Assembly: GCF_000316685.1 (NCBI RefSeq)
Contig: NC_019680.1
Location: 2,985,407-3,049,406, forward strand
Direction of reading: 5' to 3'
DNA from: Synechococcus sp. PCC 6312
Lineage (GTDB): Bacteria > Cyanobacteriota > Cyanobacteriia > Thermosynechococcales > Thermosynechococcaceae
DNA: 64,000 nucleotides
Shown here: positions 1 to 64,000 of the stretch, in pieces
Position numbering within the stretch: position 1 is the first letter of the stretch
How the letters are laid out: each line of letters begins with the position of its first letter
Program-made: the position numbers and the translations under genes
Notes under the pieces: generated by a model
The model's input: only the letters and a program-made list of their open reading frames with translations
The model's database searches: none
What the model was told of the DNA's origin: nothing

Positions 1-1500
1 TTGCCCATTCTGAATGCGCTCTTACGCCACTCCCAAGGAGATTATCGCGGCTTTCATACTCCCGGCCACCATAGCGGGCAAGGGATTCATCCTGATCTAG
101 CCGATGCCTGGAGAACCGCTGGCCTGCAACTGGACTTATCGGAAATACCTGGCCTGGATAACCTGGCTGCTCCCACCGCGATCATTGCTCAGGCCCAAAA
201 CCTAGCTGCCGAGACCTTTGGAGCCGAAAAGAGTTGGTTTTTAATTAACGGTTCAACAGTGGGCATCAGCGCGGCAATCATGGCCACCTGTGGGCCTGGC
301 GATCGGATACTGGTGCCTCGAACTATCCACCAGTCGGTTTTGAGTGGGATGGTTCTTGCGGGGGCCAAGCCTGTATTTATGACCCCGGAATATGATCCGG
401 TGTGGGGCCTGGCATTTCCCTTGAACCCAGCGCAAATTGAAGCCGCCTTAAGTCATTACCCGAATACAAAAGCAGTTCTGGTCATCTCCCCAACCTATGA
501 AGGCCTTTGTCCTGATTTGGTTCAGATTGCCCAGATTGTTCATCAGCAAAATATTCCCCTCATTGTTGATGAAGCCCACGGCAGCCATTTTCAGTTTCAT
601 CCCCAGTTGCCCATGAGTGCCATCCAGGCCGGGGCCGATGTGGTCATTCAGAGCACCCATAAAACCCTATCTGCCTTGACCCAAGCCGGAATGCTGCATC
701 AACAGGGAAAACGAGTCTCAACAACCCGGATCAGTCAGTGTTTACGAGTTTTGCAGTCCTCTAGCCCCAGTTATTTACTATTAGCATCCCTAGATATAGC
801 CCGCTATCAAATGGCCAGCGAAGGTGAATTGCTATGGGACTCTGTTTTAGGATTGGCAGATTATTTTACTCACGCCTTAACTAGGCTCCCACACTCAATT
901 CAACTATCAGCGGATTCATTACCCTTAGGGATAACTAAAGACCTAACTAGACAAACTCTGGGAACTTGGCCACTGGCAATTACAGGTTATCGGGCCGATG
1001 ACTATTTAGATCAACACCATCACATCACGGCTGAATTACCCACCCTGAATTATTTAACGTTTTTACTGGGCCTGGGACATACCCCTACTGATGTCAATGC
1101 TTTAGTTAAAGGTTGGCAACAATTCATTGAAAATATGGAAAAGAATCACGAACAAACGTATTTATACAGTCAGGAATGGCAAACTCTAAATCAAGTTAGT
1201 CAAGCCTCTTCCTCCCTTGAGCCAATAACAACCCCAATTCTTGACCTCCGAACTGCATTTTTTTCACCCCAAATCAAAGTAACCCAGGCCCAAGCGATCC
1301 ATCAAGTCAGTGCTGAATGGATTTGCCCCTATCCGCCGGGAATTCCTTGGCTCTTTCCAGGTGAACAAATTACGGCAACCATCATTGAGCGACTTCTCGC
1401 AATTCAACAGGCCGGCGGCACGATTACAGGAGCGTCAGACCCCACCCTGCAAACATTGATGGTTACTGAACCCGATCCAGCCTTCGATATCATTCTCTGA
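1..1500 (+). CDS. Orn/Lys/Arg decarboxylase family protein (PLP, fold type I), 5' end at window edge
   Basis: Predicted PLP-dependent basic amino-acid decarboxylase, which removes CO2 from arginine, lysine or ornithine to give a polyamine precursor. The N-terminus carries the family motif FHTPGHHSGQG. The aspartate that contacts PLP is D190 in DEAHGSHF, and the Schiff-base lysine is K221 in STHKT. The C-terminal domain includes PYPPGIPWLFPGE, typical of this family. At about 499 residues it matches the short cyanobacterial/Gram-positive form rather than the 700-residue enterobacterial one. It opens with TTG at the first base of the window, so the true start may lie upstream. Which substrate it uses cannot be read from the sequence. 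Confidence 0.86.
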   Translation: MPILNALLRHSQGDYRGFHTPGHHSGQGIHPDLADAWRTAGLQLDLSEIPGLDNLAAPTAIIAQAQNLAAETFGAEKSWFLINGSTVGISAAIMATCGPGDRILVPRTIHQSVLSGMVLAGAKPVFMTPEYDPVWGLAFPLNPAQIEAALSHYPNTKAVLVISPTYEGLCPDLVQIAQIVHQQNIPLIVDEAHGSHFQFHPQLPMSAIQAGADVVIQSTHKTLSALTQAGMLHQQGKRVSTTRISQCLRVLQSSSPSYLLLASLDIARYQMASEGELLWDSVLGLADYFTHALTRLPHSIQLSADSLPLGITKDLTRQTLGTWPLAITGYRADDYLDQHHHITAELPTLNYLTFLLGLGHTPTDVNALVKGWQQFIENMEKNHEQTYLYSQEWQTLNQVSQASSSLEPITTPILDLRTAFFSPQIKVTQAQAIHQVSAEWICPYPPGIPWLFPGEQITATIIERLLAIQQAGGTITGASDPTLQTLMVTEPDPAFDIIL

Positions 1501-1506
1501 TTCGTA

Positions 1507-1616
1507 ACTATAGCGTTAGGCAGGCTGTTCTGAGGGAGTAGAAATCTTACAAAGACTGCCCATAAAGCATTTTCTGATTTGTCCCAATAAGAGCCCTAAA
1601 TGAGTAATGTTATATC
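1507..1616. repeat. MITE-like 110-bp repeat, copy 1
   Basis: This stretch aligns without gaps over 110 bp to 49202-49311. Both begin ACTATAGCGTTA and share blocks such as CTGTTCTGAG and CCCAATAAGAG. In this copy the right end has decayed (GTTATATC), whereas the other copy ends GGCTATAGT, the inverted repeat of the left end. It lies directly after the decarboxylase stop and before the 3' end of the convergent gene, so it may affect transcript ends. Confidence 0.75.
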
Positions 1617-1620
1617 TAAT

Positions 1621-2781
1621 CTAAGATGTTATTTCCAGTTGTTGAACTGCAAGAACAAGTTCCTGTAAAATAGCCTTCGTTGGTTTTATTTGATTAACTA
1701 AATCTCGTGTAGATCCATCTCCAACTTGTACCGCTTGGGCTAATTCTGGAAGACGTTGTCGCAACCGATTGGCCAGGCCAGACAATTGTTTGTTAGCGTC
1801 AAAGCATTGGTCACCCAACTTATTGATTTCAGACGTAATAAAACTAAAGGAATTAAACTGTCCCCCGGATCGGGCAATAATTAAGCTGGCCTGCAATGCT
1901 AAATGTTTAACTTGGCGACTAATATATTCAATTTCAGATGATGCTTTCTCCATAATGATTAGTTCTTGTTCCAACGTGCCATTAAAGCGGAACACCTGAT
2001 TGAGTTCTTGACTGAGGTTGTTGGCAGAGACTGTTGTGACTTGCAGGGCGATTTGACTTTGCTGTGAAAGTTTCTGAGCAACACTCAATAGTTGATTGTA
2101 TTGATTACGAATATCATTTATTTGACTCAGTAACTCACGGTTTTGATGTTCCAAAATTTGTTGACGATAACGATCTGCCGATCCCTGCTGTTCTAATTGC
2201 GTTTGCAGGGCCTGAAATTTTTCCAAGGTTTCGGCTAATTGACTGGTTAGGTGAATGTTTTCTTGCCGGAGATGACCAATATGAGTATGGAATGTTTGGA
2301 AGATATGGGCCTGCGTCAACAGAAAAGATTGACAATCGAGCAATAAATAATCTTTATTATCAGTTAAAATAATTGGATCTAGTTGACAATGCAATGGACG
2401 AGAAAGAGCCGCCGCAATCACTTCTGATAACAAACTAGTATGGGGAAGAATAGTTGGCTTGTTGTTAAAATCTTCATCTTCTAGTAAGGCTTTAACAGAT
2501 CGTTTATTAAACATATCCCGCCAATAGGGCTTGATCAGTTTTGCAAATAGCTTATTTCTGGGAATAATTCCAATCGGTTGATCAACCTCTAGAACAATGA
2601 TACCGGGTAACTCGGGGCGGGCCTGGAAATAATCCAACATCTCACGACAGGTTACTTCGGCGTTGAGTTGACTTGTGCATGTTGTCAGGAGGGATAAAGC
2701 AGGGGCAGTTGTAAATAATTCGCCAGAGAAATTAGAATTTCCGGCCTGTTCCTGCAACTCTAACACTGTCCCATCCCCCAA
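1621..2781 (-). CDS. CBS-like domain plus methyl-accepting-like coiled-coil protein
   Basis: Soluble protein of 386 residues with no membrane segment. Residues of about 20-150 resemble the degenerate CBS-pair module of cyanobacterial signalling proteins (GIIVLEVDQPIGIIPRNKL, then a second half near DPIILTDNKDYLLL). Residues of about 165-386 are a long Gln/Leu-rich coiled coil. Within it, HLALQASLIIARSGG and the following FITSEINKLGDQ resemble the hairpin tip of methyl-accepting chemotaxis receptors. It could relay a nucleotide or redox signal to a CheA-like partner, but no partner is nearby. The start is TTG with no in-frame ATG close by and no clear ribosome binding site, so the N-terminus is uncertain. 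Confidence 0.6.
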   Translation of the reverse strand: MGDGTVLELQEQAGNSNFSGELFTTAPALSLLTTCTSQLNAEVTCREMLDYFQARPELPGIIVLEVDQPIGIIPRNKLFAKLIKPYWRDMFNKRSVKALLEDEDFNNKPTILPHTSLLSEVIAAALSRPLHCQLDPIILTDNKDYLLLDCQSFLLTQAHIFQTFHTHIGHLRQENIHLTSQLAETLEKFQALQTQLEQQGSADRYRQQILEHQNRELLSQINDIRNQYNQLLSVAQKLSQQSQIALQVTTVSANNLSQELNQVFRFNGTLEQELIIMEKASSEIEYISRQVKHLALQASLIIARSGGQFNSFSFITSEINKLGDQCFDANKQLSGLANRLRQRLPELAQAVQVGDGSTRDLVNQIKPTKAILQELVLAVQQLEITS

Positions 2782-3177
2782 AATTTAATTTAATCAACAG
2801 AGTGATCCGCATTAATAGCCTTTCATTTTCGCTTAAAACCTAACAAGCTAAGGTTAAGTATAAGTAATGTCAAAGTTAAGTACACATCTCAATTCAGTGA
2901 TGAGTAAATGTACTCAAGAAGAAAACAATCCGTTGATAAATAGAGGATAGTAAAAATCAGCTAGAAACCTATGATCAATGAATTACTTGAATTTATTAAG
3001 ACCTGTCAAGATGACGTTTCAAGGCGATATCCCGCGATAGAGAATAGATGTGCTTTAGGTATCCTCAGGATTTAGCCGCAAGTTGAGACAAGTATTTATA
3101 CTATGCAGAGTAATTAAAATAAATCTATTATAGGAAATCAGGGTGCTTGAATTTATTTTTTATAATTTAATACACTA
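2782..3177. other. gene-free stretch
   Basis: AT-rich 396 bp between two minus-strand genes. It should hold the promoter of the CBS/coiled-coil gene and the transcript end of the YifB-like gene. I see no convincing hairpin terminator, small ORF or RNA gene. Confidence 0.5.
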
Positions 3178-4710
3178 TTAAACTCGATCAATCGTGCGGT
3201 ATTGAATCGCTTCAGCCACATGGCTCGGTTGAATCAGATCACTGCCAGCTAAGTCCGCAATTGTCCGGGCCACTTTCAAAATCCGGTCGGTTCCCCTGGC
3301 TGATAATCCCAACTTCCGAATTGCCGTTTCTAATAAATTTCGCGATGTTTCATCCAACTGACACCACTTCCGTAAGTGACGACTCTGCATTTGGGAGTTA
3401 CAGCGCACTTTTTTGTCTTGTTCAAACCGGGCCTGGGCTACTTTGCGGGCAGCTTCGACTCGTTGGCGGACATTTGCTGAAGGTTCTCCCCCAGATTGGC
3501 GGGTAATTTCTTCCGGTTTCAGGCGGCTGACCGTGACTTGTAAATCAATCCGATCCATCAACGGCCCCGATAACTTGGCCCAATATTGTTCCCGTTGTCT
3601 GGGCGAACAGGTACAGGCCTGGACTGGATCCCCAAAATAGCCACAGGGGCAAGGATTGGTGCTGGCTACTAGAGTAAATTGGGCGGGAAACGAGACGGAT
3701 TGGCGGGTGCGAGAAATGGTGACGGCTCCATCTTCTAGGGGCTGGCGCAAAAACTCCAAGACATCGCGCTTAAATTCGGTTAGTTCATCGAGAAAGAGGA
3801 TCCCTTGATGAGCTAAGGAAATTTCTCCCGGCCTGGGATAGCTCCCTCCCCCCACTAGGGCTGGGCCAGAGGCGGAATGATGGGGACTGCGAAAGGGCCG
3901 ATCTTTAATCAATGTGCCCCGTTCTTTAATTAAGCCCGCGACCGAGTGAATTTTAGTCACTTCTAGGGCTTCGTCAAAACTCAAGGGGGGTAAAATTCCC
4001 GGTAAACGTCTCGCCAACATGGTTTTCCCACTCCCTGGCGGGCCAACAAAAACCAAATTATGACCTCCAGCAGCGGCAATTTCTAAGGCTCTGCGGGCAT
4101 GGCTCTGACCTTTGACATCCTGTAAATCTAAATGACTGGTGGGAATTAGTTGGCTGGGAGCTTCGGCTGGATGGGTGAACAACGGGGCCTGGTATTGACT
4201 CGGATCATTGAGAAAATTGGCAACTTCACTCAGATGATTAAAGCCATAGACTTTTAAGCCCGCAACGACTGCAGCCTCGTTGACATTCGCCGCTGGTAAA
4301 ACCAGGCCGGTAATCCCTAACTCTTGTGCCGTGGCCGCAATGGGTAAAACCCCGGCAACTGGCCGTAATGCCCCATCCAGAGATAGCTCTCCCAGAAACA
4401 GATGATCCCCCAATAACTCCCCACTCACCTGTTGCGCCGCTGCCAAAATGCCAATACTAATCGGCAAATCAAAACTGGGCCCTTCTTTTTTTAAATCTGC
4501 TGGACTTAAGTTAACAACAATTCGCCGCATCGGAAAAGCAAACCCAGCATTCCGAATTGCCGCCTTGACCCGTTCTCTAGCTTCCTGCACGGCCGCATCC
4601 GGTAAACCCACCACCACAATGCCCGGTAATCCCCCGGAAACATCCACCTCGACCCCGACCCGCAAGGCTTCAATTCCCAACAGTGACGCACTCCAAACAC
4701 AGGCCAACAT
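3178..4710 (-). CDS. YifB/ComM family Mg-chelatase-like AAA+ ATPase
   Basis: Full-length 510-residue member of the YifB/ComM family. The N-terminal Lon-protease-like domain spans about residues 1-190. The AAA+ domain follows, with Walker A GPPGSGKT at 223-230 and Walker B ILFLDEL. The C-terminal Mg-chelatase domain contains a Cys cluster (NPCPCGYFGDP...CTCS). In naturally transformable bacteria ComM is a hexameric helicase that drives branch migration of incoming single-stranded DNA, so this gene may serve transformation or recombination. The ATG start gives the conserved N-terminus MLACVWSASLLG. It stands alone on the minus strand. Family assignment is secure; the role in this organism is inferred. 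Confidence 0.93.
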   Translation of the reverse strand: MLACVWSASLLGIEALRVGVEVDVSGGLPGIVVVGLPDAAVQEARERVKAAIRNAGFAFPMRRIVVNLSPADLKKEGPSFDLPISIGILAAAQQVSGELLGDHLFLGELSLDGALRPVAGVLPIAATAQELGITGLVLPAANVNEAAVVAGLKVYGFNHLSEVANFLNDPSQYQAPLFTHPAEAPSQLIPTSHLDLQDVKGQSHARRALEIAAAGGHNLVFVGPPGSGKTMLARRLPGILPPLSFDEALEVTKIHSVAGLIKERGTLIKDRPFRSPHHSASGPALVGGGSYPRPGEISLAHQGILFLDELTEFKRDVLEFLRQPLEDGAVTISRTRQSVSFPAQFTLVASTNPCPCGYFGDPVQACTCSPRQREQYWAKLSGPLMDRIDLQVTVSRLKPEEITRQSGGEPSANVRQRVEAARKVAQARFEQDKKVRCNSQMQSRHLRKWCQLDETSRNLLETAIRKLGLSARGTDRILKVARTIADLAGSDLIQPSHVAEAIQYRTIDRV

Positions 4711-4910
4711 AAGTATTTATCTAGGGTTTCAACTGGAATTTATGATTCTGATCGCTTCTCCCGACCTCTACTCTAGTGCTTATTTTTCCATTTGGCTAAA
4801 TTCAACGGCGCGGATATCTCTCAGCAAATCTGAACTTTTTCAAAATCTTGAGAGGGGATTCTCCAGGCCCCGATAAGCTAGTGAATGATGACTTTGGATA
4901 ACGCTCTCCT

Positions 4911-5381
4911 ATGACCTTAGACCCCATAGCCCCGACTTTAGCTCCTGACTCTGAGGCTAGTCTAGAGTTGGGCTTAAATCCGATTGAAATTATTGAAGCC
5001 GTTATTTCTGGCCTGGATCAATCGGGCAATCCCCTCGTCAATCACTCAGACGACAGTTCGATTTGGAAATTTACCTACGGCAGCGCGACTGTTTTTGTTC
5101 AACTCACGGGGATTGGGGCCGATAGTACAATCACCACTTGGTCACCTGTACTGAATTTACCAGTCGCAAATCCTCCTGGCCTGTACGAAAAACTCTTAGA
5201 ACTCAACTGGTTAACGACCCTAGAGGCCCGCTTTGCCATTTTCGAGCACCAAGTGATGATTCTCACCAGTCGGACGTTGGCTGAAATTGGGCCGGGAGAA
5301 ATTGCGCGGGGAATTACCATTGTGGCTAACCTGGCTGATGATTATGACGATGCACTCCAGGCCGAGTTTCCTGCTGCCTAA
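4911..5381 (+). CDS. YbjN domain-containing protein
   Basis: Acidic soluble protein of 156 residues. The core (residues about 25-145) has the YbjN/type III secretion chaperone-like pattern: an N-terminal helix, WKFTYGSATVFVQL, LYEKLLELNWLTTLEARFAI and a closing amphipathic helix. YbjN-domain proteins in cyanobacteria are small, uncharacterised, and probably bind other proteins. Transcribed away from the YifB-like gene across a 200-bp gap that should hold both promoters. The cellular role is unknown. Confidence 0.75.
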   Translation: MTLDPIAPTLAPDSEASLELGLNPIEIIEAVISGLDQSGNPLVNHSDDSSIWKFTYGSATVFVQLTGIGADSTITTWSPVLNLPVANPPGLYEKLLELNWLTTLEARFAIFEHQVMILTSRTLAEIGPGEIARGITIVANLADDYDDALQAEFPAA

Positions 5382-5700
5382 TTTTTTAATGGCGAGATGA
5401 ATAAAGAGAACCGATCCAGCAGTTATTGGAGCAGTGCATCAGCCGCCCAGTTGTATTTAACTCTTTTGAGCGAACAACTCTGATGATCAGGCTGATGGTT
5501 TGGGGCCTGGGGTGAATCGTCAGCAAACTGAGCGGGGTTATCCTCCATTCTGGGAGCACTTTGGGTGTGTCGGGATCGGGAGCAGCTAAGTCCGCTTGAA
5601 ATGTCCTCTATTTTCACTATTGCCGAGCATTTTTAGATATGTTTACGGCTGCTATGATTCTGGCTGATCAACCCAGGATCGATCCTAGGTGTATCAAACT
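5382..5700. other. gene-free stretch with a 12-bp palindrome
   Basis: This 319-bp gap separates the YbjN gene from the 3' end of cysA. A perfect palindrome AGGATCGATCCT lies at 5675-5686, just beyond the cysA stop. It could be a transcript-end hairpin for the minus strand, but no T-run follows. A 64-codon minus-strand frame here shows no family pattern and is not called. Confidence 0.4.
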
Positions 5701-6714
5701 CTAAATTGAGTAATAGAGGGGAAATGCCTTAGACTCTTTCGGCGAAACATGAACCTTTTGCTGGGGTTTCAGTTGCAGTTGATCATAGTTTTCCCGAGAT
5801 AAATGAGCCGTTAACACCTGGCCATCATCCAACGTTAACTCCACCTGAATTTCCCATCCCAAATGAATAATTCGACTAACCCGTGCTGGAGCCGTTATCC
5901 CATTGGGGGATGTTGAAATGAGAATGTCATGGGGACGGAGGAAAATATCACATTGAGGAGCCTCGGCCTGGTGCTTAAATATTCCTGAGGAACTGGGTAA
6001 GACATTGACCGGGCCAATAAAACTCATCACAAACGGACTGGCTGGGTGATCGTAAATTTCCGCCGGAGAACCGACTTGCTCCACTTTGCCCTGATTCATC
6101 ACCACAATTTCATCCGCCACTTCCATCGCTTCTTCTTGGTCGTGGGTGACAAATACAGTGGTGACATGGACTTCATCGTGTAACCGCCGCAACCAGGCCC
6201 GGAGATCTTTCCGCACCTTGGCATCCAAGGCTCCAAAGGGTTCATCCAAGAGTAAGACTTCTGGCTCCACGGCCAATGCCCTAGCCAAAGCGACCCGCTG
6301 CCGTTGCCCGCCGGAAAGTTGGGACGGATAGCGATTACCCAGGCCTCCCAGTTGGACTAATTCCAATAATTCATCCACACGGGCATCAATCTTTGCCTTG
6401 GGGGTTTTGCGTAGTTCCAGGCCAAAAGCAATATTTTTACGGACATTCATGTGCTTAAAGAGAGCGTAATGCTGGAAGACAAAACCAATATTGCGATCCT
6501 GCACACTTTGATGAGTCGCATCCTTACCCGTCAGTAAAATTCGGCCCGTATCAGGAGTTTCTAGGCCCGCAATCAAGCGCAACAGAGTGGATTTGCCAGA
6601 CCCCGACGGCCCCAACAGCGCTACGAGTGAGCCACTGCCAATGGTTAAGTCCACCTGCTGCACAGCCTGGAAACTCCCAAACTGCTTGGAGACGTTTTCA
6701 ATTTGAATGCCCAT
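5701..6714 (-). CDS. cysA: sulfate/thiosulfate ABC transporter ATP-binding protein CysA
   Basis: ATPase subunit of the sulfate/thiosulfate importer. Walker [10 protein letters not shown] is at 35-43, the ABC signature LSGGQ at 133-137, and Walker B LLLDEP at 154-159, followed by the switch histidine in FVTHDQEEA. Residues of about 240-337 form the regulatory beta domain; FLRPHDILI and the wording of the N-terminus ([11 protein letters not shown]) are typical of CysA. The permease and binding-protein genes (cysT, cysW, sbp) are not adjacent, so the ATPase gene is encoded apart. The related molybdate and polyamine ATPases are less likely because of the overall CysA pattern. Confidence 0.85.
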
Positions 6715-6872
6715 GACTCCAATGCTTAGCCCTTAAATCCGACTTTCCACATCAAGTTACCGTGGTTTTGGCAATTCGTCAAACATGGAACTGAGGCGTT
6801 GGCAAGGTTGAGACCGCATTTACTGCAACTGGACAATGGCCAATGGGGCCGGGTTTGTAAAAGTCTGGGAGA

Positions 6873-8099
6873 TTAAGGGGTAAACCGGATAAACTTTTTC
6901 TTGCCCACTTGCACAACTTTGCCCAGTAGGTCCTCAATGGCCTGGATCTGCCAATCCACATTGGTGATCTTCTCTCCGTCTAAGCGAACGCCTCCCCCTT
7001 GAATTTGACGGCGAGCTTCACTGCTACTCCCACAGATTGGAATTAAGCCCAAGATATAGAAGAACTTGGCCGGTAAGCTAATCGCTCCTAAGGAAAACTC
7101 AGGAATTAACTCACGATTTTGACTCACTCCAGAGAGGACAATGGCCTCTAGCTCGGCCTGGGTTTGATTGGCAATCTCTGCTCCATGGTACTGAGTCACG
7201 ATTTCTTTGGCCAATAATTTTTGTTTTTGGCGTGGATCATTGGGGAGTTGCTCTAGGGGCAAATTGGTCAATAGCTCAAAATATTGATCAATGACTGCAT
7301 CCGGAACTTTTTCTAGCTTGGAATACATCGAAACAGCATCTTCCCCCAGGCCAACATAGTTTCCCAGGGACTTTGACATTTTCTGCACCCCATCTGTACC
7401 CGGCAAAATCGGCATCAACAGGCCAAACTGTGGCGGCAAGTGAAAATGTCGTTGGAGATCTCGCCCCACGGCAATATTAAACTTTTGATCCGTCCCCCCC
7501 AGTTCCAGATCACTTTGAATCGCCACCGAGTCATAGCCCTGCATCAATGGATAAAGAAACTCATGGAGATAGACAGGTTGCCCTTGGTGATACCGTTCGG
7601 CAAATCCTTCCTTCGCTAACATCTGTCCAACCGTCATTGTGGCTAAAAGCTGACCAATTTTGCTCAGGTTGAGGGATTCGAGCCAAGTGGCGTTGTAGCA
7701 AATCTCCAAACGACCGGGGGTGGCAAAATCCAAAATGGGCCGAACTTGATCCAAGTAACTGGCTACATTAGCGGCAACTTGCCCTGCTGACAACTGGGGA
7801 CGCACCTCCGACTTACCCGTTGGATCCCCAATCTGGGCCGTAAAATTTCCCATAATCAAGACCGCCGTGTGACCCGCATCCTGAAACGCCCGCAGTTTAC
7901 GCAAAACAATACTGTGGCCCAAATGCACCTCTGCCCCAGTCGGATCAATCCCCAACTTAACCCGGAGAGGACGATTAATCTCCTGTATCCATTGCCAAAG
8001 GTTTTCAGCGGATTTTTGAGAATCTGGATTATGGGGGAAAACCTCACTCACTCCCCGTTGTAAGCGACTTAACACATCAGGCCTGGCTAGATTAAGCAT
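6873..8099 (-). CDS. tyrS: tyrosyl-tRNA synthetase
   Basis: Charges tRNA-Tyr in the cytoplasm. Class I signature HLGH is at 59-62 (preceded by [13 protein letters not shown]), and KMSKS is at 240-244. An S4-type RNA-binding domain closes the protein ([17 protein letters not shown]). At 408 residues the length is normal. ATG start; ends close to a short gap before cysA on the same strand. Confidence is high because all catalytic motifs are intact. Confidence 0.96.
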
Positions 8100-8312
8100 G
8101 AGTCATCACACAAGTAGGAAATACAATAGCAACAGGACAAGGAGTTATTATATTGCGAGCGTAATAATTTAAGTACATTAGGGGCAATTAAGGGGATAAA
8201 TCGCAAATGTTATGCTACCAGAGTAGGCGGAATCACCAACCGGATAAAGTGACAGGCTCCGACCGGCCTGGAACACCCCAGCTATTCCTTATCCCGACCT
8301 TCTAGATTATCT

Positions 8313-10244
8313 TTGATTGGGTCAGTCGACGTGCCAACCAATACCATTAGTCCCAAAAGCCAAACCAGGCCTGCCCTGAGCGGGTTTTCTAAATCGGTTC
8401 TCCAGGTGGCAGGACAAACCGCATTACTGGTGGCCATGGTCGGTAGCGCAGTGGTAGCTGGAGGTTTACTCGGCCTGGCCATTAGCTTTCGGAACTTACC
8501 CGATGTCCGGAGTCTGCGCGGCTATATTCCCAGCGAAACAACCCACATTTACGATGTTAACGGGACATTACTCCTGAGCCTGCATGATGAAGAGAATCGG
8601 GAAGTCGTCCCCCTCAATGAAATTTCTCCACATCTGATTCGGGCTGTGATTGCCTTTGAGGATAGTCATTTTTATCAACATCATGGCATTAACCCGGTTG
8701 GGATTGGGCGGGCGTTAGTGACGAACTTAACCGCTGGGCGAACCATGGAAGGGGGATCAACCCTAACGATGCAGCTCGTTAAAAACCTCTTCTTAACCCC
8801 AGAACGGGCCCTGGGGCGGAAGGTTTCCGAAGCCGTTTTAGCTCTGCGCCTTGAGCAAATATTTGATAAGCAACAGATTCTGGAGATGTACCTGAACCAA
8901 GTCTATTGGGGGCATAATACTTACGGGGTACAAACAGCCGCCCGTAGCTATTTCAACAAACCTGCGGCTGACTTAACCCTTGCTGAAGCGGCCATGATGG
9001 CGGGCATTATCCAGGCCCCAGAAGCTTTTAGTCCCTTTATAGATTTTAAAACCGCCAAACAGCGTCAGGGATTGGTCTTAGAGCGGATGCAGGAGTTGGG
9101 CTGGATTACCCCTCAAGAGGCAGCCGTAGCCCGGAACCAAAACATTCAGCTTGGAGAAATCACCTCCTTTAGCGGTAGCCGCAGCCCCTACATTACCGAC
9201 ACTGTGATGCAGGAACTCAGCCAGCGGTTTGGGCGAGAAGCGGTGATTAAGGGAGGAATGCGCGTCCAAACAACTTTTGACCTCAAAACCCAAGAAATCG
9301 CCGAAAAAGTGGTTAAAAATGCAGCTAAACGCCTAGCCGGAGTTCGGGCCGAGCAAATGGCTTTAGTGGCGGTCGATCCCCGCACCCACTACATTAAGGC
9401 AGTTGTTGGTGGGGTAGATTATCAGAAAAGTCAGTTTAATCGTGCCACCCAGGCCATGCGCCAACCGGGTTCTGCCTTTAAGCCCTTTGTCTATTACCAG
9501 GCCTTTGCCAGTGGCCGTTATACCCCAGACTCTTCCATTACCGATTCTCCAGTCACCTATCGGGATGGCGGTGAAGTTTACAGCCCCCAAAATTATGATC
9601 GGAGCTTCTCTGGTTCCATGTCTATTCGTGCCGCTCTGGCTTCTTCGCGCAACATTCCCGCGGTTGTTTTAGGGCAACAGGTGGGGATCAATAAAGTCAT
9701 TGAAACCTGTCGAATTCTGGGAATTAGAAGCCCCATGCTCCCCGTGATTTCCTTACCCCTTGGGGCGGTGGACTTAACCCCCCTAGAAATTACCAGTGCC
9801 TATGCCACATTTGCCAATAACGGCTGGCAGTCGGAAACGACATCTATTGTCCAAATTACTGACAATACCGGCCATCTCCTCCTTGACAATACCCCCCGTC
9901 CCAAATTAGTCCTTGACCCTTGGGCCGCCGCTGCCCTCAACAATGCCATGCAAAGCGTCATTACTAGCGGAACAGGGACAGGGGCGGCGATTGGACGACC
10001 TGCGGCCGGCAAAACTGGCACAACCTCCTCGGAACGGGATATTTGGTTTGTCGGGTATGTACCGCAATTAGCAACCGCTGTTTGGGCCGGAAACGATAAC
10101 TATGCGCCACTGGGCAAGGGAGCGACAGGTGGGGGGATGATGGCTCCGATTTGGCGGGAGTTTATGTCCCAGGCCCTCAAAGATATTCCAGTAAAATCCT
10201 TTGCGCCAATGTCCGAATTTACCCGCCCCAAACCCAATAAATAA
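8313..10244 (+). CDS. class A penicillin-binding protein (PBP1A family)
   Basis: Bifunctional peptidoglycan synthase, inner-membrane anchored with periplasmic domains. A transmembrane helix lies near residues 30-55 (ALLVAMVGSAVVAGGLLGLAI). The glycosyltransferase (GT51) domain follows with the catalytic region FEDSHFYQHHG and the EGGSTLTMQLVKN motif. The transpeptidase domain has the active serine S387 in PGSAFKPF, an SRN triad (SSRNIP), and KTGT near the end. At 643 residues it is a normal class A PBP. The frame can begin with TTG at 8313 or GTG at 8331; neither has a strong ribosome binding site, so the start is uncertain by six codons. Confidence 0.93.
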   Translation: MIGSVDVPTNTISPKSQTRPALSGFSKSVLQVAGQTALLVAMVGSAVVAGGLLGLAISFRNLPDVRSLRGYIPSETTHIYDVNGTLLLSLHDEENREVVPLNEISPHLIRAVIAFEDSHFYQHHGINPVGIGRALVTNLTAGRTMEGGSTLTMQLVKNLFLTPERALGRKVSEAVLALRLEQIFDKQQILEMYLNQVYWGHNTYGVQTAARSYFNKPAADLTLAEAAMMAGIIQAPEAFSPFIDFKTAKQRQGLVLERMQELGWITPQEAAVARNQNIQLGEITSFSGSRSPYITDTVMQELSQRFGREAVIKGGMRVQTTFDLKTQEIAEKVVKNAAKRLAGVRAEQMALVAVDPRTHYIKAVVGGVDYQKSQFNRATQAMRQPGSAFKPFVYYQAFASGRYTPDSSITDSPVTYRDGGEVYSPQNYDRSFSGSMSIRAALASSRNIPAVVLGQQVGINKVIETCRILGIRSPMLPVISLPLGAVDLTPLEITSAYATFANNGWQSETTSIVQITDNTGHLLLDNTPRPKLVLDPWAAAALNNAMQSVITSGTGTGAAIGRPAAGKTGTTSSERDIWFVGYVPQLATAVWAGNDNYAPLGKGATGGGMMAPIWREFMSQALKDIPVKSFAPMSEFTRPKPNK

Positions 10245-10439
10245 TTAGAGGTTTAATATCCAGCCCTTGCGGAGAACGGGCCTAAAAATATCCCTTAGCC
10301 TCAGTGAAGTAAGAGTGAATCAACTCCAAAGCAAAGGGAATTTAACCTAAATTTATTTTTATGAGATACCCAGAGGGTTAAACCAGATTTTCCAAGCATG
10401 ATCATACCTAGAGGACTCAGGTTAGGACTCTGAAAATCC

Positions 10440-10547
10440 CTAGTTTTTTTGCTGGGCCTCGGTTTGCACAAAGAGAATAATCAAAAACACTGTCGGTACG
10501 AGGACGAACAAGGCAGTCGCAACCAGGCCTAAATCATTAACTTCCAT
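10440..10547 (-). CDS. psbM: photosystem II reaction centre protein M
   Basis: Encodes a 35-residue single-helix subunit of photosystem II at the dimer interface in the thylakoid membrane. The translation begins [18 protein letters not shown] and ends [10 protein letters not shown], with one hydrophobic helix, as in known PsbM. An AGGGAGG ribosome binding site sits just upstream of the ATG (complement of 10557-10563). It lies downstream of a ferredoxin gene on the same strand and back-to-back with psbB, so this is a small photosystem cluster. Confidence 0.95.
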
Positions 10548-10627
10548 TGCCAAAAACCTCCCTGAGTAACTTTAATTTCCACAAAATACTAGGCATCAAC
10601 CCAGACCTGCTAAATACGGTAACACTT

Positions 10628-10951
10628 CTAGGGCTTGGTTTTGACAGTCACCGGGCCATTCACTTTGGTTTGACAAGCAAGACGAAAGGACTCTGGTTTT
10701 TTCTTGAGCTTGCGGTTTTCCACCGGGGTACGCTCCGAGAGATTTTCCATGCCCTCGACAATTTCCACAATGCAAGTCCCACATTGTCCATAACCATTAC
10801 AATTCATTAACTTACCTTTCAAAGTGTAAAGATCGATCCCCGCTTCTAAGGCTCGTAAACGCAGATTTGCCCCAGTAGCGGCGACAACTTCTTTGCCTTC
10901 TTTAACAAACGTAATATTGGTCACACGGACATCCTCAATCGTACTTGCCAT
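10628..10951 (-). CDS. 2Fe-2S ferredoxin
   Basis: Small electron carrier of 107 residues with a plant-type 2Fe-2S fold. The cluster ligands appear as [10 protein letters not shown] followed by a fourth cysteine in FRLACQTKV. The spacing differs from photosynthetic PetF (CxxxxCxxC with a longer loop) and is close to the minor cyanobacterial ferredoxins found near psbB. Its basic C-terminus ends [12 protein letters not shown]. It is transcribed ahead of psbM, 80 bp upstream, and divergent from psbB. Redox partner unknown. Confidence 0.88.
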
Positions 10952-11242
10952 AGGGTCTAATGCTAGTTACACTTCTTTATACATTCTCATTCTGGCAGAA
11001 AACTCCTTGGGTATTGGCTATATTGCGGTTAGGTTGACAGCTAACTCAGCGTTAGAGCAAATGCACAGTTCCCCGTACCTCTTGTTTCAAGAGCGATGAG
11101 TGGATTGGATAGCTCCGGCCCGGCCTGTTGCGTCTGACCTGTGATAGCAGTCCCGAATGAGTCTTGATTGCTGAAAATTGCTGGTAGATAATAAAAATTC
11201 ATCATGCAAACCCTTAAGTTTTGTATAGGAGGCCTGTAGTCA

Positions 11243-12775
11243 ATGGGACTACCCTGGTATCGCGTTCATACGGTGCTGATCAATGATCCAGGCCGGTTAA
11301 TTGCCACCCACCTGATGCATACAGCCCTCGTTGCAGGTTGGGCCGGCTCGATGGCTTTATACGAATTAGCCATTTTTGATCCAAGTGATCCTATCCTCAA
11401 CCCCATGTGGCGGCAAGGGATGTTTGTTCTGCCCTTCATGACTCGTTTGGGTGTGTCTGGATCTTGGGCAGGTTGGAGTATTACGGGCGAAACCGGCCTT
11501 AACCCTGGTTTCTGGAGCTATGAAGGGGTTGCTATTGCCCATATTGTCCTTTCGGGCTTGCTGTTCCTGGCGGCTTGTTGGCACTGGGTCTATTGGGATT
11601 TGGAACTCTTCCGCGACCCTCGCACGGGAGAGCCAGCCCTCGACTTGCCAAAAATGTTTGGGATTCACTTGTTTTTGTCTGGTTTACTCTGTTTCAGCTT
11701 TGGTGCTTTTCACTTAACAGGATTGTTCGGGCCTGGGATGTGGGTTTCGGATCCCTACGGTTTGACCGGAAGTATTCAACCCGTTGCCCCGGCCTGGGGG
11801 CCTGAAGGCTTTAACCCCTTTAATCCAGGGGGAATTGTTGCCCACCACATTGCCGCCGGGATTGTTGGGATTATTGCTGGGTTATTCCACTTGATTGTCC
11901 GCCCGCCCCAACGCCTCTACAAAGCCTTGCGGATGGGGAATATTGAAACCGTTCTCTCGAGTAGTATTGCCGCCGTCTTCTTTGCGGCCTTTGTCGTCGC
12001 GGGAACCATGTGGTATGGCAGTGCCGCAACGCCGATTGAACTGTTTGGGCCGACTCGCTACCAGTGGGATAGCTCTTACTTCCAACAGGAAATTAACCGC
12101 CGGGTGCAAACCTCTTTGGCCAATGGGGCAACGGAAGCCCAGGCCTGGTCTGCCATTCCCGAAAAGTTAGCCTTCTATGACTACATCGGGAATAACCCTG
12201 CCAAAGGGGGTCTGTTCCGGGTTGGAGCCATGAATAGTGGCGATGGCATTGCGCGGGGTTGGGATGGTCATCCTGTCTTCCGTAACAAAGCGGGTGAAGA
12301 ACTCTATGTCCGCCGGATGCCGAACTTCTTTGAAAACTTCCCGGTGATTTTGACCGATAAAGATGGCGTGGTTAAAGCTGACATTCCTTTCCGACGGGCT
12401 GAGTCAAAATATAGCTTTGAGCAGCAAGGTGTCACGGTTAGCTACTACGGTGGTGCATTGAGTGGACAAACCTTCAGTGATGCCAACACGGTGAAAAAAG
12501 CCGCTCGCCGGGCCCAGTTGGGTGAGGCCTTTGAATTTGACCAAGAAACCCTCAACTCTGATGGGATTTTCCGCACCAGTCCGCGGGGTTGGTTTACCTT
12601 CGGTCATGCGGTCTTTGCGTTGCTCTTTTTCTTTGGTCACATTTGGCATGGAGCACGGACACTGTTCCGGGATGTCTTCTCCGGGATTGATCCAGAACTT
12701 TCTGCCGAACAAGTGGAATGGGGCTTCTACCAAAAACTGGGAGATGTCAGCACCCGCCGCAAAGAACCTATTTAA
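11243..12775 (+). CDS. psbB: photosystem II CP47 chlorophyll apoprotein
   Basis: Core antenna protein of photosystem II with six transmembrane helices binding chlorophyll a. The translation opens [19 protein letters not shown] and has the large lumenal loop (about residues 260-440) between helices 5 and 6, with conserved His pairs such as [19 protein letters not shown]. At 510 residues it is full length. A perfect AGGAGG ribosome binding site is at 11227-11232. psbT follows at once, and a terminator closes the pair. Confidence 0.98.
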
Positions 12776-12796
12776 TCCTCACCAGCGAGTTTAACT

Positions 12797-12895
12797 ATGG
12801 AAAGCATTGCTTACGTCTTTATTTTTGCCTGCATCATTGGCTTATTCTTCTTTGCAATTTTCTTCCGGGAACCCCCGCGGATTACCAAAAAGTAA
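12797..12895 (+). CDS. psbT: photosystem II reaction centre protein T
   Basis: Encodes a 32-residue one-helix photosystem II subunit, MESIAYVFIFACIIGLFFFA then a basic tail ending PPRITKK. It starts 21 bp after the psbB stop, the usual psbB-psbT order in cyanobacteria and chloroplasts. PsbT helps stabilise the photosystem II dimer and its repair. Too short for most gene finders but unmistakable. Confidence 0.96.
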   Translation: MESIAYVFIFACIIGLFFFAIFFREPPRITKK

Positions 12896-12970
12896 GAGGG
12901 TTTAACTCCAGGGCCTGGGTTCCTTAAGTCAGGTTCGGGTTACAGGCAAGCTGAACTAAATTATCTTGGC

Positions 12971-13002
12971 AATAGTCATTCTTACGGGAGTGGCTATTTT
13001 TT
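12971..13002 (+). terminator. rho-independent terminator of psbB-psbT
   Basis: An 11-bp stem with G-U pairs, AATAGTCATTC / GAGTGGCTATT, with loop TTACGG, runs into a T-rich tail. It lies 75 bp after the psbT stop. Confidence 0.8.
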
Positions 13003-13014
13003 ATGGGTTAAATT

Positions 13015-13530
13015 TCAAAACTCTGAACCAGGCCCCAACCCTAAGCCGATACCCTCAAGACACTTTTTTTGTTCGCTAATCATGGTGGTCAAACTGTCTG
13101 CATCAGGATGATCCCAGCCCAGAAGGTGTAAAAAGCCGTGGGAGGCTAACCAGGCCAGTTCGGTTAATAATTCATGGCCCTGGGCCTGGGCTTGCTGGGT
13201 TGCGGTTGTCAGAGAAATAACAATATCCCCGAGATAGACCGGTTCGGTTGGCTCATCAAAGACAGGGAATTCTACCTCTGAAGCAGCAAAAGCTAATACA
13301 TCAGTTGGTCGATCAATCTTGCGATACTGGGTATTTAAGGCCTGAATTTCAGCATCATCCGTCAGCCGCAGGGTTAACTCATAGTCTCCAGACTCAGGCA
13401 TCAACAACTCTGACCATCGCTGAAACCAGGCCTGCCATTGGTCTGAGTTAATAATTTCTGGCTCAACATTGAGGGTGTCCCCAACTTGCAGACAGAGTTC
13501 TACCCGCGGCGAAATTGAACGGATATTCAT
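13015..13530 (-). CDS. ybeY: endoribonuclease YbeY, rRNA maturation factor
   Basis: Zinc-dependent single-strand RNase for 16S rRNA 3'-end processing and ribosome quality control. The metal-binding motif is seen as HGFLHLLGWDHPD. The N-terminal half has the family pattern LTLRLTDDAEIQALNTQYR and PTDVLAF. Length 171 is normal. Its ATG overlaps the stop of the upstream DUF3285 gene by one base (TAATG at 13528-13532), so the two are translationally coupled. Confidence 0.95.
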   Translation of the reverse strand: MNIRSISPRVELCLQVGDTLNVEPEIINSDQWQAWFQRWSELLMPESGDYELTLRLTDDAEIQALNTQYRKIDRPTDVLAFAASEVEFPVFDEPTEPVYLGDIVISLTTATQQAQAQGHELLTELAWLASHGFLHLLGWDHPDADSLTTMISEQKKCLEGIGLGLGPGSEF

Positions 13531-13751
13531 TAGCGCGTCAAATAGGCCAGGCCAATCAAAACACCCAATAAGCCAATGGTTGTTAGGGCAAAGTGCTTCA
13601 GGGATGTTCCAGATTTTTTCACCATATTCCGCATGGCCAACTTCACATAACTATCTGGGGGGGGAGGTTGGGGAGCGGGACTATCCACAGCAGGCTCTAG
13701 GCTGTCGGGGGACTGATCCTCGGGCAAATTAGTAGTCACATCAATCTCCAA
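13530..13751 (-). CDS. DUF3285 family small membrane protein
   Basis: A 73-residue protein with an acidic, Pro-rich N-terminus (residues 1-33), the conserved block SYVKLAMRNMVKKSGTSLKHF, and one C-terminal transmembrane helix (LLGVLIGLAYLTR). This matches the cyanobacterial DUF3285 family as I remember it, which commonly precedes ybeY. It is coupled to ybeY through a TAATG overlap. Function unknown; the pairing suggests a link to ribosome or membrane biogenesis, which is inference only. Confidence 0.8.
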   Translation of the reverse strand: MEIDVTTNLPEDQSPDSLEPAVDSPAPQPPPPDSYVKLAMRNMVKKSGTSLKHFALTTIGLLGVLIGLAYLTR

Positions 13752-13855
13752 AATGTAAAAAAAGACCTGTCTTAGTTCAGTGTCGTGACAAAAATTAATC
13801 CTTTCCTATTCTAGGGCTTGAAATCGTCCATTCCGGCAGATATAACTGGGGTGGC

Positions 13856-14866
13856 CTACTTTCCCTGTCCCTCCTTCACCATCCGCTCAATGGTCATGGC
13901 CCGTAGGAAGGGATCTGGTCCTTCAGGAAAAACTTCATAAAAATCATTGCCCGGTAAGCGCATGAGTTGAATGTAGTCTTTATCGTTCTGGATGAGATAT
14001 ATTCCTGGTGGCCAGGCCTTGGCGCTTTTGACAGGCATCGGTAGCTCTTGATGATGAGTGCCATCAGAAACATAGCGAATGACTTGAAAGGTTGGCCGAT
14101 AAATGACCCGATCTTTACCCGTTTCAGCATCTCGAATTTTCCGGAAAATAATTCGGTCAAGCACACGGGGAACAATTTCCGTTTCACTGCCCCCTTGTTG
14201 CAGGTTTAACTCAATAAAAACATCCTCTAAGGTTTTTTCTTGAAATGGATTAGTCGGCTCCAAGGCAGACTGAACTGCTGCTTCGGCCGCGATGAGGGGT
14301 TCTGGCTCTGGTGCTGGCGTTTCTGTTTGCTTTTGCTTCATCCGGCTGAGAATATCTTCCAAGTAGGTCAGTTCAACAGCCGTAATTTTGCCATAACTTA
14401 GTAACCAAGTCTGTAAACTAACTGCCACGGAGGGTTCCAGGCCTTGGATGAATTTTTTAAGATTTAACTCCTCAAATCGAATAGACTTTAGGAACAGTTC
14501 TGTTTGTCCCAAAATCATGGAAAAATCCATCAATTCCATTCTTTTCCCGCTGGGGTAGAGATCTCGAATATCCAAATTAATTTGAATTGGGTGAGTGGAA
14601 ATTTGATAGATCATGTCATAGAGCCAGTCTAGGGTAACAATCTCCTGATCAATCATCCAAAGAGTGAGATTAAACGCAGTTTGGGCATCTACTTCCCGAG
14701 CGAGATATTTGAGAATAACTTGATGGGGATCGACTTGCAGTAACTCAAGAAAAAACTCTAACTGCTCTGTCTTGAGAGTTAATTGAGAATAGGATTTAAT
14801 TTTCTTGAAAACAGCCTGATCCCGTGGCGAGAGTTGGGCAAAGGCTCGTTGTTCATTACCAAACAT
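13856..14866 (-). CDS. protein of unknown function, probably soluble
   Basis: I do not recognise this 336-residue protein. Residues 1-170 look all-helical (short helices such as ELLQVDPHQVILKYLARE). A low-complexity Pro/Glu linker lies near 180-215. A C-terminal module of about 120 residues contains repeated aromatic and charged segments (RDAETGKDRVIYRPTFQVIRY, PPGIYLIQNDKDYIQLMRL). There is no signal peptide or membrane helix. ATG start, transcribed away from the FHA gene. The layout suggests an adaptor rather than an enzyme. Confidence 0.6.
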   Translation of the reverse strand: MFGNEQRAFAQLSPRDQAVFKKIKSYSQLTLKTEQLEFFLELLQVDPHQVILKYLAREVDAQTAFNLTLWMIDQEIVTLDWLYDMIYQISTHPIQINLDIRDLYPSGKRMELMDFSMILGQTELFLKSIRFEELNLKKFIQGLEPSVAVSLQTWLLSYGKITAVELTYLEDILSRMKQKQTETPAPEPEPLIAAEAAVQSALEPTNPFQEKTLEDVFIELNLQQGGSETEIVPRVLDRIIFRKIRDAETGKDRVIYRPTFQVIRYVSDGTHHQELPMPVKSAKAWPPGIYLIQNDKDYIQLMRLPGNDFYEVFPEGPDPFLRAMTIERMVKEGQGK

Positions 14867-15277
14867 TGTGGTAGCTCACTGGGCTATTTTGTGATGACTG
14901 AAGCCAGGACTGTTTTCACAACCAGAGATGATAAAGTGATCATCCTGATGAGTCTGGAATTAACAGGGTGAATCGAGCCAGACCACTGGCAACATCAAGG
15001 TCGGCTTAGGAGGGCAGGGGCTAGTCAGCCAAATAGAAAACTATTGAATGTTATCCTACCCTGAAGTACCCTGCTTGATAGCAATTCTTTGTGCTTATTC
15101 ACGTTCCTTATGTTCGGTCTAGGGGGGCAATTTCTCCCTCAACCTGGTAACAATTATTAACTCAGTGATCAAGATCACCGCCATGCCCTATTTTCATAGC
15201 CGAGAGTAGGGGTAATGAGGTTAGCTGCCAGGGGACTTTATAGATTCTGGCCTGGACATTGCGGGGAAGAAGCATCA
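14867..15277. other. divergent intergenic region
   Basis: 411 bp between the divergent unknown gene and the FHA gene, taking 15278 as the FHA start. It holds a CRP-like palindrome at 15165-15178 (listed separately). No RNA gene seen. Confidence 0.5.
15165..15178. promoter_or_regulatory. candidate CRP-family operator
   Basis: GTGATCAAGATCAC fits the GTGA-N6-TCAC core recognised by CRP-type regulators, including cyanobacterial cAMP receptor proteins. It lies about 100 bp upstream of the preferred FHA start. It rests on one sequence match, so it is tentative. Confidence 0.35.
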
Positions 15278-16051
15278 ATGAATAAAGATCAAGACGAACG
15301 CCATGTTCTGATTATTAATGGTTTGCAAGGTCGCCAGGCCATTGCCCTAGAAGCGGCTGCCTATTCCGTGGGTCGAGATTTAACCAACGCCATTGTTTTA
15401 GACTTTGACACCGTATCCCGACAACATGCCATCTTGCTCCGGGTTCCAGTTCCTGGCACGAATCAATACCGTTATCGCCTAGTAGATGGCAATGCCGATG
15501 GTAAACCTAGCACCAATGGCACATTCATTAATGGTAAGCGCTGTCTGAGTGAGCAATTAAATCATGGGGATACGATTCTATTTGGGCGGAAAATTAAGGC
15601 AGCTTATTTGACTGTGGCCATGGCTGAAAATGAGTTTAGTAGCTATTTGGAATCCATCGCCTACCAAAGCATCAAATCCCAAACCCTTAGTCCGAAAGAA
15701 ACCTTGGTTGGTACAGAGTTTTCCGGGGAACAACTGGCTCAGGAATTAAATAAACGCACCAAGGATGTTGAGTTTCAGCCTTTGGTGGCAGGCCCGATCA
15801 AAAATTCTGAGCCGGGTAGTCTGGTTGGGGAAACTACGGGACAGTTGGTGACAGAAAAAGCTGCCCCAGAGAGCAACACCTTGAAGGCAACGGTTCACGA
15901 ACATGGCTTGGATCCGGCCCAACGGCTAGGTTTACAGCGAACTGTGGCGGCTGTTGTGGTTGTGTTAGCCCTAGTGACAGGGATAGGACTCTATATCCAT
16001 TCTCAGCAACCGCAGCCCGGCCTGGAAAACTCACCTACCCAAGCCCCATAA
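15278..16051 (+). CDS. FHA domain protein with C-terminal membrane anchor
   Basis: Binds phosphothreonine peptides through an FHA domain at about residues 10-110 (YSVGRDLTNAIVLDFDTVSRQHAILL, split by a loop, then STNGTFINGKR). A linker of about 100 residues follows, then a transmembrane helix (AAVVVVLALVTGIGLYIHS) and a short Gln/Pro tail, so it is probably tethered to a membrane with the FHA domain in the cytoplasm. The frame is open from an ATG at 15215, but the added 21 residues look non-coding, and MNKDQDERHVLI fits the family start. It may be controlled by the CRP-like site upstream. Confidence 0.82.
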   Translation: MNKDQDERHVLIINGLQGRQAIALEAAAYSVGRDLTNAIVLDFDTVSRQHAILLRVPVPGTNQYRYRLVDGNADGKPSTNGTFINGKRCLSEQLNHGDTILFGRKIKAAYLTVAMAENEFSSYLESIAYQSIKSQTLSPKETLVGTEFSGEQLAQELNKRTKDVEFQPLVAGPIKNSEPGSLVGETTGQLVTEKAAPESNTLKATVHEHGLDPAQRLGLQRTVAAVVVVLALVTGIGLYIHSQQPQPGLENSPTQAP

Positions 16052-16217
16052 GTTCAAATCTCTGGCCGGTTTTATTCACACCCCCTTCATAAGGCTCGTG
16101 ACGATGCTCATTGTTCATAGGCAGCTACTTGTTTAACCATTGGCAGAATCTCTTGTCCAGAAAATATTGTTCTGATGCCCTAAAATTGAAGAGTAGCCCT
16201 TGGAATATGAACACCCT

Positions 16218-17603
16218 ATGTCTCGGATTAAATCCCTTTTAGCCATTGGCCAACCTGGAGATGCTGTCTGCGTAGAGGGCTGGGTGCGGACGAAGCGAGA
16301 GTTAAAAGACTTTGCCTTTCTGGAAGTTAACGATGGCTCTTCTTTATCTGGCCTACAAGTGGTGCTAACCCCGACCCTTCCGAACTATGAAGCTCTCATC
16401 AAACAAGTTAATACCGGGGCTGCGGTGTCCTGTGAAGGGGTACTAGTCGCATCTCAAGGGAAGAACCAACGCATTGAACTCCAGGCCCAGGCCCTGACAC
16501 TGTGGGGTGAAGCAGATCCGACTACCTATCCCCTCCAGAAAAAACGCCACAGCTTTGAGTTTCTTCGCACCTTGGGGCATTTACGCGGACGCACCAATAC
16601 CTTGGGGGCCATGTTTCGGGTTAGAAATGCCTGTGCAACGGCGATTCATCAGTTTTTCCAAGCGCGGGGGTTTCTCTGGGTCCATACACCGATCATTACC
16701 GCCAGTGATTGTGAAGGGGCCGGGGAAATGTTTGCGGTCACCAGCCTCAATTTACAAAACCTGCCCAAGCTCCCCAGTGGAAATATAGATTTTAGTCAAG
16801 ATTTTTTTGAACGGCCAGCCTATCTCACCGTTAGTGGGCAGTTGGAAGCCGAAATTATGGCGATGGCCTTTAGTAATGTCTATACCTTTGGGCCAACCTT
16901 TCGGGCTGAAAACTCCAATACCTCCCGCCATTTAGCCGAATTTTGGATGGTGGAGCCGGAGATGGCCTTTTGTGATCTGGACGGGGATATGGACTTAGCA
17001 GAGGATTTTCTCAAGTTTATTTTTCGCTATGTGCTTGACCATTGCCCAGAGGATATGCAGTTTTTCCAAGACCGGATTGACAAGACCGTGTTAGAGACGG
17101 CTGACCAAATTATCAACAATGAATTTGCCCGGATTACCTATACGGAAGCGGTGGCACTCTTAGAGAAATGTGGGCGGGTGTTTGAGTTTCCGGTCGAGTG
17201 GGGCCTGGATTTGCAATCGGAACATGAGCGATATTTAGCCGAGGACTATTTCAAAAAGCCAGTCATTGTCACGGACTATCCCGCTAAGATTAAAGCCTTT
17301 TATATGCGCCTTAGTGAGGATGGACAAACCGTGCGGGCGATGGATATTCTTGCGCCCAAGATTGGAGAGATTATTGGTGGTTCTCAACGGGAAGAACGCC
17401 TCGACATTCTCACCCAACGCATCCAGGCCCAGGGGTTAGACCCACAAACCTATTGGTGGTACTTAGATTTACGCCGCTATGGAACTGTGCCGCACGCGGG
17501 CTTTGGCCTGGGCTTTGAGCGATTGGTGCAGTTTATGACCGGGATGGATAATATTCGGGATGTGATTCCCTTTCCTCGCTTTCCAGGTAGTGCCGAGTTT
17601 TAG
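16218..17603 (+). CDS. asnS: asparaginyl-tRNA synthetase
   Basis: Class IIb synthetase that charges tRNA-Asn. The N-terminal OB-fold anticodon-binding domain spans about residues 1-105 ([22 protein letters not shown]). The catalytic domain has class II motif 2 ([22 protein letters not shown]) and motif 3 ([10 protein letters not shown]). AsnRS is favoured over AspRS by these active-site segments and the length of about 461. ATG at 16218 gives [11 protein letters not shown]; an in-frame TTG lies six codons upstream. Confidence 0.95.
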
Positions 17604-17747
17604 CCTCAATTCGGACATTTGACGTTGATCATCACCACGCTACCCAACCCACTGAGTCAGCTTGATTCCGGGCATATTGACTGATTCGCGACCTCCCGGC
17701 AATCCTGAGGAGTCCCTGTCTAGTCGAGGTTTAAACAAGCACCTACC

Positions 17748-19685
17748 CTAAGAGGCCGTGGAAGTGTTGGTAAAGTCAGCAATCGGAATCGTGAAATGAA
17801 AGGAACTCCCTTGATCCCGTCCGGCTGATTCCGCCCAAATTGTCCCGCCGAGGTTCGTAATCACTTGCCGACAAATAGCGAGACCCAGGCCTGTTCCCCC
17901 GGCTGAACGTCTTAAAGCTCCCTCCTCCTGATAAAAGCGATCAAAAACTGCCTCCAAGCGATCCGGTTCAATCCCACGCCCCGTATCCGTGACCGTAATT
18001 TCCAACATTCCTGGGGCCTGGGGCTGGGCAGCAATCCGAATTTCCCCCGTTTGTTCTGTAAACTTACAGGCATTATCTAAAAGCTTCGAGAGCACCTCCA
18101 CCAACCATTCCCCATCGGCTCGGACAAGGGGCAACTCCTCCGGCAAGACCGTGACAATCTCTGGGAGTTCTTCTTTGGGGGTGCGCAAACTGGTCAACGC
18201 CAAATCAACAATTTCCTGCATCGGAATCGGCTCAGGATGCCACTGAACGCGGCCACTTTCCAATTGGGAGAGGGTGAGAAAATCCTGGATGAGTTTCCGC
18301 ATCCGTTCCGCATCGTTCAAGGCGGTAGAGAGCATGACCTGGCGCAATTCTAGGGGCATATCCGGCTCACTGGCCAAACTTTCTAGGCACACTTGAATGG
18401 TAGATAGAGGGGTTCGCAGTTCATGGCCGGTAATGGCAATTAAATTACTGCGGGTTCGGTCAAGGGCTTCTAATTGGCTGTTGAGGTCTTCCAAGTCGGC
18501 GTAGGATTCCGCTTGAATCAGAGCCACACCCACCTGAGTTGCGATGGCTTCCACCAAATCGACATCTGTTTCCGCCCAGGCCCTGCTCTCCTGCCGATGT
18601 AATTCCACCACCCCCAACAACCGCCCTTGGTACAGGACTGGAGCTAAGAGTAGGGCTTGAATCTGATGGGATTGGAGCAGGTCATGGTATTGGCTACGCT
18701 CTAGCAGACGGGGATCGCTAGGAACGGACTCCACGGTCACAGGACGCTGGCTACTGACTAACGTTTGAAACAGGGGATTTTGTTGTAGGGGCCAGGTATG
18801 GGCACGCAGGGAGCTAGCGGAGGAGAGGATATATTCGTGGTACAAACGGGTACTTAAATCACTGGCTTTACAGCGGTAAATTAAGCAGCGTTGACAGCCC
18901 ACGGCCCGGCCCAATTCCGTCACTGCAACTGCGAGGATCTGCTCTGGATCCAGAGAACAGCGAATCGCAGCCGTAATGGAGTTAATCAGGCGTTCTTTGC
19001 GTTCTTGAATCGAAATTTGTTTATAGGCCTTATTCTGCTTGTACTGGCCGGCCTGGAGATAGGTGACTAGACGATCCGCAAAGGGAGCTGGATCGCTGCC
19101 ATGACTGCTCTGGGTCAGATGATCCCCCACCCGCGCTAACCCTTGTTTCAGCTTCTTTTTCAGATGGGGGCAATAGTGCTGGATCCGCTCTAAGAGAATT
19201 TGGGCCGCAACAGCAGTCGTTTGACGCTCAAAAGTCCAAATCCCTTCAAAGCGGCGGGCCTGGTCGAGGTGGAGTTGCTGGGTATCCGCGAGGGCCTGGG
19301 GCGAGAGAGGGATTTCCCGACAGATTAAACAAGCGGCATAATCCCGACTAAGAGCCACCAAATGCCATTCTTGACTAAGGGCATCAGCAGGATCAAAGGC
19401 AACAGTTTCATAATGATCAGAACAATTAGTAAACTCGGTTTCCGGAGCGGCTAGGACATAAACTTGATCCGATTTACTGGCAATGCGCAAATACCGATGA
19501 GCTTCTTGGCGATAGAATCGTTCTCGCTGAAAGCTAGCAATGATTACTGGCGCGTCCTGCCCCGCTAACACCTGGTCTTCCATCGCGTGGGAGAGGGCCG
19601 TCAAGGAGGACTTGAAGTACATCTGCGGCCGCAAGTGGGGCTGGGCCTGGAGGAGTTCCTGCAACACAGATGTAGAAAGAGGCAT
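17748..19685 (-). CDS. DICT-GAF sensor histidine kinase
   Basis: Soluble two-component sensor of about 645 residues. The N-terminal DICT domain (about residues 1-150, MYFKSSLTALSHAMEDQVLAG) is a sensory module common in cyanobacteria and often linked to light or nucleotide signalling. A GAF domain spans about 235-400. The HisKA box has the phospho-acceptor in GHELRTPLSTIQ. HATPase motifs N (LLDNACKFTE), G1 (VTDTGRGIE) and G2 (GTGLGLAI) are intact. A TTG frame extends 12 codons further to 19721, but ATG at 19685 (MPLSTSVLQ) fits better. No response regulator is adjacent. It ends upstream of asnS on the opposite strand. Confidence 0.9.
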   Translation of the reverse strand: MPLSTSVLQELLQAQPHLRPQMYFKSSLTALSHAMEDQVLAGQDAPVIIASFQRERFYRQEAHRYLRIASKSDQVYVLAAPETEFTNCSDHYETVAFDPADALSQEWHLVALSRDYAACLICREIPLSPQALADTQQLHLDQARRFEGIWTFERQTTAVAAQILLERIQHYCPHLKKKLKQGLARVGDHLTQSSHGSDPAPFADRLVTYLQAGQYKQNKAYKQISIQERKERLINSITAAIRCSLDPEQILAVAVTELGRAVGCQRCLIYRCKASDLSTRLYHEYILSSASSLRAHTWPLQQNPLFQTLVSSQRPVTVESVPSDPRLLERSQYHDLLQSHQIQALLLAPVLYQGRLLGVVELHRQESRAWAETDVDLVEAIATQVGVALIQAESYADLEDLNSQLEALDRTRSNLIAITGHELRTPLSTIQVCLESLASEPDMPLELRQVMLSTALNDAERMRKLIQDFLTLSQLESGRVQWHPEPIPMQEIVDLALTSLRTPKEELPEIVTVLPEELPLVRADGEWLVEVLSKLLDNACKFTEQTGEIRIAAQPQAPGMLEITVTDTGRGIEPDRLEAVFDRFYQEEGALRRSAGGTGLGLAICRQVITNLGGTIWAESAGRDQGSSFHFTIPIADFTNTSTAS

Positions 19686-19774
19686 GGGTGATCTGACCCA
19701 ATCAAACAGTAGTGAACTCAAGCGGTTGCCATGGATTTTTCCATGGTATTTCCTAGACTACCGGATTTATGCCC

Positions 19775-20866
19775 TCAGGGCTGGGAACGGCGTTTTTGGA
19801 GGAAATCAGGAATGTCTAGCTTAGGCTTGTTGGTATCTGTAGCTGACAGGGAAATATTGGGGGGAGATGGGTTAGTCACCGTTGCGGAAATGGGACGGAT
19901 ATTTTTTTGCTTATTGATAGTTTTGGGCTCAATCCCCCCCGAAAACCCCGTCGCAATCACCGTTACCTTAATTTCCCCTTGGAGGGAATCATCGACAACT
20001 GCCCCAAAGATAATATTGGCATCTACATCCACCACTTCATAGATTACTTCAGCAGCGGCATTGACCTCATGGAGTGTCAAGTCAACCCCACCCCGGACGT
20101 TGAGGACAATTCCTCTGGCTCCTTCGATAGAGGATTCCAAGAGCGGCGAGGAAATGGCCGTAATGGCAGCTTCCCTGGCCCGAGACTTACCCGAGGCAAC
20201 CCCAATACCCATCATGGCGGAACCCGCATCGGCCATCACCGCTCGGACATCGGCAAAGTCCACATTAATCAGGCCGGGCAGGTTAATAATGTCTGAAATA
20301 CCCTGTACCCCTTGCCGTAAAACATCATCGGCCACTTGAAATGCTTCTTGGACGGTGGTTTGCTCCGAGATCACCGAGAGAATCTTATCGTTGGGAATGA
20401 CAATTAAAGTATCAACGCGACTTTGGAGAGCTTCGATTCCTTCTTCAGCCTGTTGACCCCGGCGGCGACCCTCAAACGTAAAAGGACGTGTCACCACTGC
20501 TACGGTTAAGGCTCCCTGCTCTTTGGCCACTTCGGCCACTACAGGCGCTGCTCCAGTCCCAGTTCCCCCTCCCATGCCACAGGTAATAAAGATTAGATCG
20601 GCATCTTTGAGGGCATTGGCTAGGTCTTCTCGAGATTCTTCAGCTGCTTTTTGTCCAATGGAAGGATTCCCCCCGGCTCCCAGGCCACGGGTCAGCTTAT
20701 TGCCCAGTTGTAAACATTGATGGGCTAAGGATTGGGACAGGGCCTGGGCATCGGTATTAACAGACCAAAATTCGACACCGGCAACCTGGCTACTAATCAT
20801 CCGGTTTACGGCATTTCCACCACCACCACCGACTCCAATTACTTTGATTTTGGCTGCATTTTCCAC
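19775..20866 (-). CDS. ftsZ: cell division protein FtsZ
   Basis: Tubulin-like GTPase that forms the Z ring. GTP-binding motifs are [13 protein letters not shown] near residue 13 and the tubulin signature GGGTGTG at 99-105. The T7 synergy loop and the C-terminal peptide [10 protein letters not shown], which binds membrane anchors, are present. GTG start at 20866 with an in-frame TAA two codons upstream, so there is no N-terminal extension, unlike many other cyanobacterial FtsZ proteins. The kinase gene lies just downstream on the same strand, with about 90 bp between. Confidence 0.96.
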
Positions 20867-21082
20867 GAATTATTCCTAGCTCCCTACCACCGTCATTGCT
20901 GATTGGTTGTGGCGTATAACTTTGATCTGTAAACAAATTCACCGTTACTTAAACTTAAAATTGTCCCAGTGTCAAGATAAACACCGCCCTAATAACGCTC
21001 TATCTTAGGGGTAAATGGCAGATTTTGGCTGGTCTTCATCATCTGTAAAACAATATTTTTAGGTTTTTAGGTTGTGATTTCA

Positions 21083-21133
21083 AGAAAAATGGTAGGAAAG
21101 CCCTGAGATCATGACATCTCAGAATCTCCCACC
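21083..21133 (-). terminator. rho-independent terminator of petH
   Basis: Read on the minus strand: an outer GGTGGGA/TCCTACC stem with a G-U pair encloses an inner stem CTGAGAT/ATCTCAG, followed by ATTTTT. It lies about 50 bp past the petH stop. Confidence 0.7.
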
Positions 21134-21182
21134 ATTACTGCGGGGTTAGTAATTAGACGAGCTTGAGTTTGAGTCCCAGGCC

Positions 21183-22865
<1,683 letters not shown>

Positions 22866-23177
22866 ATGAACAAGGCCGAGTTAGTTGATGCAGTTGCAGA
22901 TAAGGCAAATGTCACAAAAAAACAGGCGGAAGTTGTCATCTCGGCCGCCGTTGATGTGATTATGGATGCCGTAGCCGATGGCGATAAAGTAACCCTGGTT
23001 GGCTTTGGGGCCTTTGAACCCCGGGAGCGCAAAGCACGGGAAGGACGCAATCCCAAAACGGGTGAAAAAATGGAAATTCCGGCCACTAAAGTTCCAGCTT
23101 TTTCGGCTGGCAAATTGTTCAAAGAAAAAGTCTCTCCCCCTGCGCCCCCGGCCCCAACCCCTGGTAAAAAGAAATAA
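22866..23177 (+). CDS. HU family DNA-binding protein with Pro/Lys tail
   Basis: Nucleoid protein of 103 residues that bends DNA as a dimer. Core HU pattern: MNKAELVDAVADKANVTKKQ, then the DNA arm with GFGAFEPRERKAREGRNPKTGE. A Pro/Ala-rich tail (SPPAPPAPTPGKKK) extends past the usual 90 residues; such basic tails occur in some bacterial HU proteins. GGAGA precedes the ATG. The frame also opens with TTG at 22854, but the ATG is better spaced. Confidence 0.94.
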   Translation: MNKAELVDAVADKANVTKKQAEVVISAAVDVIMDAVADGDKVTLVGFGAFEPRERKAREGRNPKTGEKMEIPATKVPAFSAGKLFKEKVSPPAPPAPTPGKKK

Positions 23178-23185
23178 ATTTCCCC

Positions 23186-24301
23186 TTGAACTTACCACCG
23201 CGCCATGGTGGAAATCTCCGTTGGGCAGCAACTTTAGCCGGTTGTGATTCAGCGGAGATTCTTGATTTTTCAGCCAGTATCAATCCGTTGGGGATGCCGG
23301 AGTCGGTGCGGCCCGCCCTGAAAGAGTCATTCGATCTAATTCAGCACTATCCCGACCCAGATTGCTTGAGACTGCGCCAGGCCCTTAGTCGTGTTCATCA
23401 ACTTGATCCAGATTGGCTATTAGTCGGGAATGGGGCGGCGGAACTGCTCACTTGGGCGGCCCGAGATTTAGAGCCGTTTCAACCCGTGGGCCTGCTAACA
23501 CCAGCATTCGCGGACTATTACCGGGCCTTAGAGGCTTTTGGCGTGGCATCTTATCCAATTCCTTGGCAACGTTGGCAGCCACCAAAACTATCTTTATCAT
23601 CCTTATTTCCCCCAGAACTGACCGGGCTAATTCTGAACAACCCCCATAATCCCACAGGGCAACTTTGGCAGCAATCAGATTTGTTAGCACTGTTACGAGG
23701 GCGAACCTGGGGCCTGGTGGTTGTGGATGAAGCTTTCATGGATTTCTGCTCTCCGCAGACAACTCAAAGCCTGATTCCTTGGGTACAAGAATTCCCCAAT
23801 TTGGTCGTTTTGCGCTCTTTGACTAAGTTCTATGCCTTACCCGGCCTGCGGATTGGCTATGCTGTTGGCCAACCATCCCGATTAAGCCAATGGCAACGGT
23901 GGCGAGATCCCTGGACTGTCAATAGCTTGGCCCTGGTCGCCGCAGAAGTGGGTCTAGAGGATCGGCAGTTTCAAAGACAAACCTGGGCCTGGTTACCGGA
24001 TGCCCGAGAGAGTCTTTATCAAGGATTAATCAGGATACCAGGCCTGGTTCCCTATCCCAGCGCGGCGAATTTTATCTTGGTGCATTACTCCGGCTCCGTC
24101 CTGACACTGCAAACCCAACTGTTAGAAAGGGCGCGAATTTTAATTCGGGATTGCCTGAGTTTTCCAGAATTAGGGAATGGGTATTTTCGTGTAGCTGTCC
24201 GCACTCATGCCGAAAATCAACAACTCCTAACGGCATTAGCCCAAATCCTAGAGTCAACGAATGATCGCCGTTCCCAGGCCGAAAAGAGGATGCTAGGATA
24301 G
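23186..24301 (+). CDS. CobD-like threonine-phosphate decarboxylase
   Basis: PLP aminotransferase-fold enzyme predicted to make the aminopropanol phosphate side chain of cobalamin. N-terminal RHGGNLRWAA and ILDFSASINPLGMP are hallmarks of CobD. Later come NNPHNPTGQ, the VVDEAFMDF segment and the PLP lysine in LRSLTKFYALPGLRIGY. Length 371 is normal. It begins with TTG 8 bp after the HU stop, without a strong ribosome binding site, so the start may be coupled. Histidinol-phosphate aminotransferase is the main alternative; the HGGN start argues for CobD. Confidence 0.82.
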   Translation: MNLPPRHGGNLRWAATLAGCDSAEILDFSASINPLGMPESVRPALKESFDLIQHYPDPDCLRLRQALSRVHQLDPDWLLVGNGAAELLTWAARDLEPFQPVGLLTPAFADYYRALEAFGVASYPIPWQRWQPPKLSLSSLFPPELTGLILNNPHNPTGQLWQQSDLLALLRGRTWGLVVVDEAFMDFCSPQTTQSLIPWVQEFPNLVVLRSLTKFYALPGLRIGYAVGQPSRLSQWQRWRDPWTVNSLALVAAEVGLEDRQFQRQTWAWLPDARESLYQGLIRIPGLVPYPSAANFILVHYSGSVLTLQTQLLERARILIRDCLSFPELGNGYFRVAVRTHAENQQLLTALAQILESTNDRRSQAEKRMLG

Positions 24302-24327
24302 CTGGTAAGGCATTTTCTTGAGGACTT

Positions 24328-25329
24328 GTGGTGATACGCCCAGCAACCCTTCCCCTGCCCTTGCCGGCCCCAACCACCTATCTAACTGATCACAGTCGTC
24401 TTAAGCTTTTCTCTGGTTCTGCTAATCCCCCCCTTGCCCAAGAAATTGCCCATTACCTTGGTATTGACCTAGGGCCAATGGTACGCAAGCGGTTTGCGGA
24501 TGGAGAGCTTTACATCCAAATCCAAGAATCTATCCGGGGCTGTGATGTTTATCTGATTCAACCCACCTGCCAACCCGTTAATGATCACTTGATGGAACTC
24601 TTGATCATGATTGATGCCTGTCGGCGGGCCTCAGCGCGGCAAGTGACGGCGGTGATTCCCTACTATGGCTATGCCCGAGCCGATCGCAAAACCGCAGGCC
24701 GGGAATCCATTACAGCCAAGTTAGTCGCAAACTTGATTACCCAGGCCGGGGCCAGCCGGGTTTTGGCCATGGATCTCCACTCAGCCCAAATTCAAGGCTA
24801 CTTTGATATTCCTGTGGATCATGTCTATGGCTCTCCCATTCTGTTGAATTATCTGCGTAGTAAAGACTTTTCGGATTTGGTCGTGGTGTCCCCAGATGTT
24901 GGCGGTGTCGCCCGAGCCCGCGCCTTTGCGAACAAACTCGATGATGCCCCCCTCGCCATTATTGATAAACGCCGCCAGGCCCACAATGTTGCGGAAGTGA
25001 TGAATGTAGTCGGGGATGTGGCAGGGAAAACAGCGGTCTTGGTGGATGACATGATTGATACGGCCGGGACGATTGTCGAGGGGGCGCGCCTACTGCGAAA
25101 GGTTGGGGCCAAAGCTGTCTATGCCTGTGCCACCCATGCCATTTTTTCACCGCCGGCCATTGAGCGTCTCTCCAGCGGTGTTTTTGAAGAGGTGATTGTC
25201 ACCAATACCATTCCTGTCGCCGAATCTAGCTATTTTGAACAATTACGAGTTCTGTCTGTCGCTAGTATTGTCGGGGAAACCATTTGGCGAGTTCATGAAG
25301 ATAGCTCAGTCAGTAGTATGTTCCGCTAA
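24328..25329 (+). CDS. prsA: ribose-phosphate pyrophosphokinase (PRPP synthase)
   Basis: Makes PRPP from ribose 5-phosphate and ATP for nucleotide, His and Trp synthesis. The ATP/Mg site region FADGELYIQIQESIRG and the PRPP-binding loop VLVDDMIDTAGT are intact, as is the Y-Y-G-Y-A-R-A-D flap (YYGYARADRK). 333 residues, GTG start with GAGGAC upstream. It lies 26 bp after the CobD-like gene on the same strand, possibly one transcript with HU. Confidence 0.95.
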   Translation: MVIRPATLPLPLPAPTTYLTDHSRLKLFSGSANPPLAQEIAHYLGIDLGPMVRKRFADGELYIQIQESIRGCDVYLIQPTCQPVNDHLMELLIMIDACRRASARQVTAVIPYYGYARADRKTAGRESITAKLVANLITQAGASRVLAMDLHSAQIQGYFDIPVDHVYGSPILLNYLRSKDFSDLVVVSPDVGGVARARAFANKLDDAPLAIIDKRRQAHNVAEVMNVVGDVAGKTAVLVDDMIDTAGTIVEGARLLRKVGAKAVYACATHAIFSPPAIERLSSGVFEEVIVTNTIPVAESSYFEQLRVLSVASIVGETIWRVHEDSSVSSMFR

Positions 25330-25436
25330 GGTCTAAAGCCCTTTAAATCCAACTAACGAGAAACTACTCTGAAGGGATCAATCTCCAACCAAAAAAGTTA
25401 GCCCTTATAATTTCTAAGGAATGCTTTCCTAAACAA

Positions 25437-26480
25437 ATGTCCTTAGAGCGACTCAATATTGTTGAAGTTGAAACCAAGTGGAGCTATCGCAGTTTCGAGC
25501 TATATCGAGGAGATATTACCGCCTTAAGGGAGCCGATTGATTTACTGGTTGTCTCAGCCTTTGCTAACAGTTATGCTCCGACAAGCGGGAGTGTCATTGG
25601 TGCGCTTTATGACAAGCTGAATATCAACGTTGATAACTTGGCTCGCACCCCCTACATGCAATTAAAACAGGCCTTTGGCTGTTGGGTATCCCAGGCCCTG
25701 AGTCATCCAATTTTCGCGGGAATTTTATGTTTGGAATTTATTGGCACAGGCTTTTCCATCTCGGAGGTATTTGAAAATCTATTCACAGTTCTTGCCATCT
25801 TAGAATTACGGAACGTTAAGATCAGAAGCCTAGCTTTACCGATGTTGGGCACAGGTCATCAACAGATCAATCATGAACAAGTCACCAACTGTTTACTCAA
25901 ATGTGCGATCAAATTTTTAGAGCATTCTGAACATTTACAGCGGATTCTTTTTATTGCCTATGGAGCCAGATCAGCGCACCGACTGGATGAGGCAATCAAT
26001 AAAACCTTAAATTGGGTCAATATCATCATTCCCAAAGGGCAACTGATGATCGGGATTCGTCAAGATATTCAAGGCAAAATTGAGCAAGCACTGCCCCTGG
26101 CCCATCCTTCAGCCCATGAGACCCTGATCACACTCAAACGCTTTGTATTGAATGAAAACAGTAAGTCCTTTGAATTAGGTGTTGCTGCTAGACGGTTTAC
26201 AGAACTGATGGTGGATGATCTCCTCCAAGAATTGGAATATGACCTCCTAAGAGTTAGCTTATATCGCAAAATTGGCTACTTAAAAGATATTGGCGTTGCG
26301 GAGTGGATGACCAGTTATATGCACGTTCTCCGCGTTCTTGGCAATGAATCAGCCCATCATCAAGACCAGGCCTGTCGTCGTCCTGCAACTATTAGTGAGT
26401 CAGATTTGGGATTATGTTTGTTTTGCATTGAGCGATTACTTGACTTTTGGCTGGAACATTTACAAGGACATTATGCTTAA
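25437..26480 (+). CDS. macro-like domain fused to DUF4145-like domain
   Basis: A 347-residue soluble protein. Residues of about 15-185 resemble a macro-type ADP-ribose-binding module: ELYRGDITAL at the start, LLVVSAFANSY where macro domains have the VNAAN-like strand, and ALPMLGTGHQ as the phosphate loop. Residues of about 215-347 match the DUF4145 pattern of a helical bundle: AARRFTELMVDDLLQEL, KIGYLKDIG, VLRVLGNESAHH and CIERLLDFW. Such fusions are often seen in anti-phage or stress contexts, but here function is inference. The gene contains CCAGGCC motifs, so it looks resident. It ends 14 bp before the DUF3574 gene, suggesting co-transcription. Confidence 0.6.
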   Translation: MSLERLNIVEVETKWSYRSFELYRGDITALREPIDLLVVSAFANSYAPTSGSVIGALYDKLNINVDNLARTPYMQLKQAFGCWVSQALSHPIFAGILCLEFIGTGFSISEVFENLFTVLAILELRNVKIRSLALPMLGTGHQQINHEQVTNCLLKCAIKFLEHSEHLQRILFIAYGARSAHRLDEAINKTLNWVNIIIPKGQLMIGIRQDIQGKIEQALPLAHPSAHETLITLKRFVLNENSKSFELGVAARRFTELMVDDLLQELEYDLLRVSLYRKIGYLKDIGVAEWMTSYMHVLRVLGNESAHHQDQACRRPATISESDLGLCLFCIERLLDFWLEHLQGHYA

Positions 26481-26494
26481 GCGTTCATCCTGTT

Positions 26495-26812
26495 ATGAAT
26501 TACAAACACCTGAGCGTCACCACCATTTATTTGATTATTTTGAGTTTTATTGCTCCCACCCAGGCCGGGGAAACTCCCCTAACCCGATCAGAAACAAATC
26601 AGAACTGTTTTGGATGTCTTCAACAGCACCCAGGCCTGGCCTGGCAACGCACCGAGCTATTTTTTGGCCTCTCTCGCCCCAATGGTAGTCTGATTACCCC
26701 AGCCAAGTTCAAAGGTTTTTTAGACACTGAGGTTGCGCCCCGCTTCAAAAGTGGCTTTACTGTGATTCCGGCGGCTGGACAGTATCAAGACTCAACGGGC
26801 AATATTATTCAA
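26495..26812 (+). pseudogene. DUF3574 gene, 5' fragment
   Basis: First 106 codons of a DUF3574-type secreted protein. A signal peptide begins MNYKHLSVTTIYLIILSFIA, with probable cleavage after TQA. Cys residues follow in QNCFGC, then the family core WQRTELFFGLSRPNGSLI and FLDTEVAPRFKSGFTVIPA. The reading frame runs unchanged up to GNIIQ, where the transposon begins. Its remaining codons lie at 31282-31425 in the same frame. The frame continues into the element and stops at 26923, so a chimeric product could still be made. Confidence 0.85.
26805..26812. repeat. left target-site duplication TTATTCAA
   Basis: Identical to 31274-31281, immediately outside both ends of the 4.46-kb insertion. Eight bases is within the usual IS982 target-duplication range. 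Confidence 0.85.
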
Positions 26813-27028
26813 CCTGAGTTCGGGATAAGGAATTCCTCAAAAGCTTTATCAATTCTGACTTTTCTCAAATCTGAGCCGAGTCAAAAAATTAAAAATGAGC
26901 TTTCTTTTCGGGCGTACCACTGATTTGGGCTATTTTCGTGTGAAATCTGCGTAGTTCTGCCTAGCTTGAATCGCTCTAACTCCTTATCTGGTCTAATTTT
27001 CATGCATTTTGCTTAACCCGAACTGACG
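26813..27028. mobile_element. 216-bp deleted IS982-type element
   Basis: Begins with the same 20 bases as the IS at 30255 and ends TTGCTTAACCCGAACTGACG, one base different from the IS right end. The interior is unrelated to a transposase frame. It looks like a MITE-type derivative that supplies one boundary of the composite element. Confidence 0.75.
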
Positions 27029-27152
27029 TTAAATTAGGAAGATTGATCGGAAAAACCAAAAGTTTCTGAGCCTTGACTTTCATTTTTTAATTACACCCCG
27101 TAGTGACAGACACGAGTTCTGATATTATTGACCTTATTTTATTTGCCTCCCT

Positions 27153-28298
27153 ATGACGTCCAAGCATCCTTACTACCGCTTTGATGAGGCCTTAGAAGAA
27201 TATGGTTCGCAGGCGATACGATGTAAAGAGTTTCTTTTTAGAGGAGATCCTCTTGCCGATGAAGCGGTTTTAGCTTTAGCAAAGCTTTCTTCTGGTAAAG
27301 CAGTTAGAACGCTCAATAGCTTATTGAACGACGGCAGAGATTCCACACCAGATGCCCCAGATGCACTAAAAGCACTCTTTGATCAGTTGGAGAGCCTCCC
27401 GCTATGGGTAGACTGGGAGCGAATTGAGATAGGTAGCCAAACTATTCAAAGACTTTCCTTGCTCGTTGCTCCAGTACTAAGCTTATATTCTCTTCCTCTT
27501 ATGTATGCTTCTCCGGCAGGAACAAAACCCTTAGTCTTTACAGGCAACTTTGTGGATCGCGCTCCTCGACGATTGGCAGAGACCAGTCGCTTTGTACGGC
27601 TGACCTGCCAATCAGGTGGATTACGTAGGTTTAGTGAGGGCTTCAAGCTGAATGTGAAGGTTCGATTAATGCATGCTCAGGTACGCCGTCTGTTGCAGAG
27701 TTCGGGACAGTGGCATCGTGAAGAGATGGGAATACCCGTTAACCAATGCCATATGGCGGTTACGCTTATTTTACTCTCTTTGGGAGTTATTAAAGGATTA
27801 AGGGATCTAGGCGTGATCTTTACCCAAACGGAAGTAGAAGGTGTTTTGCTCCTTTGGGCCTATTCCGGCTACATCTCTGGCGTGGATCCAGAATTTTTGT
27901 GTACATCAGAAACCCAAGCTGAGAGTCTCTTACAATTATTACTGACCCAAGAAGGTTTTCCTAATGAAGACTCACGGTTGCTTGTACAAGCTCTACGGAC
28001 GATGCCTCTTCCGACGGAGTTAGCAGGTGCTCCTTGGTTTGACGACGTTGCGGCAACCTTATCTCGTTCTTTGTTGGGAGATCAGTTTGCAGATTCCCTC
28101 GAAATCCCTGCATCAGAATGGACTTGGGTTGTTCCCTTAATGCGTCCGATCTTTTCCATTTTTTCAGAAGCGCAGCGTTATGTACCAGGTATGGCAAATT
28201 TAGCGACCTCTGTAGGAACAAAAACTTGGGAGACGATGGAAAGTGCCCTTACTACGCGCTCTGAGCCTATCAAGTCCTCTACCCATACTTCGTCATGA
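27153..28298 (+). CDS. MpaB/Lcp-like oxygenase family protein
   Basis: A 381-residue member of the MpaB/latex-clearing (Lcp, DUF2236) superfamily, typically heme-b enzymes that oxidise hydrophobic substrates. Key features: FSEGFKLNVKVRLMHAQVRR with the candidate heme-ligand region at H174, then WHREEMGIPVNQCHMAVTLILLSLGV, the family's G-x-P-x-N-Q segment. The N-terminal third contains PLWVDWERI and a hydrophobic run around residues 100-125. No signal peptide. It is the first cargo gene of the composite transposon and overlaps the next gene by ATGA, so the products are probably made together. Substrate unknown. Confidence 0.75.
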   Translation: MTSKHPYYRFDEALEEYGSQAIRCKEFLFRGDPLADEAVLALAKLSSGKAVRTLNSLLNDGRDSTPDAPDALKALFDQLESLPLWVDWERIEIGSQTIQRLSLLVAPVLSLYSLPLMYASPAGTKPLVFTGNFVDRAPRRLAETSRFVRLTCQSGGLRRFSEGFKLNVKVRLMHAQVRRLLQSSGQWHREEMGIPVNQCHMAVTLILLSLGVIKGLRDLGVIFTQTEVEGVLLLWAYSGYISGVDPEFLCTSETQAESLLQLLLTQEGFPNEDSRLLVQALRTMPLPTELAGAPWFDDVAATLSRSLLGDQFADSLEIPASEWTWVVPLMRPIFSIFSEAQRYVPGMANLATSVGTKTWETMESALTTRSEPIKSSTHTSS

Positions 28299-29770
28299 AA
28301 AGCGAAACCTTAGCGTACCTCACGAGCGGCGATTGGCAAGCCCTTGAGTCAATCGCGATAAGAAAATTGTTTGCCACTGGAGAAAATATTATTGTGGAAG
28401 GACATTCTGTCCGCAATCTTTTTATCCTACGTCGGGGTTATGTTCAAGTAGAACGTGAATATCAAGGACAGGGTATTGCTCTTAGCCAATTGGGTGCGGG
28501 TGCTGTTTTTGGTGAGATGTCCTTGCTGGAGCAAACTGGAGCGAGTGCCTCTGTCACCGCCGCCTCTGAGGTGGAAGTGGACGTCATTGAAGAATTGTCT
28601 CTGCGTTCTTTGCTCAATTCTCTACCTGGCTTTTCATCTCGCTTTTATCAATCCTTAGCCGTAACACTGTCCCAACGGTTACGCAATGTCTCAGAGCAGC
28701 TTTCTCAGAGACATGACCAAAGCCAGCGCCCAACGCGCATTGGAAACATCAGCGAACGACAGATTCCACTCATCCTTGTTGATGCAGTAGAACAATTTAA
28801 GCAAACCATGACCCAGCTTGAGCAGCAAATTAAGCAACGGCAGGTCACGAGCATTCAAGCGCAAACTCAGACTAATGATGCCTGTAACCAGCTCATGAAC
28901 GCTCTCAGCCATCATAGTCAAGGAGAGGCTTTAATCGATTCGGCTTGGAGTAATTTGTTAGCCTTTCGAGACTTAGACCAACTAGAATCAGGCATCGGCG
29001 ACTATGTGTTCAGGGAACTGTTTCCTGTGATGATGCAGAGCGCATCTATCGCCTATTGCCATACTCGTCCCCGTGGCTTGATCGATGGCTACGAAACCAA
29101 CCAACTCATCTATGCCAATGAAGCAGAAGGGGATGGTTGGCTTGGTCCATTTATTGACGGTTGGTTTCTGTCAACACACTTTTGCCAAAGCCGACAGCAG
29201 GGGCGGCAACACCTTGCCCAACTCTTACAACACTATAGCCAACAACCTTCTACATCAATCCTTAGTCTGGGCAGTGGTACTGCATTTGAGTTGCTCGACG
29301 TGCTGCCCAAAATACCTTCGCTTCATGTAACCCTGATTGATCAAGACTTGGTCGCTCTGCATAAAACTAGGCAAGTAGCAGAAAAGCTGGGCTGTGCAGG
29401 TAGTATAACTCTGATCCAAAATGACGTATTACTATTAGCAAAAGGACAAGAAAAATTAACCTTGCCACCGCAAAAATTTATCTATAGTTTCGGCTTGCTT
29501 GACTATTTGACTGATGAGCAATTGATTTTGATCTTGCAATGGATCGCCACACAACTGGCAGAGCAAGGAACCGTACTACTAACCAATATCAGTCCTGAGC
29601 ATCCTGACCGATTACTGATTAAACATATTTTGGAGTGGTCTCCATACTATCGCACTTCGTCTGAGCTGAAGGAGTTTTTGGTATCAGCAGGGCTTAGTCC
29701 AATTCAACTTTCAGAAGTAAAAACGACAGGTATATCTTGGGTAATGGGCCGTCAAGAGAGTAGCGAGTAA
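28295..29770 (+). CDS. cyclic-nucleotide-binding domain fused to PhcB-like methyltransferase
   Basis: A 491-residue fusion. A Crp-type cyclic-nucleotide-binding fold spans about residues 20-135 (FILRRGYVQVER, GAVFGEMSLLE). A Gln-rich coiled coil lies at about 140-205. A class I SAM methyltransferase follows at about 215-491, with motif I SLGSGTA at 324-330 and the acidic residue after strand 2 in VTLIDQDL. The stretch RPRGLIDGYETNQLIYANEA before motif I resembles the PhcB family, which makes the 3-hydroxypalmitate methyl ester signal in Ralstonia. There is no HTH DNA-binding domain, so cNMP may control the enzyme directly. Start ATG overlaps the oxygenase stop (ATGA at 28295-28298). Confidence 0.72.
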   Translation: MKSETLAYLTSGDWQALESIAIRKLFATGENIIVEGHSVRNLFILRRGYVQVEREYQGQGIALSQLGAGAVFGEMSLLEQTGASASVTAASEVEVDVIEELSLRSLLNSLPGFSSRFYQSLAVTLSQRLRNVSEQLSQRHDQSQRPTRIGNISERQIPLILVDAVEQFKQTMTQLEQQIKQRQVTSIQAQTQTNDACNQLMNALSHHSQGEALIDSAWSNLLAFRDLDQLESGIGDYVFRELFPVMMQSASIAYCHTRPRGLIDGYETNQLIYANEAEGDGWLGPFIDGWFLSTHFCQSRQQGRQHLAQLLQHYSQQPSTSILSLGSGTAFELLDVLPKIPSLHVTLIDQDLVALHKTRQVAEKLGCAGSITLIQNDVLLLAKGQEKLTLPPQKFIYSFGLLDYLTDEQLILILQWIATQLAEQGTVLLTNISPEHPDRLLIKHILEWSPYYRTSSELKEFLVSAGLSPIQLSEVKTTGISWVMGRQESSE

Positions 29771-29933
29771 ATCTTGTAAGAATTTTATGTCTCAAGCGTT
29801 ATATGACGTTAAAGTAATTACTTTAGAGTAAGGGGTTCAGCATTAAGTCTTGCCAGCTCCAATTCATAAAACAATGATTTTATTTACTTACAGCCCCTCA
29901 CCTCACATGATTGGGGTATGGCAACAATCCTAG

Positions 29934-30253
29934 TAATTAGGTATCACATCTCCTGAAATGCCTGTCTGTAAACGATTCTAGCCCACGAAAATTCCAAAAA
30001 GTTTAGACCTCAGAGAATTTTTTCAACCGGAAGGCTGTAAAAAGGTTCACTAAAGTAAGCAAAGTTGCTCTCAGATGGACTACCTGACTCCTATCTGAGT
30101 TTAAAACTTAGGATTTTGAAGATTTATGACTCCATTGTTGATGGCTTAGCCATCAAAACTGAGCATTTATGACGTATATGGTGCTCAAAAGGGAAAAAAT
30201 GTGCCTTAAAAGGCTTATCTCATAACTGTTTCAGGAGATATGATACCTAATTA
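29934..30253. mobile_element. MITE-like element with 25-bp terminal inverted repeats
   Basis: Left end 29934-29958 and right end 30229-30253 are inverted copies differing at one base (TAATTAGGTATC near the outer end, CTCCTGAAA inward). The 320 bp between carry no ORF, but a small hairpin TTGATGGC-TTA-GCCATCAA lies inside. It abuts the IS copy (one base apart) and differs from it, so it is a second kind of element inside the composite. Confidence 0.7.
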
Positions 30254-30254
30254 A

Positions 30255-31273
30255 CCTGAGTTCGGGATAAGGAAGTGGCTGTAAAGTAGGCAAGCAGGGC
30301 ATTAGAAGAAAGAGAGACAGGTAAACTAAGCAAAAACCATACCCCATCTCTCGATATGTCTAGCCTAGAAGCCCTATTTTGCTCTGTGGATGATTTTTGT
30401 AAAGTCTTTATTCTTACCTGGCGCAATCAGCAACTTCCGGGTCAAATAAAACAGCGAAACCGTCTCCGTAGCTTGACATTGAGCGAACAGATGACGATTG
30501 TGATTGCTTTCCATCAAAGTCATTACCGTAGTTTCAAGCATTTTTATCTCGACTATGTTTGTGTTTATTGGGCAGATGCATTTCCAAAACGTCCGAGCTA
30601 CCACCGTTTTGTGGAATGGATGCCAGGGTTAATCATTCCACTGTGTGTGTACCTCAAAACCTTGTTTGGAGCCTGCACGGGGATTAGCTTTATCGATGCC
30701 ACCAGTTTGAGAGTCTGCCATAATCGCCGTATCCCGAGCCATCGAGTTTTCCAGGGAATCGCAGCTAGAGGCAAAACCTCCGTGGATTGGTTTTATGGCT
30801 TTAAGCTTCACCTAGTAGTCAATGACCAAGGTGAATTGTTAAATATCCACGTTACACCAGGAAATACCGATGACCGTCAACCAGTCCCAGAGCTACTCCG
30901 TTCCGTGTGCTACGCACGACCTTTGGTCTATGGTAAGGTGTTTGCGGATAGAGGGTATGTTTCAAAACCGTTAGCCCAAGAGCTATTCGAGCGGTTTAAC
31001 ATTCAATTTTTTGCCAAGCCTCGACGCAATATGTAGAGCTTTGCTCGTCCGTAGGAAAACTATCTGATGGCTCTGATGGATAAACTTCTAGCCCGAAAAC
31101 GAGCCATTATTGAATCGATTATTGACCAGCTTAAAAACATCTCACAGATAGAGCACTCTCGACATCGAAGCCCCCTTAATTTCTGTGTGAATCTCATCTG
31201 TGGACTGATTGCCTATGCTCATCAACCCAAGAAACCAGCTATTGCTCTCTAAGTTGCTTATCCCGAACTGACG
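30255..31273 (+). mobile_element. IS982-family insertion sequence, 1,019 bp
   Basis: Full-length copy with terminal inverted repeats CCTGAGTTCGGGATAAG and CTTATCCCGAACTGACG. It encodes one transposase that fills most of its length, but two stops interrupt it. It provides the right boundary of the composite transposon. Confidence 0.82.
30356..31252 (+). pseudogene. IS982-family transposase, interrupted by an in-frame 21-nt insert
   Basis: DDE transposase. D114 lies in FIDATSLRVCHN, D198 in FADRGYVS, and the catalytic E in [15 protein letters not shown]. The first frame ends KPRRNM with TAG at 31034; the rest continues in the same frame from about 31055 as [19 protein letters not shown]. Between them 31034-31054 encodes stop-SFARP-stop, which looks like a 21-nt insert absent from related enzymes. 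Without it the protein would be near 290 residues, normal for IS982. As read it lacks the catalytic E, so this copy should be inactive unless both amber stops are read through. Confidence 0.85.
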
Positions 31274-31281
31274 TTATTCAA
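31274..31281. repeat. right target-site duplication TTATTCAA
   Basis: Matches 26805-26812 exactly. It marks the right junction of the composite transposon and lies in the DUF3574 reading frame. Confidence 0.85.
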
Positions 31282-31425
31282 GAAGAAGCTCAAATTCTGA
31301 TCATTTTCCACCCCGTTAATGACCTTAACCACCAGGCCATTGAGGCTATCCGCACCACCTACAAAATCAAGTTTCAACAAGAATCCGTCATCCGAGTTGA
31401 TCAACAAACCTGTGTTTCCTTCTAA
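31282..31425 (+). pseudogene. DUF3574 gene, 3' fragment
   Basis: Last 47 codons and stop of the gene begun at 26495, without a start of its own. The translation EEAQILIIFHPVNDLNHQAI continues the DUF3574 core and ends RVDQQTCVSF, with a late Cys. Joined to the 5' piece it gives a complete 153-residue protein, so the insertion is recent enough that neither half has decayed. Confidence 0.85.
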
Positions 31426-31442
31426 AGTTTGCTAATCTCCAA

Positions 31443-31955
31443 TCACCCCCACCAGGCCCAGGCTCCAATTCCTAACAGCAATCCCCCCAACACAACCCAG
31501 ACAAATCCCAAATCTGGCTGAACATCTTGATAGGGATCGGGACTCAAATCAACGGGTTTCGGCGGGGCTACCTTTGAGCTAGATTCATAGCGGGCATAGG
31601 TCTTTTCCCGTTTTTCACTCACTTGGGTCAAATCCGGGATTTCTGTTAGCCACTCCGAATGTCGTCTCAGGCGGGGGGCCGATAAAATCCCCATGAGTCT
31701 GCGGTTTTGTTTACGGGTTTCCCGATGGGGATGTTGCTGAAGTTGCTGACAAAGTTCTCGGGCCCGTTGATTCTCACCCGCTGCTTCATAGGCCGTCACC
31801 AGCCAAGTTTTAATTTCTCCCTCCAAAGCTGTATTGGGTTCTACTAAGGCCATGGCCTGGGTCAAGGTTTGAATAGATTCCCGATAAAGCCCCCGTTCAA
31901 AGGCAGTCTGGGCCTGGTGATAGAGTTCTTCAGCAGTTGGGGGTGAAACGGCCAT
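31443..31955 (-). CDS. small TPR-like protein with C-terminal membrane helix
   Basis: Protein of about 170 residues. Residues 5-75 form one or two TPR-like helical hairpins (AEELYHQAQTAFERGLYRESIQTLTQAM). A basic middle follows (RETRKQNRRLMGILS), then a Pro-rich linker and a C-terminal transmembrane helix (GFVWVVLGGLLLGIGAWAWWG). Probably a cytoplasmic TPR domain tethered to a membrane. The frame also opens with TTG 14 codons upstream at 31997, but ATG at 31955 is preferred. Function unknown. Confidence 0.65.
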   Translation of the reverse strand: MAVSPPTAEELYHQAQTAFERGLYRESIQTLTQAMALVEPNTALEGEIKTWLVTAYEAAGENQRARELCQQLQQHPHRETRKQNRRLMGILSAPRLRRHSEWLTEIPDLTQVSEKREKTYARYESSSKVAPPKPVDLSPDPYQDVQPDLGFVWVVLGGLLLGIGAWAWWG

Positions 31956-32003
31956 GGAGTCAACCAATAACCAAACAACCTCTGCATTATCCCCCAAAGA
32001 CTC

Positions 32004-32363
32004 TTAATAGCTAAAGGCCGCCATACCTAGACCCACCCTTGTCCCAGGCCCGGATTGCTCAGAACTCAGGGCAATTCTCTTAAGTCCCAAAATCCAAAAG
32101 ATTTCTGCTTCAACTTTTTGTAACTGTCCAGCAGGCCCGTTTTCGCCAATCATCTGATGGGACATTACCAGTGTTTCTAGATGGAGCACTTCCTCCGCAA
32201 TCTCTTCTGCATCCAGGTATAAGCTTTCCAGAACTGCATTAAGATCAGCCTCCGGATTAGCCGCCAAACAAGCCCCATCCACAACGATACATTTCAAGTT
32301 GCCTTGTTCTTTCCGCAAAAGCTTCCGAATGTAGTACACCGTAACAGGGGCTAACTTTTTCAT
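32004..32363 (-). CDS. protein of unknown function, 119 residues
   Basis: I do not recognise it. The sequence starts MKKLAPVTVYYIRKLLRKEQ, then an acidic helix-rich middle (NAVLESLYLDAEEIAEEVLHLETL), and ends with a Gly-rich segment. No signal peptide or membrane helix. It lies upstream of the TPR-like gene on the same strand, about 50 bp away, so they may share a transcript. Codon use looks like its neighbours. Confidence 0.55.
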   Translation of the reverse strand: MKKLAPVTVYYIRKLLRKEQGNLKCIVVDGACLAANPEADLNAVLESLYLDAEEIAEEVLHLETLVMSHQMIGENGPAGQLQKVEAEIFWILGLKRIALSSEQSGPGTRVGLGMAAFSY

Positions 32364-32743
32364 GAGTAGTGAACCTTCCTAACATTGGCCAAGACCGAAA
32401 AGATAGTTACCAAGGAGAAATACTTCTTAAATACCTTGATGGTTATTAAATCAACATTACTCACAACAGGGAGGCCAGAGTAAAGCAAAATCGTTATCCA
32501 AAGGTGATCAGTATCAGAAAAACTTGTGATCTCGATCAACGATCCCCTCATTAACTTCTAGTATTGGTGGCTACAATCTAAACAACATCCGTACAATTAC
32601 GGAATCATACAAATCGTTACCCAGTCTGGCTTTAGTATCTTCAATTGTAAATTTACATAAACAAATGCAAGAGTTTTGAAATCAACTCATTGAGGGAAAT
32701 AAACATCTTCAGCACACTTGTTTAGTCAGGGATATAAGACTCT
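32364..32743. other. gene-free divergent region
   Basis: 380 bp between divergent genes, AT-rich, with promoters expected for both. Overlapping minus-strand frame 32360-32551 shows no family pattern. Nothing else identified. Confidence 0.5.
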
Positions 32744-33439
32744 ATGGATGCATCTTCGGCAAAGCGAAAAATTCTTGTGGTTGGAGCCAGTCGGGGCATT
32801 GGTGCAGCCGTGGCAGAATATTTTGTCCAGCAGGGAGATGATGTTGTTTGCATCTCCAGAAGTCAGTCCACTCTTGGCCGATGGATTCAAGGGGATATCT
32901 CCACAGCTACAGGGATCACATCCGTTGTTGCGGAGATCGGTAATACCCCCGTTGATGCACTGTTATTTATGGGGGGCACCTGGGAGCAACAGGCCTTTAC
33001 GACTCAATACGATTTCATCCATAGCCCTGATGCCGAAACCCGTTATGTTATTGCAGTCAATACCATTGCCCCCATTGAGTTAACGAAGCAGCTTATCCCC
33101 AATCTTAGGCAGTCCCATCACCCCAGGGCCATCTTTATGGGTGCCTTATCGGGCCTGGATCACTGTGCCACGATTGAAGTTGCTAACACCGCCTCCAAGT
33201 TTGGCTTAAGGGGAGCGGCCCAGGCCCTACGAATTGCTTTAGCGTCCGAGAACATTGGCATCACAGTTATTAATCCAGGCAACATCGCCACCCCAGAAGT
33301 CCTAGAAGATATTGCCGCCGGAAGATTTCAGGCTCAAGTTCCCATTCCCATTGCAGATCTAATCTCGGCCATTGCTTGGATTCTCAGCCTTTCTGCCGCT
33401 GTAGATGTTGGCGAGATCACCCTGTATCAAAAAGGATAA
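32744..33439 (+). CDS. SDR-family protein lacking the catalytic tyrosine
   Basis: Short-chain dehydrogenase/reductase fold of 231 residues. The dinucleotide loop GASRGIG is intact near residue 14, and the active-site serine is S136 (GALSG). The YxxxK motif reads NTASK: N148 replaces the tyrosine, and the lysine is K152. The rest of the fold is normal (INPGNIATP). It may bind NAD(P) without normal redox catalysis, or use another residue. ATG start. Substrate not predictable. Confidence 0.82.
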   Translation: MDASSAKRKILVVGASRGIGAAVAEYFVQQGDDVVCISRSQSTLGRWIQGDISTATGITSVVAEIGNTPVDALLFMGGTWEQQAFTTQYDFIHSPDAETRYVIAVNTIAPIELTKQLIPNLRQSHHPRAIFMGALSGLDHCATIEVANTASKFGLRGAAQALRIALASENIGITVINPGNIATPEVLEDIAAGRFQAQVPIPIADLISAIAWILSLSAAVDVGEITLYQKG

Positions 33440-33505
33440 TTCGCTAACCAAACTAGCCTAAAATCACCTAAAACAAATTAAGACCCCTTCTCCAGGCCCT
33501 CTCCA

Positions 33506-34045
33506 ATGGCAACCGAAACGATTGAAATCCTTGGTGCTGATGATCTCCGCCGCACATTAACCCGCTTGGCCTGCCAAATAATTGAGAAAGCCAAGGGACG
33601 CTTGGGGGATGTCGTGCTCTTGGGGATTCATACTCGCGGAATTCCCTTAGCCCACCAGTTAGCCCGTCAAATCGCCCAATTAGAAAGCATAACCCTGCCC
33701 GTGGGAGAACTGGATATTACCTTTTACCGAGATGATTTAGATCGGATTGGCCCCCGCACCCCCCAACGCACCCAAATTCCTGTAGATTTATCCGGTAAAT
33801 TAGTCATCCTGGTTGATGATGTGATTTTTAGTGGCCGGACGATTCGGGCTGCCTTAAATGCCGTTCACGATTATGGGCGACCCCAGTTAACTTGGCTGCT
33901 GGTGTTGGTGGATCGGGGCCATCGGGAATTACCCATCCACCCAGACTTTATCGGCAAAACCTTACCCACAGCACGGGAAGAAGCGGTCAAAGTTTGGCTC
34001 CAAGCTACCGATGATCGTGATGCCGTTGAATTAATTAAGCCTTGA
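33506..34045 (+). CDS. pyrR: PyrR bifunctional pyrimidine regulator / uracil phosphoribosyltransferase
   Basis: Binds UMP/PRPP and, in many bacteria, pyr mRNA leaders to control pyrimidine operons; it also has some UPRTase activity. PRPP loop: [19 protein letters not shown]-terminal [14 protein letters not shown] is the usual PyrR pattern. Length 179 is normal. It follows the SDR gene by 66 bp and converges on the Fur-family gene. No pyr genes are next to it here, so any RNA target would be elsewhere. Confidence 0.92.
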
Positions 34046-34061
34046 GAGAGGCAACTGTGAT

Positions 34062-34535
34062 CTAACTGGCTAACTCGTAACCGTAAAAATCAATCCGGTA
34101 ATTGGTGATTTTAACTCCCGTTTCGGCCTCAATAGTAGCGAGGAGGTCTGGTGGGAGTTGCACATGAACATCAAGGATTTTGTCCGTATCTAGGCAATTG
34201 ACATGGCTGTGGGTATCGCTAATATTGCCGTACAATCGCCCATCAGCCCGCTCTACACACTCAATAATGCCCTGCTCGGAGAGTGCTTCGAGATTTTGAT
34301 AAACCGAGGTGTGGCCAATATCCTTCCCCTGCCGATTGAGCCGATCATAGATTTGCCGGGCCGAAAGATGTTCTTGACAGTCCCAGAGCAGTTCTAAAAT
34401 CGCCCGCCGTTGCCGACTTAAGCGCATTCCTAGGGCCTGGCAGCGTTCAATGGCCCCATCAAGGGAGCGGATTGGTTCAGAGGTGGCCGGAGCGGGAGAA
34501 CTTAACACAGGCAATCCTTGACAATGCACTTCCAA
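34062..34535 (-). CDS. Fur-family transcriptional regulator
   Basis: Winged-helix metalloregulator of about 157 residues. The HTH region has RLSRQRRAILELLW and IGHTSVYQNLEAL. The metal motif is HSHVNC, but the paired CxxC structural zinc sites of classical Fur/PerR are absent, and only one Cys lies near the C-terminal half. It may be a PerR-like or heme/redox-sensing cyanobacterial branch. The frame begins with TTG at 34535; the N-terminal 20 residues are uncertain. Divergent from the RRM gene across a 430-bp region. Confidence 0.82.
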   Translation of the reverse strand: MEVHCQGLPVLSSPAPATSEPIRSLDGAIERCQALGMRLSRQRRAILELLWDCQEHLSARQIYDRLNRQGKDIGHTSVYQNLEALSEQGIIECVERADGRLYGNISDTHSHVNCLDTDKILDVHVQLPPDLLATIEAETGVKITNYRIDFYGYELAS

Positions 34536-34966
34536 AAAACCTATGGATAATTTAGACGATCCCTAGGACAATTTAACGTTCAGCGCAAATGCAATATTTT
34601 TTGTCGCTAACTCTATTATAAACAAAAGTTAAGTGAGTTGTGGGATGAACTAACGGGTTTTCAGGCTTTCTGGCATATTTTTAGGTATCTAAATTTGCTT
34701 ATACCGACTTGTTTTTGCGCATTTATTACCCCACTTCTCCTTAATACACAACCAGCAAGCTGTTACTTCATAAATGTACATAAATCAAGCATTTTTACCG
34801 GAAAGTGGTTGCTCAATATGAGGATAGTGTTAGACTATAAATCGAGATTAAAGTATTCGGTTGCAGTGTTTGTTTTCAGTACCGCTGGTTTTTGCGTTTG
34901 CACGGGCAGACTTCTCTCCGAAATTTCAAATTCTCTCAATCAACTTCCTAAATTTTGGAGAAAATT
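34536..34966. other. divergent regulatory region with long leader of the RRM gene
   Basis: Gene-free 431 bp. A 126-codon plus-strand frame (34638-35018) overlaps the RRM gene in another frame and is not credible. A possible promoter pair TTGCTC / TAGACT lies near 34809-34836, which would leave a leader of about 130 nt. Such leaders are common before cold-inducible RNA-binding genes; this is inference. Confidence 0.4.
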
Positions 34967-35278
34967 ATGTCTATTTACGTTGGAAATCTTTCCTACGATG
35001 TTACAGAATCTGACTTAACCTCTGTCTTTGCTGAATATGGTGGTGTCAAACGGGTACAACTGCCGACCGATCGTGAAACTGGCCGGATGCGTGGTTTTGG
35101 CTTTGTGGAAATGAATGCCGATGCCGAAGAAGATGCTGCTATTTCTGCTTTAGACGGTGCTGAGTGGATGGGTCGTAGTCTGAAAGTTAACAAAGCTCGG
35201 CCTCGGGAAGAGCGGGGTGGTTCCTTTGGTGGCGGCGGTGGTGGAAATCGCCGGAATAACTATTCTCGGAGCTACTAA
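34967..35278 (+). CDS. RRM-type RNA-binding protein with Gly-rich tail
   Basis: Single-RRM protein of 103 residues. RNP2 is IYVGNLSY near the N-terminus, RNP1 is RGFGFVEM near residue 45. After residue 80 a Gly/Arg/Asn tail (GGSFGGGGGGNRRNNYSRS) resembles the cyanobacterial Rbp proteins that bind mRNA and rise in the cold. GGAG precedes the ATG at 34967; an ATG four codons upstream is less well spaced. A strong terminator follows. Confidence 0.93.
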   Translation: MSIYVGNLSYDVTESDLTSVFAEYGGVKRVQLPTDRETGRMRGFGFVEMNADAEEDAAISALDGAEWMGRSLKVNKARPREERGGSFGGGGGGNRRNNYSRSY

Positions 35279-35324
35279 GGTTAGTCAATTACTAGCTTTC
35301 TAGTTTTTTAAAACAGTTTAATTG

Positions 35325-35359
35325 GGGTTAGTCGGTCTTGTACTGGCTGGCCCTTTTTT
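35325..35359 (+). terminator. rho-independent terminator of the RRM gene
   Basis: Stem GGGTTAGTC / GGCTGGCCC (nine pairs, some G-U) with loop GGTCTTGTACT, then six T. A weaker ACTAG-CTTT-CTAGT hairpin with T-run at 35291-35309 may act first. Confidence 0.75.
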
Positions 35360-35568
35360 GTCAGGATCCATCATGATTGGGCAGGAGCTTGGCCAAAATA
35401 GTCCAGGAAATACCCACCACCGGGAAGCCTGAGTTTTGGGGAATCCCGTCTGAAATTGGGTAAAGACCGTATTAAGCCCCAGGCCCCGCTTTTTTTACAA
35501 TGACATTAGACAGAAAAACTATTGAAACCTCATATTCAATTCCTCACGCCATTACGAGCTAACCACCT

Positions 35569-38190
35569 ATGCAGCCCAACAATCCCAATCAATTTACCGA
35601 AAAGGCCTGGCAAGCCCTCGCCCGCACTCCCGACCTTGTTAAACAGGCCCAGCATCAACAAATCGAATCTGAACATTTGATGGCCGCTCTTTTAGAAGAA
35701 GATGGCCTGGCCAGTAGCATTTTTTCCAAAGCCGGAGCCAATGTCCAACGCCTGCGCGACCGCACCGAAGAATTTATCAATCGCCAGGCCAAGCTCAGCA
35801 CCCCCGCCAGTTCCGTCTATCTCGGCAGCAGTTTAGATAAATTACTGGATCAAGCCGATAATTTCCGGAAACAATTTGGCGATGAATTTATTTCCATTGA
35901 GCATTTAGTTCTCGCTTATGCCCAAGATACTCGCTTTGGCAAGGCCTTGTTGCAAGAGGTGGGCCTGGATGAGAAAAAACTGAAAGACACGATCCAGCAA
36001 ATTCGGGGTAGTCAAAAAGTCACCGATCAAAACCCAGAAGGAAAATACGCCTCTCTGGAAAAATATGGCCGTGATTTAACGCTTTTGGCTCGCCAAGGCA
36101 AACTAGACCCCGTGATTGGCCGGGATGATGAAATTCGCCGCACGATCCAAATTCTATCCCGCCGCACCAAAAATAATCCTGTCTTAATTGGGGAACCAGG
36201 GGTGGGTAAAACGGCCATTGCTGAGGGCCTGGCTCAGCGGATTATTGCCCGTGATGTGCCGGAATCCTTACGAGATCGTCAACTCATTACCTTGGATTTA
36301 GGCGCGCTGATTGCCGGAGCTAAGTATCGGGGCGAATTTGAAGAGCGATTAAAAGCCGTCCTCAAAGAAGTGACGGAATCCAACGGGCAAATTATTCTCT
36401 TTATTGACGAAATCCACACCGTCGTTGGGGCCGGGGCAACCCAGGGATCCATGGATGCTGGCAATCTACTCAAACCGATGTTGGCCCGCGGTGAATTGCG
36501 CTGTATTGGCGCCACAACCCTCGATGAATACCGCAAATATATTGAAAAAGATGCCGCTCTCGAACGGCGGTTTCAACAGGTTTATGTCGATCAACCGAGC
36601 ATTGAAGACACCATTTCGATTTTGCGGGGGCTGAAAGAACGCTATGAAGTCCACCACGGGGTGACAATTTCCGATAGTGCCTTAGTTGCTGCTGCGACTC
36701 TCTCAACGCGCTATATTTCCGATCGGTTTTTACCCGATAAAGCGATTGATTTGGTGGATGAAGCCGCCGCCAAGCTAAAAATGGAAATTACCTCCAAACC
36801 GGAAGAACTGGATGAAATTGATCGCAAAATTCTCCAAATGGAAATGGAGCGGTTATCCTTGCAAAAAGAAGCTTCAGCGGCCTCACGGGAACGCTTGGAA
36901 CGGCTAGAAAAAGAACTTGCCAATCTCAAGGAAGACCAGGCCCGGCTCAATGCCCAATGGCAAGGCGAGAAGCAGGTGATTGATCAACTTCAATCCATCA
37001 AAGAGGAAATTGATAAACTCAACATCGAAATTCAACAGGCCGAGCGCAATTATGATCTCAACCGGGCGGCCGAACTGAAATATGGCAAAATGACAGAACT
37101 CCACAAGAAATTAGATGAAACGGAAGGGAAGCTGAGTCAATCCCAAACTGGTGGTCAATCTTTATTACGGGATGAAGTGACCGAGAGCGATATTGCTGAA
37201 ATTATCTCCAAGTGGACAGGGATTCCGATCAGCAAACTCGTTGAATCGGAAATGCAAAAGCTCCTGAATTTAGAAGCAGAACTCCATCAACGGGTCGTGG
37301 GCCAAGATGAAGCCGTGACAGCAGTTGCCGATGCAATTCAACGGTCGCGGGCCGGTCTGTCGGATCCGAATCGGCCCATTGCCAGCTTTATTTTCCTTGG
37401 GCCAACCGGTGTGGGTAAAACGGAACTGGCCAAAGCCCTTGCTGCCTATCTGTTTGATACGGAAGAAGCAATGGTGCGGATTGACATGTCCGAGTACATG
37501 GAAAAACACGCCGTTTCTCGGTTGATTGGTGCACCCCCTGGTTATGTCGGCTATGACGAAGGAGGCCAGTTAACAGAAGCAATTCGCCGCCGCCCCTATG
37601 CCGTAGTCCTATTTGATGAGATTGAAAAAGCCCACCCGGATGTCTTTAACGTGTTCCTGCAAATCCTGGATGATGGTCGCGTCACGGATGCTCAAGGCCG
37701 GACAGTTGACTTTAAAAATACTATCCTGATCATGACCAGTAATATCGGCTCCCAATATATTTTGGATGTGGCTGGCGATGACTCACGCTATGGGGAAATG
37801 CGGGAACGGGTGATGGAGGCGATGCGAACTCATTTCCGGCCGGAGTTCCTCAATCGGGTGGATGAATTTATTATTTTCCACAGCCTCAAGAAAGCACAGT
37901 TACGGGAGATTATCAAAATTCAAGTCCAGCGTTTAGAAACTCGCCTCCAAGACCGGAAAATGTCTCTTAACCTAACCCCTGAGGCTCTTGATTTCCTAGC
38001 TGAAGTTGGCTATGACCCAGTGTACGGAGCGCGTCCCCTCAAGAGAGCCATTCAACAACAATTGGAAACTCAAATTGCTAAGGGAATCTTGCGGGGTGAC
38101 TATCACGATGGCGATACAATTCAGGTGACAGTTGGGGATACAGAGCGATTGGAGTTTAGTCGCCAGGCCAAGGTAGGAGTAGCTATTTAA
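35569..38190 (+). CDS. clpB: ClpB disaggregase, copy 1
   Basis: Hexameric AAA+ chaperone that threads aggregated proteins with DnaK. Clp_N repeats are in residues 1-150. AAA domain 1 has Walker A GEPGVGKT. The M-domain coiled coil covers about 410-530. AAA domain 2 has GPTGVGKT. At 873 residues it is complete. ATG start [14 protein letters not shown]. It is one of two ClpB genes 4.1 kb apart and differs from the other in the N-terminus and M-domain, so they are old paralogues rather than a recent duplicate. In cyanobacteria one ClpB is usually heat-inducible and the other essential; which is which is not shown here. Confidence 0.95.
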
Positions 38191-38225
38191 TTTTTCTGGG
38201 GGGGGTAGTAGATAAGGTTAATGCA

Positions 38226-39143
38226 TCACCTAGTTTCTATGATGCTAGTGATTGCGTGTTTCAAATCATTGGTATGAACCCAACCTACAAATCCTGAATA
38301 TTCACAGGCCCCAGCAGGGTTAGCAATAAACACATGATGCACACCCACGACATTAACCCAAGTACGGATTGTTGTGCCATCAGAAAATGTATGCACAGTG
38401 GTTGCTCTGGGAAAATCTCGTGCATCGGCATCTGTAATTCCTGGTACGGCTCGAAAATGGTCAATAAGATCAGTGATTAGTGTTCTGGGTGGAGCAGGTA
38501 GGACTTGGCGTGGTTGGGCCCAAAAGTCTCGGATACAATTTGCAACCGATGGATTCGTTCTTAAATTGGGGTGACTAACGCCCTCTAAGCAAACAACATG
38601 AGCATACTTTAACTTCGCAGATTCAATCGGAATTGTGCCATCCCCGCCGCCGGTTGTATTTCCGATCACGGCTAGAGTAGGAATCTGATCTGTTATTTTT
38701 TCGGCAAGCGGCCGCCGATTTTTACCGAGTTCTTTGGCAATACCAAGTCCCCAACTAAAGGGATCAAAAATTCTAGCGAGGTCTGCTCCACCAACAGGAA
38801 CCCCTAAAAATATGATTGACTCAAAACGGGGCCACCATTCTGGATGTCGAGATAAGACTTCAGTCCAAATGATCCCACCCAAGGAAACTGCTATTAGCCG
38901 GACAGGAACATGGGGAAAGCGTCCCAGAACGTCCTTTGCGTTTGTCTCAACTCGATTAATCAACGGGGCAATAGCAAACAGGGTAGAGAAGTAACCAAGA
39001 TTTGGCGCAATAATTAATGACTGAGGCGGGGCAACACGACGGGCCAAATGTCCCGTTAATTTATTGTGATCAGTCATACCATGCTGGGCAAAAATAATCT
39101 GTTTGATAGAGGTATTTGTATCCGTAAAAAATTCTTCGTCCAT
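38226..39143 (-). CDS. alpha/beta hydrolase, lipase-like
   Basis: Predicted serine hydrolase of about 305 residues. The nucleophile elbow is AVSLGG, with IFLGVPVGGADL after it. A later segment GGGDGTIPIES and GVSHPNL supply likely Asp and His. The last 80 residues form an extra C-terminal domain of no known family (TVHTFSDGTTIRTWVNVVGV). The TTG frame begins at 39185; ATG at 39143 (MDEEFF) is preferred. Cytoplasmic; substrate unknown. It converges on clpB copy 1. Confidence 0.7.
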   Translation of the reverse strand: MDEEFFTDTNTSIKQIIFAQHGMTDHNKLTGHLARRVAPPQSLIIAPNLGYFSTLFAIAPLINRVETNAKDVLGRFPHVPVRLIAVSLGGIIWTEVLSRHPEWWPRFESIIFLGVPVGGADLARIFDPFSWGLGIAKELGKNRRPLAEKITDQIPTLAVIGNTTGGGDGTIPIESAKLKYAHVVCLEGVSHPNLRTNPSVANCIRDFWAQPRQVLPAPPRTLITDLIDHFRAVPGITDADARDFPRATTVHTFSDGTTIRTWVNVVGVHHVFIANPAGACEYSGFVGWVHTNDLKHAITSIIETR

Positions 39144-39255
39144 ACTAATTACTGTCACGATCAATACTTTTGCATCTTGAAACAATTGATGAATTCATAG
39201 CAGTATCAAGCCATCATGGACTCTAGGGTATAGTCATTTCCCTTGAGAATCATCC

Positions 39256-40377
39256 TTACGGTTGAAGAATTTGGGTTATTTCAGTAGCAATAAGTTGAGC
39301 GGTAATGGGTGCTAATAAAATTCCATTGCGGTAATGACCTGTTGCTAGATAAACATTTTCATAGTTAGCTAGAGGTTCAATAATTGGGGCGGGACGATTG
39401 ACGGGTCGCGGCCGCATTCCTGACCAAGTGGTAATCACTTCTGCCTGAGCTAAAAAGGGAAACATCTCTAGGGCCTGGGCTTGCAAGTGTAATAGTCGAG
39501 TCGGATCGAGCTGTTCGGGAGCTAAGGTATCCGCAGGGAACTCGACTGTTGCCCCGACCCAAAACTCCGGGCTGGCCTGAAAACTACTCAAAACCGGTAC
39601 TAAGTGAATGTCCTGACCTTGGATCACCGGCCAATTTTGGGTGATCGGAGTTATACAACGATAATGAATGGCCTGGCCAAGGACAGGTTGTAACTGGATC
39701 TTTTCCGAGAGTGCCGCTGTTAAGGAAGTTGAACCCAGGCCTGCCGCAATGACCAATACATCAATCTCTTGACTCTGTTGATCGACCTGGTTTTGCCAAC
39801 TCAATTGCATAACCCGACCAGATGTTGCAACAAGGGGATCTAGTTGGGCCTGGAAATAGAACTGTGCGCCTTGTTGTTGAGCAGCCTGACGGAGCTCTTG
39901 AGTGACCGGAATTGGGGCTATTTGCCGATCCTGAGCCGAAAAAACTCCTCTTACCAGGCCCTCTATTGCCACCTCTGGATAACGGGCTTGGACTTCTGCC
40001 ACCGACCACAACACGAGGGGAAATCCTTGGGCTTGGCGATCCGGTTGAATCCCTTGCCACTTAGTCCAGGCCTGGGGATCAAAACAAAGCTCGAGAATTC
40101 CGTGACGATTGTAGGGCAGGGGTTGTCCAGTGATCGCTTCTAGTTCTGAGACGAGACTATCCCAGCGTTTGAGGCTGGCCTGGCGCAGTTGCAGATGTTT
40201 TCCAGAACGTTTTTGACTCAATCCCCCTAGTAACACCCCCAAAGCCGCGCCCGTAGCCCCCCATTCATGCGCCGGATTTTTTTCGAGAACAATTACCTCC
40301 AGGCCCCGCACCCGACTTAACTCATAGGCAATGGCCGAGCCAACAATTCCCGCCCCAATAATCGCAACACGCACCAC
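39256..40377 (-). CDS. FAD-dependent glycine/D-amino acid oxidase, ThiO-like
   Basis: DAO-family flavoenzyme of 373 residues. The FAD-binding GxGxxG motif is AIIGAGIVGSAIAYEL at the N-terminus, the middle carries the substrate domain, and the C-terminal ATGHYRNGILLAP is characteristic of glycine oxidase ThiO, which makes the imine for the thiamine thiazole. GTG start at 40377, three bases after the psbQ stop, so the two genes are co-transcribed. No thiamine genes are nearby, and the ThiO role is therefore probable, not certain. Confidence 0.78.
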   Translation of the reverse strand: MVRVAIIGAGIVGSAIAYELSRVRGLEVIVLEKNPAHEWGATGAALGVLLGGLSQKRSGKHLQLRQASLKRWDSLVSELEAITGQPLPYNRHGILELCFDPQAWTKWQGIQPDRQAQGFPLVLWSVAEVQARYPEVAIEGLVRGVFSAQDRQIAPIPVTQELRQAAQQQGAQFYFQAQLDPLVATSGRVMQLSWQNQVDQQSQEIDVLVIAAGLGSTSLTAALSEKIQLQPVLGQAIHYRCITPITQNWPVIQGQDIHLVPVLSSFQASPEFWVGATVEFPADTLAPEQLDPTRLLHLQAQALEMFPFLAQAEVITTWSGMRPRPVNRPAPIIEPLANYENVYLATGHYRNGILLAPITAQLIATEITQILQP

Positions 40378-40380
40378 TCC

Positions 40381-40836
40381 TTAGACCTGGGGAACCAACT
40401 TGAGATAGTCTTCATAGTCCTGTTTGACTGCTTTGAAGGCTTTTTGGGCAGCAGGAATATCCTCATCAATAGCAGCTTGGTCTAGAGCTAGGAGATGCGT
40501 CACGATCCCTCGCGTGGTCTCAATGGCTGGCTTTTGATCTTTGGTGAGCAAATTCCGATTCAGGTTCCGCATATCCAAGATCATCTGTCCCAGGGGGCCA
40601 CGCATCACCGTCCGCACCGTTTGCCAATCCCCAGCCGTAATACCTGCCTCAAGCTGTCCCAGGCGTACCGAATTGTCTTCAATCGTAGTTAAATAATTGC
40701 TGATCAGATCAAGCTGAGTATTGCTGTAGGTGGTGGGGATTTTCACGGTGGTTGTCGGGCCGCTACAACTGACTAAGAGGGCTGCGACCAGGCCAATCAT
40801 CACCATCATCCAAGCTCTCACTCTAGACATAGCCAT
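40381..40836 (-). CDS. psbQ: photosystem II lipoprotein PsbQ (CyanoQ)
   Basis: Lumenal extrinsic subunit of photosystem II attached by a lipid. The signal peptide ends in lipobox LLVSC (Cys near residue 24). The mature part is a four-helix bundle with TVRTVMRGPLGQMILDMRNL and the closing DYEDYLKLVP, as in CyanoQ. Length 151 is normal. AAAGG is spaced better for the second ATG (40830) than the first. It lies three bases upstream of the ThiO-like gene. Confidence 0.92.
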   Translation of the reverse strand: MAMSRVRAWMMVMIGLVAALLVSCSGPTTTVKIPTTYSNTQLDLISNYLTTIEDNSVRLGQLEAGITAGDWQTVRTVMRGPLGQMILDMRNLNRNLLTKDQKPAIETTRGIVTHLLALDQAAIDEDIPAAQKAFKAVKQDYEDYLKLVPQV

Positions 40837-40910
40837 CTACCTTTAATTTAGAAATTCGTTATGAAATCAACCTTATTATGCCAGGGTGCCAGGGGCCAGA
40901 CGGATTGATT

Positions 40911-42125
40911 TTAGGGTTGACGTGGTTGGAGCCGAATTAACCGCCCTGTCCGAGATTCATCCGTCAAAACATAGAGGAATTGATCTGGCCCTTGGCGGAC
41001 ATCACGCACCCTGGCCCCGATCGAAATTCTGCCTTGAGCAATCACCTGACCCTGTTGATCCACCTCAATTTTGCGGACATCTTGGGAAACCAGGCCCCCA
41101 GCAAAAATCAGCCCCTCCCAGGCCGGAATCTTCCTACCCCGATAAATAGCTAATCCAGAAGGCGCAATCGCCGGAGTCCAGACTAGTTTTGGATCTACCA
41201 GGCCAAGCTTTGTCCGTAAAGGTGAAATTTCGCCGCCCGTATATTCTTCACTCCAGGTCACAAGTGGCCAACCATAATTTTTCCCAGGTTGAATCAGGTT
41301 CAGTTCATCCCCACCCCGTGAGCCATGTTCTGTTGACCAAATTGCCCCCGTAAGCGGATCCTTGGCTAACCCCTGGATATTGCGATGGCCAATACTCCAC
41401 AAGCTGGGTTGGGCCTGGGGGTCACTCCGAAAGGGGTTATCGGGGAGGATCGCACCATCATCCTGAATCCGATGGATTTTGCCGAGGCTACTGTTCAGCT
41501 TTTGGGCCTGGTTCCGAATTAATTCTCCATTTAAGCTCAGAGGCGGATTTCCCCCATCTCCAATCGCGACGAGTAAGGTTCCATCGGTTAGCCAGAGTAA
41601 GCGGGAGCCAAAATGTTGTGTGCCGGGTTTAGCTGGTTTGGCCTGGAAAATCACTTGGATATTTTCAAGTTTGTCACCATCTAAAACAGCCCGTAAGACT
41701 TGAGTTTGATTCCCTTCCCTTTGACCACTGGCATAGGTGAGGTAGATCAAGCGATTCTGGGCAAATTCCGGATGCACCGCCACATCTAACAGGCCCCCCT
41801 GACCTTGGGCAAAAATTTCCGGCAGGCCGGCCACTGGCTGAGGGACTAATTGACCCTGTTTGACCAACCGTAAACGCCCTGGACGCTCGGTAATTAAAAC
41901 ATCACCATTGGGTAACCAGGCCAGGCCCCAGGGATGTTCCAAGCCTTCCACCACCGTCACCCGTTCCACATCAGTAACCACGGGTACATCTGCAGGACTC
42001 AGCAAGACATTCGCGGTTGGTTGGCTCCTGGTCTGGGGGGGTGGGGAACTTTCCGAGGCACAACTGCTCAATCCCCAGAGGAACAAGCAAGCGATGGAAC
42101 ACCCAACCGCGTAAAGTTGCTTCAC
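40911..42125 (-). CDS. PQQ-type aldose sugar dehydrogenase, lipoprotein
   Basis: Six-bladed beta-propeller dehydrogenase of the soluble-glucose-dehydrogenase (YliI) family, 404 residues. The lipoprotein signal ends LSSC near residue 22. Family motifs: EGLEHPWGLAWLPNGDVLITER at the start, GQGGLLDVAVHPEF, and STEHGSRGGDELN near the catalytic His-Arg region. It uses PQQ to oxidise sugars outside the cytoplasmic membrane, but cyanobacteria rarely make PQQ, so it may rely on PQQ from outside or have changed role. GTG start. Confidence 0.88.
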   Translation of the reverse strand: MKQLYAVGCSIACLFLWGLSSCASESSPPPQTRSQPTANVLLSPADVPVVTDVERVTVVEGLEHPWGLAWLPNGDVLITERPGRLRLVKQGQLVPQPVAGLPEIFAQGQGGLLDVAVHPEFAQNRLIYLTYASGQREGNQTQVLRAVLDGDKLENIQVIFQAKPAKPGTQHFGSRLLWLTDGTLLVAIGDGGNPPLSLNGELIRNQAQKLNSSLGKIHRIQDDGAILPDNPFRSDPQAQPSLWSIGHRNIQGLAKDPLTGAIWSTEHGSRGGDELNLIQPGKNYGWPLVTWSEEYTGGEISPLRTKLGLVDPKLVWTPAIAPSGLAIYRGRKIPAWEGLIFAGGLVSQDVRKIEVDQQGQVIAQGRISIGARVRDVRQGPDQFLYVLTDESRTGRLIRLQPRQP

Positions 42126-42339
42126 TGACCTTCTCCATGCAGCAGTTTTTAGGATAACCAGCGGTTCTCAATGGCTACCACTCCAACCCGATAGATGAAG
42201 GATTGGAAAATTTGTTCCCTGTTCCCAAGATGTCGGTCTTCATTGCCCTGTCTCGGCCTGGGGGGACGCAATTGCGTTAGGATCATCCCTGCAAGATAAT
42301 TTTGCCACCTATTTACCTTTTTGACCTTGACTCATTCCC

Positions 42340-44997
42340 ATGCAACCCACTGACCCAGCCAAATTTACCGATAAGGCCTGGGAAGCCATTGTCAAATCTC
42401 AGGATGTCGCCAAGCAATTTCGCAATCAATATTTAGAAGTTGAACATCTGGCCATTGCCTTAGTCGAACAGGCTGGGTTAGCCAATACAATTTTGACCAA
42501 AGCGGGGGCCGATGAAACCGCTATTTTGCAGCGATTGGTGGATTTTGCCAAACAACAACCCCGCGTCCCCAATGGCACTGAACTCTACTTAGGCCGCCAC
42601 TTAGATGCCCTCTTGGATTTGGCAGAGCGGGAACGGGATGCGCGGGATGATGCTTTTATCTCCGTGGAGCACATTCTCCTGGGCCTGAGTGAAGACCGGC
42701 GGATTGGCAAAAGCTTATTTCGGATGGCCAAGATTGAGCGGGATCAACTGGAACAGGCCATTACCTCCGTGCGCGGGAATCAAAAAGTTTCCGATCAAAA
42801 CCCAGAAAACCGCTACGAAGCCCTGAGTAAATATGGGCGCGATTTAACGGAACAGGCCCGCCAAGGCAAATTAGATCCAGTCATTGGCCGGGATGAAGAA
42901 ATTCGGCGGGTGATCCAGGTTCTTTCACGGCGGATGAAAAATAATCCGGTTTTGATTGGCGAGCCAGGGGTGGGAAAAACTGCCATTGCGGAGGGCCTGG
43001 CCCAACGAATCATTAACGGCGATGTTCCAGAATCGTTGAAAAATCGGCAGTTAATTTCCCTCGATATGGGCAGTTTGGTGGCTGGGGCCAAGTTTCGCGG
43101 GGATTTTGAAGATCGCCTGAAAGCAGTGCTCCATGAAGTTACCCATTCTGATGGGCAAATTGTCCTCTTTATTGATGAACTTCATACCGTTGTCGGGGCC
43201 GGGGCCAATCAAAACTCCAACATGGATGCCGGGAATTTACTCAAACCAATGCTAGCCCGCGGAGAGTTGCGCTGTATTGGGGCCTCGACTCTGGATGAAT
43301 ACCGCAAATCCATTGAAAAAGATCCAGCCCTCGAGCGGCGATTTCAACAGGTTTATATTGGGCAGCCTACGGTTGAAAATACGATTTCCATTTTGCGCGG
43401 TATTAAGCAGCGTTATGAAATTCACCACAATGTCCAAATTACCGACTCAGCTTTAGTTGCTGCTGCTACGCTGTCGGATCGATATATTGCGGATCGATTT
43501 TTGCCAGATAAAGCCATTGATTTAGTCGATGAAGCCGCTGCCAAGTTAAAGATGGAAATTACTTCCAAACCGGGGGAGTTGGAAACCATTGAACGGCGAC
43601 TGATGCAGTTAGAAATCGAAAAGCTTTCTCTGGAGCAGGAAGAACCTCGCAGTCGCACCGGAACCTATGCCCCAGAACGGGAACGGCTGCAAAAAATTAC
43701 GGCGGAAATTGCTGAACTCACCCCGAAAAAAGAAGCGATGGAAGCCCAATGGCAGGGGGAAAAGCAATTACTGGAGCGACTCAATACCCTTAAAGAAGAA
43801 CAGGATCAGATTAAGCTCCAAATTGAACAGGCCGAGCGCAAATATGACTTAAATAGGGTGGCCCAACTTCAACATGGGAAACTGGCTGAAGTACAACGAG
43901 ACTTAGCGGAAGTCGAAGCCAAGTTAGAGGCCATCCAGGCCGAGAGCAGTACTTTTTTGCGAGATCAAGTCACTGATGCAGATATTGCTGCGATTGTGGC
44001 CAAGTGGACAGGCATCCCCCTCCAAAAGCTCTTGGAAACAGAACGTCAAAAACTCCTCCATTTAGAGTCGGTTCTCCATCAGCGGGTGATTGGACAAGAA
44101 GAAGCCGTGGCGGCAGTGGCAGCAGCAATTCGCCGGGCCCGTGCAGGTATGAAGGATCCTGGCCGACCGATTGGTTCGTTCCTATTCATGGGCCCAACCG
44201 GGGTGGGGAAAACGGAACTCGCCCGCGCCTTAGCTGATTGTCTCTTTGACGATGATGGGGCCTTGGTGCGGTTGGATATGTCCGAGTACATGGAAAAACA
44301 CGCCGTTTCCCGGATGATTGGTGCGCCCCCAGGCTATGTCGGGTTTGACTCTGGTGGGCAGTTAACTGAGGCTGTCCGGCGGCGGCCCTATTCCGTGGTG
44401 TTGTTTGATGAGGTGGAAAAAGCCCATCCCGAAGTGTTTAATGTCCTGTTGCAAGTGTTGGATGACGGGCGAATTACGGATTCCCAAGGGCGGACGATTG
44501 ATTTCTGCAACACTGTGATTGTCATGACCAGCAACATTGGCAGCGATCACATTTTGGATATTGGCGGAGATGATACTCGCTATGAGGAAATGCGGGGGCG
44601 GGTGATGGGGGTGCTGCAAAAACATTTCCGGCCCGAGTTTCTCAATCGGGTAGATGATTTAATTTTGTTCCATGCCCTCAACCGCCAAGAATTACGGCAA
44701 ATCATCCAAATTCAACTGAAACGAGTGCATAAACTCCTAGCTGAACAAAAAATTACTCTCAGTTTTACCGATGCTGCCTTAGATCACCTGGTGGATGCGG
44801 GATTTGATCCAGTCTATGGAGCCAGGCCCCTGAAACGTGCCATTCAGCGGGAAGTGGAAAACTCCATTGCCGTGGAAATCTTGGCGGAAACCTACGGGCC
44901 TGGGGAGCAAATTGTCGTGGACTGTGACCAGGGCAAGTTGAAATTCACCTCCAAAAATCTTCAGCCATCATCAGCCCCAGGCCTGGCCGACTGTTAA
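42340..44997 (+). CDS. clpB: ClpB disaggregase, copy 2
   Basis: Second ClpB, 885 residues. Starts [18 protein letters not shown]. Same domain order: Clp_N, AAA-1 (GEPGVGKT), M-domain, AAA-2 (GPTGVGKT). Its M-domain carries a short insertion ([16 protein letters not shown]) not in copy 1. Its last 27 bases overlap the 3' end of fmt on the other strand. Confidence 0.95.
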
Positions 44998-45948
44998 CCG
45001 GAGTCCGTTGGCAAAATCCCACCCCGATTGGCGTTTTTTTCCGGCGGGTTGAACCTCTTGGATCAGTAATTGTCCCTGCCCGGTTTGAACCACCGGCCCC
45101 AGGCCCTTGAGAATCGCCCCTGTATTTCCTACGGCTTGCGGATCAGATTTAGATTGATTCACCCAGGCCTGGAGTTGCTCCGGTAACTCTGCCATCACAT
45201 CCGGTATGAGGGGTAGGGTTCGAGTAATTTTAATGGCCTGGTTCAATAGTTGGGTTTGACAGTTAGGATAAAAGCCACGCACTTGATTGTGAAGGTCTAA
45301 GGCAGATCGGTTCCAGGCCAGTTCATAATCGGGCTTTTTAATCAGAGGGGCATAGGTGGCCTGGGTTGGATCCTGGGGAATCGGAGTCAGACTGGGGACT
45401 TGGGCTAGGGTTTCTAAAAGTAAGTCTGCCCCCAGGCCGGCCAGGCGTTCCCCCAACGTTGCCGCATTATCCCCCAAGGTGATCGGTGCTTTAACCGTTA
45501 ACAGCATCGCCCCCGTATCCATCCCAGCATCCATCAGCATAGTCGTAATCCCCGTTTCCGGTTCCCCGTGATACAAGGCCCATTGAATGGGGGCGGCTCC
45601 TCGATAGCGCGGTAATAAGGAGGCATGGTTGTTGATACAGCCTAATTTGGGAATATCGAGGATCTCCTGGGATAAAATCTGGCCATAGGCCACCACGACA
45701 AAGACCTCAGCCCCACAGGCCTGGATTGCCTCAATCACCTCTTTATCTTGCTTAATGCGGGTGGGCTGCCAAATTGGGAGGTTTGCGTCTAAGGCCAACT
45801 GTTTAATTGGTGAAGGGATTAAATCACTGCCCCGCCCCCGCCGTTTATCCGGTTGTGTCACGACCCCAAGCACCTGATGTTTTGAAGTCAAAAGGGCCGC
45901 TAAAGTCGGTACAGCAAAATCTGGTGTTCCGAAGAAAATAATTCGCAC
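44971..45948 (-). CDS. fmt: methionyl-tRNA formyltransferase
   Basis: Formylates Met-tRNA for initiation. N-terminal MRIIFFGTPDFAVP, the catalytic NHASLLPRYRGAAPIQWA with the active-site His and Asn, and a C-terminal OB-like domain. 325 residues, GTG start three bases after sigF, so the pair is probably one transcript. The end overlaps clpB copy 2 by 27 bases. Confidence 0.96.
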   Translation of the reverse strand: MRIIFFGTPDFAVPTLAALLTSKHQVLGVVTQPDKRRGRGSDLIPSPIKQLALDANLPIWQPTRIKQDKEVIEAIQACGAEVFVVVAYGQILSQEILDIPKLGCINNHASLLPRYRGAAPIQWALYHGEPETGITTMLMDAGMDTGAMLLTVKAPITLGDNAATLGERLAGLGADLLLETLAQVPSLTPIPQDPTQATYAPLIKKPDYELAWNRSALDLHNQVRGFYPNCQTQLLNQAIKITRTLPLIPDVMAELPEQLQAWVNQSKSDPQAVGNTGAILKGLGPVVQTGQGQLLIQEVQPAGKKRQSGWDFANGLRLTVGQAWG

Positions 45949-45951
45949 CCG

Positions 45952-46728
45952 TTAATTACCCGCCTCATTCTCATGAACCATCAACCGCCGTAAATGCTCC
46001 AGGCCCTTTTTCACTTGCCGCGACACCGTGACCGCACTGATCCCCAATAATTCGGCGGTTTCCTTTTGGCTGAGGTCATGGAGAAAAACAAATTCTAAAA
46101 TCTCGCAGGTACGGGCTTCTAACTTTTGTAAACATTGCTGGAGACGGATTTGGTCTTCTTGAGCCAGTTGAAAACTCCGGTAATGCTGGTCTGGTAAGGT
46201 TTCCCCCAAGGAGGTACTATCTTCCGTTGCCTCACTAACAGGGGCATCCAAGCTCAAGGGTAAGCAGTTCACATAGGCAAACTTAATTTGTTCCCACTCT
46301 TCAACACCAATCTGGAGGCCCGTGGCAATTTCTTGATTAGTGGGTTGCCGATCGAGGTATTGCCGTAATTCCGAAGTCAGCCGACTGCCTTGACGATAGA
46401 GGGTTTGCCAGCGGCGGGGGACGCGAATATGGGTGCTTTTATCCCGTAGGTAATGTTGGATTTCACCTCGGATATAAACCATAGCAAAGGTGCTAAAAGC
46501 AGAGCCATGATTGGGGTCAAATCGTTCCACAGCCCGAATTAAGCCGAGTGTGCCAACTTGGACAAGGTCTTCAAAGGTTTCTTGGGAATAATGAACCCAA
46601 CGGTGAGCTTCTTTCCGTACCAGGCCCATGTTGAGTTGAACGAGGGAATTGCGTGTCTTTGGGCAACCATTTTCTTGAAAGGCTTTAATCAGGGCCGCAG
46701 TTGAATCAAGGGAAGTATCTAGGGACAT
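45952..46728 (-). CDS. sigF: RNA polymerase sigma factor, SigF/group 3 type
   Basis: Alternative sigma factor of about 258 residues. Region 2 is seen in ETFEDLVQVGTLGLIRAVERFD and FSTFAMVYIRGEIQHYLRDK. Region 3 follows, and region 4 ends with the HTH DLSQKETAELLGISAVTVSRQ. Missing the long region 1 of housekeeping SigA. In other cyanobacteria SigF governs pili and envelope genes; that link here is inference. ATG at 46728 preferred over TTG at 46743. Coupled to fmt. Confidence 0.9.
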   Translation of the reverse strand: MSLDTSLDSTAALIKAFQENGCPKTRNSLVQLNMGLVRKEAHRWVHYSQETFEDLVQVGTLGLIRAVERFDPNHGSAFSTFAMVYIRGEIQHYLRDKSTHIRVPRRWQTLYRQGSRLTSELRQYLDRQPTNQEIATGLQIGVEEWEQIKFAYVNCLPLSLDAPVSEATEDSTSLGETLPDQHYRSFQLAQEDQIRLQQCLQKLEARTCEILEFVFLHDLSQKETAELLGISAVTVSRQVKKGLEHLRRLMVHENEAGN

Positions 46729-47107
46729 GGGAACAACTACCAAAGTGATGAATCATAAATCTCAGCGTATTTCCCTAACAAACCACTATGAGTATCCCCC
46801 ACAGAAATTGGCCATGCTGTGATCCACACCACATTTGCAGAAACCAAAGGAATTAAGCTTTGGCGACTGGCGGGATGTTTTTGGTCTGGGACAAAAGACT
46901 CTAAACAGATTAGCTCATTTCAATCTGTAACCATCAGCTACACCCCTAACTTAGAATCTACGGTTTAATCTCTAATATCTAGAAGCTATTGTAGAGTTTC
47001 TTAACACGTTCTTAATCCTTTGCAAGACTCTCTTTCCCCTATAGTGGGCTTATTTCCTAAAAAAGCTTGGGAAATCAATGCCCCTTTGCTGGTGACATGA
47101 GCCGTTT
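46729..47107. other. gene-free divergent region
   Basis: 379 bp between divergent sigF and the Nudix gene. No clear operator or RNA gene seen. Confidence 0.5.
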
Positions 47108-47692
47108 ATGACCCGACCCACCCCCGAACCCGCTGAAATCATCCAACCCCAGTTTTTCTGCCGCTCGCGTAAGTTTTCCTTTGCCGTGAATCGCTATCGT
47201 TTACCCAATGGGGTTGTGGCAGACCTGGGTTATATTGCCCATCCAGGGGGAGCAGTGGCCGTTCCGGTGACGAATACAGGAGAGTTTGTCCTTGTCCGGC
47301 AGTATCGCTTTGCAGCCCAAGGCCGGCTTTTGGAATTTCCAGCGGGAACCCTTGAACCCAATGAACCTGCGGATGTGACCATTAAACGCGAGCTAGAGGA
47401 AGAAACCGGGTACAGAGCCTTGGCCTGGGAAACCCTGGGACAGTTTTATGTGGCCCCTGGATATTCTGATGAAATTATTTATGCATTTTTGGCCCAAAAG
47501 CTAGAAAAGCTAACCACACCGCCACCTCAGGATGAAGATGAAGACATTGAAGTGGTGTTGATGTCCCCAGAGGCCTTGGAAGATGCCATTTATGCTGGGG
47601 AAATTGCCGATGCTAAAACCATCAGTGCCTATTTCCTCACCCGTCAGCACAATTTACTCGCTAAGGATGAGGTGAACAGCTCCGAAGATTGA
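47108..47692 (+). CDS. Nudix hydrolase, ADP-ribose pyrophosphatase type
   Basis: Hydrolyses ADP-ribose or a related nucleoside diphosphate sugar. The Nudix box is GTLEPNEPADVTIKRELEEE then TGY, with all metal-binding glutamates intact; FPAGTLE and YVAPGYSDE are typical of ADP-ribose pyrophosphatases. Length 194 is normal. Converges on psaC with a shared terminator. Confidence 0.9.
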   Translation: MTRPTPEPAEIIQPQFFCRSRKFSFAVNRYRLPNGVVADLGYIAHPGGAVAVPVTNTGEFVLVRQYRFAAQGRLLEFPAGTLEPNEPADVTIKRELEEETGYRALAWETLGQFYVAPGYSDEIIYAFLAQKLEKLTTPPPQDEDEDIEVVLMSPEALEDAIYAGEIADAKTISAYFLTRQHNLLAKDEVNSSED

Positions 47693-47705
47693 AGATCAAC
47701 ACACC

Positions 47706-47742
47706 AAAAAGGTAGAGAAACAACATTGGCTGACCCTCTACC
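47706..47742 (-). terminator. terminator of psaC, possibly bidirectional
   Basis: Stem GGTAGAG / CTCTACC with a 17-nt loop; on the minus strand it runs into TTTTT after the psaC stop, and on the plus strand ATTTTTAT follows a few bases later. Confidence 0.65.
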
Positions 47743-47769
47743 CCACATTTTTATATTGGCAATAAAATA

Positions 47770-48396
<627 letters not shown>

Positions 48397-48945
48397 ATGA
48401 GTACCCCAGAAACACCCCAAGATATCCCCCAAGACGAAACCCCAGTGCGGAAAACAACTCGTACCAGTCGGGCAACGACCACCAAGCCGGAAGCCTCTGG
48501 ACAACTTGTTTCTCTGACCACAACCGAATCTGGGACATTAGCCGCGGCGCCCGAATCTGCTGATTTTGCGGTGTGGCAAACAGTCAATGTGGCGGGGTTA
48601 CGTCCAATTCAAAGCAGCCCCCTTCAAGTGGTAGATACGATGCAGTCTTCTGGGACACGCCCAATTTTTAGTAGTGAGCTGCAAGTGGTCGATACGATTA
48701 ACTCCTCAGGCTTACGGCCGATAGGCTCCAGTAATTTACGGGTGGCTGAGTCCATCAACATTATGGGGATCCGTCCAATTGCGGTGGATGATTTCCAAAT
48801 TCTGGAAGTAATGAATTGGTGGGGAATGCGCCCAATTACCACCAGTGATCTCCACATTTCAGAAACCTACACTTCTGCGGGTGTCCGGCCGATTGCCTCC
48901 AATATCATTGATGACTCTCCCCAACTCATGGGCTTTCTGGACTAG
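48397..48945 (+). CDS. 20-residue tandem repeat protein
   Basis: A 182-residue protein with a basic, Thr-rich N-terminus (VRKTTRTSRATTTKP) and six tandem units of about 20 residues with the core (G)xRPIxSSxLxVxDTxxSS, at about residues 67-180. The regular GLRPI/GIRPI/GMRPI/GVRPI spacing suggests a solenoid or stacked beta structure. No signal peptide or membrane helix. I do not recognise a family with known function. Its end overlaps a possible small minus-strand gene. Confidence 0.7.
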   Translation: MSTPETPQDIPQDETPVRKTTRTSRATTTKPEASGQLVSLTTTESGTLAAAPESADFAVWQTVNVAGLRPIQSSPLQVVDTMQSSGTRPIFSSELQVVDTINSSGLRPIGSSNLRVAESINIMGIRPIAVDDFQILEVMNWWGMRPITTSDLHISETYTSAGVRPIASNIIDDSPQLMGFLD

Positions 48946-49051
48946 TAAACTCTGGGTCGAGTTCTAGACGTTTAGCCATCCGTAAAATCAGTTCGCCTCT
49001 GATTCCCAGAACTAAGCCTTGGGATGGATTGGACTGATGGGAGTGGGCCAT
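48926..49051 (-). CDS. possible 41-residue small protein
   Basis: Below the usual size limit. An ATG at 49051 opens 41 codons, including GLVLGIRGELILRMAKRLEL, a well-formed amphipathic helix, ending EFTSPESP. It overlaps the repeat-protein gene's 3' end by 20 bases on the other strand. No clear ribosome binding site. The helix and bias toward typical residues make it plausible, but no homology is shown. Confidence 0.35.
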   Translation of the reverse strand: MAHSHQSNPSQGLVLGIRGELILRMAKRLELDPEFTSPESP

Positions 49052-49201
49052 TCTAGGGATGGATCGGCATGGATATTAACGGTTACCCATGGGGGGCTGG
49101 AGCTACACGGGTTAAACAGGGCTGGCTGGCTGATGTTGTGGTCGCCAATAAATAAATATGGGCATCTCCAGAAGTTCACTGGGCAAGTTTTAGCATCCTT
49201 G

Positions 49202-49311
49202 ACTATAGCGTTACGCAGACTGTTCTGAGAGAGTACAAATCTTAAAAAGACTATCCATCAAGTATTTCCTGACTTGCCCCAATAAGAGTCCTAAATGGGT
49301 GAGGCTATAGT
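49202..49311. repeat. MITE-like 110-bp repeat, copy 2
   Basis: The better-preserved copy of the repeat at 1507-1616. It begins ACTATAGC and ends GCTATAGT, so it has 8-bp terminal inverted repeats. It sits within a 664-bp gene-free stretch between the small minus-strand ORF (ending 49051) and the FtsL-like gene (49716). Nothing else is seen in that stretch. Confidence 0.78.
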
Positions 49312-49715
49312 TTGCAGTGGGACTCTTTCGCTGTTTCCGAGGTCTTGGCGATTAAGAAAAAAGTCCCAGCCAGAAAGGTTGCATCTTTTGTGCATGAAGA
49401 GTAGCATCGCAACTAATTTACTGGTTATCTTGGCATTTAGCCTAATTATTTAGCTTTCGCCAATATGTTTAGGGGCGGGGAAGAGAGAACCTGGGTTTTT
49501 GAGGCTGGCTTTGGCAACCTTGACCCCTCTTACCTCCGATCTCTAAGCCTAGGGAGTGTGATCCATCCGTAGCCTAAACATGAGTTAACCAGAAAAACTT
49601 GGTAGCCGTTGTTGCTAAAGATGTCTGTTGCTCTGGGGTAGTCTGGATGACACTCTAGAATTTGGTTTTAACCTCTAGTCCTTGACTGGAGCTTATTGAG
49701 GAGTTTGTCGAATCT

Positions 49716-50207
49716 ATGTCTGCTGCCCTTGCTCCCCCCCCCCAACTGCCTTCACGATCTGGCCAATCCCAGTTAGGATCCCTTTCCAGCCCAAGACCTA
49801 GCCAGCGGCAGCAACACCTGACTGAAATTCGGCTCTTTCCCAGCCCGGCCTGGCCATTGTGGTTAAAGTCCTTGTTGGTTCTGCAGTGGGGGACAGGGGG
49901 GGCTGCGGTCTTAGTTTTGGCAAGTTTGTTACCCATCTATGGCCTGGCTGCTTTTCATCAACATCAATGGGGGCAAGCCTACAAAAATCTGACTGAGCTT
50001 GAGCAACAAGAACGCCAACTCCAAATTGCCCACCAGGCCCAACGCTACCAAGTTGCGGAACGGATTGAACGTCAACCGGCCGGATTTGTGCCCCAGTCTC
50101 CCAAACAAGTTTTATTTATCCCCCGCCCAACCCAGGCCGATGTCCCAACCCCAATCCAAGCGACTCTCCCAGCCTCAGAACCTTCTCAGCGGACGGTGAG
50201 CTATTAA
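49716..50207 (+). CDS. FtsL-like bitopic protein
   Basis: Protein of 163 residues with a Pro/Ser/Gln cytoplasmic N-terminus (1-48), one membrane helix (GGAAVLVLASLLPIYGLAAF, about 62-81), and a periplasmic coiled coil of Gln/Glu-rich heptads (YKNLTELEQQERQLQIAHQA), ending with a Pro tail. This topology and its place 48 bp ahead of an FtsI-type PBP match FtsL, the divisome subunit that is too divergent to find by similarity. GAGGAG lies upstream of the ATG. The assignment rests on topology and context. Confidence 0.6.
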   Translation: MSAALAPPPQLPSRSGQSQLGSLSSPRPSQRQQHLTEIRLFPSPAWPLWLKSLLVLQWGTGGAAVLVLASLLPIYGLAAFHQHQWGQAYKNLTELEQQERQLQIAHQAQRYQVAERIERQPAGFVPQSPKQVLFIPRPTQADVPTPIQATLPASEPSQRTVSY

Positions 50208-50254
50208 CCCAATGCTTGGCCTCAGTCATCGTCCCAGGGCTTAGGATTGAACCT

Positions 50255-51994
50255 ATGGCTAATTTCTTGCCCTCAACTCCTACCCCTTCCCGTTGGCGGT
50301 TAACCCTAGTGGTCATGGCCCTATTTTTGGCTGGTCTGGGGGTAATAGCCCGCTTAGTTTATTTACAGGTCTTGGAAGGGGATAACTTGCGTAATGTGGC
50401 CTGGAAACGCCAACGAACCCAATCGCCCCCAACCCATGCCCGTTTGCCAATTCAAGACCGCAACGGCAATATTGTGGCGATGGATCAGCAGACCTTTACT
50501 CTCTTTGCTCACCCATTTTTGTTCAAAGTTCCCCTACCAGAAGTTGTGGATGGCCTGGCCCCAATTCTGAACGTTCCACCGGAGGCCTTAACCAAAACCC
50601 TTCAATCCGATGACAGTGGTATTCCGGTTGCCTATGAACTTTCAGAAACCGTAGCCAGCCAAATTCGGGATCTAGGTTTAGATGGCCTGGAATTGAATCT
50701 GACTTGGGAGCGACATTATCCCCAGCAGGAGCTACTTTCTGGCGTGATTGGCTATGTGGATCGGGAACATCAGGGACAAGCGGGAATTGAATTTAGTCAA
50801 AATAAGCTCTTGCAACCGCCTCCCAGCCAACGTCTGCTTTCGATGGACGGTTCAGGCCTATGGCTCCCTGATTTAGCCCCCAGCGATCCCCAAACCCTAA
50901 ACCAAGAGCAGCATTTAGGTTTAACCATAGACTCACGGTTGCAACGGGTGGCCCGTAATGCCCTGCGCCAACAAATGCGGAAGTTTAATGCCCAGCGGGG
51001 AACCGTGATTGTCATGTCCGTCCAGGATGGGAGCTTGTTAGCGTTAGCCACGGAACCGGCCTTTAATCCCACCCAGTATTACCAGGCCAATCCAGCGTTT
51101 TTCCGCAACTGGGCGGTAGCAGACCTCTATGAGCCGGGTTCGACCTTCAAGCCGATTAATGTTGCGATCGCTTTACAGCTTAAGGCGATTACCCCCACAA
51201 CTGTACTCCCCGATGAAGGGCGAATTCAGGTGGGCGGGTGGCCAATTCAAAACAATGACTTTACGACCAATGGTGGCCGGGGGGCTTTAGCGATTAGCCA
51301 AATCCTCAGCTACTCCAGTAATGTCGCCATGGTACACATGATGAACCGAATTCGGGCCCGTGATTACTATGATTATTTGCAACGTCTGGGCCTGGAAGCC
51401 AAGATGGGGAGTGATTTACCCTTTGAAACCCCAGGCCAGCTTAAGCCTCGGGAACAGTTTGTCAGCTACCCCATTGAACCCGCCACCACTGCCTTTGGCC
51501 AAGGATTTTCCCTCACCCCTCTTAAACTGGCCCAACTTACCGCAGCCATTGCCAACGGCGGAAACTTAGTCACGCCCCATGTGATTTCTGGGATTTACCG
51601 CCAGGATCGCCAACTGCTGCAAAAGCCGAATATCCCCCCCCCTCGACAAGTGTTTGCGCCCAGTACGGCCCAAGCAGTTTTGGCCATGCTGGGGGAAGTG
51701 GTGAACAGTGGCACGGGGAAAGGGGTGAAGATTCCAGGCTACCGGATTGGCGGAAAGACGGGCACGGCCCAAAAAGCAATCAATGGGACTTATACGAACC
51801 AGCGGATCACCAGCTTCATCGGCGTTTTTCCCTTAAATGCCCCCCGCTATGTTGTACTTACGGTTGTGGATGATCCCAAAGGGGATGATGCTTACGGGTC
51901 AACGGTGGCAGTTCCGGTGGTTAAGGCCGTTTTGGAGGGGTTGATCACGATTGAAGGCATCCCCCCCAGCCATCCTACGGAAATTAAATATTAA
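50255..51994 (+). CDS. ftsI: class B penicillin-binding protein (FtsI/PBP3 type)
   Basis: Septal peptidoglycan transpeptidase: one N-terminal membrane helix (about residues 17-36), then the periplasmic pedestal, then the transpeptidase domain with SxxK in GSTFKPIN, SSN in YSSNVAM and KTGT near the C-terminus. At about 579 residues it is normal for FtsI. ATG at 50255 preferred; a TTG frame opens 13 codons upstream. It follows the FtsL-like gene and probably forms the FtsL-FtsI part of the divisome. Confidence 0.9.
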   Translation: MANFLPSTPTPSRWRLTLVVMALFLAGLGVIARLVYLQVLEGDNLRNVAWKRQRTQSPPTHARLPIQDRNGNIVAMDQQTFTLFAHPFLFKVPLPEVVDGLAPILNVPPEALTKTLQSDDSGIPVAYELSETVASQIRDLGLDGLELNLTWERHYPQQELLSGVIGYVDREHQGQAGIEFSQNKLLQPPPSQRLLSMDGSGLWLPDLAPSDPQTLNQEQHLGLTIDSRLQRVARNALRQQMRKFNAQRGTVIVMSVQDGSLLALATEPAFNPTQYYQANPAFFRNWAVADLYEPGSTFKPINVAIALQLKAITPTTVLPDEGRIQVGGWPIQNNDFTTNGGRGALAISQILSYSSNVAMVHMMNRIRARDYYDYLQRLGLEAKMGSDLPFETPGQLKPREQFVSYPIEPATTAFGQGFSLTPLKLAQLTAAIANGGNLVTPHVISGIYRQDRQLLQKPNIPPPRQVFAPSTAQAVLAMLGEVVNSGTGKGVKIPGYRIGGKTGTAQKAINGTYTNQRITSFIGVFPLNAPRYVVLTVVDDPKGDDAYGSTVAVPVVKAVLEGLITIEGIPPSHPTEIKY

Positions 51995-52072
51995 TTAAAA
52001 ATATTAAGGTGTGGTGGGCTAGGAACTTACGCCATAGTGGACGCTCAATCAGCCCGATGCCAAATCATGGCC

Positions 52073-53797
52073 CTATGAGTCTTCTGACTGATCCCCTGAG
52101 GGGGGTAATGGTCGCCAAAGACTGCGAAAATAATAGCTCAAGAGTAAAAACATAACACCAAAGCCCATAAACAGCAGCACCCGCCAAATGGCTTCAACGC
52201 CAATTAAATCAAAGAAAAATAGCTTCAGGATTGTTAAGCCAAGGGTAAGAAGGCCAATAATTCGGGCCAGATGACTATCTCGGCGCAGTCCCAAAACAAG
52301 TAAGCCAATCCCACAAAGTCCCCAACAGACCGTCACCAGGCCTGGAGCAATGCCGGATACCTCTCGCTGAATCAAGATCAACAGTCCACTATAGGCAACT
52401 ACCCCATAGGGCCAACGTCCTGATTTGGGTAACTGCCAGGCCACCCCAATACCAGCAGCGAGGATAGTCTCATCAACAAGGGCGCGGGTATTGAGAAAGG
52501 GCGGGGCCTGGGCTGGCAAGATCAACAGTCGCCCTAACAAAGCTGCTCCCAAAATCCCCCAGAAAATATGCCCGAGAATGGTGAGTGGCTGCGATTGATA
52601 TTTTCGTCCTAACCACAGCAACAGGATCGCCTCACCCGTAAGGGGAATGAAGACAATTTCCCGCACAACAAGGTGCACCAAAATCGCCGTTACGGCCAGC
52701 AAAGCCGCTGTTAGCCAGAGAGTCCCCCGCCAGCCAGCCCCTTGAAGACCCCCCAGGCCATAAATGATTGCTAATCCCAAAGCGACCCAGCCTGTTAAGC
52801 CCTCCGACCAATTCCAGAGACCAGCCGTTAAGCCCAGGCCAATAAACGGATTGATTACCCCAATAATTTCTAGGCAGGGGCCCGGTTTTGTCAAATTTGC
52901 CAAGGTGAAGGGGACTAAGCCATAGCCCAAGCTCAAGCCCAAAATGCCGACCTGGACGACTACCTTTTCTAAATTGGTATCCCCATCATCTCCCATCCGA
53001 GCCGCCCCAAAAATGGCGATCAGAAACACCAAGCTACCGAGGAAAAAGGTCGTACCGTAGAGAGATAGCCAGGCCTGGCGGCGATAGACCGCTAGACTCC
53101 CCGCCAATATCAGCAACGTATAAACACTTAAGCCAATGACGCTGCCACTGTCCTGGAAGAGCAGAAAGGGTGTTGCCAGGCCCCCAGTGGCTCCGAGTAC
53201 GGAAAAAACCGCTTGTTGTTCCCCCAGAGAGAGCCAAAACGCCGCAACTGTCACCGCCAACATGATCCCAAAGGCAACGGGATAGGAAAACACCTTGAGA
53301 ACCTGAAATGCCGCAAAACTGGTGATGTAAAATGTGGCTAATCCTCCGCCCGCCAAAATTTGACTAAAGGCGCGTCGCTGCGGCCGGAGTCGCCAACCCA
53401 GGCCCAAAAGTCCTGCCCCAATCAGGAAGCCAACCGCGACCAGTAAATAAGCCGTCAGCCAGCCTTGATCCAGCGCGTACTTGAAGAGAAAAATAATCCC
53501 CAGTAATAAGAGGCCAATCCCAAACCGATTCAACCAAAATTCCCAGTTTTGCAGCCAGTCTCCTCCAGCTTTAGATGCGGGTTGAGGTAAGGGCTTCCTT
53601 GGGGGACGGGGGCGGGTTCCTGTTGGGGGGAGAATGGGTGGCAGTGTCTCAGGCACAGGTGCTGCCGGTTTGGACGAGTTAGCCGCAGTTTTACGAAGAT
53701 TTAAGAGACTTTGGAGTTCCTGAATTTGGCTCTGGTGACGAGCAACTTGGGCCTCTAACTCAGCGATGCGTCCATATAGCTCGGTTTGATCTGCCAT
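52073..53797 (-). CDS. DUF2339 multi-pass membrane protein
   Basis: 574 residues. The N-terminal 75 form a short coiled coil and Pro-rich linker (LYGRIAELEAQVARHQSQIQ). At least fourteen hydrophobic helices follow, beginning NRFGIGLLLLGIIFLFKYAL, in the DUF2339 pattern. Function unknown in all members I know of. Placed 8 bp after the VOC gene, so co-transcribed. Confidence 0.8.
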   Translation of the reverse strand: MADQTELYGRIAELEAQVARHQSQIQELQSLLNLRKTAANSSKPAAPVPETLPPILPPTGTRPRPPRKPLPQPASKAGGDWLQNWEFWLNRFGIGLLLLGIIFLFKYALDQGWLTAYLLVAVGFLIGAGLLGLGWRLRPQRRAFSQILAGGGLATFYITSFAAFQVLKVFSYPVAFGIMLAVTVAAFWLSLGEQQAVFSVLGATGGLATPFLLFQDSGSVIGLSVYTLLILAGSLAVYRRQAWLSLYGTTFFLGSLVFLIAIFGAARMGDDGDTNLEKVVVQVGILGLSLGYGLVPFTLANLTKPGPCLEIIGVINPFIGLGLTAGLWNWSEGLTGWVALGLAIIYGLGGLQGAGWRGTLWLTAALLAVTAILVHLVVREIVFIPLTGEAILLLWLGRKYQSQPLTILGHIFWGILGAALLGRLLILPAQAPPFLNTRALVDETILAAGIGVAWQLPKSGRWPYGVVAYSGLLILIQREVSGIAPGLVTVCWGLCGIGLLVLGLRRDSHLARIIGLLTLGLTILKLFFFDLIGVEAIWRVLLFMGFGVMFLLLSYYFRSLWRPLPPSGDQSEDS

Positions 53798-53805
53798 CCT
53801 TCCGC

Positions 53806-54183
53806 CTATCCCATCTGACTAAGTTCAATAATGTTTTGATCTGCATCTTGGACAAAAATGGCCGCTCGCCCGGAATTACTGGCCTGGAACCGATAGCCAG
53901 CAGCTTGGAGCCTCTCTTTGATTGCCTCTAAATCCTGGACTCCTAAGGCTAAATGAGGATTCCGCCCCCAACGGTGATCTGAGGGGGGGGGGTCTCGACT
54001 TTCGCTGACAATTACATGAATCTGATTTGGGCCAACTTGATACCAGAGGCCGGGGAAACTCAGGTTGCGGGGAGCTAGGGGCAGTTGTAAGATTCCCCCA
54101 TAAAATTCACTTGCCTTTGTTAAATCCGTAACATGAATGGCAACGTGTAAAAAGTGGATGTAATCAGCCTGGCGGGTCTCCAT
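53806..54183 (-). CDS. VOC-family glyoxalase-like protein
   Basis: Small metalloenzyme fold of 125 residues. Two beta-alpha-beta-beta-beta units: FLHVAIHVTDLTKASEFYGG with the first metal His, and HLALGVQDLEAIKERLQAAG, ending FVQDADQNIIELSQ with a candidate glutamate ligand. It could be a glyoxalase or dioxygenase-type protein; substrate unknown. ATG start. Upstream of the DUF2339 gene in the same transcript. Confidence 0.82.
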   Translation of the reverse strand: METRQADYIHFLHVAIHVTDLTKASEFYGGILQLPLAPRNLSFPGLWYQVGPNQIHVIVSESRDPPPSDHRWGRNPHLALGVQDLEAIKERLQAAGYRFQASNSGRAAIFVQDADQNIIELSQMG

Positions 54184-54515
54184 TCCGTAATCCTAAAGAA
54201 ATCATTAATCGTGAAAAATAATTAAGTGCATTGAGGGGGCAAGAACGGGGAAAAATGGGCCCGGGTCATCGGGCTGAGATCAGCATAACAAGAAGAAAAC
54301 CGGGATATATCAACTAAGCCATAATGATACAAACTCGGATACAAACCTGATAGCTAATTGAATGGACTTGCAACCGGCCGGGGAGATCTACGAGACCACT
54401 GTTTTCGGTTAGGGTAGTTGACGACTTGGGATCAGTTAGCAGGTTGGGTTTTCAAAACGATTGGGTTAACATCACCAAAATATCATTCCATCTTGTTTAC
54501 CAGGATTGTGTCCTT
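54184..54515. other. gene-free divergent region
   Basis: 332 bp between the VOC gene and the deacetylase, taking 54516 as its start. No RNA gene or operator recognised. Confidence 0.5.
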
Positions 54516-55499
54516 ATGCCCCGACATTTGCGGTTTTGGCTCATTGGCGTTCTCGGTTTCTGCCTAGTGTTGGGGAGTAGCCTGGGCTGGCCAATATTCC
54601 CTTCAATCCAATCACCCCAACCTCTGCCAGGCCTGGTACAAGCCGGTCAAACCCCTGCCGCTACTCTCTCATTCTTAGGGCCAAGTCAATTTCGGGGGAA
54701 AACTGTGGCTCAGGTTAAGGTACCAGCAGGACAAAAAGTAATTGCCTTAACCTTTGATGATGGCCCCTGGGGTAAAAGTACTACAGATGTTTTAGAGATT
54801 TTAGCTAAGCATGATGTTAAGGCTACATTTTTCTGGATTGGGGCCCACCTCCAACGCTATCCTGAGGTCGCTAAGCAAGTGGTGAAGACTGGTCACGCAG
54901 TTGGGAATCACACTTGGAATCACACCTACAAGCCTGTCACTGAAGAGGTTGCAATTAAGGAGATTGAAAATACCTCTTTTTTAATTGCTAAAACTACAAA
55001 AGCCCAAACCCGCCTGTTTCGCCCCCCCGGTGGCATCTTAAATAATGGCCTGGTTGCCTATGCAGCCAAAAAAAACTACACCACTTTGATGTGGTCTGTG
55101 GATCCCCATGATTCTGCGGCTAAAATTACTTCCGAAGACATTATTAAGCGCGTCCTGTCCCAGGCCAAGCCCGGCGGGATCATTTTGCTCCATGATGGGG
55201 GTGGAGATCGCCAGGCCACCATTAAAGCCTTGCCAACAATTATCAGCAAACTCAAGGCTAAGGGCTACAGCTTTGTCACTATTCCTGAACTCTTGGGCCT
55301 CGGAGGAGGAGCACCCAAGCCGACCCCAACCCCTGTGGCCAGTCCAGTTCCGAGTCCCACCCCAAGTTTAGCGACCCCCAATCCTGAACCTGCGCCCACT
55401 ATTCCCCCAGAACCCGCCATCACCCCTATGCCCCAGTCCCCACCAACGACCCCAGCCCTCCAGCCCACACCCCTACTTAGTCCTTCACCTCAGCCCTAG
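54516..55499 (+). CDS. secreted polysaccharide deacetylase
   Basis: NodB-type deacetylase of about 327 residues. A signal peptide (LRFWLIGVLGFCLVLGSSLG) directs it out of the cytoplasm. The catalytic domain spans about 60-260: TFDDGPW (base and metal Asp), HTWNH (metal His pair), RLFRPPGG and LLHDGGG. A C-terminal tail of about 60 residues is almost pure Pro/Ser/Thr repeats, typical of a cell-wall spacer. Its substrate may be peptidoglycan GlcNAc or exopolysaccharide. ATG at 54516 preferred; the frame opens at 54426. Its last bases overlap the TamB-like gene. Confidence 0.88.
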   Translation: MPRHLRFWLIGVLGFCLVLGSSLGWPIFPSIQSPQPLPGLVQAGQTPAATLSFLGPSQFRGKTVAQVKVPAGQKVIALTFDDGPWGKSTTDVLEILAKHDVKATFFWIGAHLQRYPEVAKQVVKTGHAVGNHTWNHTYKPVTEEVAIKEIENTSFLIAKTTKAQTRLFRPPGGILNNGLVAYAAKKNYTTLMWSVDPHDSAAKITSEDIIKRVLSQAKPGGIILLHDGGGDRQATIKALPTIISKLKAKGYSFVTIPELLGLGGGAPKPTPTPVASPVPSPTPSLATPNPEPAPTIPPEPAITPMPQSPPTTPALQPTPLLSPSPQP

Positions 55500-58400
55500 A
55501 AGCGAGTCCGAAACTCAATCAGGCCAACCGAGTTCCCATCCAGGCCAATTTGGGTGCTCAAGCGAATCCGATCCGTGAGCTGATAGCCGATATTGAGCCG
55601 AGTCGGATCCTGGGGAACTGTCAGGAGTTGCACCGCCGAGATCGTGACATTATCCGTGACTTGATAGCCCACTTCGGCCCCTAAGGCTAACACTGCTGAG
55701 TTGTTGCGACTGTCCCGATTATTAGACGGAGGCACCAGGGCTGGAAATAGGCGGAAGGTGGTTCGATTACTTAAAAAGTCATCAATATTGGCCTGGATAT
55801 TATTCAAAACCGCCGCACTAGCAATATTGACCAAGGCGAGTTGATTTGCGGCCTGGTTATTGGGATTAAAACCACCCCCCAAGAGGGAGAGAATTTCCGT
55901 ATCCGAGCGGCCAGGGGTACTGGAGAGTTGGACAACACCCCGGAAGTTAGTGGCCAGTTGACTAGCTCGCCCGGAAATCTGAGCCCGAATCCGCACTGGA
56001 GTTAAGCTACCGAGAGTCGTGACATTGCCGCCGCCCAGTTGGCCGAAGTTAATGATGCCAGGATTGGAAACTTCTTGAACAGTGGTTTGTAGGTTCAAAT
56101 CTAAGGAGGGGTCTAACCCATCCCCTGGATTAAATGTCACAAGATTGGGTTGGCCTGGGGTCAGGCGGAATAGGCTTGTAAATAAGTTCAAACGTCCCTG
56201 GACAAGTTGAATTTGGCCCTGGGGTTGCAGGTTGTTGACCGGGCCGCTTAAGCTCAGTTCACCCTGCCCGATGAAGTTGAGAACTGGGGATCGCAAGATC
56301 TGGAAATTCTCCCCAAGTTGGAGTTGGAGATCATTAAAAACAACTGGGTCAAAACCCGGCGGTAAATTAGCTTGTAAGTTGGTGGCTCCATTACCGCTGG
56401 CCAGGGCATCCGTTAAATAGAATTGCCCCTGACTTAGCTGGAGAAAGCCACCAATATCAGGGCTACGAAGAGTATCTGTGACAATTAAATCGCCACTCAC
56501 TTCACCAGCAAAAATATCAGCGGCCCGGACTTGAATTTTGCGGAGTTCTAAGGTTAGGGGATTGGCTCGATCGGTGTCTGTACCGGCGAAGGGTCTCACG
56601 AGGGGGAGAGAACCAGAGAGTTGAATTTGGCCAGCGTTGAACAGGCCTTGTAAGCCCACAACCCGGAGACGGTCATCATTGAAACGAATTTCCCCAGTCA
56701 CGTTGGTTAAGGGCCCTTTGAGGGCAGGGCTTGTGAAGGTGGCATCCTCTAGATTAATTTGCCCCCGGACAATGGGTTGGGCAAGGGTGCCTCGGACAAG
56801 CACATTAACTTCACCGCCACCCCCACCCCAGTTAACCTGATCCGTAAGGGCGTTGATGAATCCCAGGCCCGCATCCTTGACCTTGACGGTGACATTAATT
56901 TCCTCATCTCCTCCTGAATGAGCCGTGACAAATGGCAGCCGATAGGGAATACTGCCGCTGATAATCATTGGCTCGGGGCTATCAATCTGGGCTTGTCCGT
57001 TGAAGTTGGCTCGTCCTTGGCTGTAGTTGAAGGTCATGGCCGCGGCGGTAATCGGGGTCTCATTCAGTTGGGCCTGGTCGAGGGTGAGTTGGCCGCGCAC
57101 TTGGGGCTGCCGAGGAGAACCCGCGAGGGTCGCGGTGGCATTGAGATTGCCCGTGAGATCTAGGTTTGGGAAGGCGACGAGGCTGCGGAGGGTCGTGATG
57201 GGAAAGTTTTGAATCCGCAAACTGGCGGAGTTGCTGTTGGCTCCCAGTTGTCCACGGGCGGTGATGATACCCCCCTGGGATTGGAGTTCTAGGTTCTGGA
57301 GCAGAATATCTTGATTCAGTAACCGCCCACTGGTAGTAAAGCGACTGATCGGATATTGCCCCCATTGCCAATCTTCCCCTTCCACAGCAAATCCTAAATC
57401 TATCCCCTTGCGGGCCGAGGCGGTCAGGTTTAGTTGGGCATTAAATTGGCCCTTGAGTTCACTGAGTTGAGGAAGAGGGGGGGGCGGAGTTGCCGCAGCT
57501 TGGGCTTGGAGGGTTTGGATTTCCGTGAGGCGGCGGATTTGGACTAAGAGGGGGGCCTCGATATCGCCTACAGGGGCAGGTTGAACAGCGGCAGCAGTGG
57601 CAAAGGTGGGAGGAGTGAGATGGCCCAGGCCCAGGATGTTGTTGAGATCCACTAGGTCGGCGAGTTCTCCATTGGTGACACTCAATTGCCCCCTGAGTTC
57701 TGGTTGCTGCCAAAGTTGGCTGATTTGGGCCTGGAGCGTGTAGAGACTATTGCCTTTGCGCAGTTGCCCCTGTTGAAGCCGGGCCGTGCCATTGCTGTAA
57801 TTCAGATTTGCGGTGAGTTGATCCCCCCGCCAGTTGGCCAGGCCAGGCCGGGCGACATTCACTTGTCCGACTAGGCTGTAATTCTGCAAATTAAGGGCAA
57901 ATTTTCCACCCACCTGGCCAGATATTAAACTTGGGCGGGGTGCTGGGAGGAGATTAATGTTCAGGAGTTCGAGGGGAAATTCGGCTAGGTTGACATTAAG
58001 AGTATTGCCTTGCCGTTGTCCCGTAGCCTTGGCCTGGCCCCGTTGAATCAGGAAGCTATTGGGCCAAAAATTAGGAGCCAGGTTGAGGTCAATTCGATCC
58101 GATCCGCCCGCAAGGTTAAAGCGCAGGCCAGATTGGGTCTGATAGGCCAGGTGTCCAGAGAGTTGGGGAGCCAGTTTAATTTGATTAACAGCTAGGTTAT
58201 GGGTACCCAGGTTGGCCTGGAGTTGGAGGTTCTCTAAGGTTCCGGTGAGTCGTCCTTGAATGTTGGCCTGGCCCCCTAAGGAAAAGGCGAGAGGGAGTCC
58301 CTGAAGTTGCTGCTGTACCAGGCCCAAGTTGGCTAGTTCTCTCAGACCCAGGTTTCGGCCGGCAATTTGGAGGTCTAGGCCCGTGAGGTTGAGTTGGGGT

Positions 58401-60283
58401 TGAATTTGAGCGTTGATAATTCCTTGGGCATTGATTCCAGCGGCGGTGGCCTGGTTGACTCGAATCCGTTGACCATCCCAGGCCAAGTTTGCCGTAGCTC
58501 GGTCTCCCAATGGACTATCTAAAACTTCCAGGGCGGCGATGACTAGGGTCTTTTGCGGGTTGAGCGCATCCAATTGCCCGGCCAACTCCACCTCACCCCG
58601 GACAGTGCCAGAGAAATCTGGGAAAAAGGGCCGGATGGGAATGCCCTGGCTATTGAGGGCTAACTGCCAGCGATTATCTCGAATCTGGCCGCGACCTGTG
58701 ACAACCCCGCCTATCAGTTGAGTGGTCAAAATTGGCATGACCGCACCTTGGGGGGGAATAAAGGCGGTGCCATAGGTGGGATAGGTGGCTTCGGGGGCTT
58801 GGAAATCGAGCTTGGCCTGGAGGGAGTTGAAATCGGCCAAGGTTCCAGTTGCCGCTAATCGTGCCGACACTCGCCCCAGTTCAATTTGAGATTGCCCACC
58901 ATAGGCCTGGAAAAGGTCATCAGCAGGAACTTGATTGAGGCGAAGATTAGCTTGCAGTTGGCCATTGGCTCGGAGCGTGGCATCCCCCCGTAATTCACCG
59001 CCAGCTTGGGGGATAATCCGCAGATTACGGACTTGAAATTGCCGCAAATTAGCCTGAAAGGGGGCCTGGATTTGGCGGATTCCCACCTGATCAACCTGAA
59101 TTGTTCCTTGGTTGCGAAGTTCACCGCGAATTTGGGGATTATTCAGAGAACCCCTAATCTGAATTTGAGGAATGGCCACCTGGCCACGCACTGCCACGGG
59201 TAAGTTGAACTGCCAATCTTGGGCCGTTTGCCCTAAATCTAAGGGGGCCACCTTGGCCTGGAGATTCCAACCGGCCTGGGGGTTGACTGTTCCCTGGGCT
59301 TGCCAATTGATCCGACCAACCGTACCACTGAGGCTTTTAACCGTTAGGGTTTGCCCTTGGAACTGCAGATCTCCATCCAGGTTTTTGAGATCTTGGGGGA
59401 GATTTTTTCCCTTAACTGCCAGGCCCTTCACCCGTACCCAGCCATTTACCTTGGGCCAAGCATTTTCCAACAGAGGAAGACTAGTAGCGAGATTGGCACT
59501 GAACTGTCCCTGTTGAATGCGAAACCTGGGGGGCAGAAAGGGATTAAAACCCGCCAGGGCAATATCTGTGGCCTGGAGATTCGCATCCCCCTGCTGACTG
59601 GCTTGATCCCAGTTGCCCCGGAGTCGCCATTGACCTTGGTTGGCTAAATTCCCCTTGAGGGACAGATTAATGTTCGGTTCTGCCTCCAGTTGAGTAGCAT
59701 GGATGGCTCCAGCGATTTGAGTGATGCGAATGGGAGCTTGCTGATAGGGAATGGCAATGGCCTGGGCATCTGTCACTCGTACCGTAATGGTTTGGGTGCG
59801 AAAGAGCTTGGGGGTTTCAATGGGGGCAATTTTAGTATCAATCCAACTGCCATCAGCTTCTTGGAACACTTGGAGGAGAGGGCGTTCCAGGGTCAAGTCA
59901 AGGTTCAGGTCGCGGCTGATCAAGACTTCCCAGAGATTAAAACCAACTTCAATCCCTGTCACCGTAGCATTATCTCGATCCCCGCCCTTTGTAGCTGTAC
60001 CTGGTTGGGCCGGAATTGCTGAGGGGCCAAAGCGAATACTGGTTAAACTCACCCGCTCCACAGCCCCGAGTTCGACCGGCCGCTGCAAAATGGATGTCAT
60101 CCGATGCGCGATTTGGGGTGAGAGTTCGGTATTGATGTAAATCCAGGCCCGCCAACCTAATCCCCCCAGTGTGACTACCGTTAACCCTAGGCCCACGAAA
60201 ATGGGCCGCCGCCAGGCCACAAGTCTGGATCGCCGCCTGAGGTTCGGGGAATTGTTTTCACCCGGTTGAGAAGAATTAGACAT
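55496..60283 (-). CDS. TamB-like translocation/assembly module protein
   Basis: Giant protein of about 1,595 residues. An N-terminal membrane helix (FVGLGLTVVTLGGLGWRAW, about residues 25-45) is followed by a long run of beta-rich AsmA/TamB-type repeats (pattern such as LQGLPLAFSLGGQANIQGRL). The last 250 residues form the DUF490/TamB C-terminal domain (GQISGRASQLATNFRG, ending EFRTRF). TamB forms a hydrophobic groove bridging inner and outer membranes for lipid transport and outer-membrane protein assembly. ATG at 60283 (MSNSSQPG) preferred; ATG/TTG frames open up to 60373. Confidence 0.88.
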   Translation of the reverse strand: MSNSSQPGENNSPNLRRRSRLVAWRRPIFVGLGLTVVTLGGLGWRAWIYINTELSPQIAHRMTSILQRPVELGAVERVSLTSIRFGPSAIPAQPGTATKGGDRDNATVTGIEVGFNLWEVLISRDLNLDLTLERPLLQVFQEADGSWIDTKIAPIETPKLFRTQTITVRVTDAQAIAIPYQQAPIRITQIAGAIHATQLEAEPNINLSLKGNLANQGQWRLRGNWDQASQQGDANLQATDIALAGFNPFLPPRFRIQQGQFSANLATSLPLLENAWPKVNGWVRVKGLAVKGKNLPQDLKNLDGDLQFQGQTLTVKSLSGTVGRINWQAQGTVNPQAGWNLQAKVAPLDLGQTAQDWQFNLPVAVRGQVAIPQIQIRGSLNNPQIRGELRNQGTIQVDQVGIRQIQAPFQANLRQFQVRNLRIIPQAGGELRGDATLRANGQLQANLRLNQVPADDLFQAYGGQSQIELGRVSARLAATGTLADFNSLQAKLDFQAPEATYPTYGTAFIPPQGAVMPILTTQLIGGVVTGRGQIRDNRWQLALNSQGIPIRPFFPDFSGTVRGEVELAGQLDALNPQKTLVIAALEVLDSPLGDRATANLAWDGQRIRVNQATAAGINAQGIINAQIQPQLNLTGLDLQIAGRNLGLRELANLGLVQQQLQGLPLAFSLGGQANIQGRLTGTLENLQLQANLGTHNLAVNQIKLAPQLSGHLAYQTQSGLRFNLAGGSDRIDLNLAPNFWPNSFLIQRGQAKATGQRQGNTLNVNLAEFPLELLNINLLPAPRPSLISGQVGGKFALNLQNYSLVGQVNVARPGLANWRGDQLTANLNYSNGTARLQQGQLRKGNSLYTLQAQISQLWQQPELRGQLSVTNGELADLVDLNNILGLGHLTPPTFATAAAVQPAPVGDIEAPLLVQIRRLTEIQTLQAQAAATPPPPLPQLSELKGQFNAQLNLTASARKGIDLGFAVEGEDWQWGQYPISRFTTSGRLLNQDILLQNLELQSQGGIITARGQLGANSNSASLRIQNFPITTLRSLVAFPNLDLTGNLNATATLAGSPRQPQVRGQLTLDQAQLNETPITAAAMTFNYSQGRANFNGQAQIDSPEPMIISGSIPYRLPFVTAHSGGDEEINVTVKVKDAGLGFINALTDQVNWGGGGGEVNVLVRGTLAQPIVRGQINLEDATFTSPALKGPLTNVTGEIRFNDDRLRVVGLQGLFNAGQIQLSGSLPLVRPFAGTDTDRANPLTLELRKIQVRAADIFAGEVSGDLIVTDTLRSPDIGGFLQLSQGQFYLTDALASGNGATNLQANLPPGFDPVVFNDLQLQLGENFQILRSPVLNFIGQGELSLSGPVNNLQPQGQIQLVQGRLNLFTSLFRLTPGQPNLVTFNPGDGLDPSLDLNLQTTVQEVSNPGIINFGQLGGGNVTTLGSLTPVRIRAQISGRASQLATNFRGVVQLSSTPGRSDTEILSLLGGGFNPNNQAANQLALVNIASAAVLNNIQANIDDFLSNRTTFRLFPALVPPSNNRDSRNNSAVLALGAEVGYQVTDNVTISAVQLLTVPQDPTRLNIGYQLTDRIRLSTQIGLDGNSVGLIEFRTRF

Positions 60284-60689
60284 CCGCAAGGGACTCCGCC
60301 ACACCATCCCCACATCACACCCCCCTACCCTAGTAAAAAGCGGGAAATTCGTCAAAAAGGCAGCCAGCCACATTGGCCTTTACGGTTTCAGTGGGGCAAC
60401 TATTTTGAAATGATGGATGTTCTGGTCGTTAGGCATTTTATAAAGGACATCAGTGATCAAAAAATGGTCGGCAAATAAGCAGCTTGAAAGGTTAATGAGT
60501 CTTGGATGGTTTGTCTATATGCACTCGCTCCTTGTCCCTGACTCTAGATTTTTGCTGGATGAAGTGTGACGCAGTTGGTGTATGTCTAGTCCACCTCCAT
60601 CTAAATTGACATGGCGGTGATTTCGCAGATGCTGGGTTAGCCGTAATTCTAGCGGGATCTGTTTTGCCGGGGTCAACGTTTTGAAAGTT
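60284..60689. other. gene-free stretch with an unassigned open frame
   Basis: 406 bp between the HTH gene and the TamB-like gene. A minus-strand frame, open from 60676 (TTG) to a stop at 60515, gives LTPAKQIPLELRLTQHLRNH and continues the HTH gene's 3' region in the +1 frame. It may be chance or a decayed extension; not called as a gene. Confidence 0.3.
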
Positions 60690-61034
60690 TTAAGGTGGGG
60701 ATTGGGTTTCTAATAGTTGGCGAATGGCCTGGAGTTCTGTCAAGATTGCCGTCAAGAGTGCCTGAGTCTGATCTGGAGGCACAGCCTTAAATTCCACATT
60801 GACTGTTTTGTACTTGAGAACTTCTTTAGCAAAACGAGCGACTTCATTGGGATGGAACAATAAGGGTTGGCGACGACTGCGGCGGATTTCTGGGTTAAGC
60901 CGTTGGGGATCAAACGGGCAATTTAACAACTGACTATCGGTATTAATGTAGCGATAAATAGAGGCCCGAGAGCGATTCAGTATCCCTTGAACTTGATCTA
61001 AATCTAATAATTCGGCATGGGTTTGACCATTCAT
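60690..61034 (-). CDS. helix-turn-helix DNA-binding protein
   Basis: Predicted small DNA-binding protein of 114 residues. Residues of about 8-65 form a MerR/AlpA-like winged HTH (ELLDLDQVQGILNRSRASIY, then RYIN and an Arg-rich wing RRSRRQPLLFHPNEVARFA). A C-terminal amphipathic helix (LTAILTELQAIRQLLET) probably dimerises it. Could be a regulator or nucleoid protein. It lies 30 bp downstream of yraN on the same strand. Confidence 0.65.
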   Translation of the reverse strand: MNGQTHAELLDLDQVQGILNRSRASIYRYINTDSQLLNCPFDPQRLNPEIRRSRRQPLLFHPNEVARFAKEVLKYKTVNVEFKAVPPDQTQALLTAILTELQAIRQLLETQSPP

Positions 61035-61064
61035 ATCCGAGTCAAAAGAAAGGGTGCATCCATT

Positions 61065-61502
61065 CTAAGGGGTGAAGGCATCCGTTAAGTAATCTAAGAG
61101 AAAAAAGCGATAGGGCCCTCGTTGTCCGAGGAATTCCAGGCCGGGTGTGGGTAATGGCAGATAAAAATTTTGAGCGTTTGTTATGGATTGATATTGAACT
61201 AATGCCACATCAAAACGACAGGGTAATGCAGCGTAGTCAGGATACTGTTCTAAAAATAGTTGGGCTGTATGAATAATTTTACGTTGCTTAGCGGGCGTAA
61301 TGGCCATGAGTCCACCCTGATCAAGGCTTTGGCTCTGGCGTGTTTTGACTTCAATAAATGCGACTACTCCCGCTGGTGTTTGAGCAATGAGATCCAATTC
61401 CCCCCAGGAACAATGCCAATTTTGAGCCAGGATTTGCCAGGCCTGGGCTATTAGCCACTGGGATAAGACCTGTTCACCAATCTGGCCAATTTTCTGACTC
61501 AT
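61065..61502 (-). CDS. YraN/UPF0102 family protein
   Basis: Nuclease-fold protein of 145 residues with the PD-(D/E)XK-like pattern GELDLIAQTPAGVVAFIEVKTRQ (the E and VK residues), preceded by AQAWQILAQNWHCSWG. Function of the family is unproven, though linked to DNA repair or processing. ATG start, followed by the HTH gene. Confidence 0.87.
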   Translation of the reverse strand: MSQKIGQIGEQVLSQWLIAQAWQILAQNWHCSWGELDLIAQTPAGVVAFIEVKTRQSQSLDQGGLMAITPAKQRKIIHTAQLFLEQYPDYAALPCRFDVALVQYQSITNAQNFYLPLPTPGLEFLGQRGPYRFFLLDYLTDAFTP

Positions 61503-61679
61503 TCATATCACAATAATTCGGGCAAGTTTTCTCAGCATTCAGGACTCATTTTCTTCATTTTAACGAACCTGGAAACCAAGAATTAGAAGGTGTCCAATCG
61601 CAAAGATTAGCGTTCACCCGGCCTGAATGACAGGTTAGACTGAGCAAATACATCAATTTTTCCAGGGTGACAAGGCTCA

Positions 61680-62912
61680 ATGGTTGCCATTAACGAAAAC
61701 TACCTCAAACTGAAAGCGGGTTACTTATTCCCGGAAATTGCCCGCCGGGTGAATGCCTTTAGCCAGCTAAACCCCGATGCCCCAATCATCCGCTTAGGCA
61801 TTGGTGATGTCACCGAACCCCTCCCCGAAGCCTGTCGCACCGCCATTATTAAAGCCACTGAAGAAATGGGGCAACGGGAGAGTTTTCGCGGCTATGGCCC
61901 AGAACAGGGTTATGCGTGGCTAAGAGAAAAAATTGCTACCCATGATTTCCAGGCCCGCGGTTGTGATATTGAGGCTAGTGAGATTTTTATTTCCGATGGC
62001 TCCAAATGCGATAACGGGAATATTCTCGATATTTTTGGGAATACCAACAGGATTGCGGTCACGGATCCGGTCTATCCCGTCTATGTGGATACCAATGTCA
62101 TGGCCGGGCATACGGGAGCCGCCAATGAAAAAGGGGAATATGAAGGTCTGGTCTATTTACCGATTACAGCCGAGAACGACTTTACGGCTACGATTCCGAG
62201 TCAAAAAGTGGATTTAATCTATCTCTGTTTTCCCAATAACCCCACCGGAGCCGTTGCCAGCAAAGCTCATCTCCAGGCCTGGGTAAACTATGCCAACAAA
62301 CATGGATCGATCATCTTTTTTGATGCCGCTTATGAATCCTTTATTACGGATCCGACCATTCCCCATTCGATCTATGAAATTCCGGGGGCCCGCACCTGTG
62401 CCATTGAGTTTCGCTCGTTTTCTAAAAATGCAGGCTTTACCGGCACCCGTTGCGCTCTCAGCGTTGTCCCCAAAACTTTAGAAGTGACGACATCCACTGG
62501 GGAAACGGTTCAACTCTGGAGTCTCTGGTCACGGCGGCAATCGACAAAATTTAATGGGGTGTCCTACATCATTCAGCGGGGGGCTGAGGCGGTTTACTCC
62601 CCAGAAGGACAATCCCAAACGCGGGGCCTGGTGAATTTCTACATGGAAAATGCCTGTCTGATTCGAGAAAAACTTGGCCTGGCAGGATTTGCGGTCTATG
62701 GCGGTGAAAACGCCCCCTACGTCTGGCTGAAAACCCCAAATGATCTATCGAGTTGGGAGTTTTTTGATCAATTGTTAACGACCTGCCATGTGGTGGGAAC
62801 ACCGGGTTCTGGTTTTGGGGCTGCGGGTGAAGGCTATTTCCGAATTTCGGCCTTTAATAGTCGGGAAAATGTTGAAACTGCCCTAGCACGGATTGTGAAG
62901 GCCTTTGGTTAG
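61680..62912 (+). CDS. dapL: LL-diaminopimelate aminotransferase
   Basis: Makes LL-diaminopimelate directly from tetrahydrodipicolinate, the route used by cyanobacteria and plants for lysine and peptidoglycan. Class I PLP aminotransferase: [41 protein letters not shown] and the PLP lysine in [14 protein letters not shown]. 410 residues is normal. ATG start. No neighbours from the pathway. Confidence 0.97.
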
Positions 62913-63226
62913 TCAGATAATATCAGTTAACCTTGTGGCAATCGAATTACTGAGCAACGATGCAAATTACCATTGGGTTTTGTTGGGGGACATAGGGAAC
63001 TACGTTAATCCCATAACGTCACTCATGATCCTCTGATTTATCCCATTGACTTGAATTGTTTCGCCAGCTTCTCATTAAGTTCCGCTTGGAGCACGATTAG
63101 AGCACTAAATGTTTGATTGTCCTGAAATTGAGAAATACGGCCTATATTCCGTTCTTAATTAACACGTCCATCGCCTACAATGATGTAATTGACTGAGATC
63201 AGCAATCCTACTGTAATTAATGATTG
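62913..63226. other. gene-free stretch with a possible minus-strand gene remnant
   Basis: 314 bp between dapL and the GcvT-like gene. A minus-strand frame at 63038-63154 reads 38 codons, ending LQAELNEKLAKQFKSMG, without a good start. It could be the tail of a decayed gene. Otherwise nothing seen. Confidence 0.3.
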
Positions 63227-64000
63227 ATGAAGACCGATTCTCTAGCATCAGCTTGCTATGACTGTTCTCATTGGGGGCGAATTTTGCTGCGTGGTGCAGA
63301 TCGGTTGCGTTTTCTCCATAATCAAAGTTCCAATCACCTGAATCTGCTCAAACCCGGCCAGGGATGTGATACCGTCATTTTGACCTCAACAGCTCGAACC
63401 TTAGATTTGGTCACGGCCTGGGTACGGTCTGATGATATTTTGCTCTTAGTCTCACCCCAACGGCGGGAACCTTTGCAAAAATGGCTAGACAAGTATATTT
63501 TCTTTGGAGATCAGGTTGAACTTCAAGACATCACCCCGACAACCTCCTGCTGGCGATTCCTGGGCACGGACTGTGAGCAGATTTTTAGGAACCTAGGCCT
63601 GGATTTATCTGACCTACAACAACTAGGGGATCATCGTCAATATCATATTGCTGACTGTCCAGTTGAGATTAGTTTTGGCTCTGGTTTAGCTCTTCCAGGC
63701 CTGACCCTAACAGTACCCATTGAATATCGTCTCCCTGTCATGGCCCAAATCAAGCTGGCCCAACCTGAATTAATGGAACTCTCCGAAACAGATTGGGAAC
63801 ATCTGCGAATTTTACAGGGACGGCCAGCGGTGGATGCAGAATTGACGGAGGACTACAATCCCTTGGAGGCTCGTTTAGACTACACCATTTCCTTGGATAA
63901 GGGTTGCTACATTGGCCAGGAAACCATTGCCCGCCTGAATACCTATCAAGGGGTAAAGCAACAGTTGTGGGGCCTGGCCTTGACGGATGATGTTGAACCG
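63227..64000 (+). CDS. GcvT/YgfZ-like folate-binding protein, 3' end beyond window
   Basis: First 258 codons of a tetrahydrofolate-binding protein of the YgfZ/CAF17 family, which assists iron-sulfur cluster repair or assembly. The diagnostic K-G-C-x-G-Q-E motif is present as DKGCYIGQETIARLN, and VPIEYRLPVMAQIKLA is typical of GcvT-fold proteins. An ATG at 63227 is preferred. The gene runs off the right end, so its last domain is not seen. The glycine-cleavage T protein itself is less likely because of the KGCYIGQ signature. Confidence 0.85.
   Translation, partial: MKTDSLASACYDCSHWGRILLRGADRLRFLHNQSSNHLNLLKPGQGCDTVILTSTARTLDLVTAWVRSDDILLLVSPQRREPLQKWLDKYIFFGDQVELQDITPTTSCWRFLGTDCEQIFRNLGLDLSDLQQLGDHRQYHIADCPVEISFGSGLALPGLTLTVPIEYRLPVMAQIKLAQPELMELSETDWEHLRILQGRPAVDAELTEDYNPLEARLDYTISLDKGCYIGQETIARLNTYQGVKQQLWGLALTDDVEP

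Follow-up and report, generated by a model that had tools for sequence, protein, structure and literature searches.

A cargo unit with IS982-type ends interrupts a DUF3574 gene in Synechococcus sp. PCC 6312

The window analysed here, a stretch of 64,000 nucleotides of contig NC_019680.1 of Synechococcus sp. PCC 6312, contains a DUF3574 gene split by a unit of 4463 bp, in which two cargo genes and a 320-bp element lie between a short transposase-less element (left arm) and a full-length insertion sequence of the IS982 family (right arm). The features are, in order:

26495-26812, + strand: 5' half of the DUF3574 gene, 106 codons (fused ORF 26447-26923 matches PF12098 with 60.1 bits; the frame continues at 31282)
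26806-26811, no strand: left copy of the target duplication TATTCA, 6 bp (flank comparison; AC-end rule, PMC7335449)
26812-27029, + strand: left arm, a 218-bp MITE-like element with both IS982 ends and no transposase (end comparison; own copy only in 24 genomes)
27116-27152, + strand: upstream stretch common to the window and genome G524, GTTCTGATATTATT (DNA comparison with G524)
27153-28298, + strand: cargo gene 1, encoding a 381-aa putative haem oxygenase of the MpaB/Lcp family (PF09995, 65.5 bits against a cut-off of 23)
28295-29770, + strand: cargo gene 2, 491 aa, with N-terminal cyclic-nucleotide-binding and C-terminal class I methyltransferase domains (Pfam profiles)
29934-30253, no strand: MITE-like element of another kind, 320 bp (25-bp inverted ends, 96% complementary; fold z -5.5)
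30254-31274, + strand: right arm, a full-length IS982-family element of 1021 bp (transposase profile, alignment with siblings, ends)
30356-31252, + strand: IS982 transposase gene, interrupted by two in-frame TAG codons (31034-31036 and 31052-31054)
30907-30928, + strand: insert B, 22-nt double mini-hairpin core, GTGC-TAC-GCAC-GACC-TTT-GGTC (net 21 nt longer than siblings; frame open)
31036-31057, + strand: insert A, 22-nt double mini-hairpin core, GAGC-TTT-GCTC-GTCC-GTA-GGAA (net 21 nt longer than siblings)
31275-31280, no strand: right copy of the target duplication TATTCA, 6 bp (flank comparison)
31282-31425, + strand: 3' half of the DUF3574 gene, 47 codons and stop (joined frame; homologue alignment)

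The octamer TTATTCAA is present twice, at 26805-26812 and 31274-31281, and the outer ends of the unit are inverted copies, (A)CCTGAGTTCGGGATAAG and (A)CGTCAGTTCGGGATAAG. As the first-pass annotation of this DNA had stated, joining 26812 to 31282 restores an open frame of 153 codons (153 aa) from the ATG at 26495; among joins shifted by -3 to +3 nucleotides the frame is kept by -3, 0 and +3 only, and the homologues at loci L062-L068, one per genome, all align across the join (7/7) and are gap-free at that point. The restored protein matches 8 of 58 genomes including the host's own, where it exists as two halves only, and the homologues share only 33-43% identity with it. The insertion into the DUF3574 gene is thus real and well delimited, and the proposal that the whole unit was inserted as one event agrees with the restored frame, with the homologues that span the join and with the matching outer flanks. 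The host is without an intact DUF3574 copy and some relatives have one: open-frame homologues are present in seven genomes among the 57 besides the host's, in answer to the possibility that an intact gene might never be found in the group, and no genome searched has the cargo at this position in the absence of IS ends. A true empty site did not come up, because the relatives searched included no other genome of the host's genus.

The duplication had been given as 8 bp and the unit as 26813-31273, and both figures needed correction. The family review describes the AC ends of IS982 elements as conserved and their direct repeats as variable in length (PMC7335449); by this rule and by comparison with sibling elements the duplication is 6 bp, TATTCA, and the unit with its AC..GT ends extends from 26812 to 31274. 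The sibling set was obtained by scanning 23 loci in the relatives, from which 16 elements with both ends were kept and seven one-end loci were dropped; several of the 16 are near-identical copies from one genome, and their descent is not independent. AC or GT was present at 31 of the 32 sibling ends, the exception being one end of L088, and duplications of 6-7 bp flank six of the 16 elements. Flank comparison gave no target duplication in the remaining ten (L003, L004, L077-L081, L087, L091 and L095), in which recombination between copies or decay may have intervened. In L083 the right end is followed by A and not by T, which shows that the outer A/T pair is no constant extension of the ends. 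ISNsp1 of Nostoc, a member of the family, is listed in the review with 1028 bp and a direct repeat of 6 (PMC7335449).

As a chance control, mismatched flank pairs were compared, and since 7 of 240 such pairs match over at least 5 bp, the TATTCA duplication alone would be expected by chance in only about 3% of cases; added to the restored frame and to the homologues aligned across the join, it makes strong evidence of insertion. Flank comparison revealed no matching flanks of 3 bp or more for the left arm alone or for the right arm alone. Neither arm alone being flanked by a duplication, the two are therefore not independent arrivals at the 26812/31274 site, and the pattern of a duplication at the outer ends and none at the inner ends is that of a composite transposon. 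The unit is present in one copy in its own genome (3.72 Mb, two contigs searched).

The right arm begins and ends with ACCTGAG..CTGACGT, and its AC ends and length of about 1 kb are those of the IS982 family. Its transposase scores 180 bits with the profile NF033520 (cut-off 130), measured on the 226 aa encoded upstream of the first TAG, and shares 60-63% protein identity with siblings where the alignment spans at least 267 residues; this score and the sequence of the unit uphold the earlier reading of mutually inverted outer ends of IS982 type. The inversion is limited to the outer ends, as both arms are in direct orientation and have in common only ends of about 20 bp, with no clear homology beyond. 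As in other IS982 family insertion sequences, the right arm has a length of 1021 bp, AC ends, a DDE transposase and a 6-bp duplication, whereas here the transposase is broken and the IS forms one arm of a cargo unit.

No other copy of the left arm, nor any homologue beyond its ends, was found in 24 genomes including the host's own. Short elements with IS982 ends are nonetheless a known kind, because a 212-bp element with ends of the left-arm kind (L095, no duplication) exists in the relative G017, and a published MITE of Cardinium, circa 240 bp long and derived from IS982, occurs many times over together with intact copies of its parent IS (PMC9769881). From what is described there, the Cardinium MITE resembles the left arm in being short, with IS982 inverted ends and no transposase, while the left arm differs in being a single copy and the arm of a cargo unit. 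A search of the own genome for the IS982-end pattern with up to two mismatches gave nine matches, four of which are the ends of the arms, against four in the reversed control, and for the match at window positions 8285-8300 (one mismatch) no partner end was seen when the surroundings were read by eye.

The description of the unit as a composite transposon can therefore be kept in part. The outer IS982 ends, the cargo and the single duplication agree with it; the left arm, 218 bp long and transposase-less, does not, as it is not an IS copy and the unit lacks two copies of the same IS. Like composite transposons, it encloses cargo between IS-type ends, is flanked by one outer duplication and split a gene in one event, but one arm is MITE-like and no intact transposase is left. 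Judged from its sequence, the unit would work like a composite transposon of an asymmetric form, outside the strict two-IS definition. The accompanying statement that simple insertions are the rule for IS982 is in line with the family review, in the main text of which the term "composite" is absent (PMC7335449), and needs to be qualified for IS195 of the same family, which has been tabulated among ISs associated with putative composite transposons (PMC7471000).

The 320-bp element, placed between the cargo and the right IS982, is unrelated to the IS982 ends, and its own inverted ends begin TAATTAGGTATCA. Among 39 genomes it is full-length in the own genome only, in a single copy; no family was found for it, and contig C45 of the relative G010 holds a short element with similar ends.

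The two cargo genes overlap by 4 bp. The product of the first scores above the gathering threshold of MPAB_Lcp_cat (PF09995) and matches the rubber oxygenase structures 5o1m and 5o1l with E values of 4e-12 and 5e-12, and its haem-site residues Arg140, Thr144 and His174 align with Arg164, Thr168 and His198 of LcpK30 (5o1m; columns counted by hand), as would be expected of the LcpK30/MpaB family. These three are described as crucial active-site residues of LcpK30, with His198 as the proximal haem ligand (PMC5522427). Unlike LcpK30, cargo gene 1 has Gly123 in the column of Glu148 and Glu143 in that of Lys167 (also hand-counted). The product is therefore likely a haem oxygenase, and because Gly replaces Glu148, the residue that marks the rubber-cleaving Lcp enzymes, and Glu replaces Lys167, rubber cleavage is unlikely. 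The second product matches PF00027 (52.5 bits), PF13847 (29.6 bits) and PF12147 (27.8 bits), all above their cut-offs, and from their domains the pair may oxidise and methylate some substrate under cyclic-nucleotide control. A promoter scan found 6 candidates against 6.9 expected.

A heptamer, CCAGGCC/GGCCTGG, had also been said to be absent inside the unit and common on both sides. This was confirmed: the motif occurs 203 times in the 64 kb and not once in the unit, where 15.2 occurrences are expected from the outside density (Poisson P 2e-7), and at least 8 were counted in each of 507 overlapping outside stretches of unit length. Ten second-order Markov sequences contained 14-34 copies, so that the motif is about nine times commoner in the window, and CCAGGCC/GGCCTGG is a HIP-like motif of this genome. 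HIP1 itself (GCGATCGC) occurs once in the window, and the main text of the HIP paper does not contain the CCAGGCC/GGCCTGG strings (PMC4390886). In tetranucleotide composition the cargo's distance from the background is equalled or exceeded by 3 of 107 outside stretches, and this distance alone is only suggestive of a foreign origin. With the host motif absent and enzyme domains recognised by Pfam, the reading of the unit as carrying foreign, catalytic cargo stands.

Among 39 genomes of relatives the cargo MpaB was found by sequence in the own genome only, and among 386 genomes of the phylum in four, own included, the other three matching at 28-38% over part of the query. The PF09995 family as a whole is present in 66 of 388 genomes of the class, own included. 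The 29 best other PF09995 loci were compared with the cargo by tblastn, weaker places yielding no locus, and among these best 29 the genome G524 (locus L154), which belongs to another cyanobacterial family, has both cargo genes in the same order, with 86.6% and 84.1% protein identity and dN/dS of 0.106 and 0.138, respectively. Silent changes exceed replacement changes between the two copies, and the cargo frames in the window are open. DNA similarity is confined to 27116-29762, i.e., the pair plus 37 bp upstream. The pair of G524, at 8122-10750 of L154, has a different setting, with neighbours that we take to be ordinary-looking chromosomal genes from their ORFs, and no IS982 ends were found near it in 19.9 kb with up to three mismatches. 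IS982 is therefore not the only possible carrier of the pair.

The HIP1 octamer is present 35 times in the 17.3 kb around the G524 pair and is absent from its 2.6 kb, where about 5.3 sites are expected (Poisson about 0.005), and GC content is 45.8% in the pair vs. 41.2% around it. Because both copies are without the motif of their host, the pair looks as if it had been acquired in both genomes. Other relatives are distant: the methyltransferase has one in G106 with 34-37% identity, beside which no MpaB match was present in the 4.4-kb locus, and a profile search of genome contigs built on an MpaB alignment gave five loci at 27-29%, its single peptide pattern being one that would exclude the close relative in G524 found by Pfam. 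Plasmids and phages were considered as sources and set aside. MpaB matched 31 plasmid records, with 26-32% identity among the 20 matches listed, and 2 phage records (30.5%); the methyltransferase matched 5 plasmid records, none over 80% of the query, and gave no match in viral contigs, and a DNA search of plasmid records with the cargo gave no matches.

Alignment of the right arm with 13 siblings (L086 reads N in part) revealed two net additions of 21 nt in the transposase gene. Insert A is the source of both TAG codons, at 31034 and 31052, and positions 120-154 of the PF13612 profile, the last part of the DDE domain, lie 3' of them. An uninterrupted transposase, which is a trait of active members and is unneeded for assignment to the IS982 family, is thus lacking, and PF13612 has a single match in the own genome, the window transposase with its two TAG codons. 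With the only IS982 transposase of the genome interrupted, the unit is probably immobile. Comparable inserts are found in G001, from a different genus of the host's family; its IS982 copies L087 and L088 have in common two 24-nt inserts at two other positions, each with a 22-nt core and TA on each side. In the alignment the IS982 transposase genes of two genera thus hold four such inserts, each at a position of its own; the 32-nt addition in the transposase gene of sibling L006 is of a different make.

A search pattern made from insert A matched 5 places in the own genome (the one in the window included) and 9 in G001, against none in either for the reversed control. In total 10 of 24 genomes match, and the pattern is uninformative beyond these two because the other 22 give 9 matches against 5 in the control. 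The pattern from insert B, with three mismatches allowed, matched three places in the own genome, the window's included, and none in the other 23 genomes, with one match of the control in 24 genomes; this likeness to host copies weakly suggests that the transposase was damaged in the host's own lineage. TA flanks on both sides were present in all 8 copies read among the nine A-pattern matches of G001 and in none of the 8 read in the own genome (two in the window and six others), and a TA rule therefore applies to G001 alone. Double mini-hairpins with at least 7 of 8 pairs are not enriched in the window (25, vs. 21-42 in ten Markov controls), and perfect ones number 4 vs. 0-3; because there is no general hairpin enrichment, the inserts were called from the sibling alignment and not from structure counts. 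The copies read elsewhere in the own and G001 genomes are at loci L110-L121. The small dispersed repeats of cyanobacteria treated by Elhai and colleagues in 2008 are reportedly about 20-odd nt long, of paired structure and also located inside transposons. The 22-nt inserts are similar to these repeats in size and pairing.

We consider it very likely that a single IS982-driven transposition brought the cargo unit into the DUF3574 gene, where it was then probably stranded. The two-gene cargo would first have come to sit with the transposase-less element with IS982 ends to its left and a full-length IS982 to its right; the IS982 transposase would then have acted on the outermost ends, the left one contributed by the transposase-less element and the right one by the IS, and the segment would have moved as one unit into the gene with 6 bp duplicated. 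Later, 21-nt inserts of the double-hairpin kind may have broken the transposase and fixed the unit in place, the damage presumably following the arrival. The left arm is counter-evidence to this, being transposase-less and without a homologue beyond its ends, as are the ten siblings that lack a duplication, the low identity of the DUF3574 homologues and the G524 pair with no IS982 ends. Since the transposase gene lies in the right arm only, the right IS982 might also have mobilised the neighbouring DNA alone, the left element's end serving as a surrogate end and nothing but a target of the enzyme, and mobilisation of adjacent DNA through surrogate ends has been described for ISEcp1. We regard this as unlikely: with inner and outer IS982 ends over 218 bp the left arm looks like a mobile element of its own, and the idea overlaps with the single transposition of the whole unit, the difference being mainly one of history.

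It is quite unlikely that the unit was assembled on site in steps, the 218-bp element arriving first with TATTCA and a circle of cargo plus IS982, with one IS copy, later recombining at the right ends and displacing the right flank outward. The direct arms, whose right ends share about 20 bp plus the next three bases TTA, would suit such a crossing over; however, about 23 bp is very short for homologous recombination, the arms have no clear homology apart from their ends, and a single transposition accounts for all junctions in one event. Chance, with two IS982-type insertions that have nothing to do with each other lying near foreign DNA and the outer repeat a coincidence, is very improbable. 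Siblings are often found in similar T...A targets, and mismatched flank pairs match over at least 5 bp in 7 of 240, but chance would also have to restore a conserved gene exactly in frame, and neither arm alone is flanked by a duplication.

Whole-unit transposition, as preferred here, offers an anatomically clear example of cargo other than drug resistance being moved by IS982-type ends, with a transposase-less element as one arm, and the 21-nt inserts in the transposase gene are a likely route to fixation of such a unit. No prior description of it was found in the open-licence literature on IS982 composites or PCC 6312 transposons, which does not prove that there is none. More interesting than the insertion itself is the possibility of a portable module in two families. 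The oxygenase-methyltransferase pair is uncharacterised and apparently selected, and would travel between cyanobacteria. We tentatively suggest that it may be a two-gene module that changes carriers between cyanobacterial families (in the window an IS982/MITE unit, in G524 another carrier or none that is visible), and that such units may become stranded by 22-nt double-hairpin elements inserting repeatedly in IS982 transposase genes. As a minor observation, a 15-bp tandem duplication lies directly upstream of the first cargo gene in G524.
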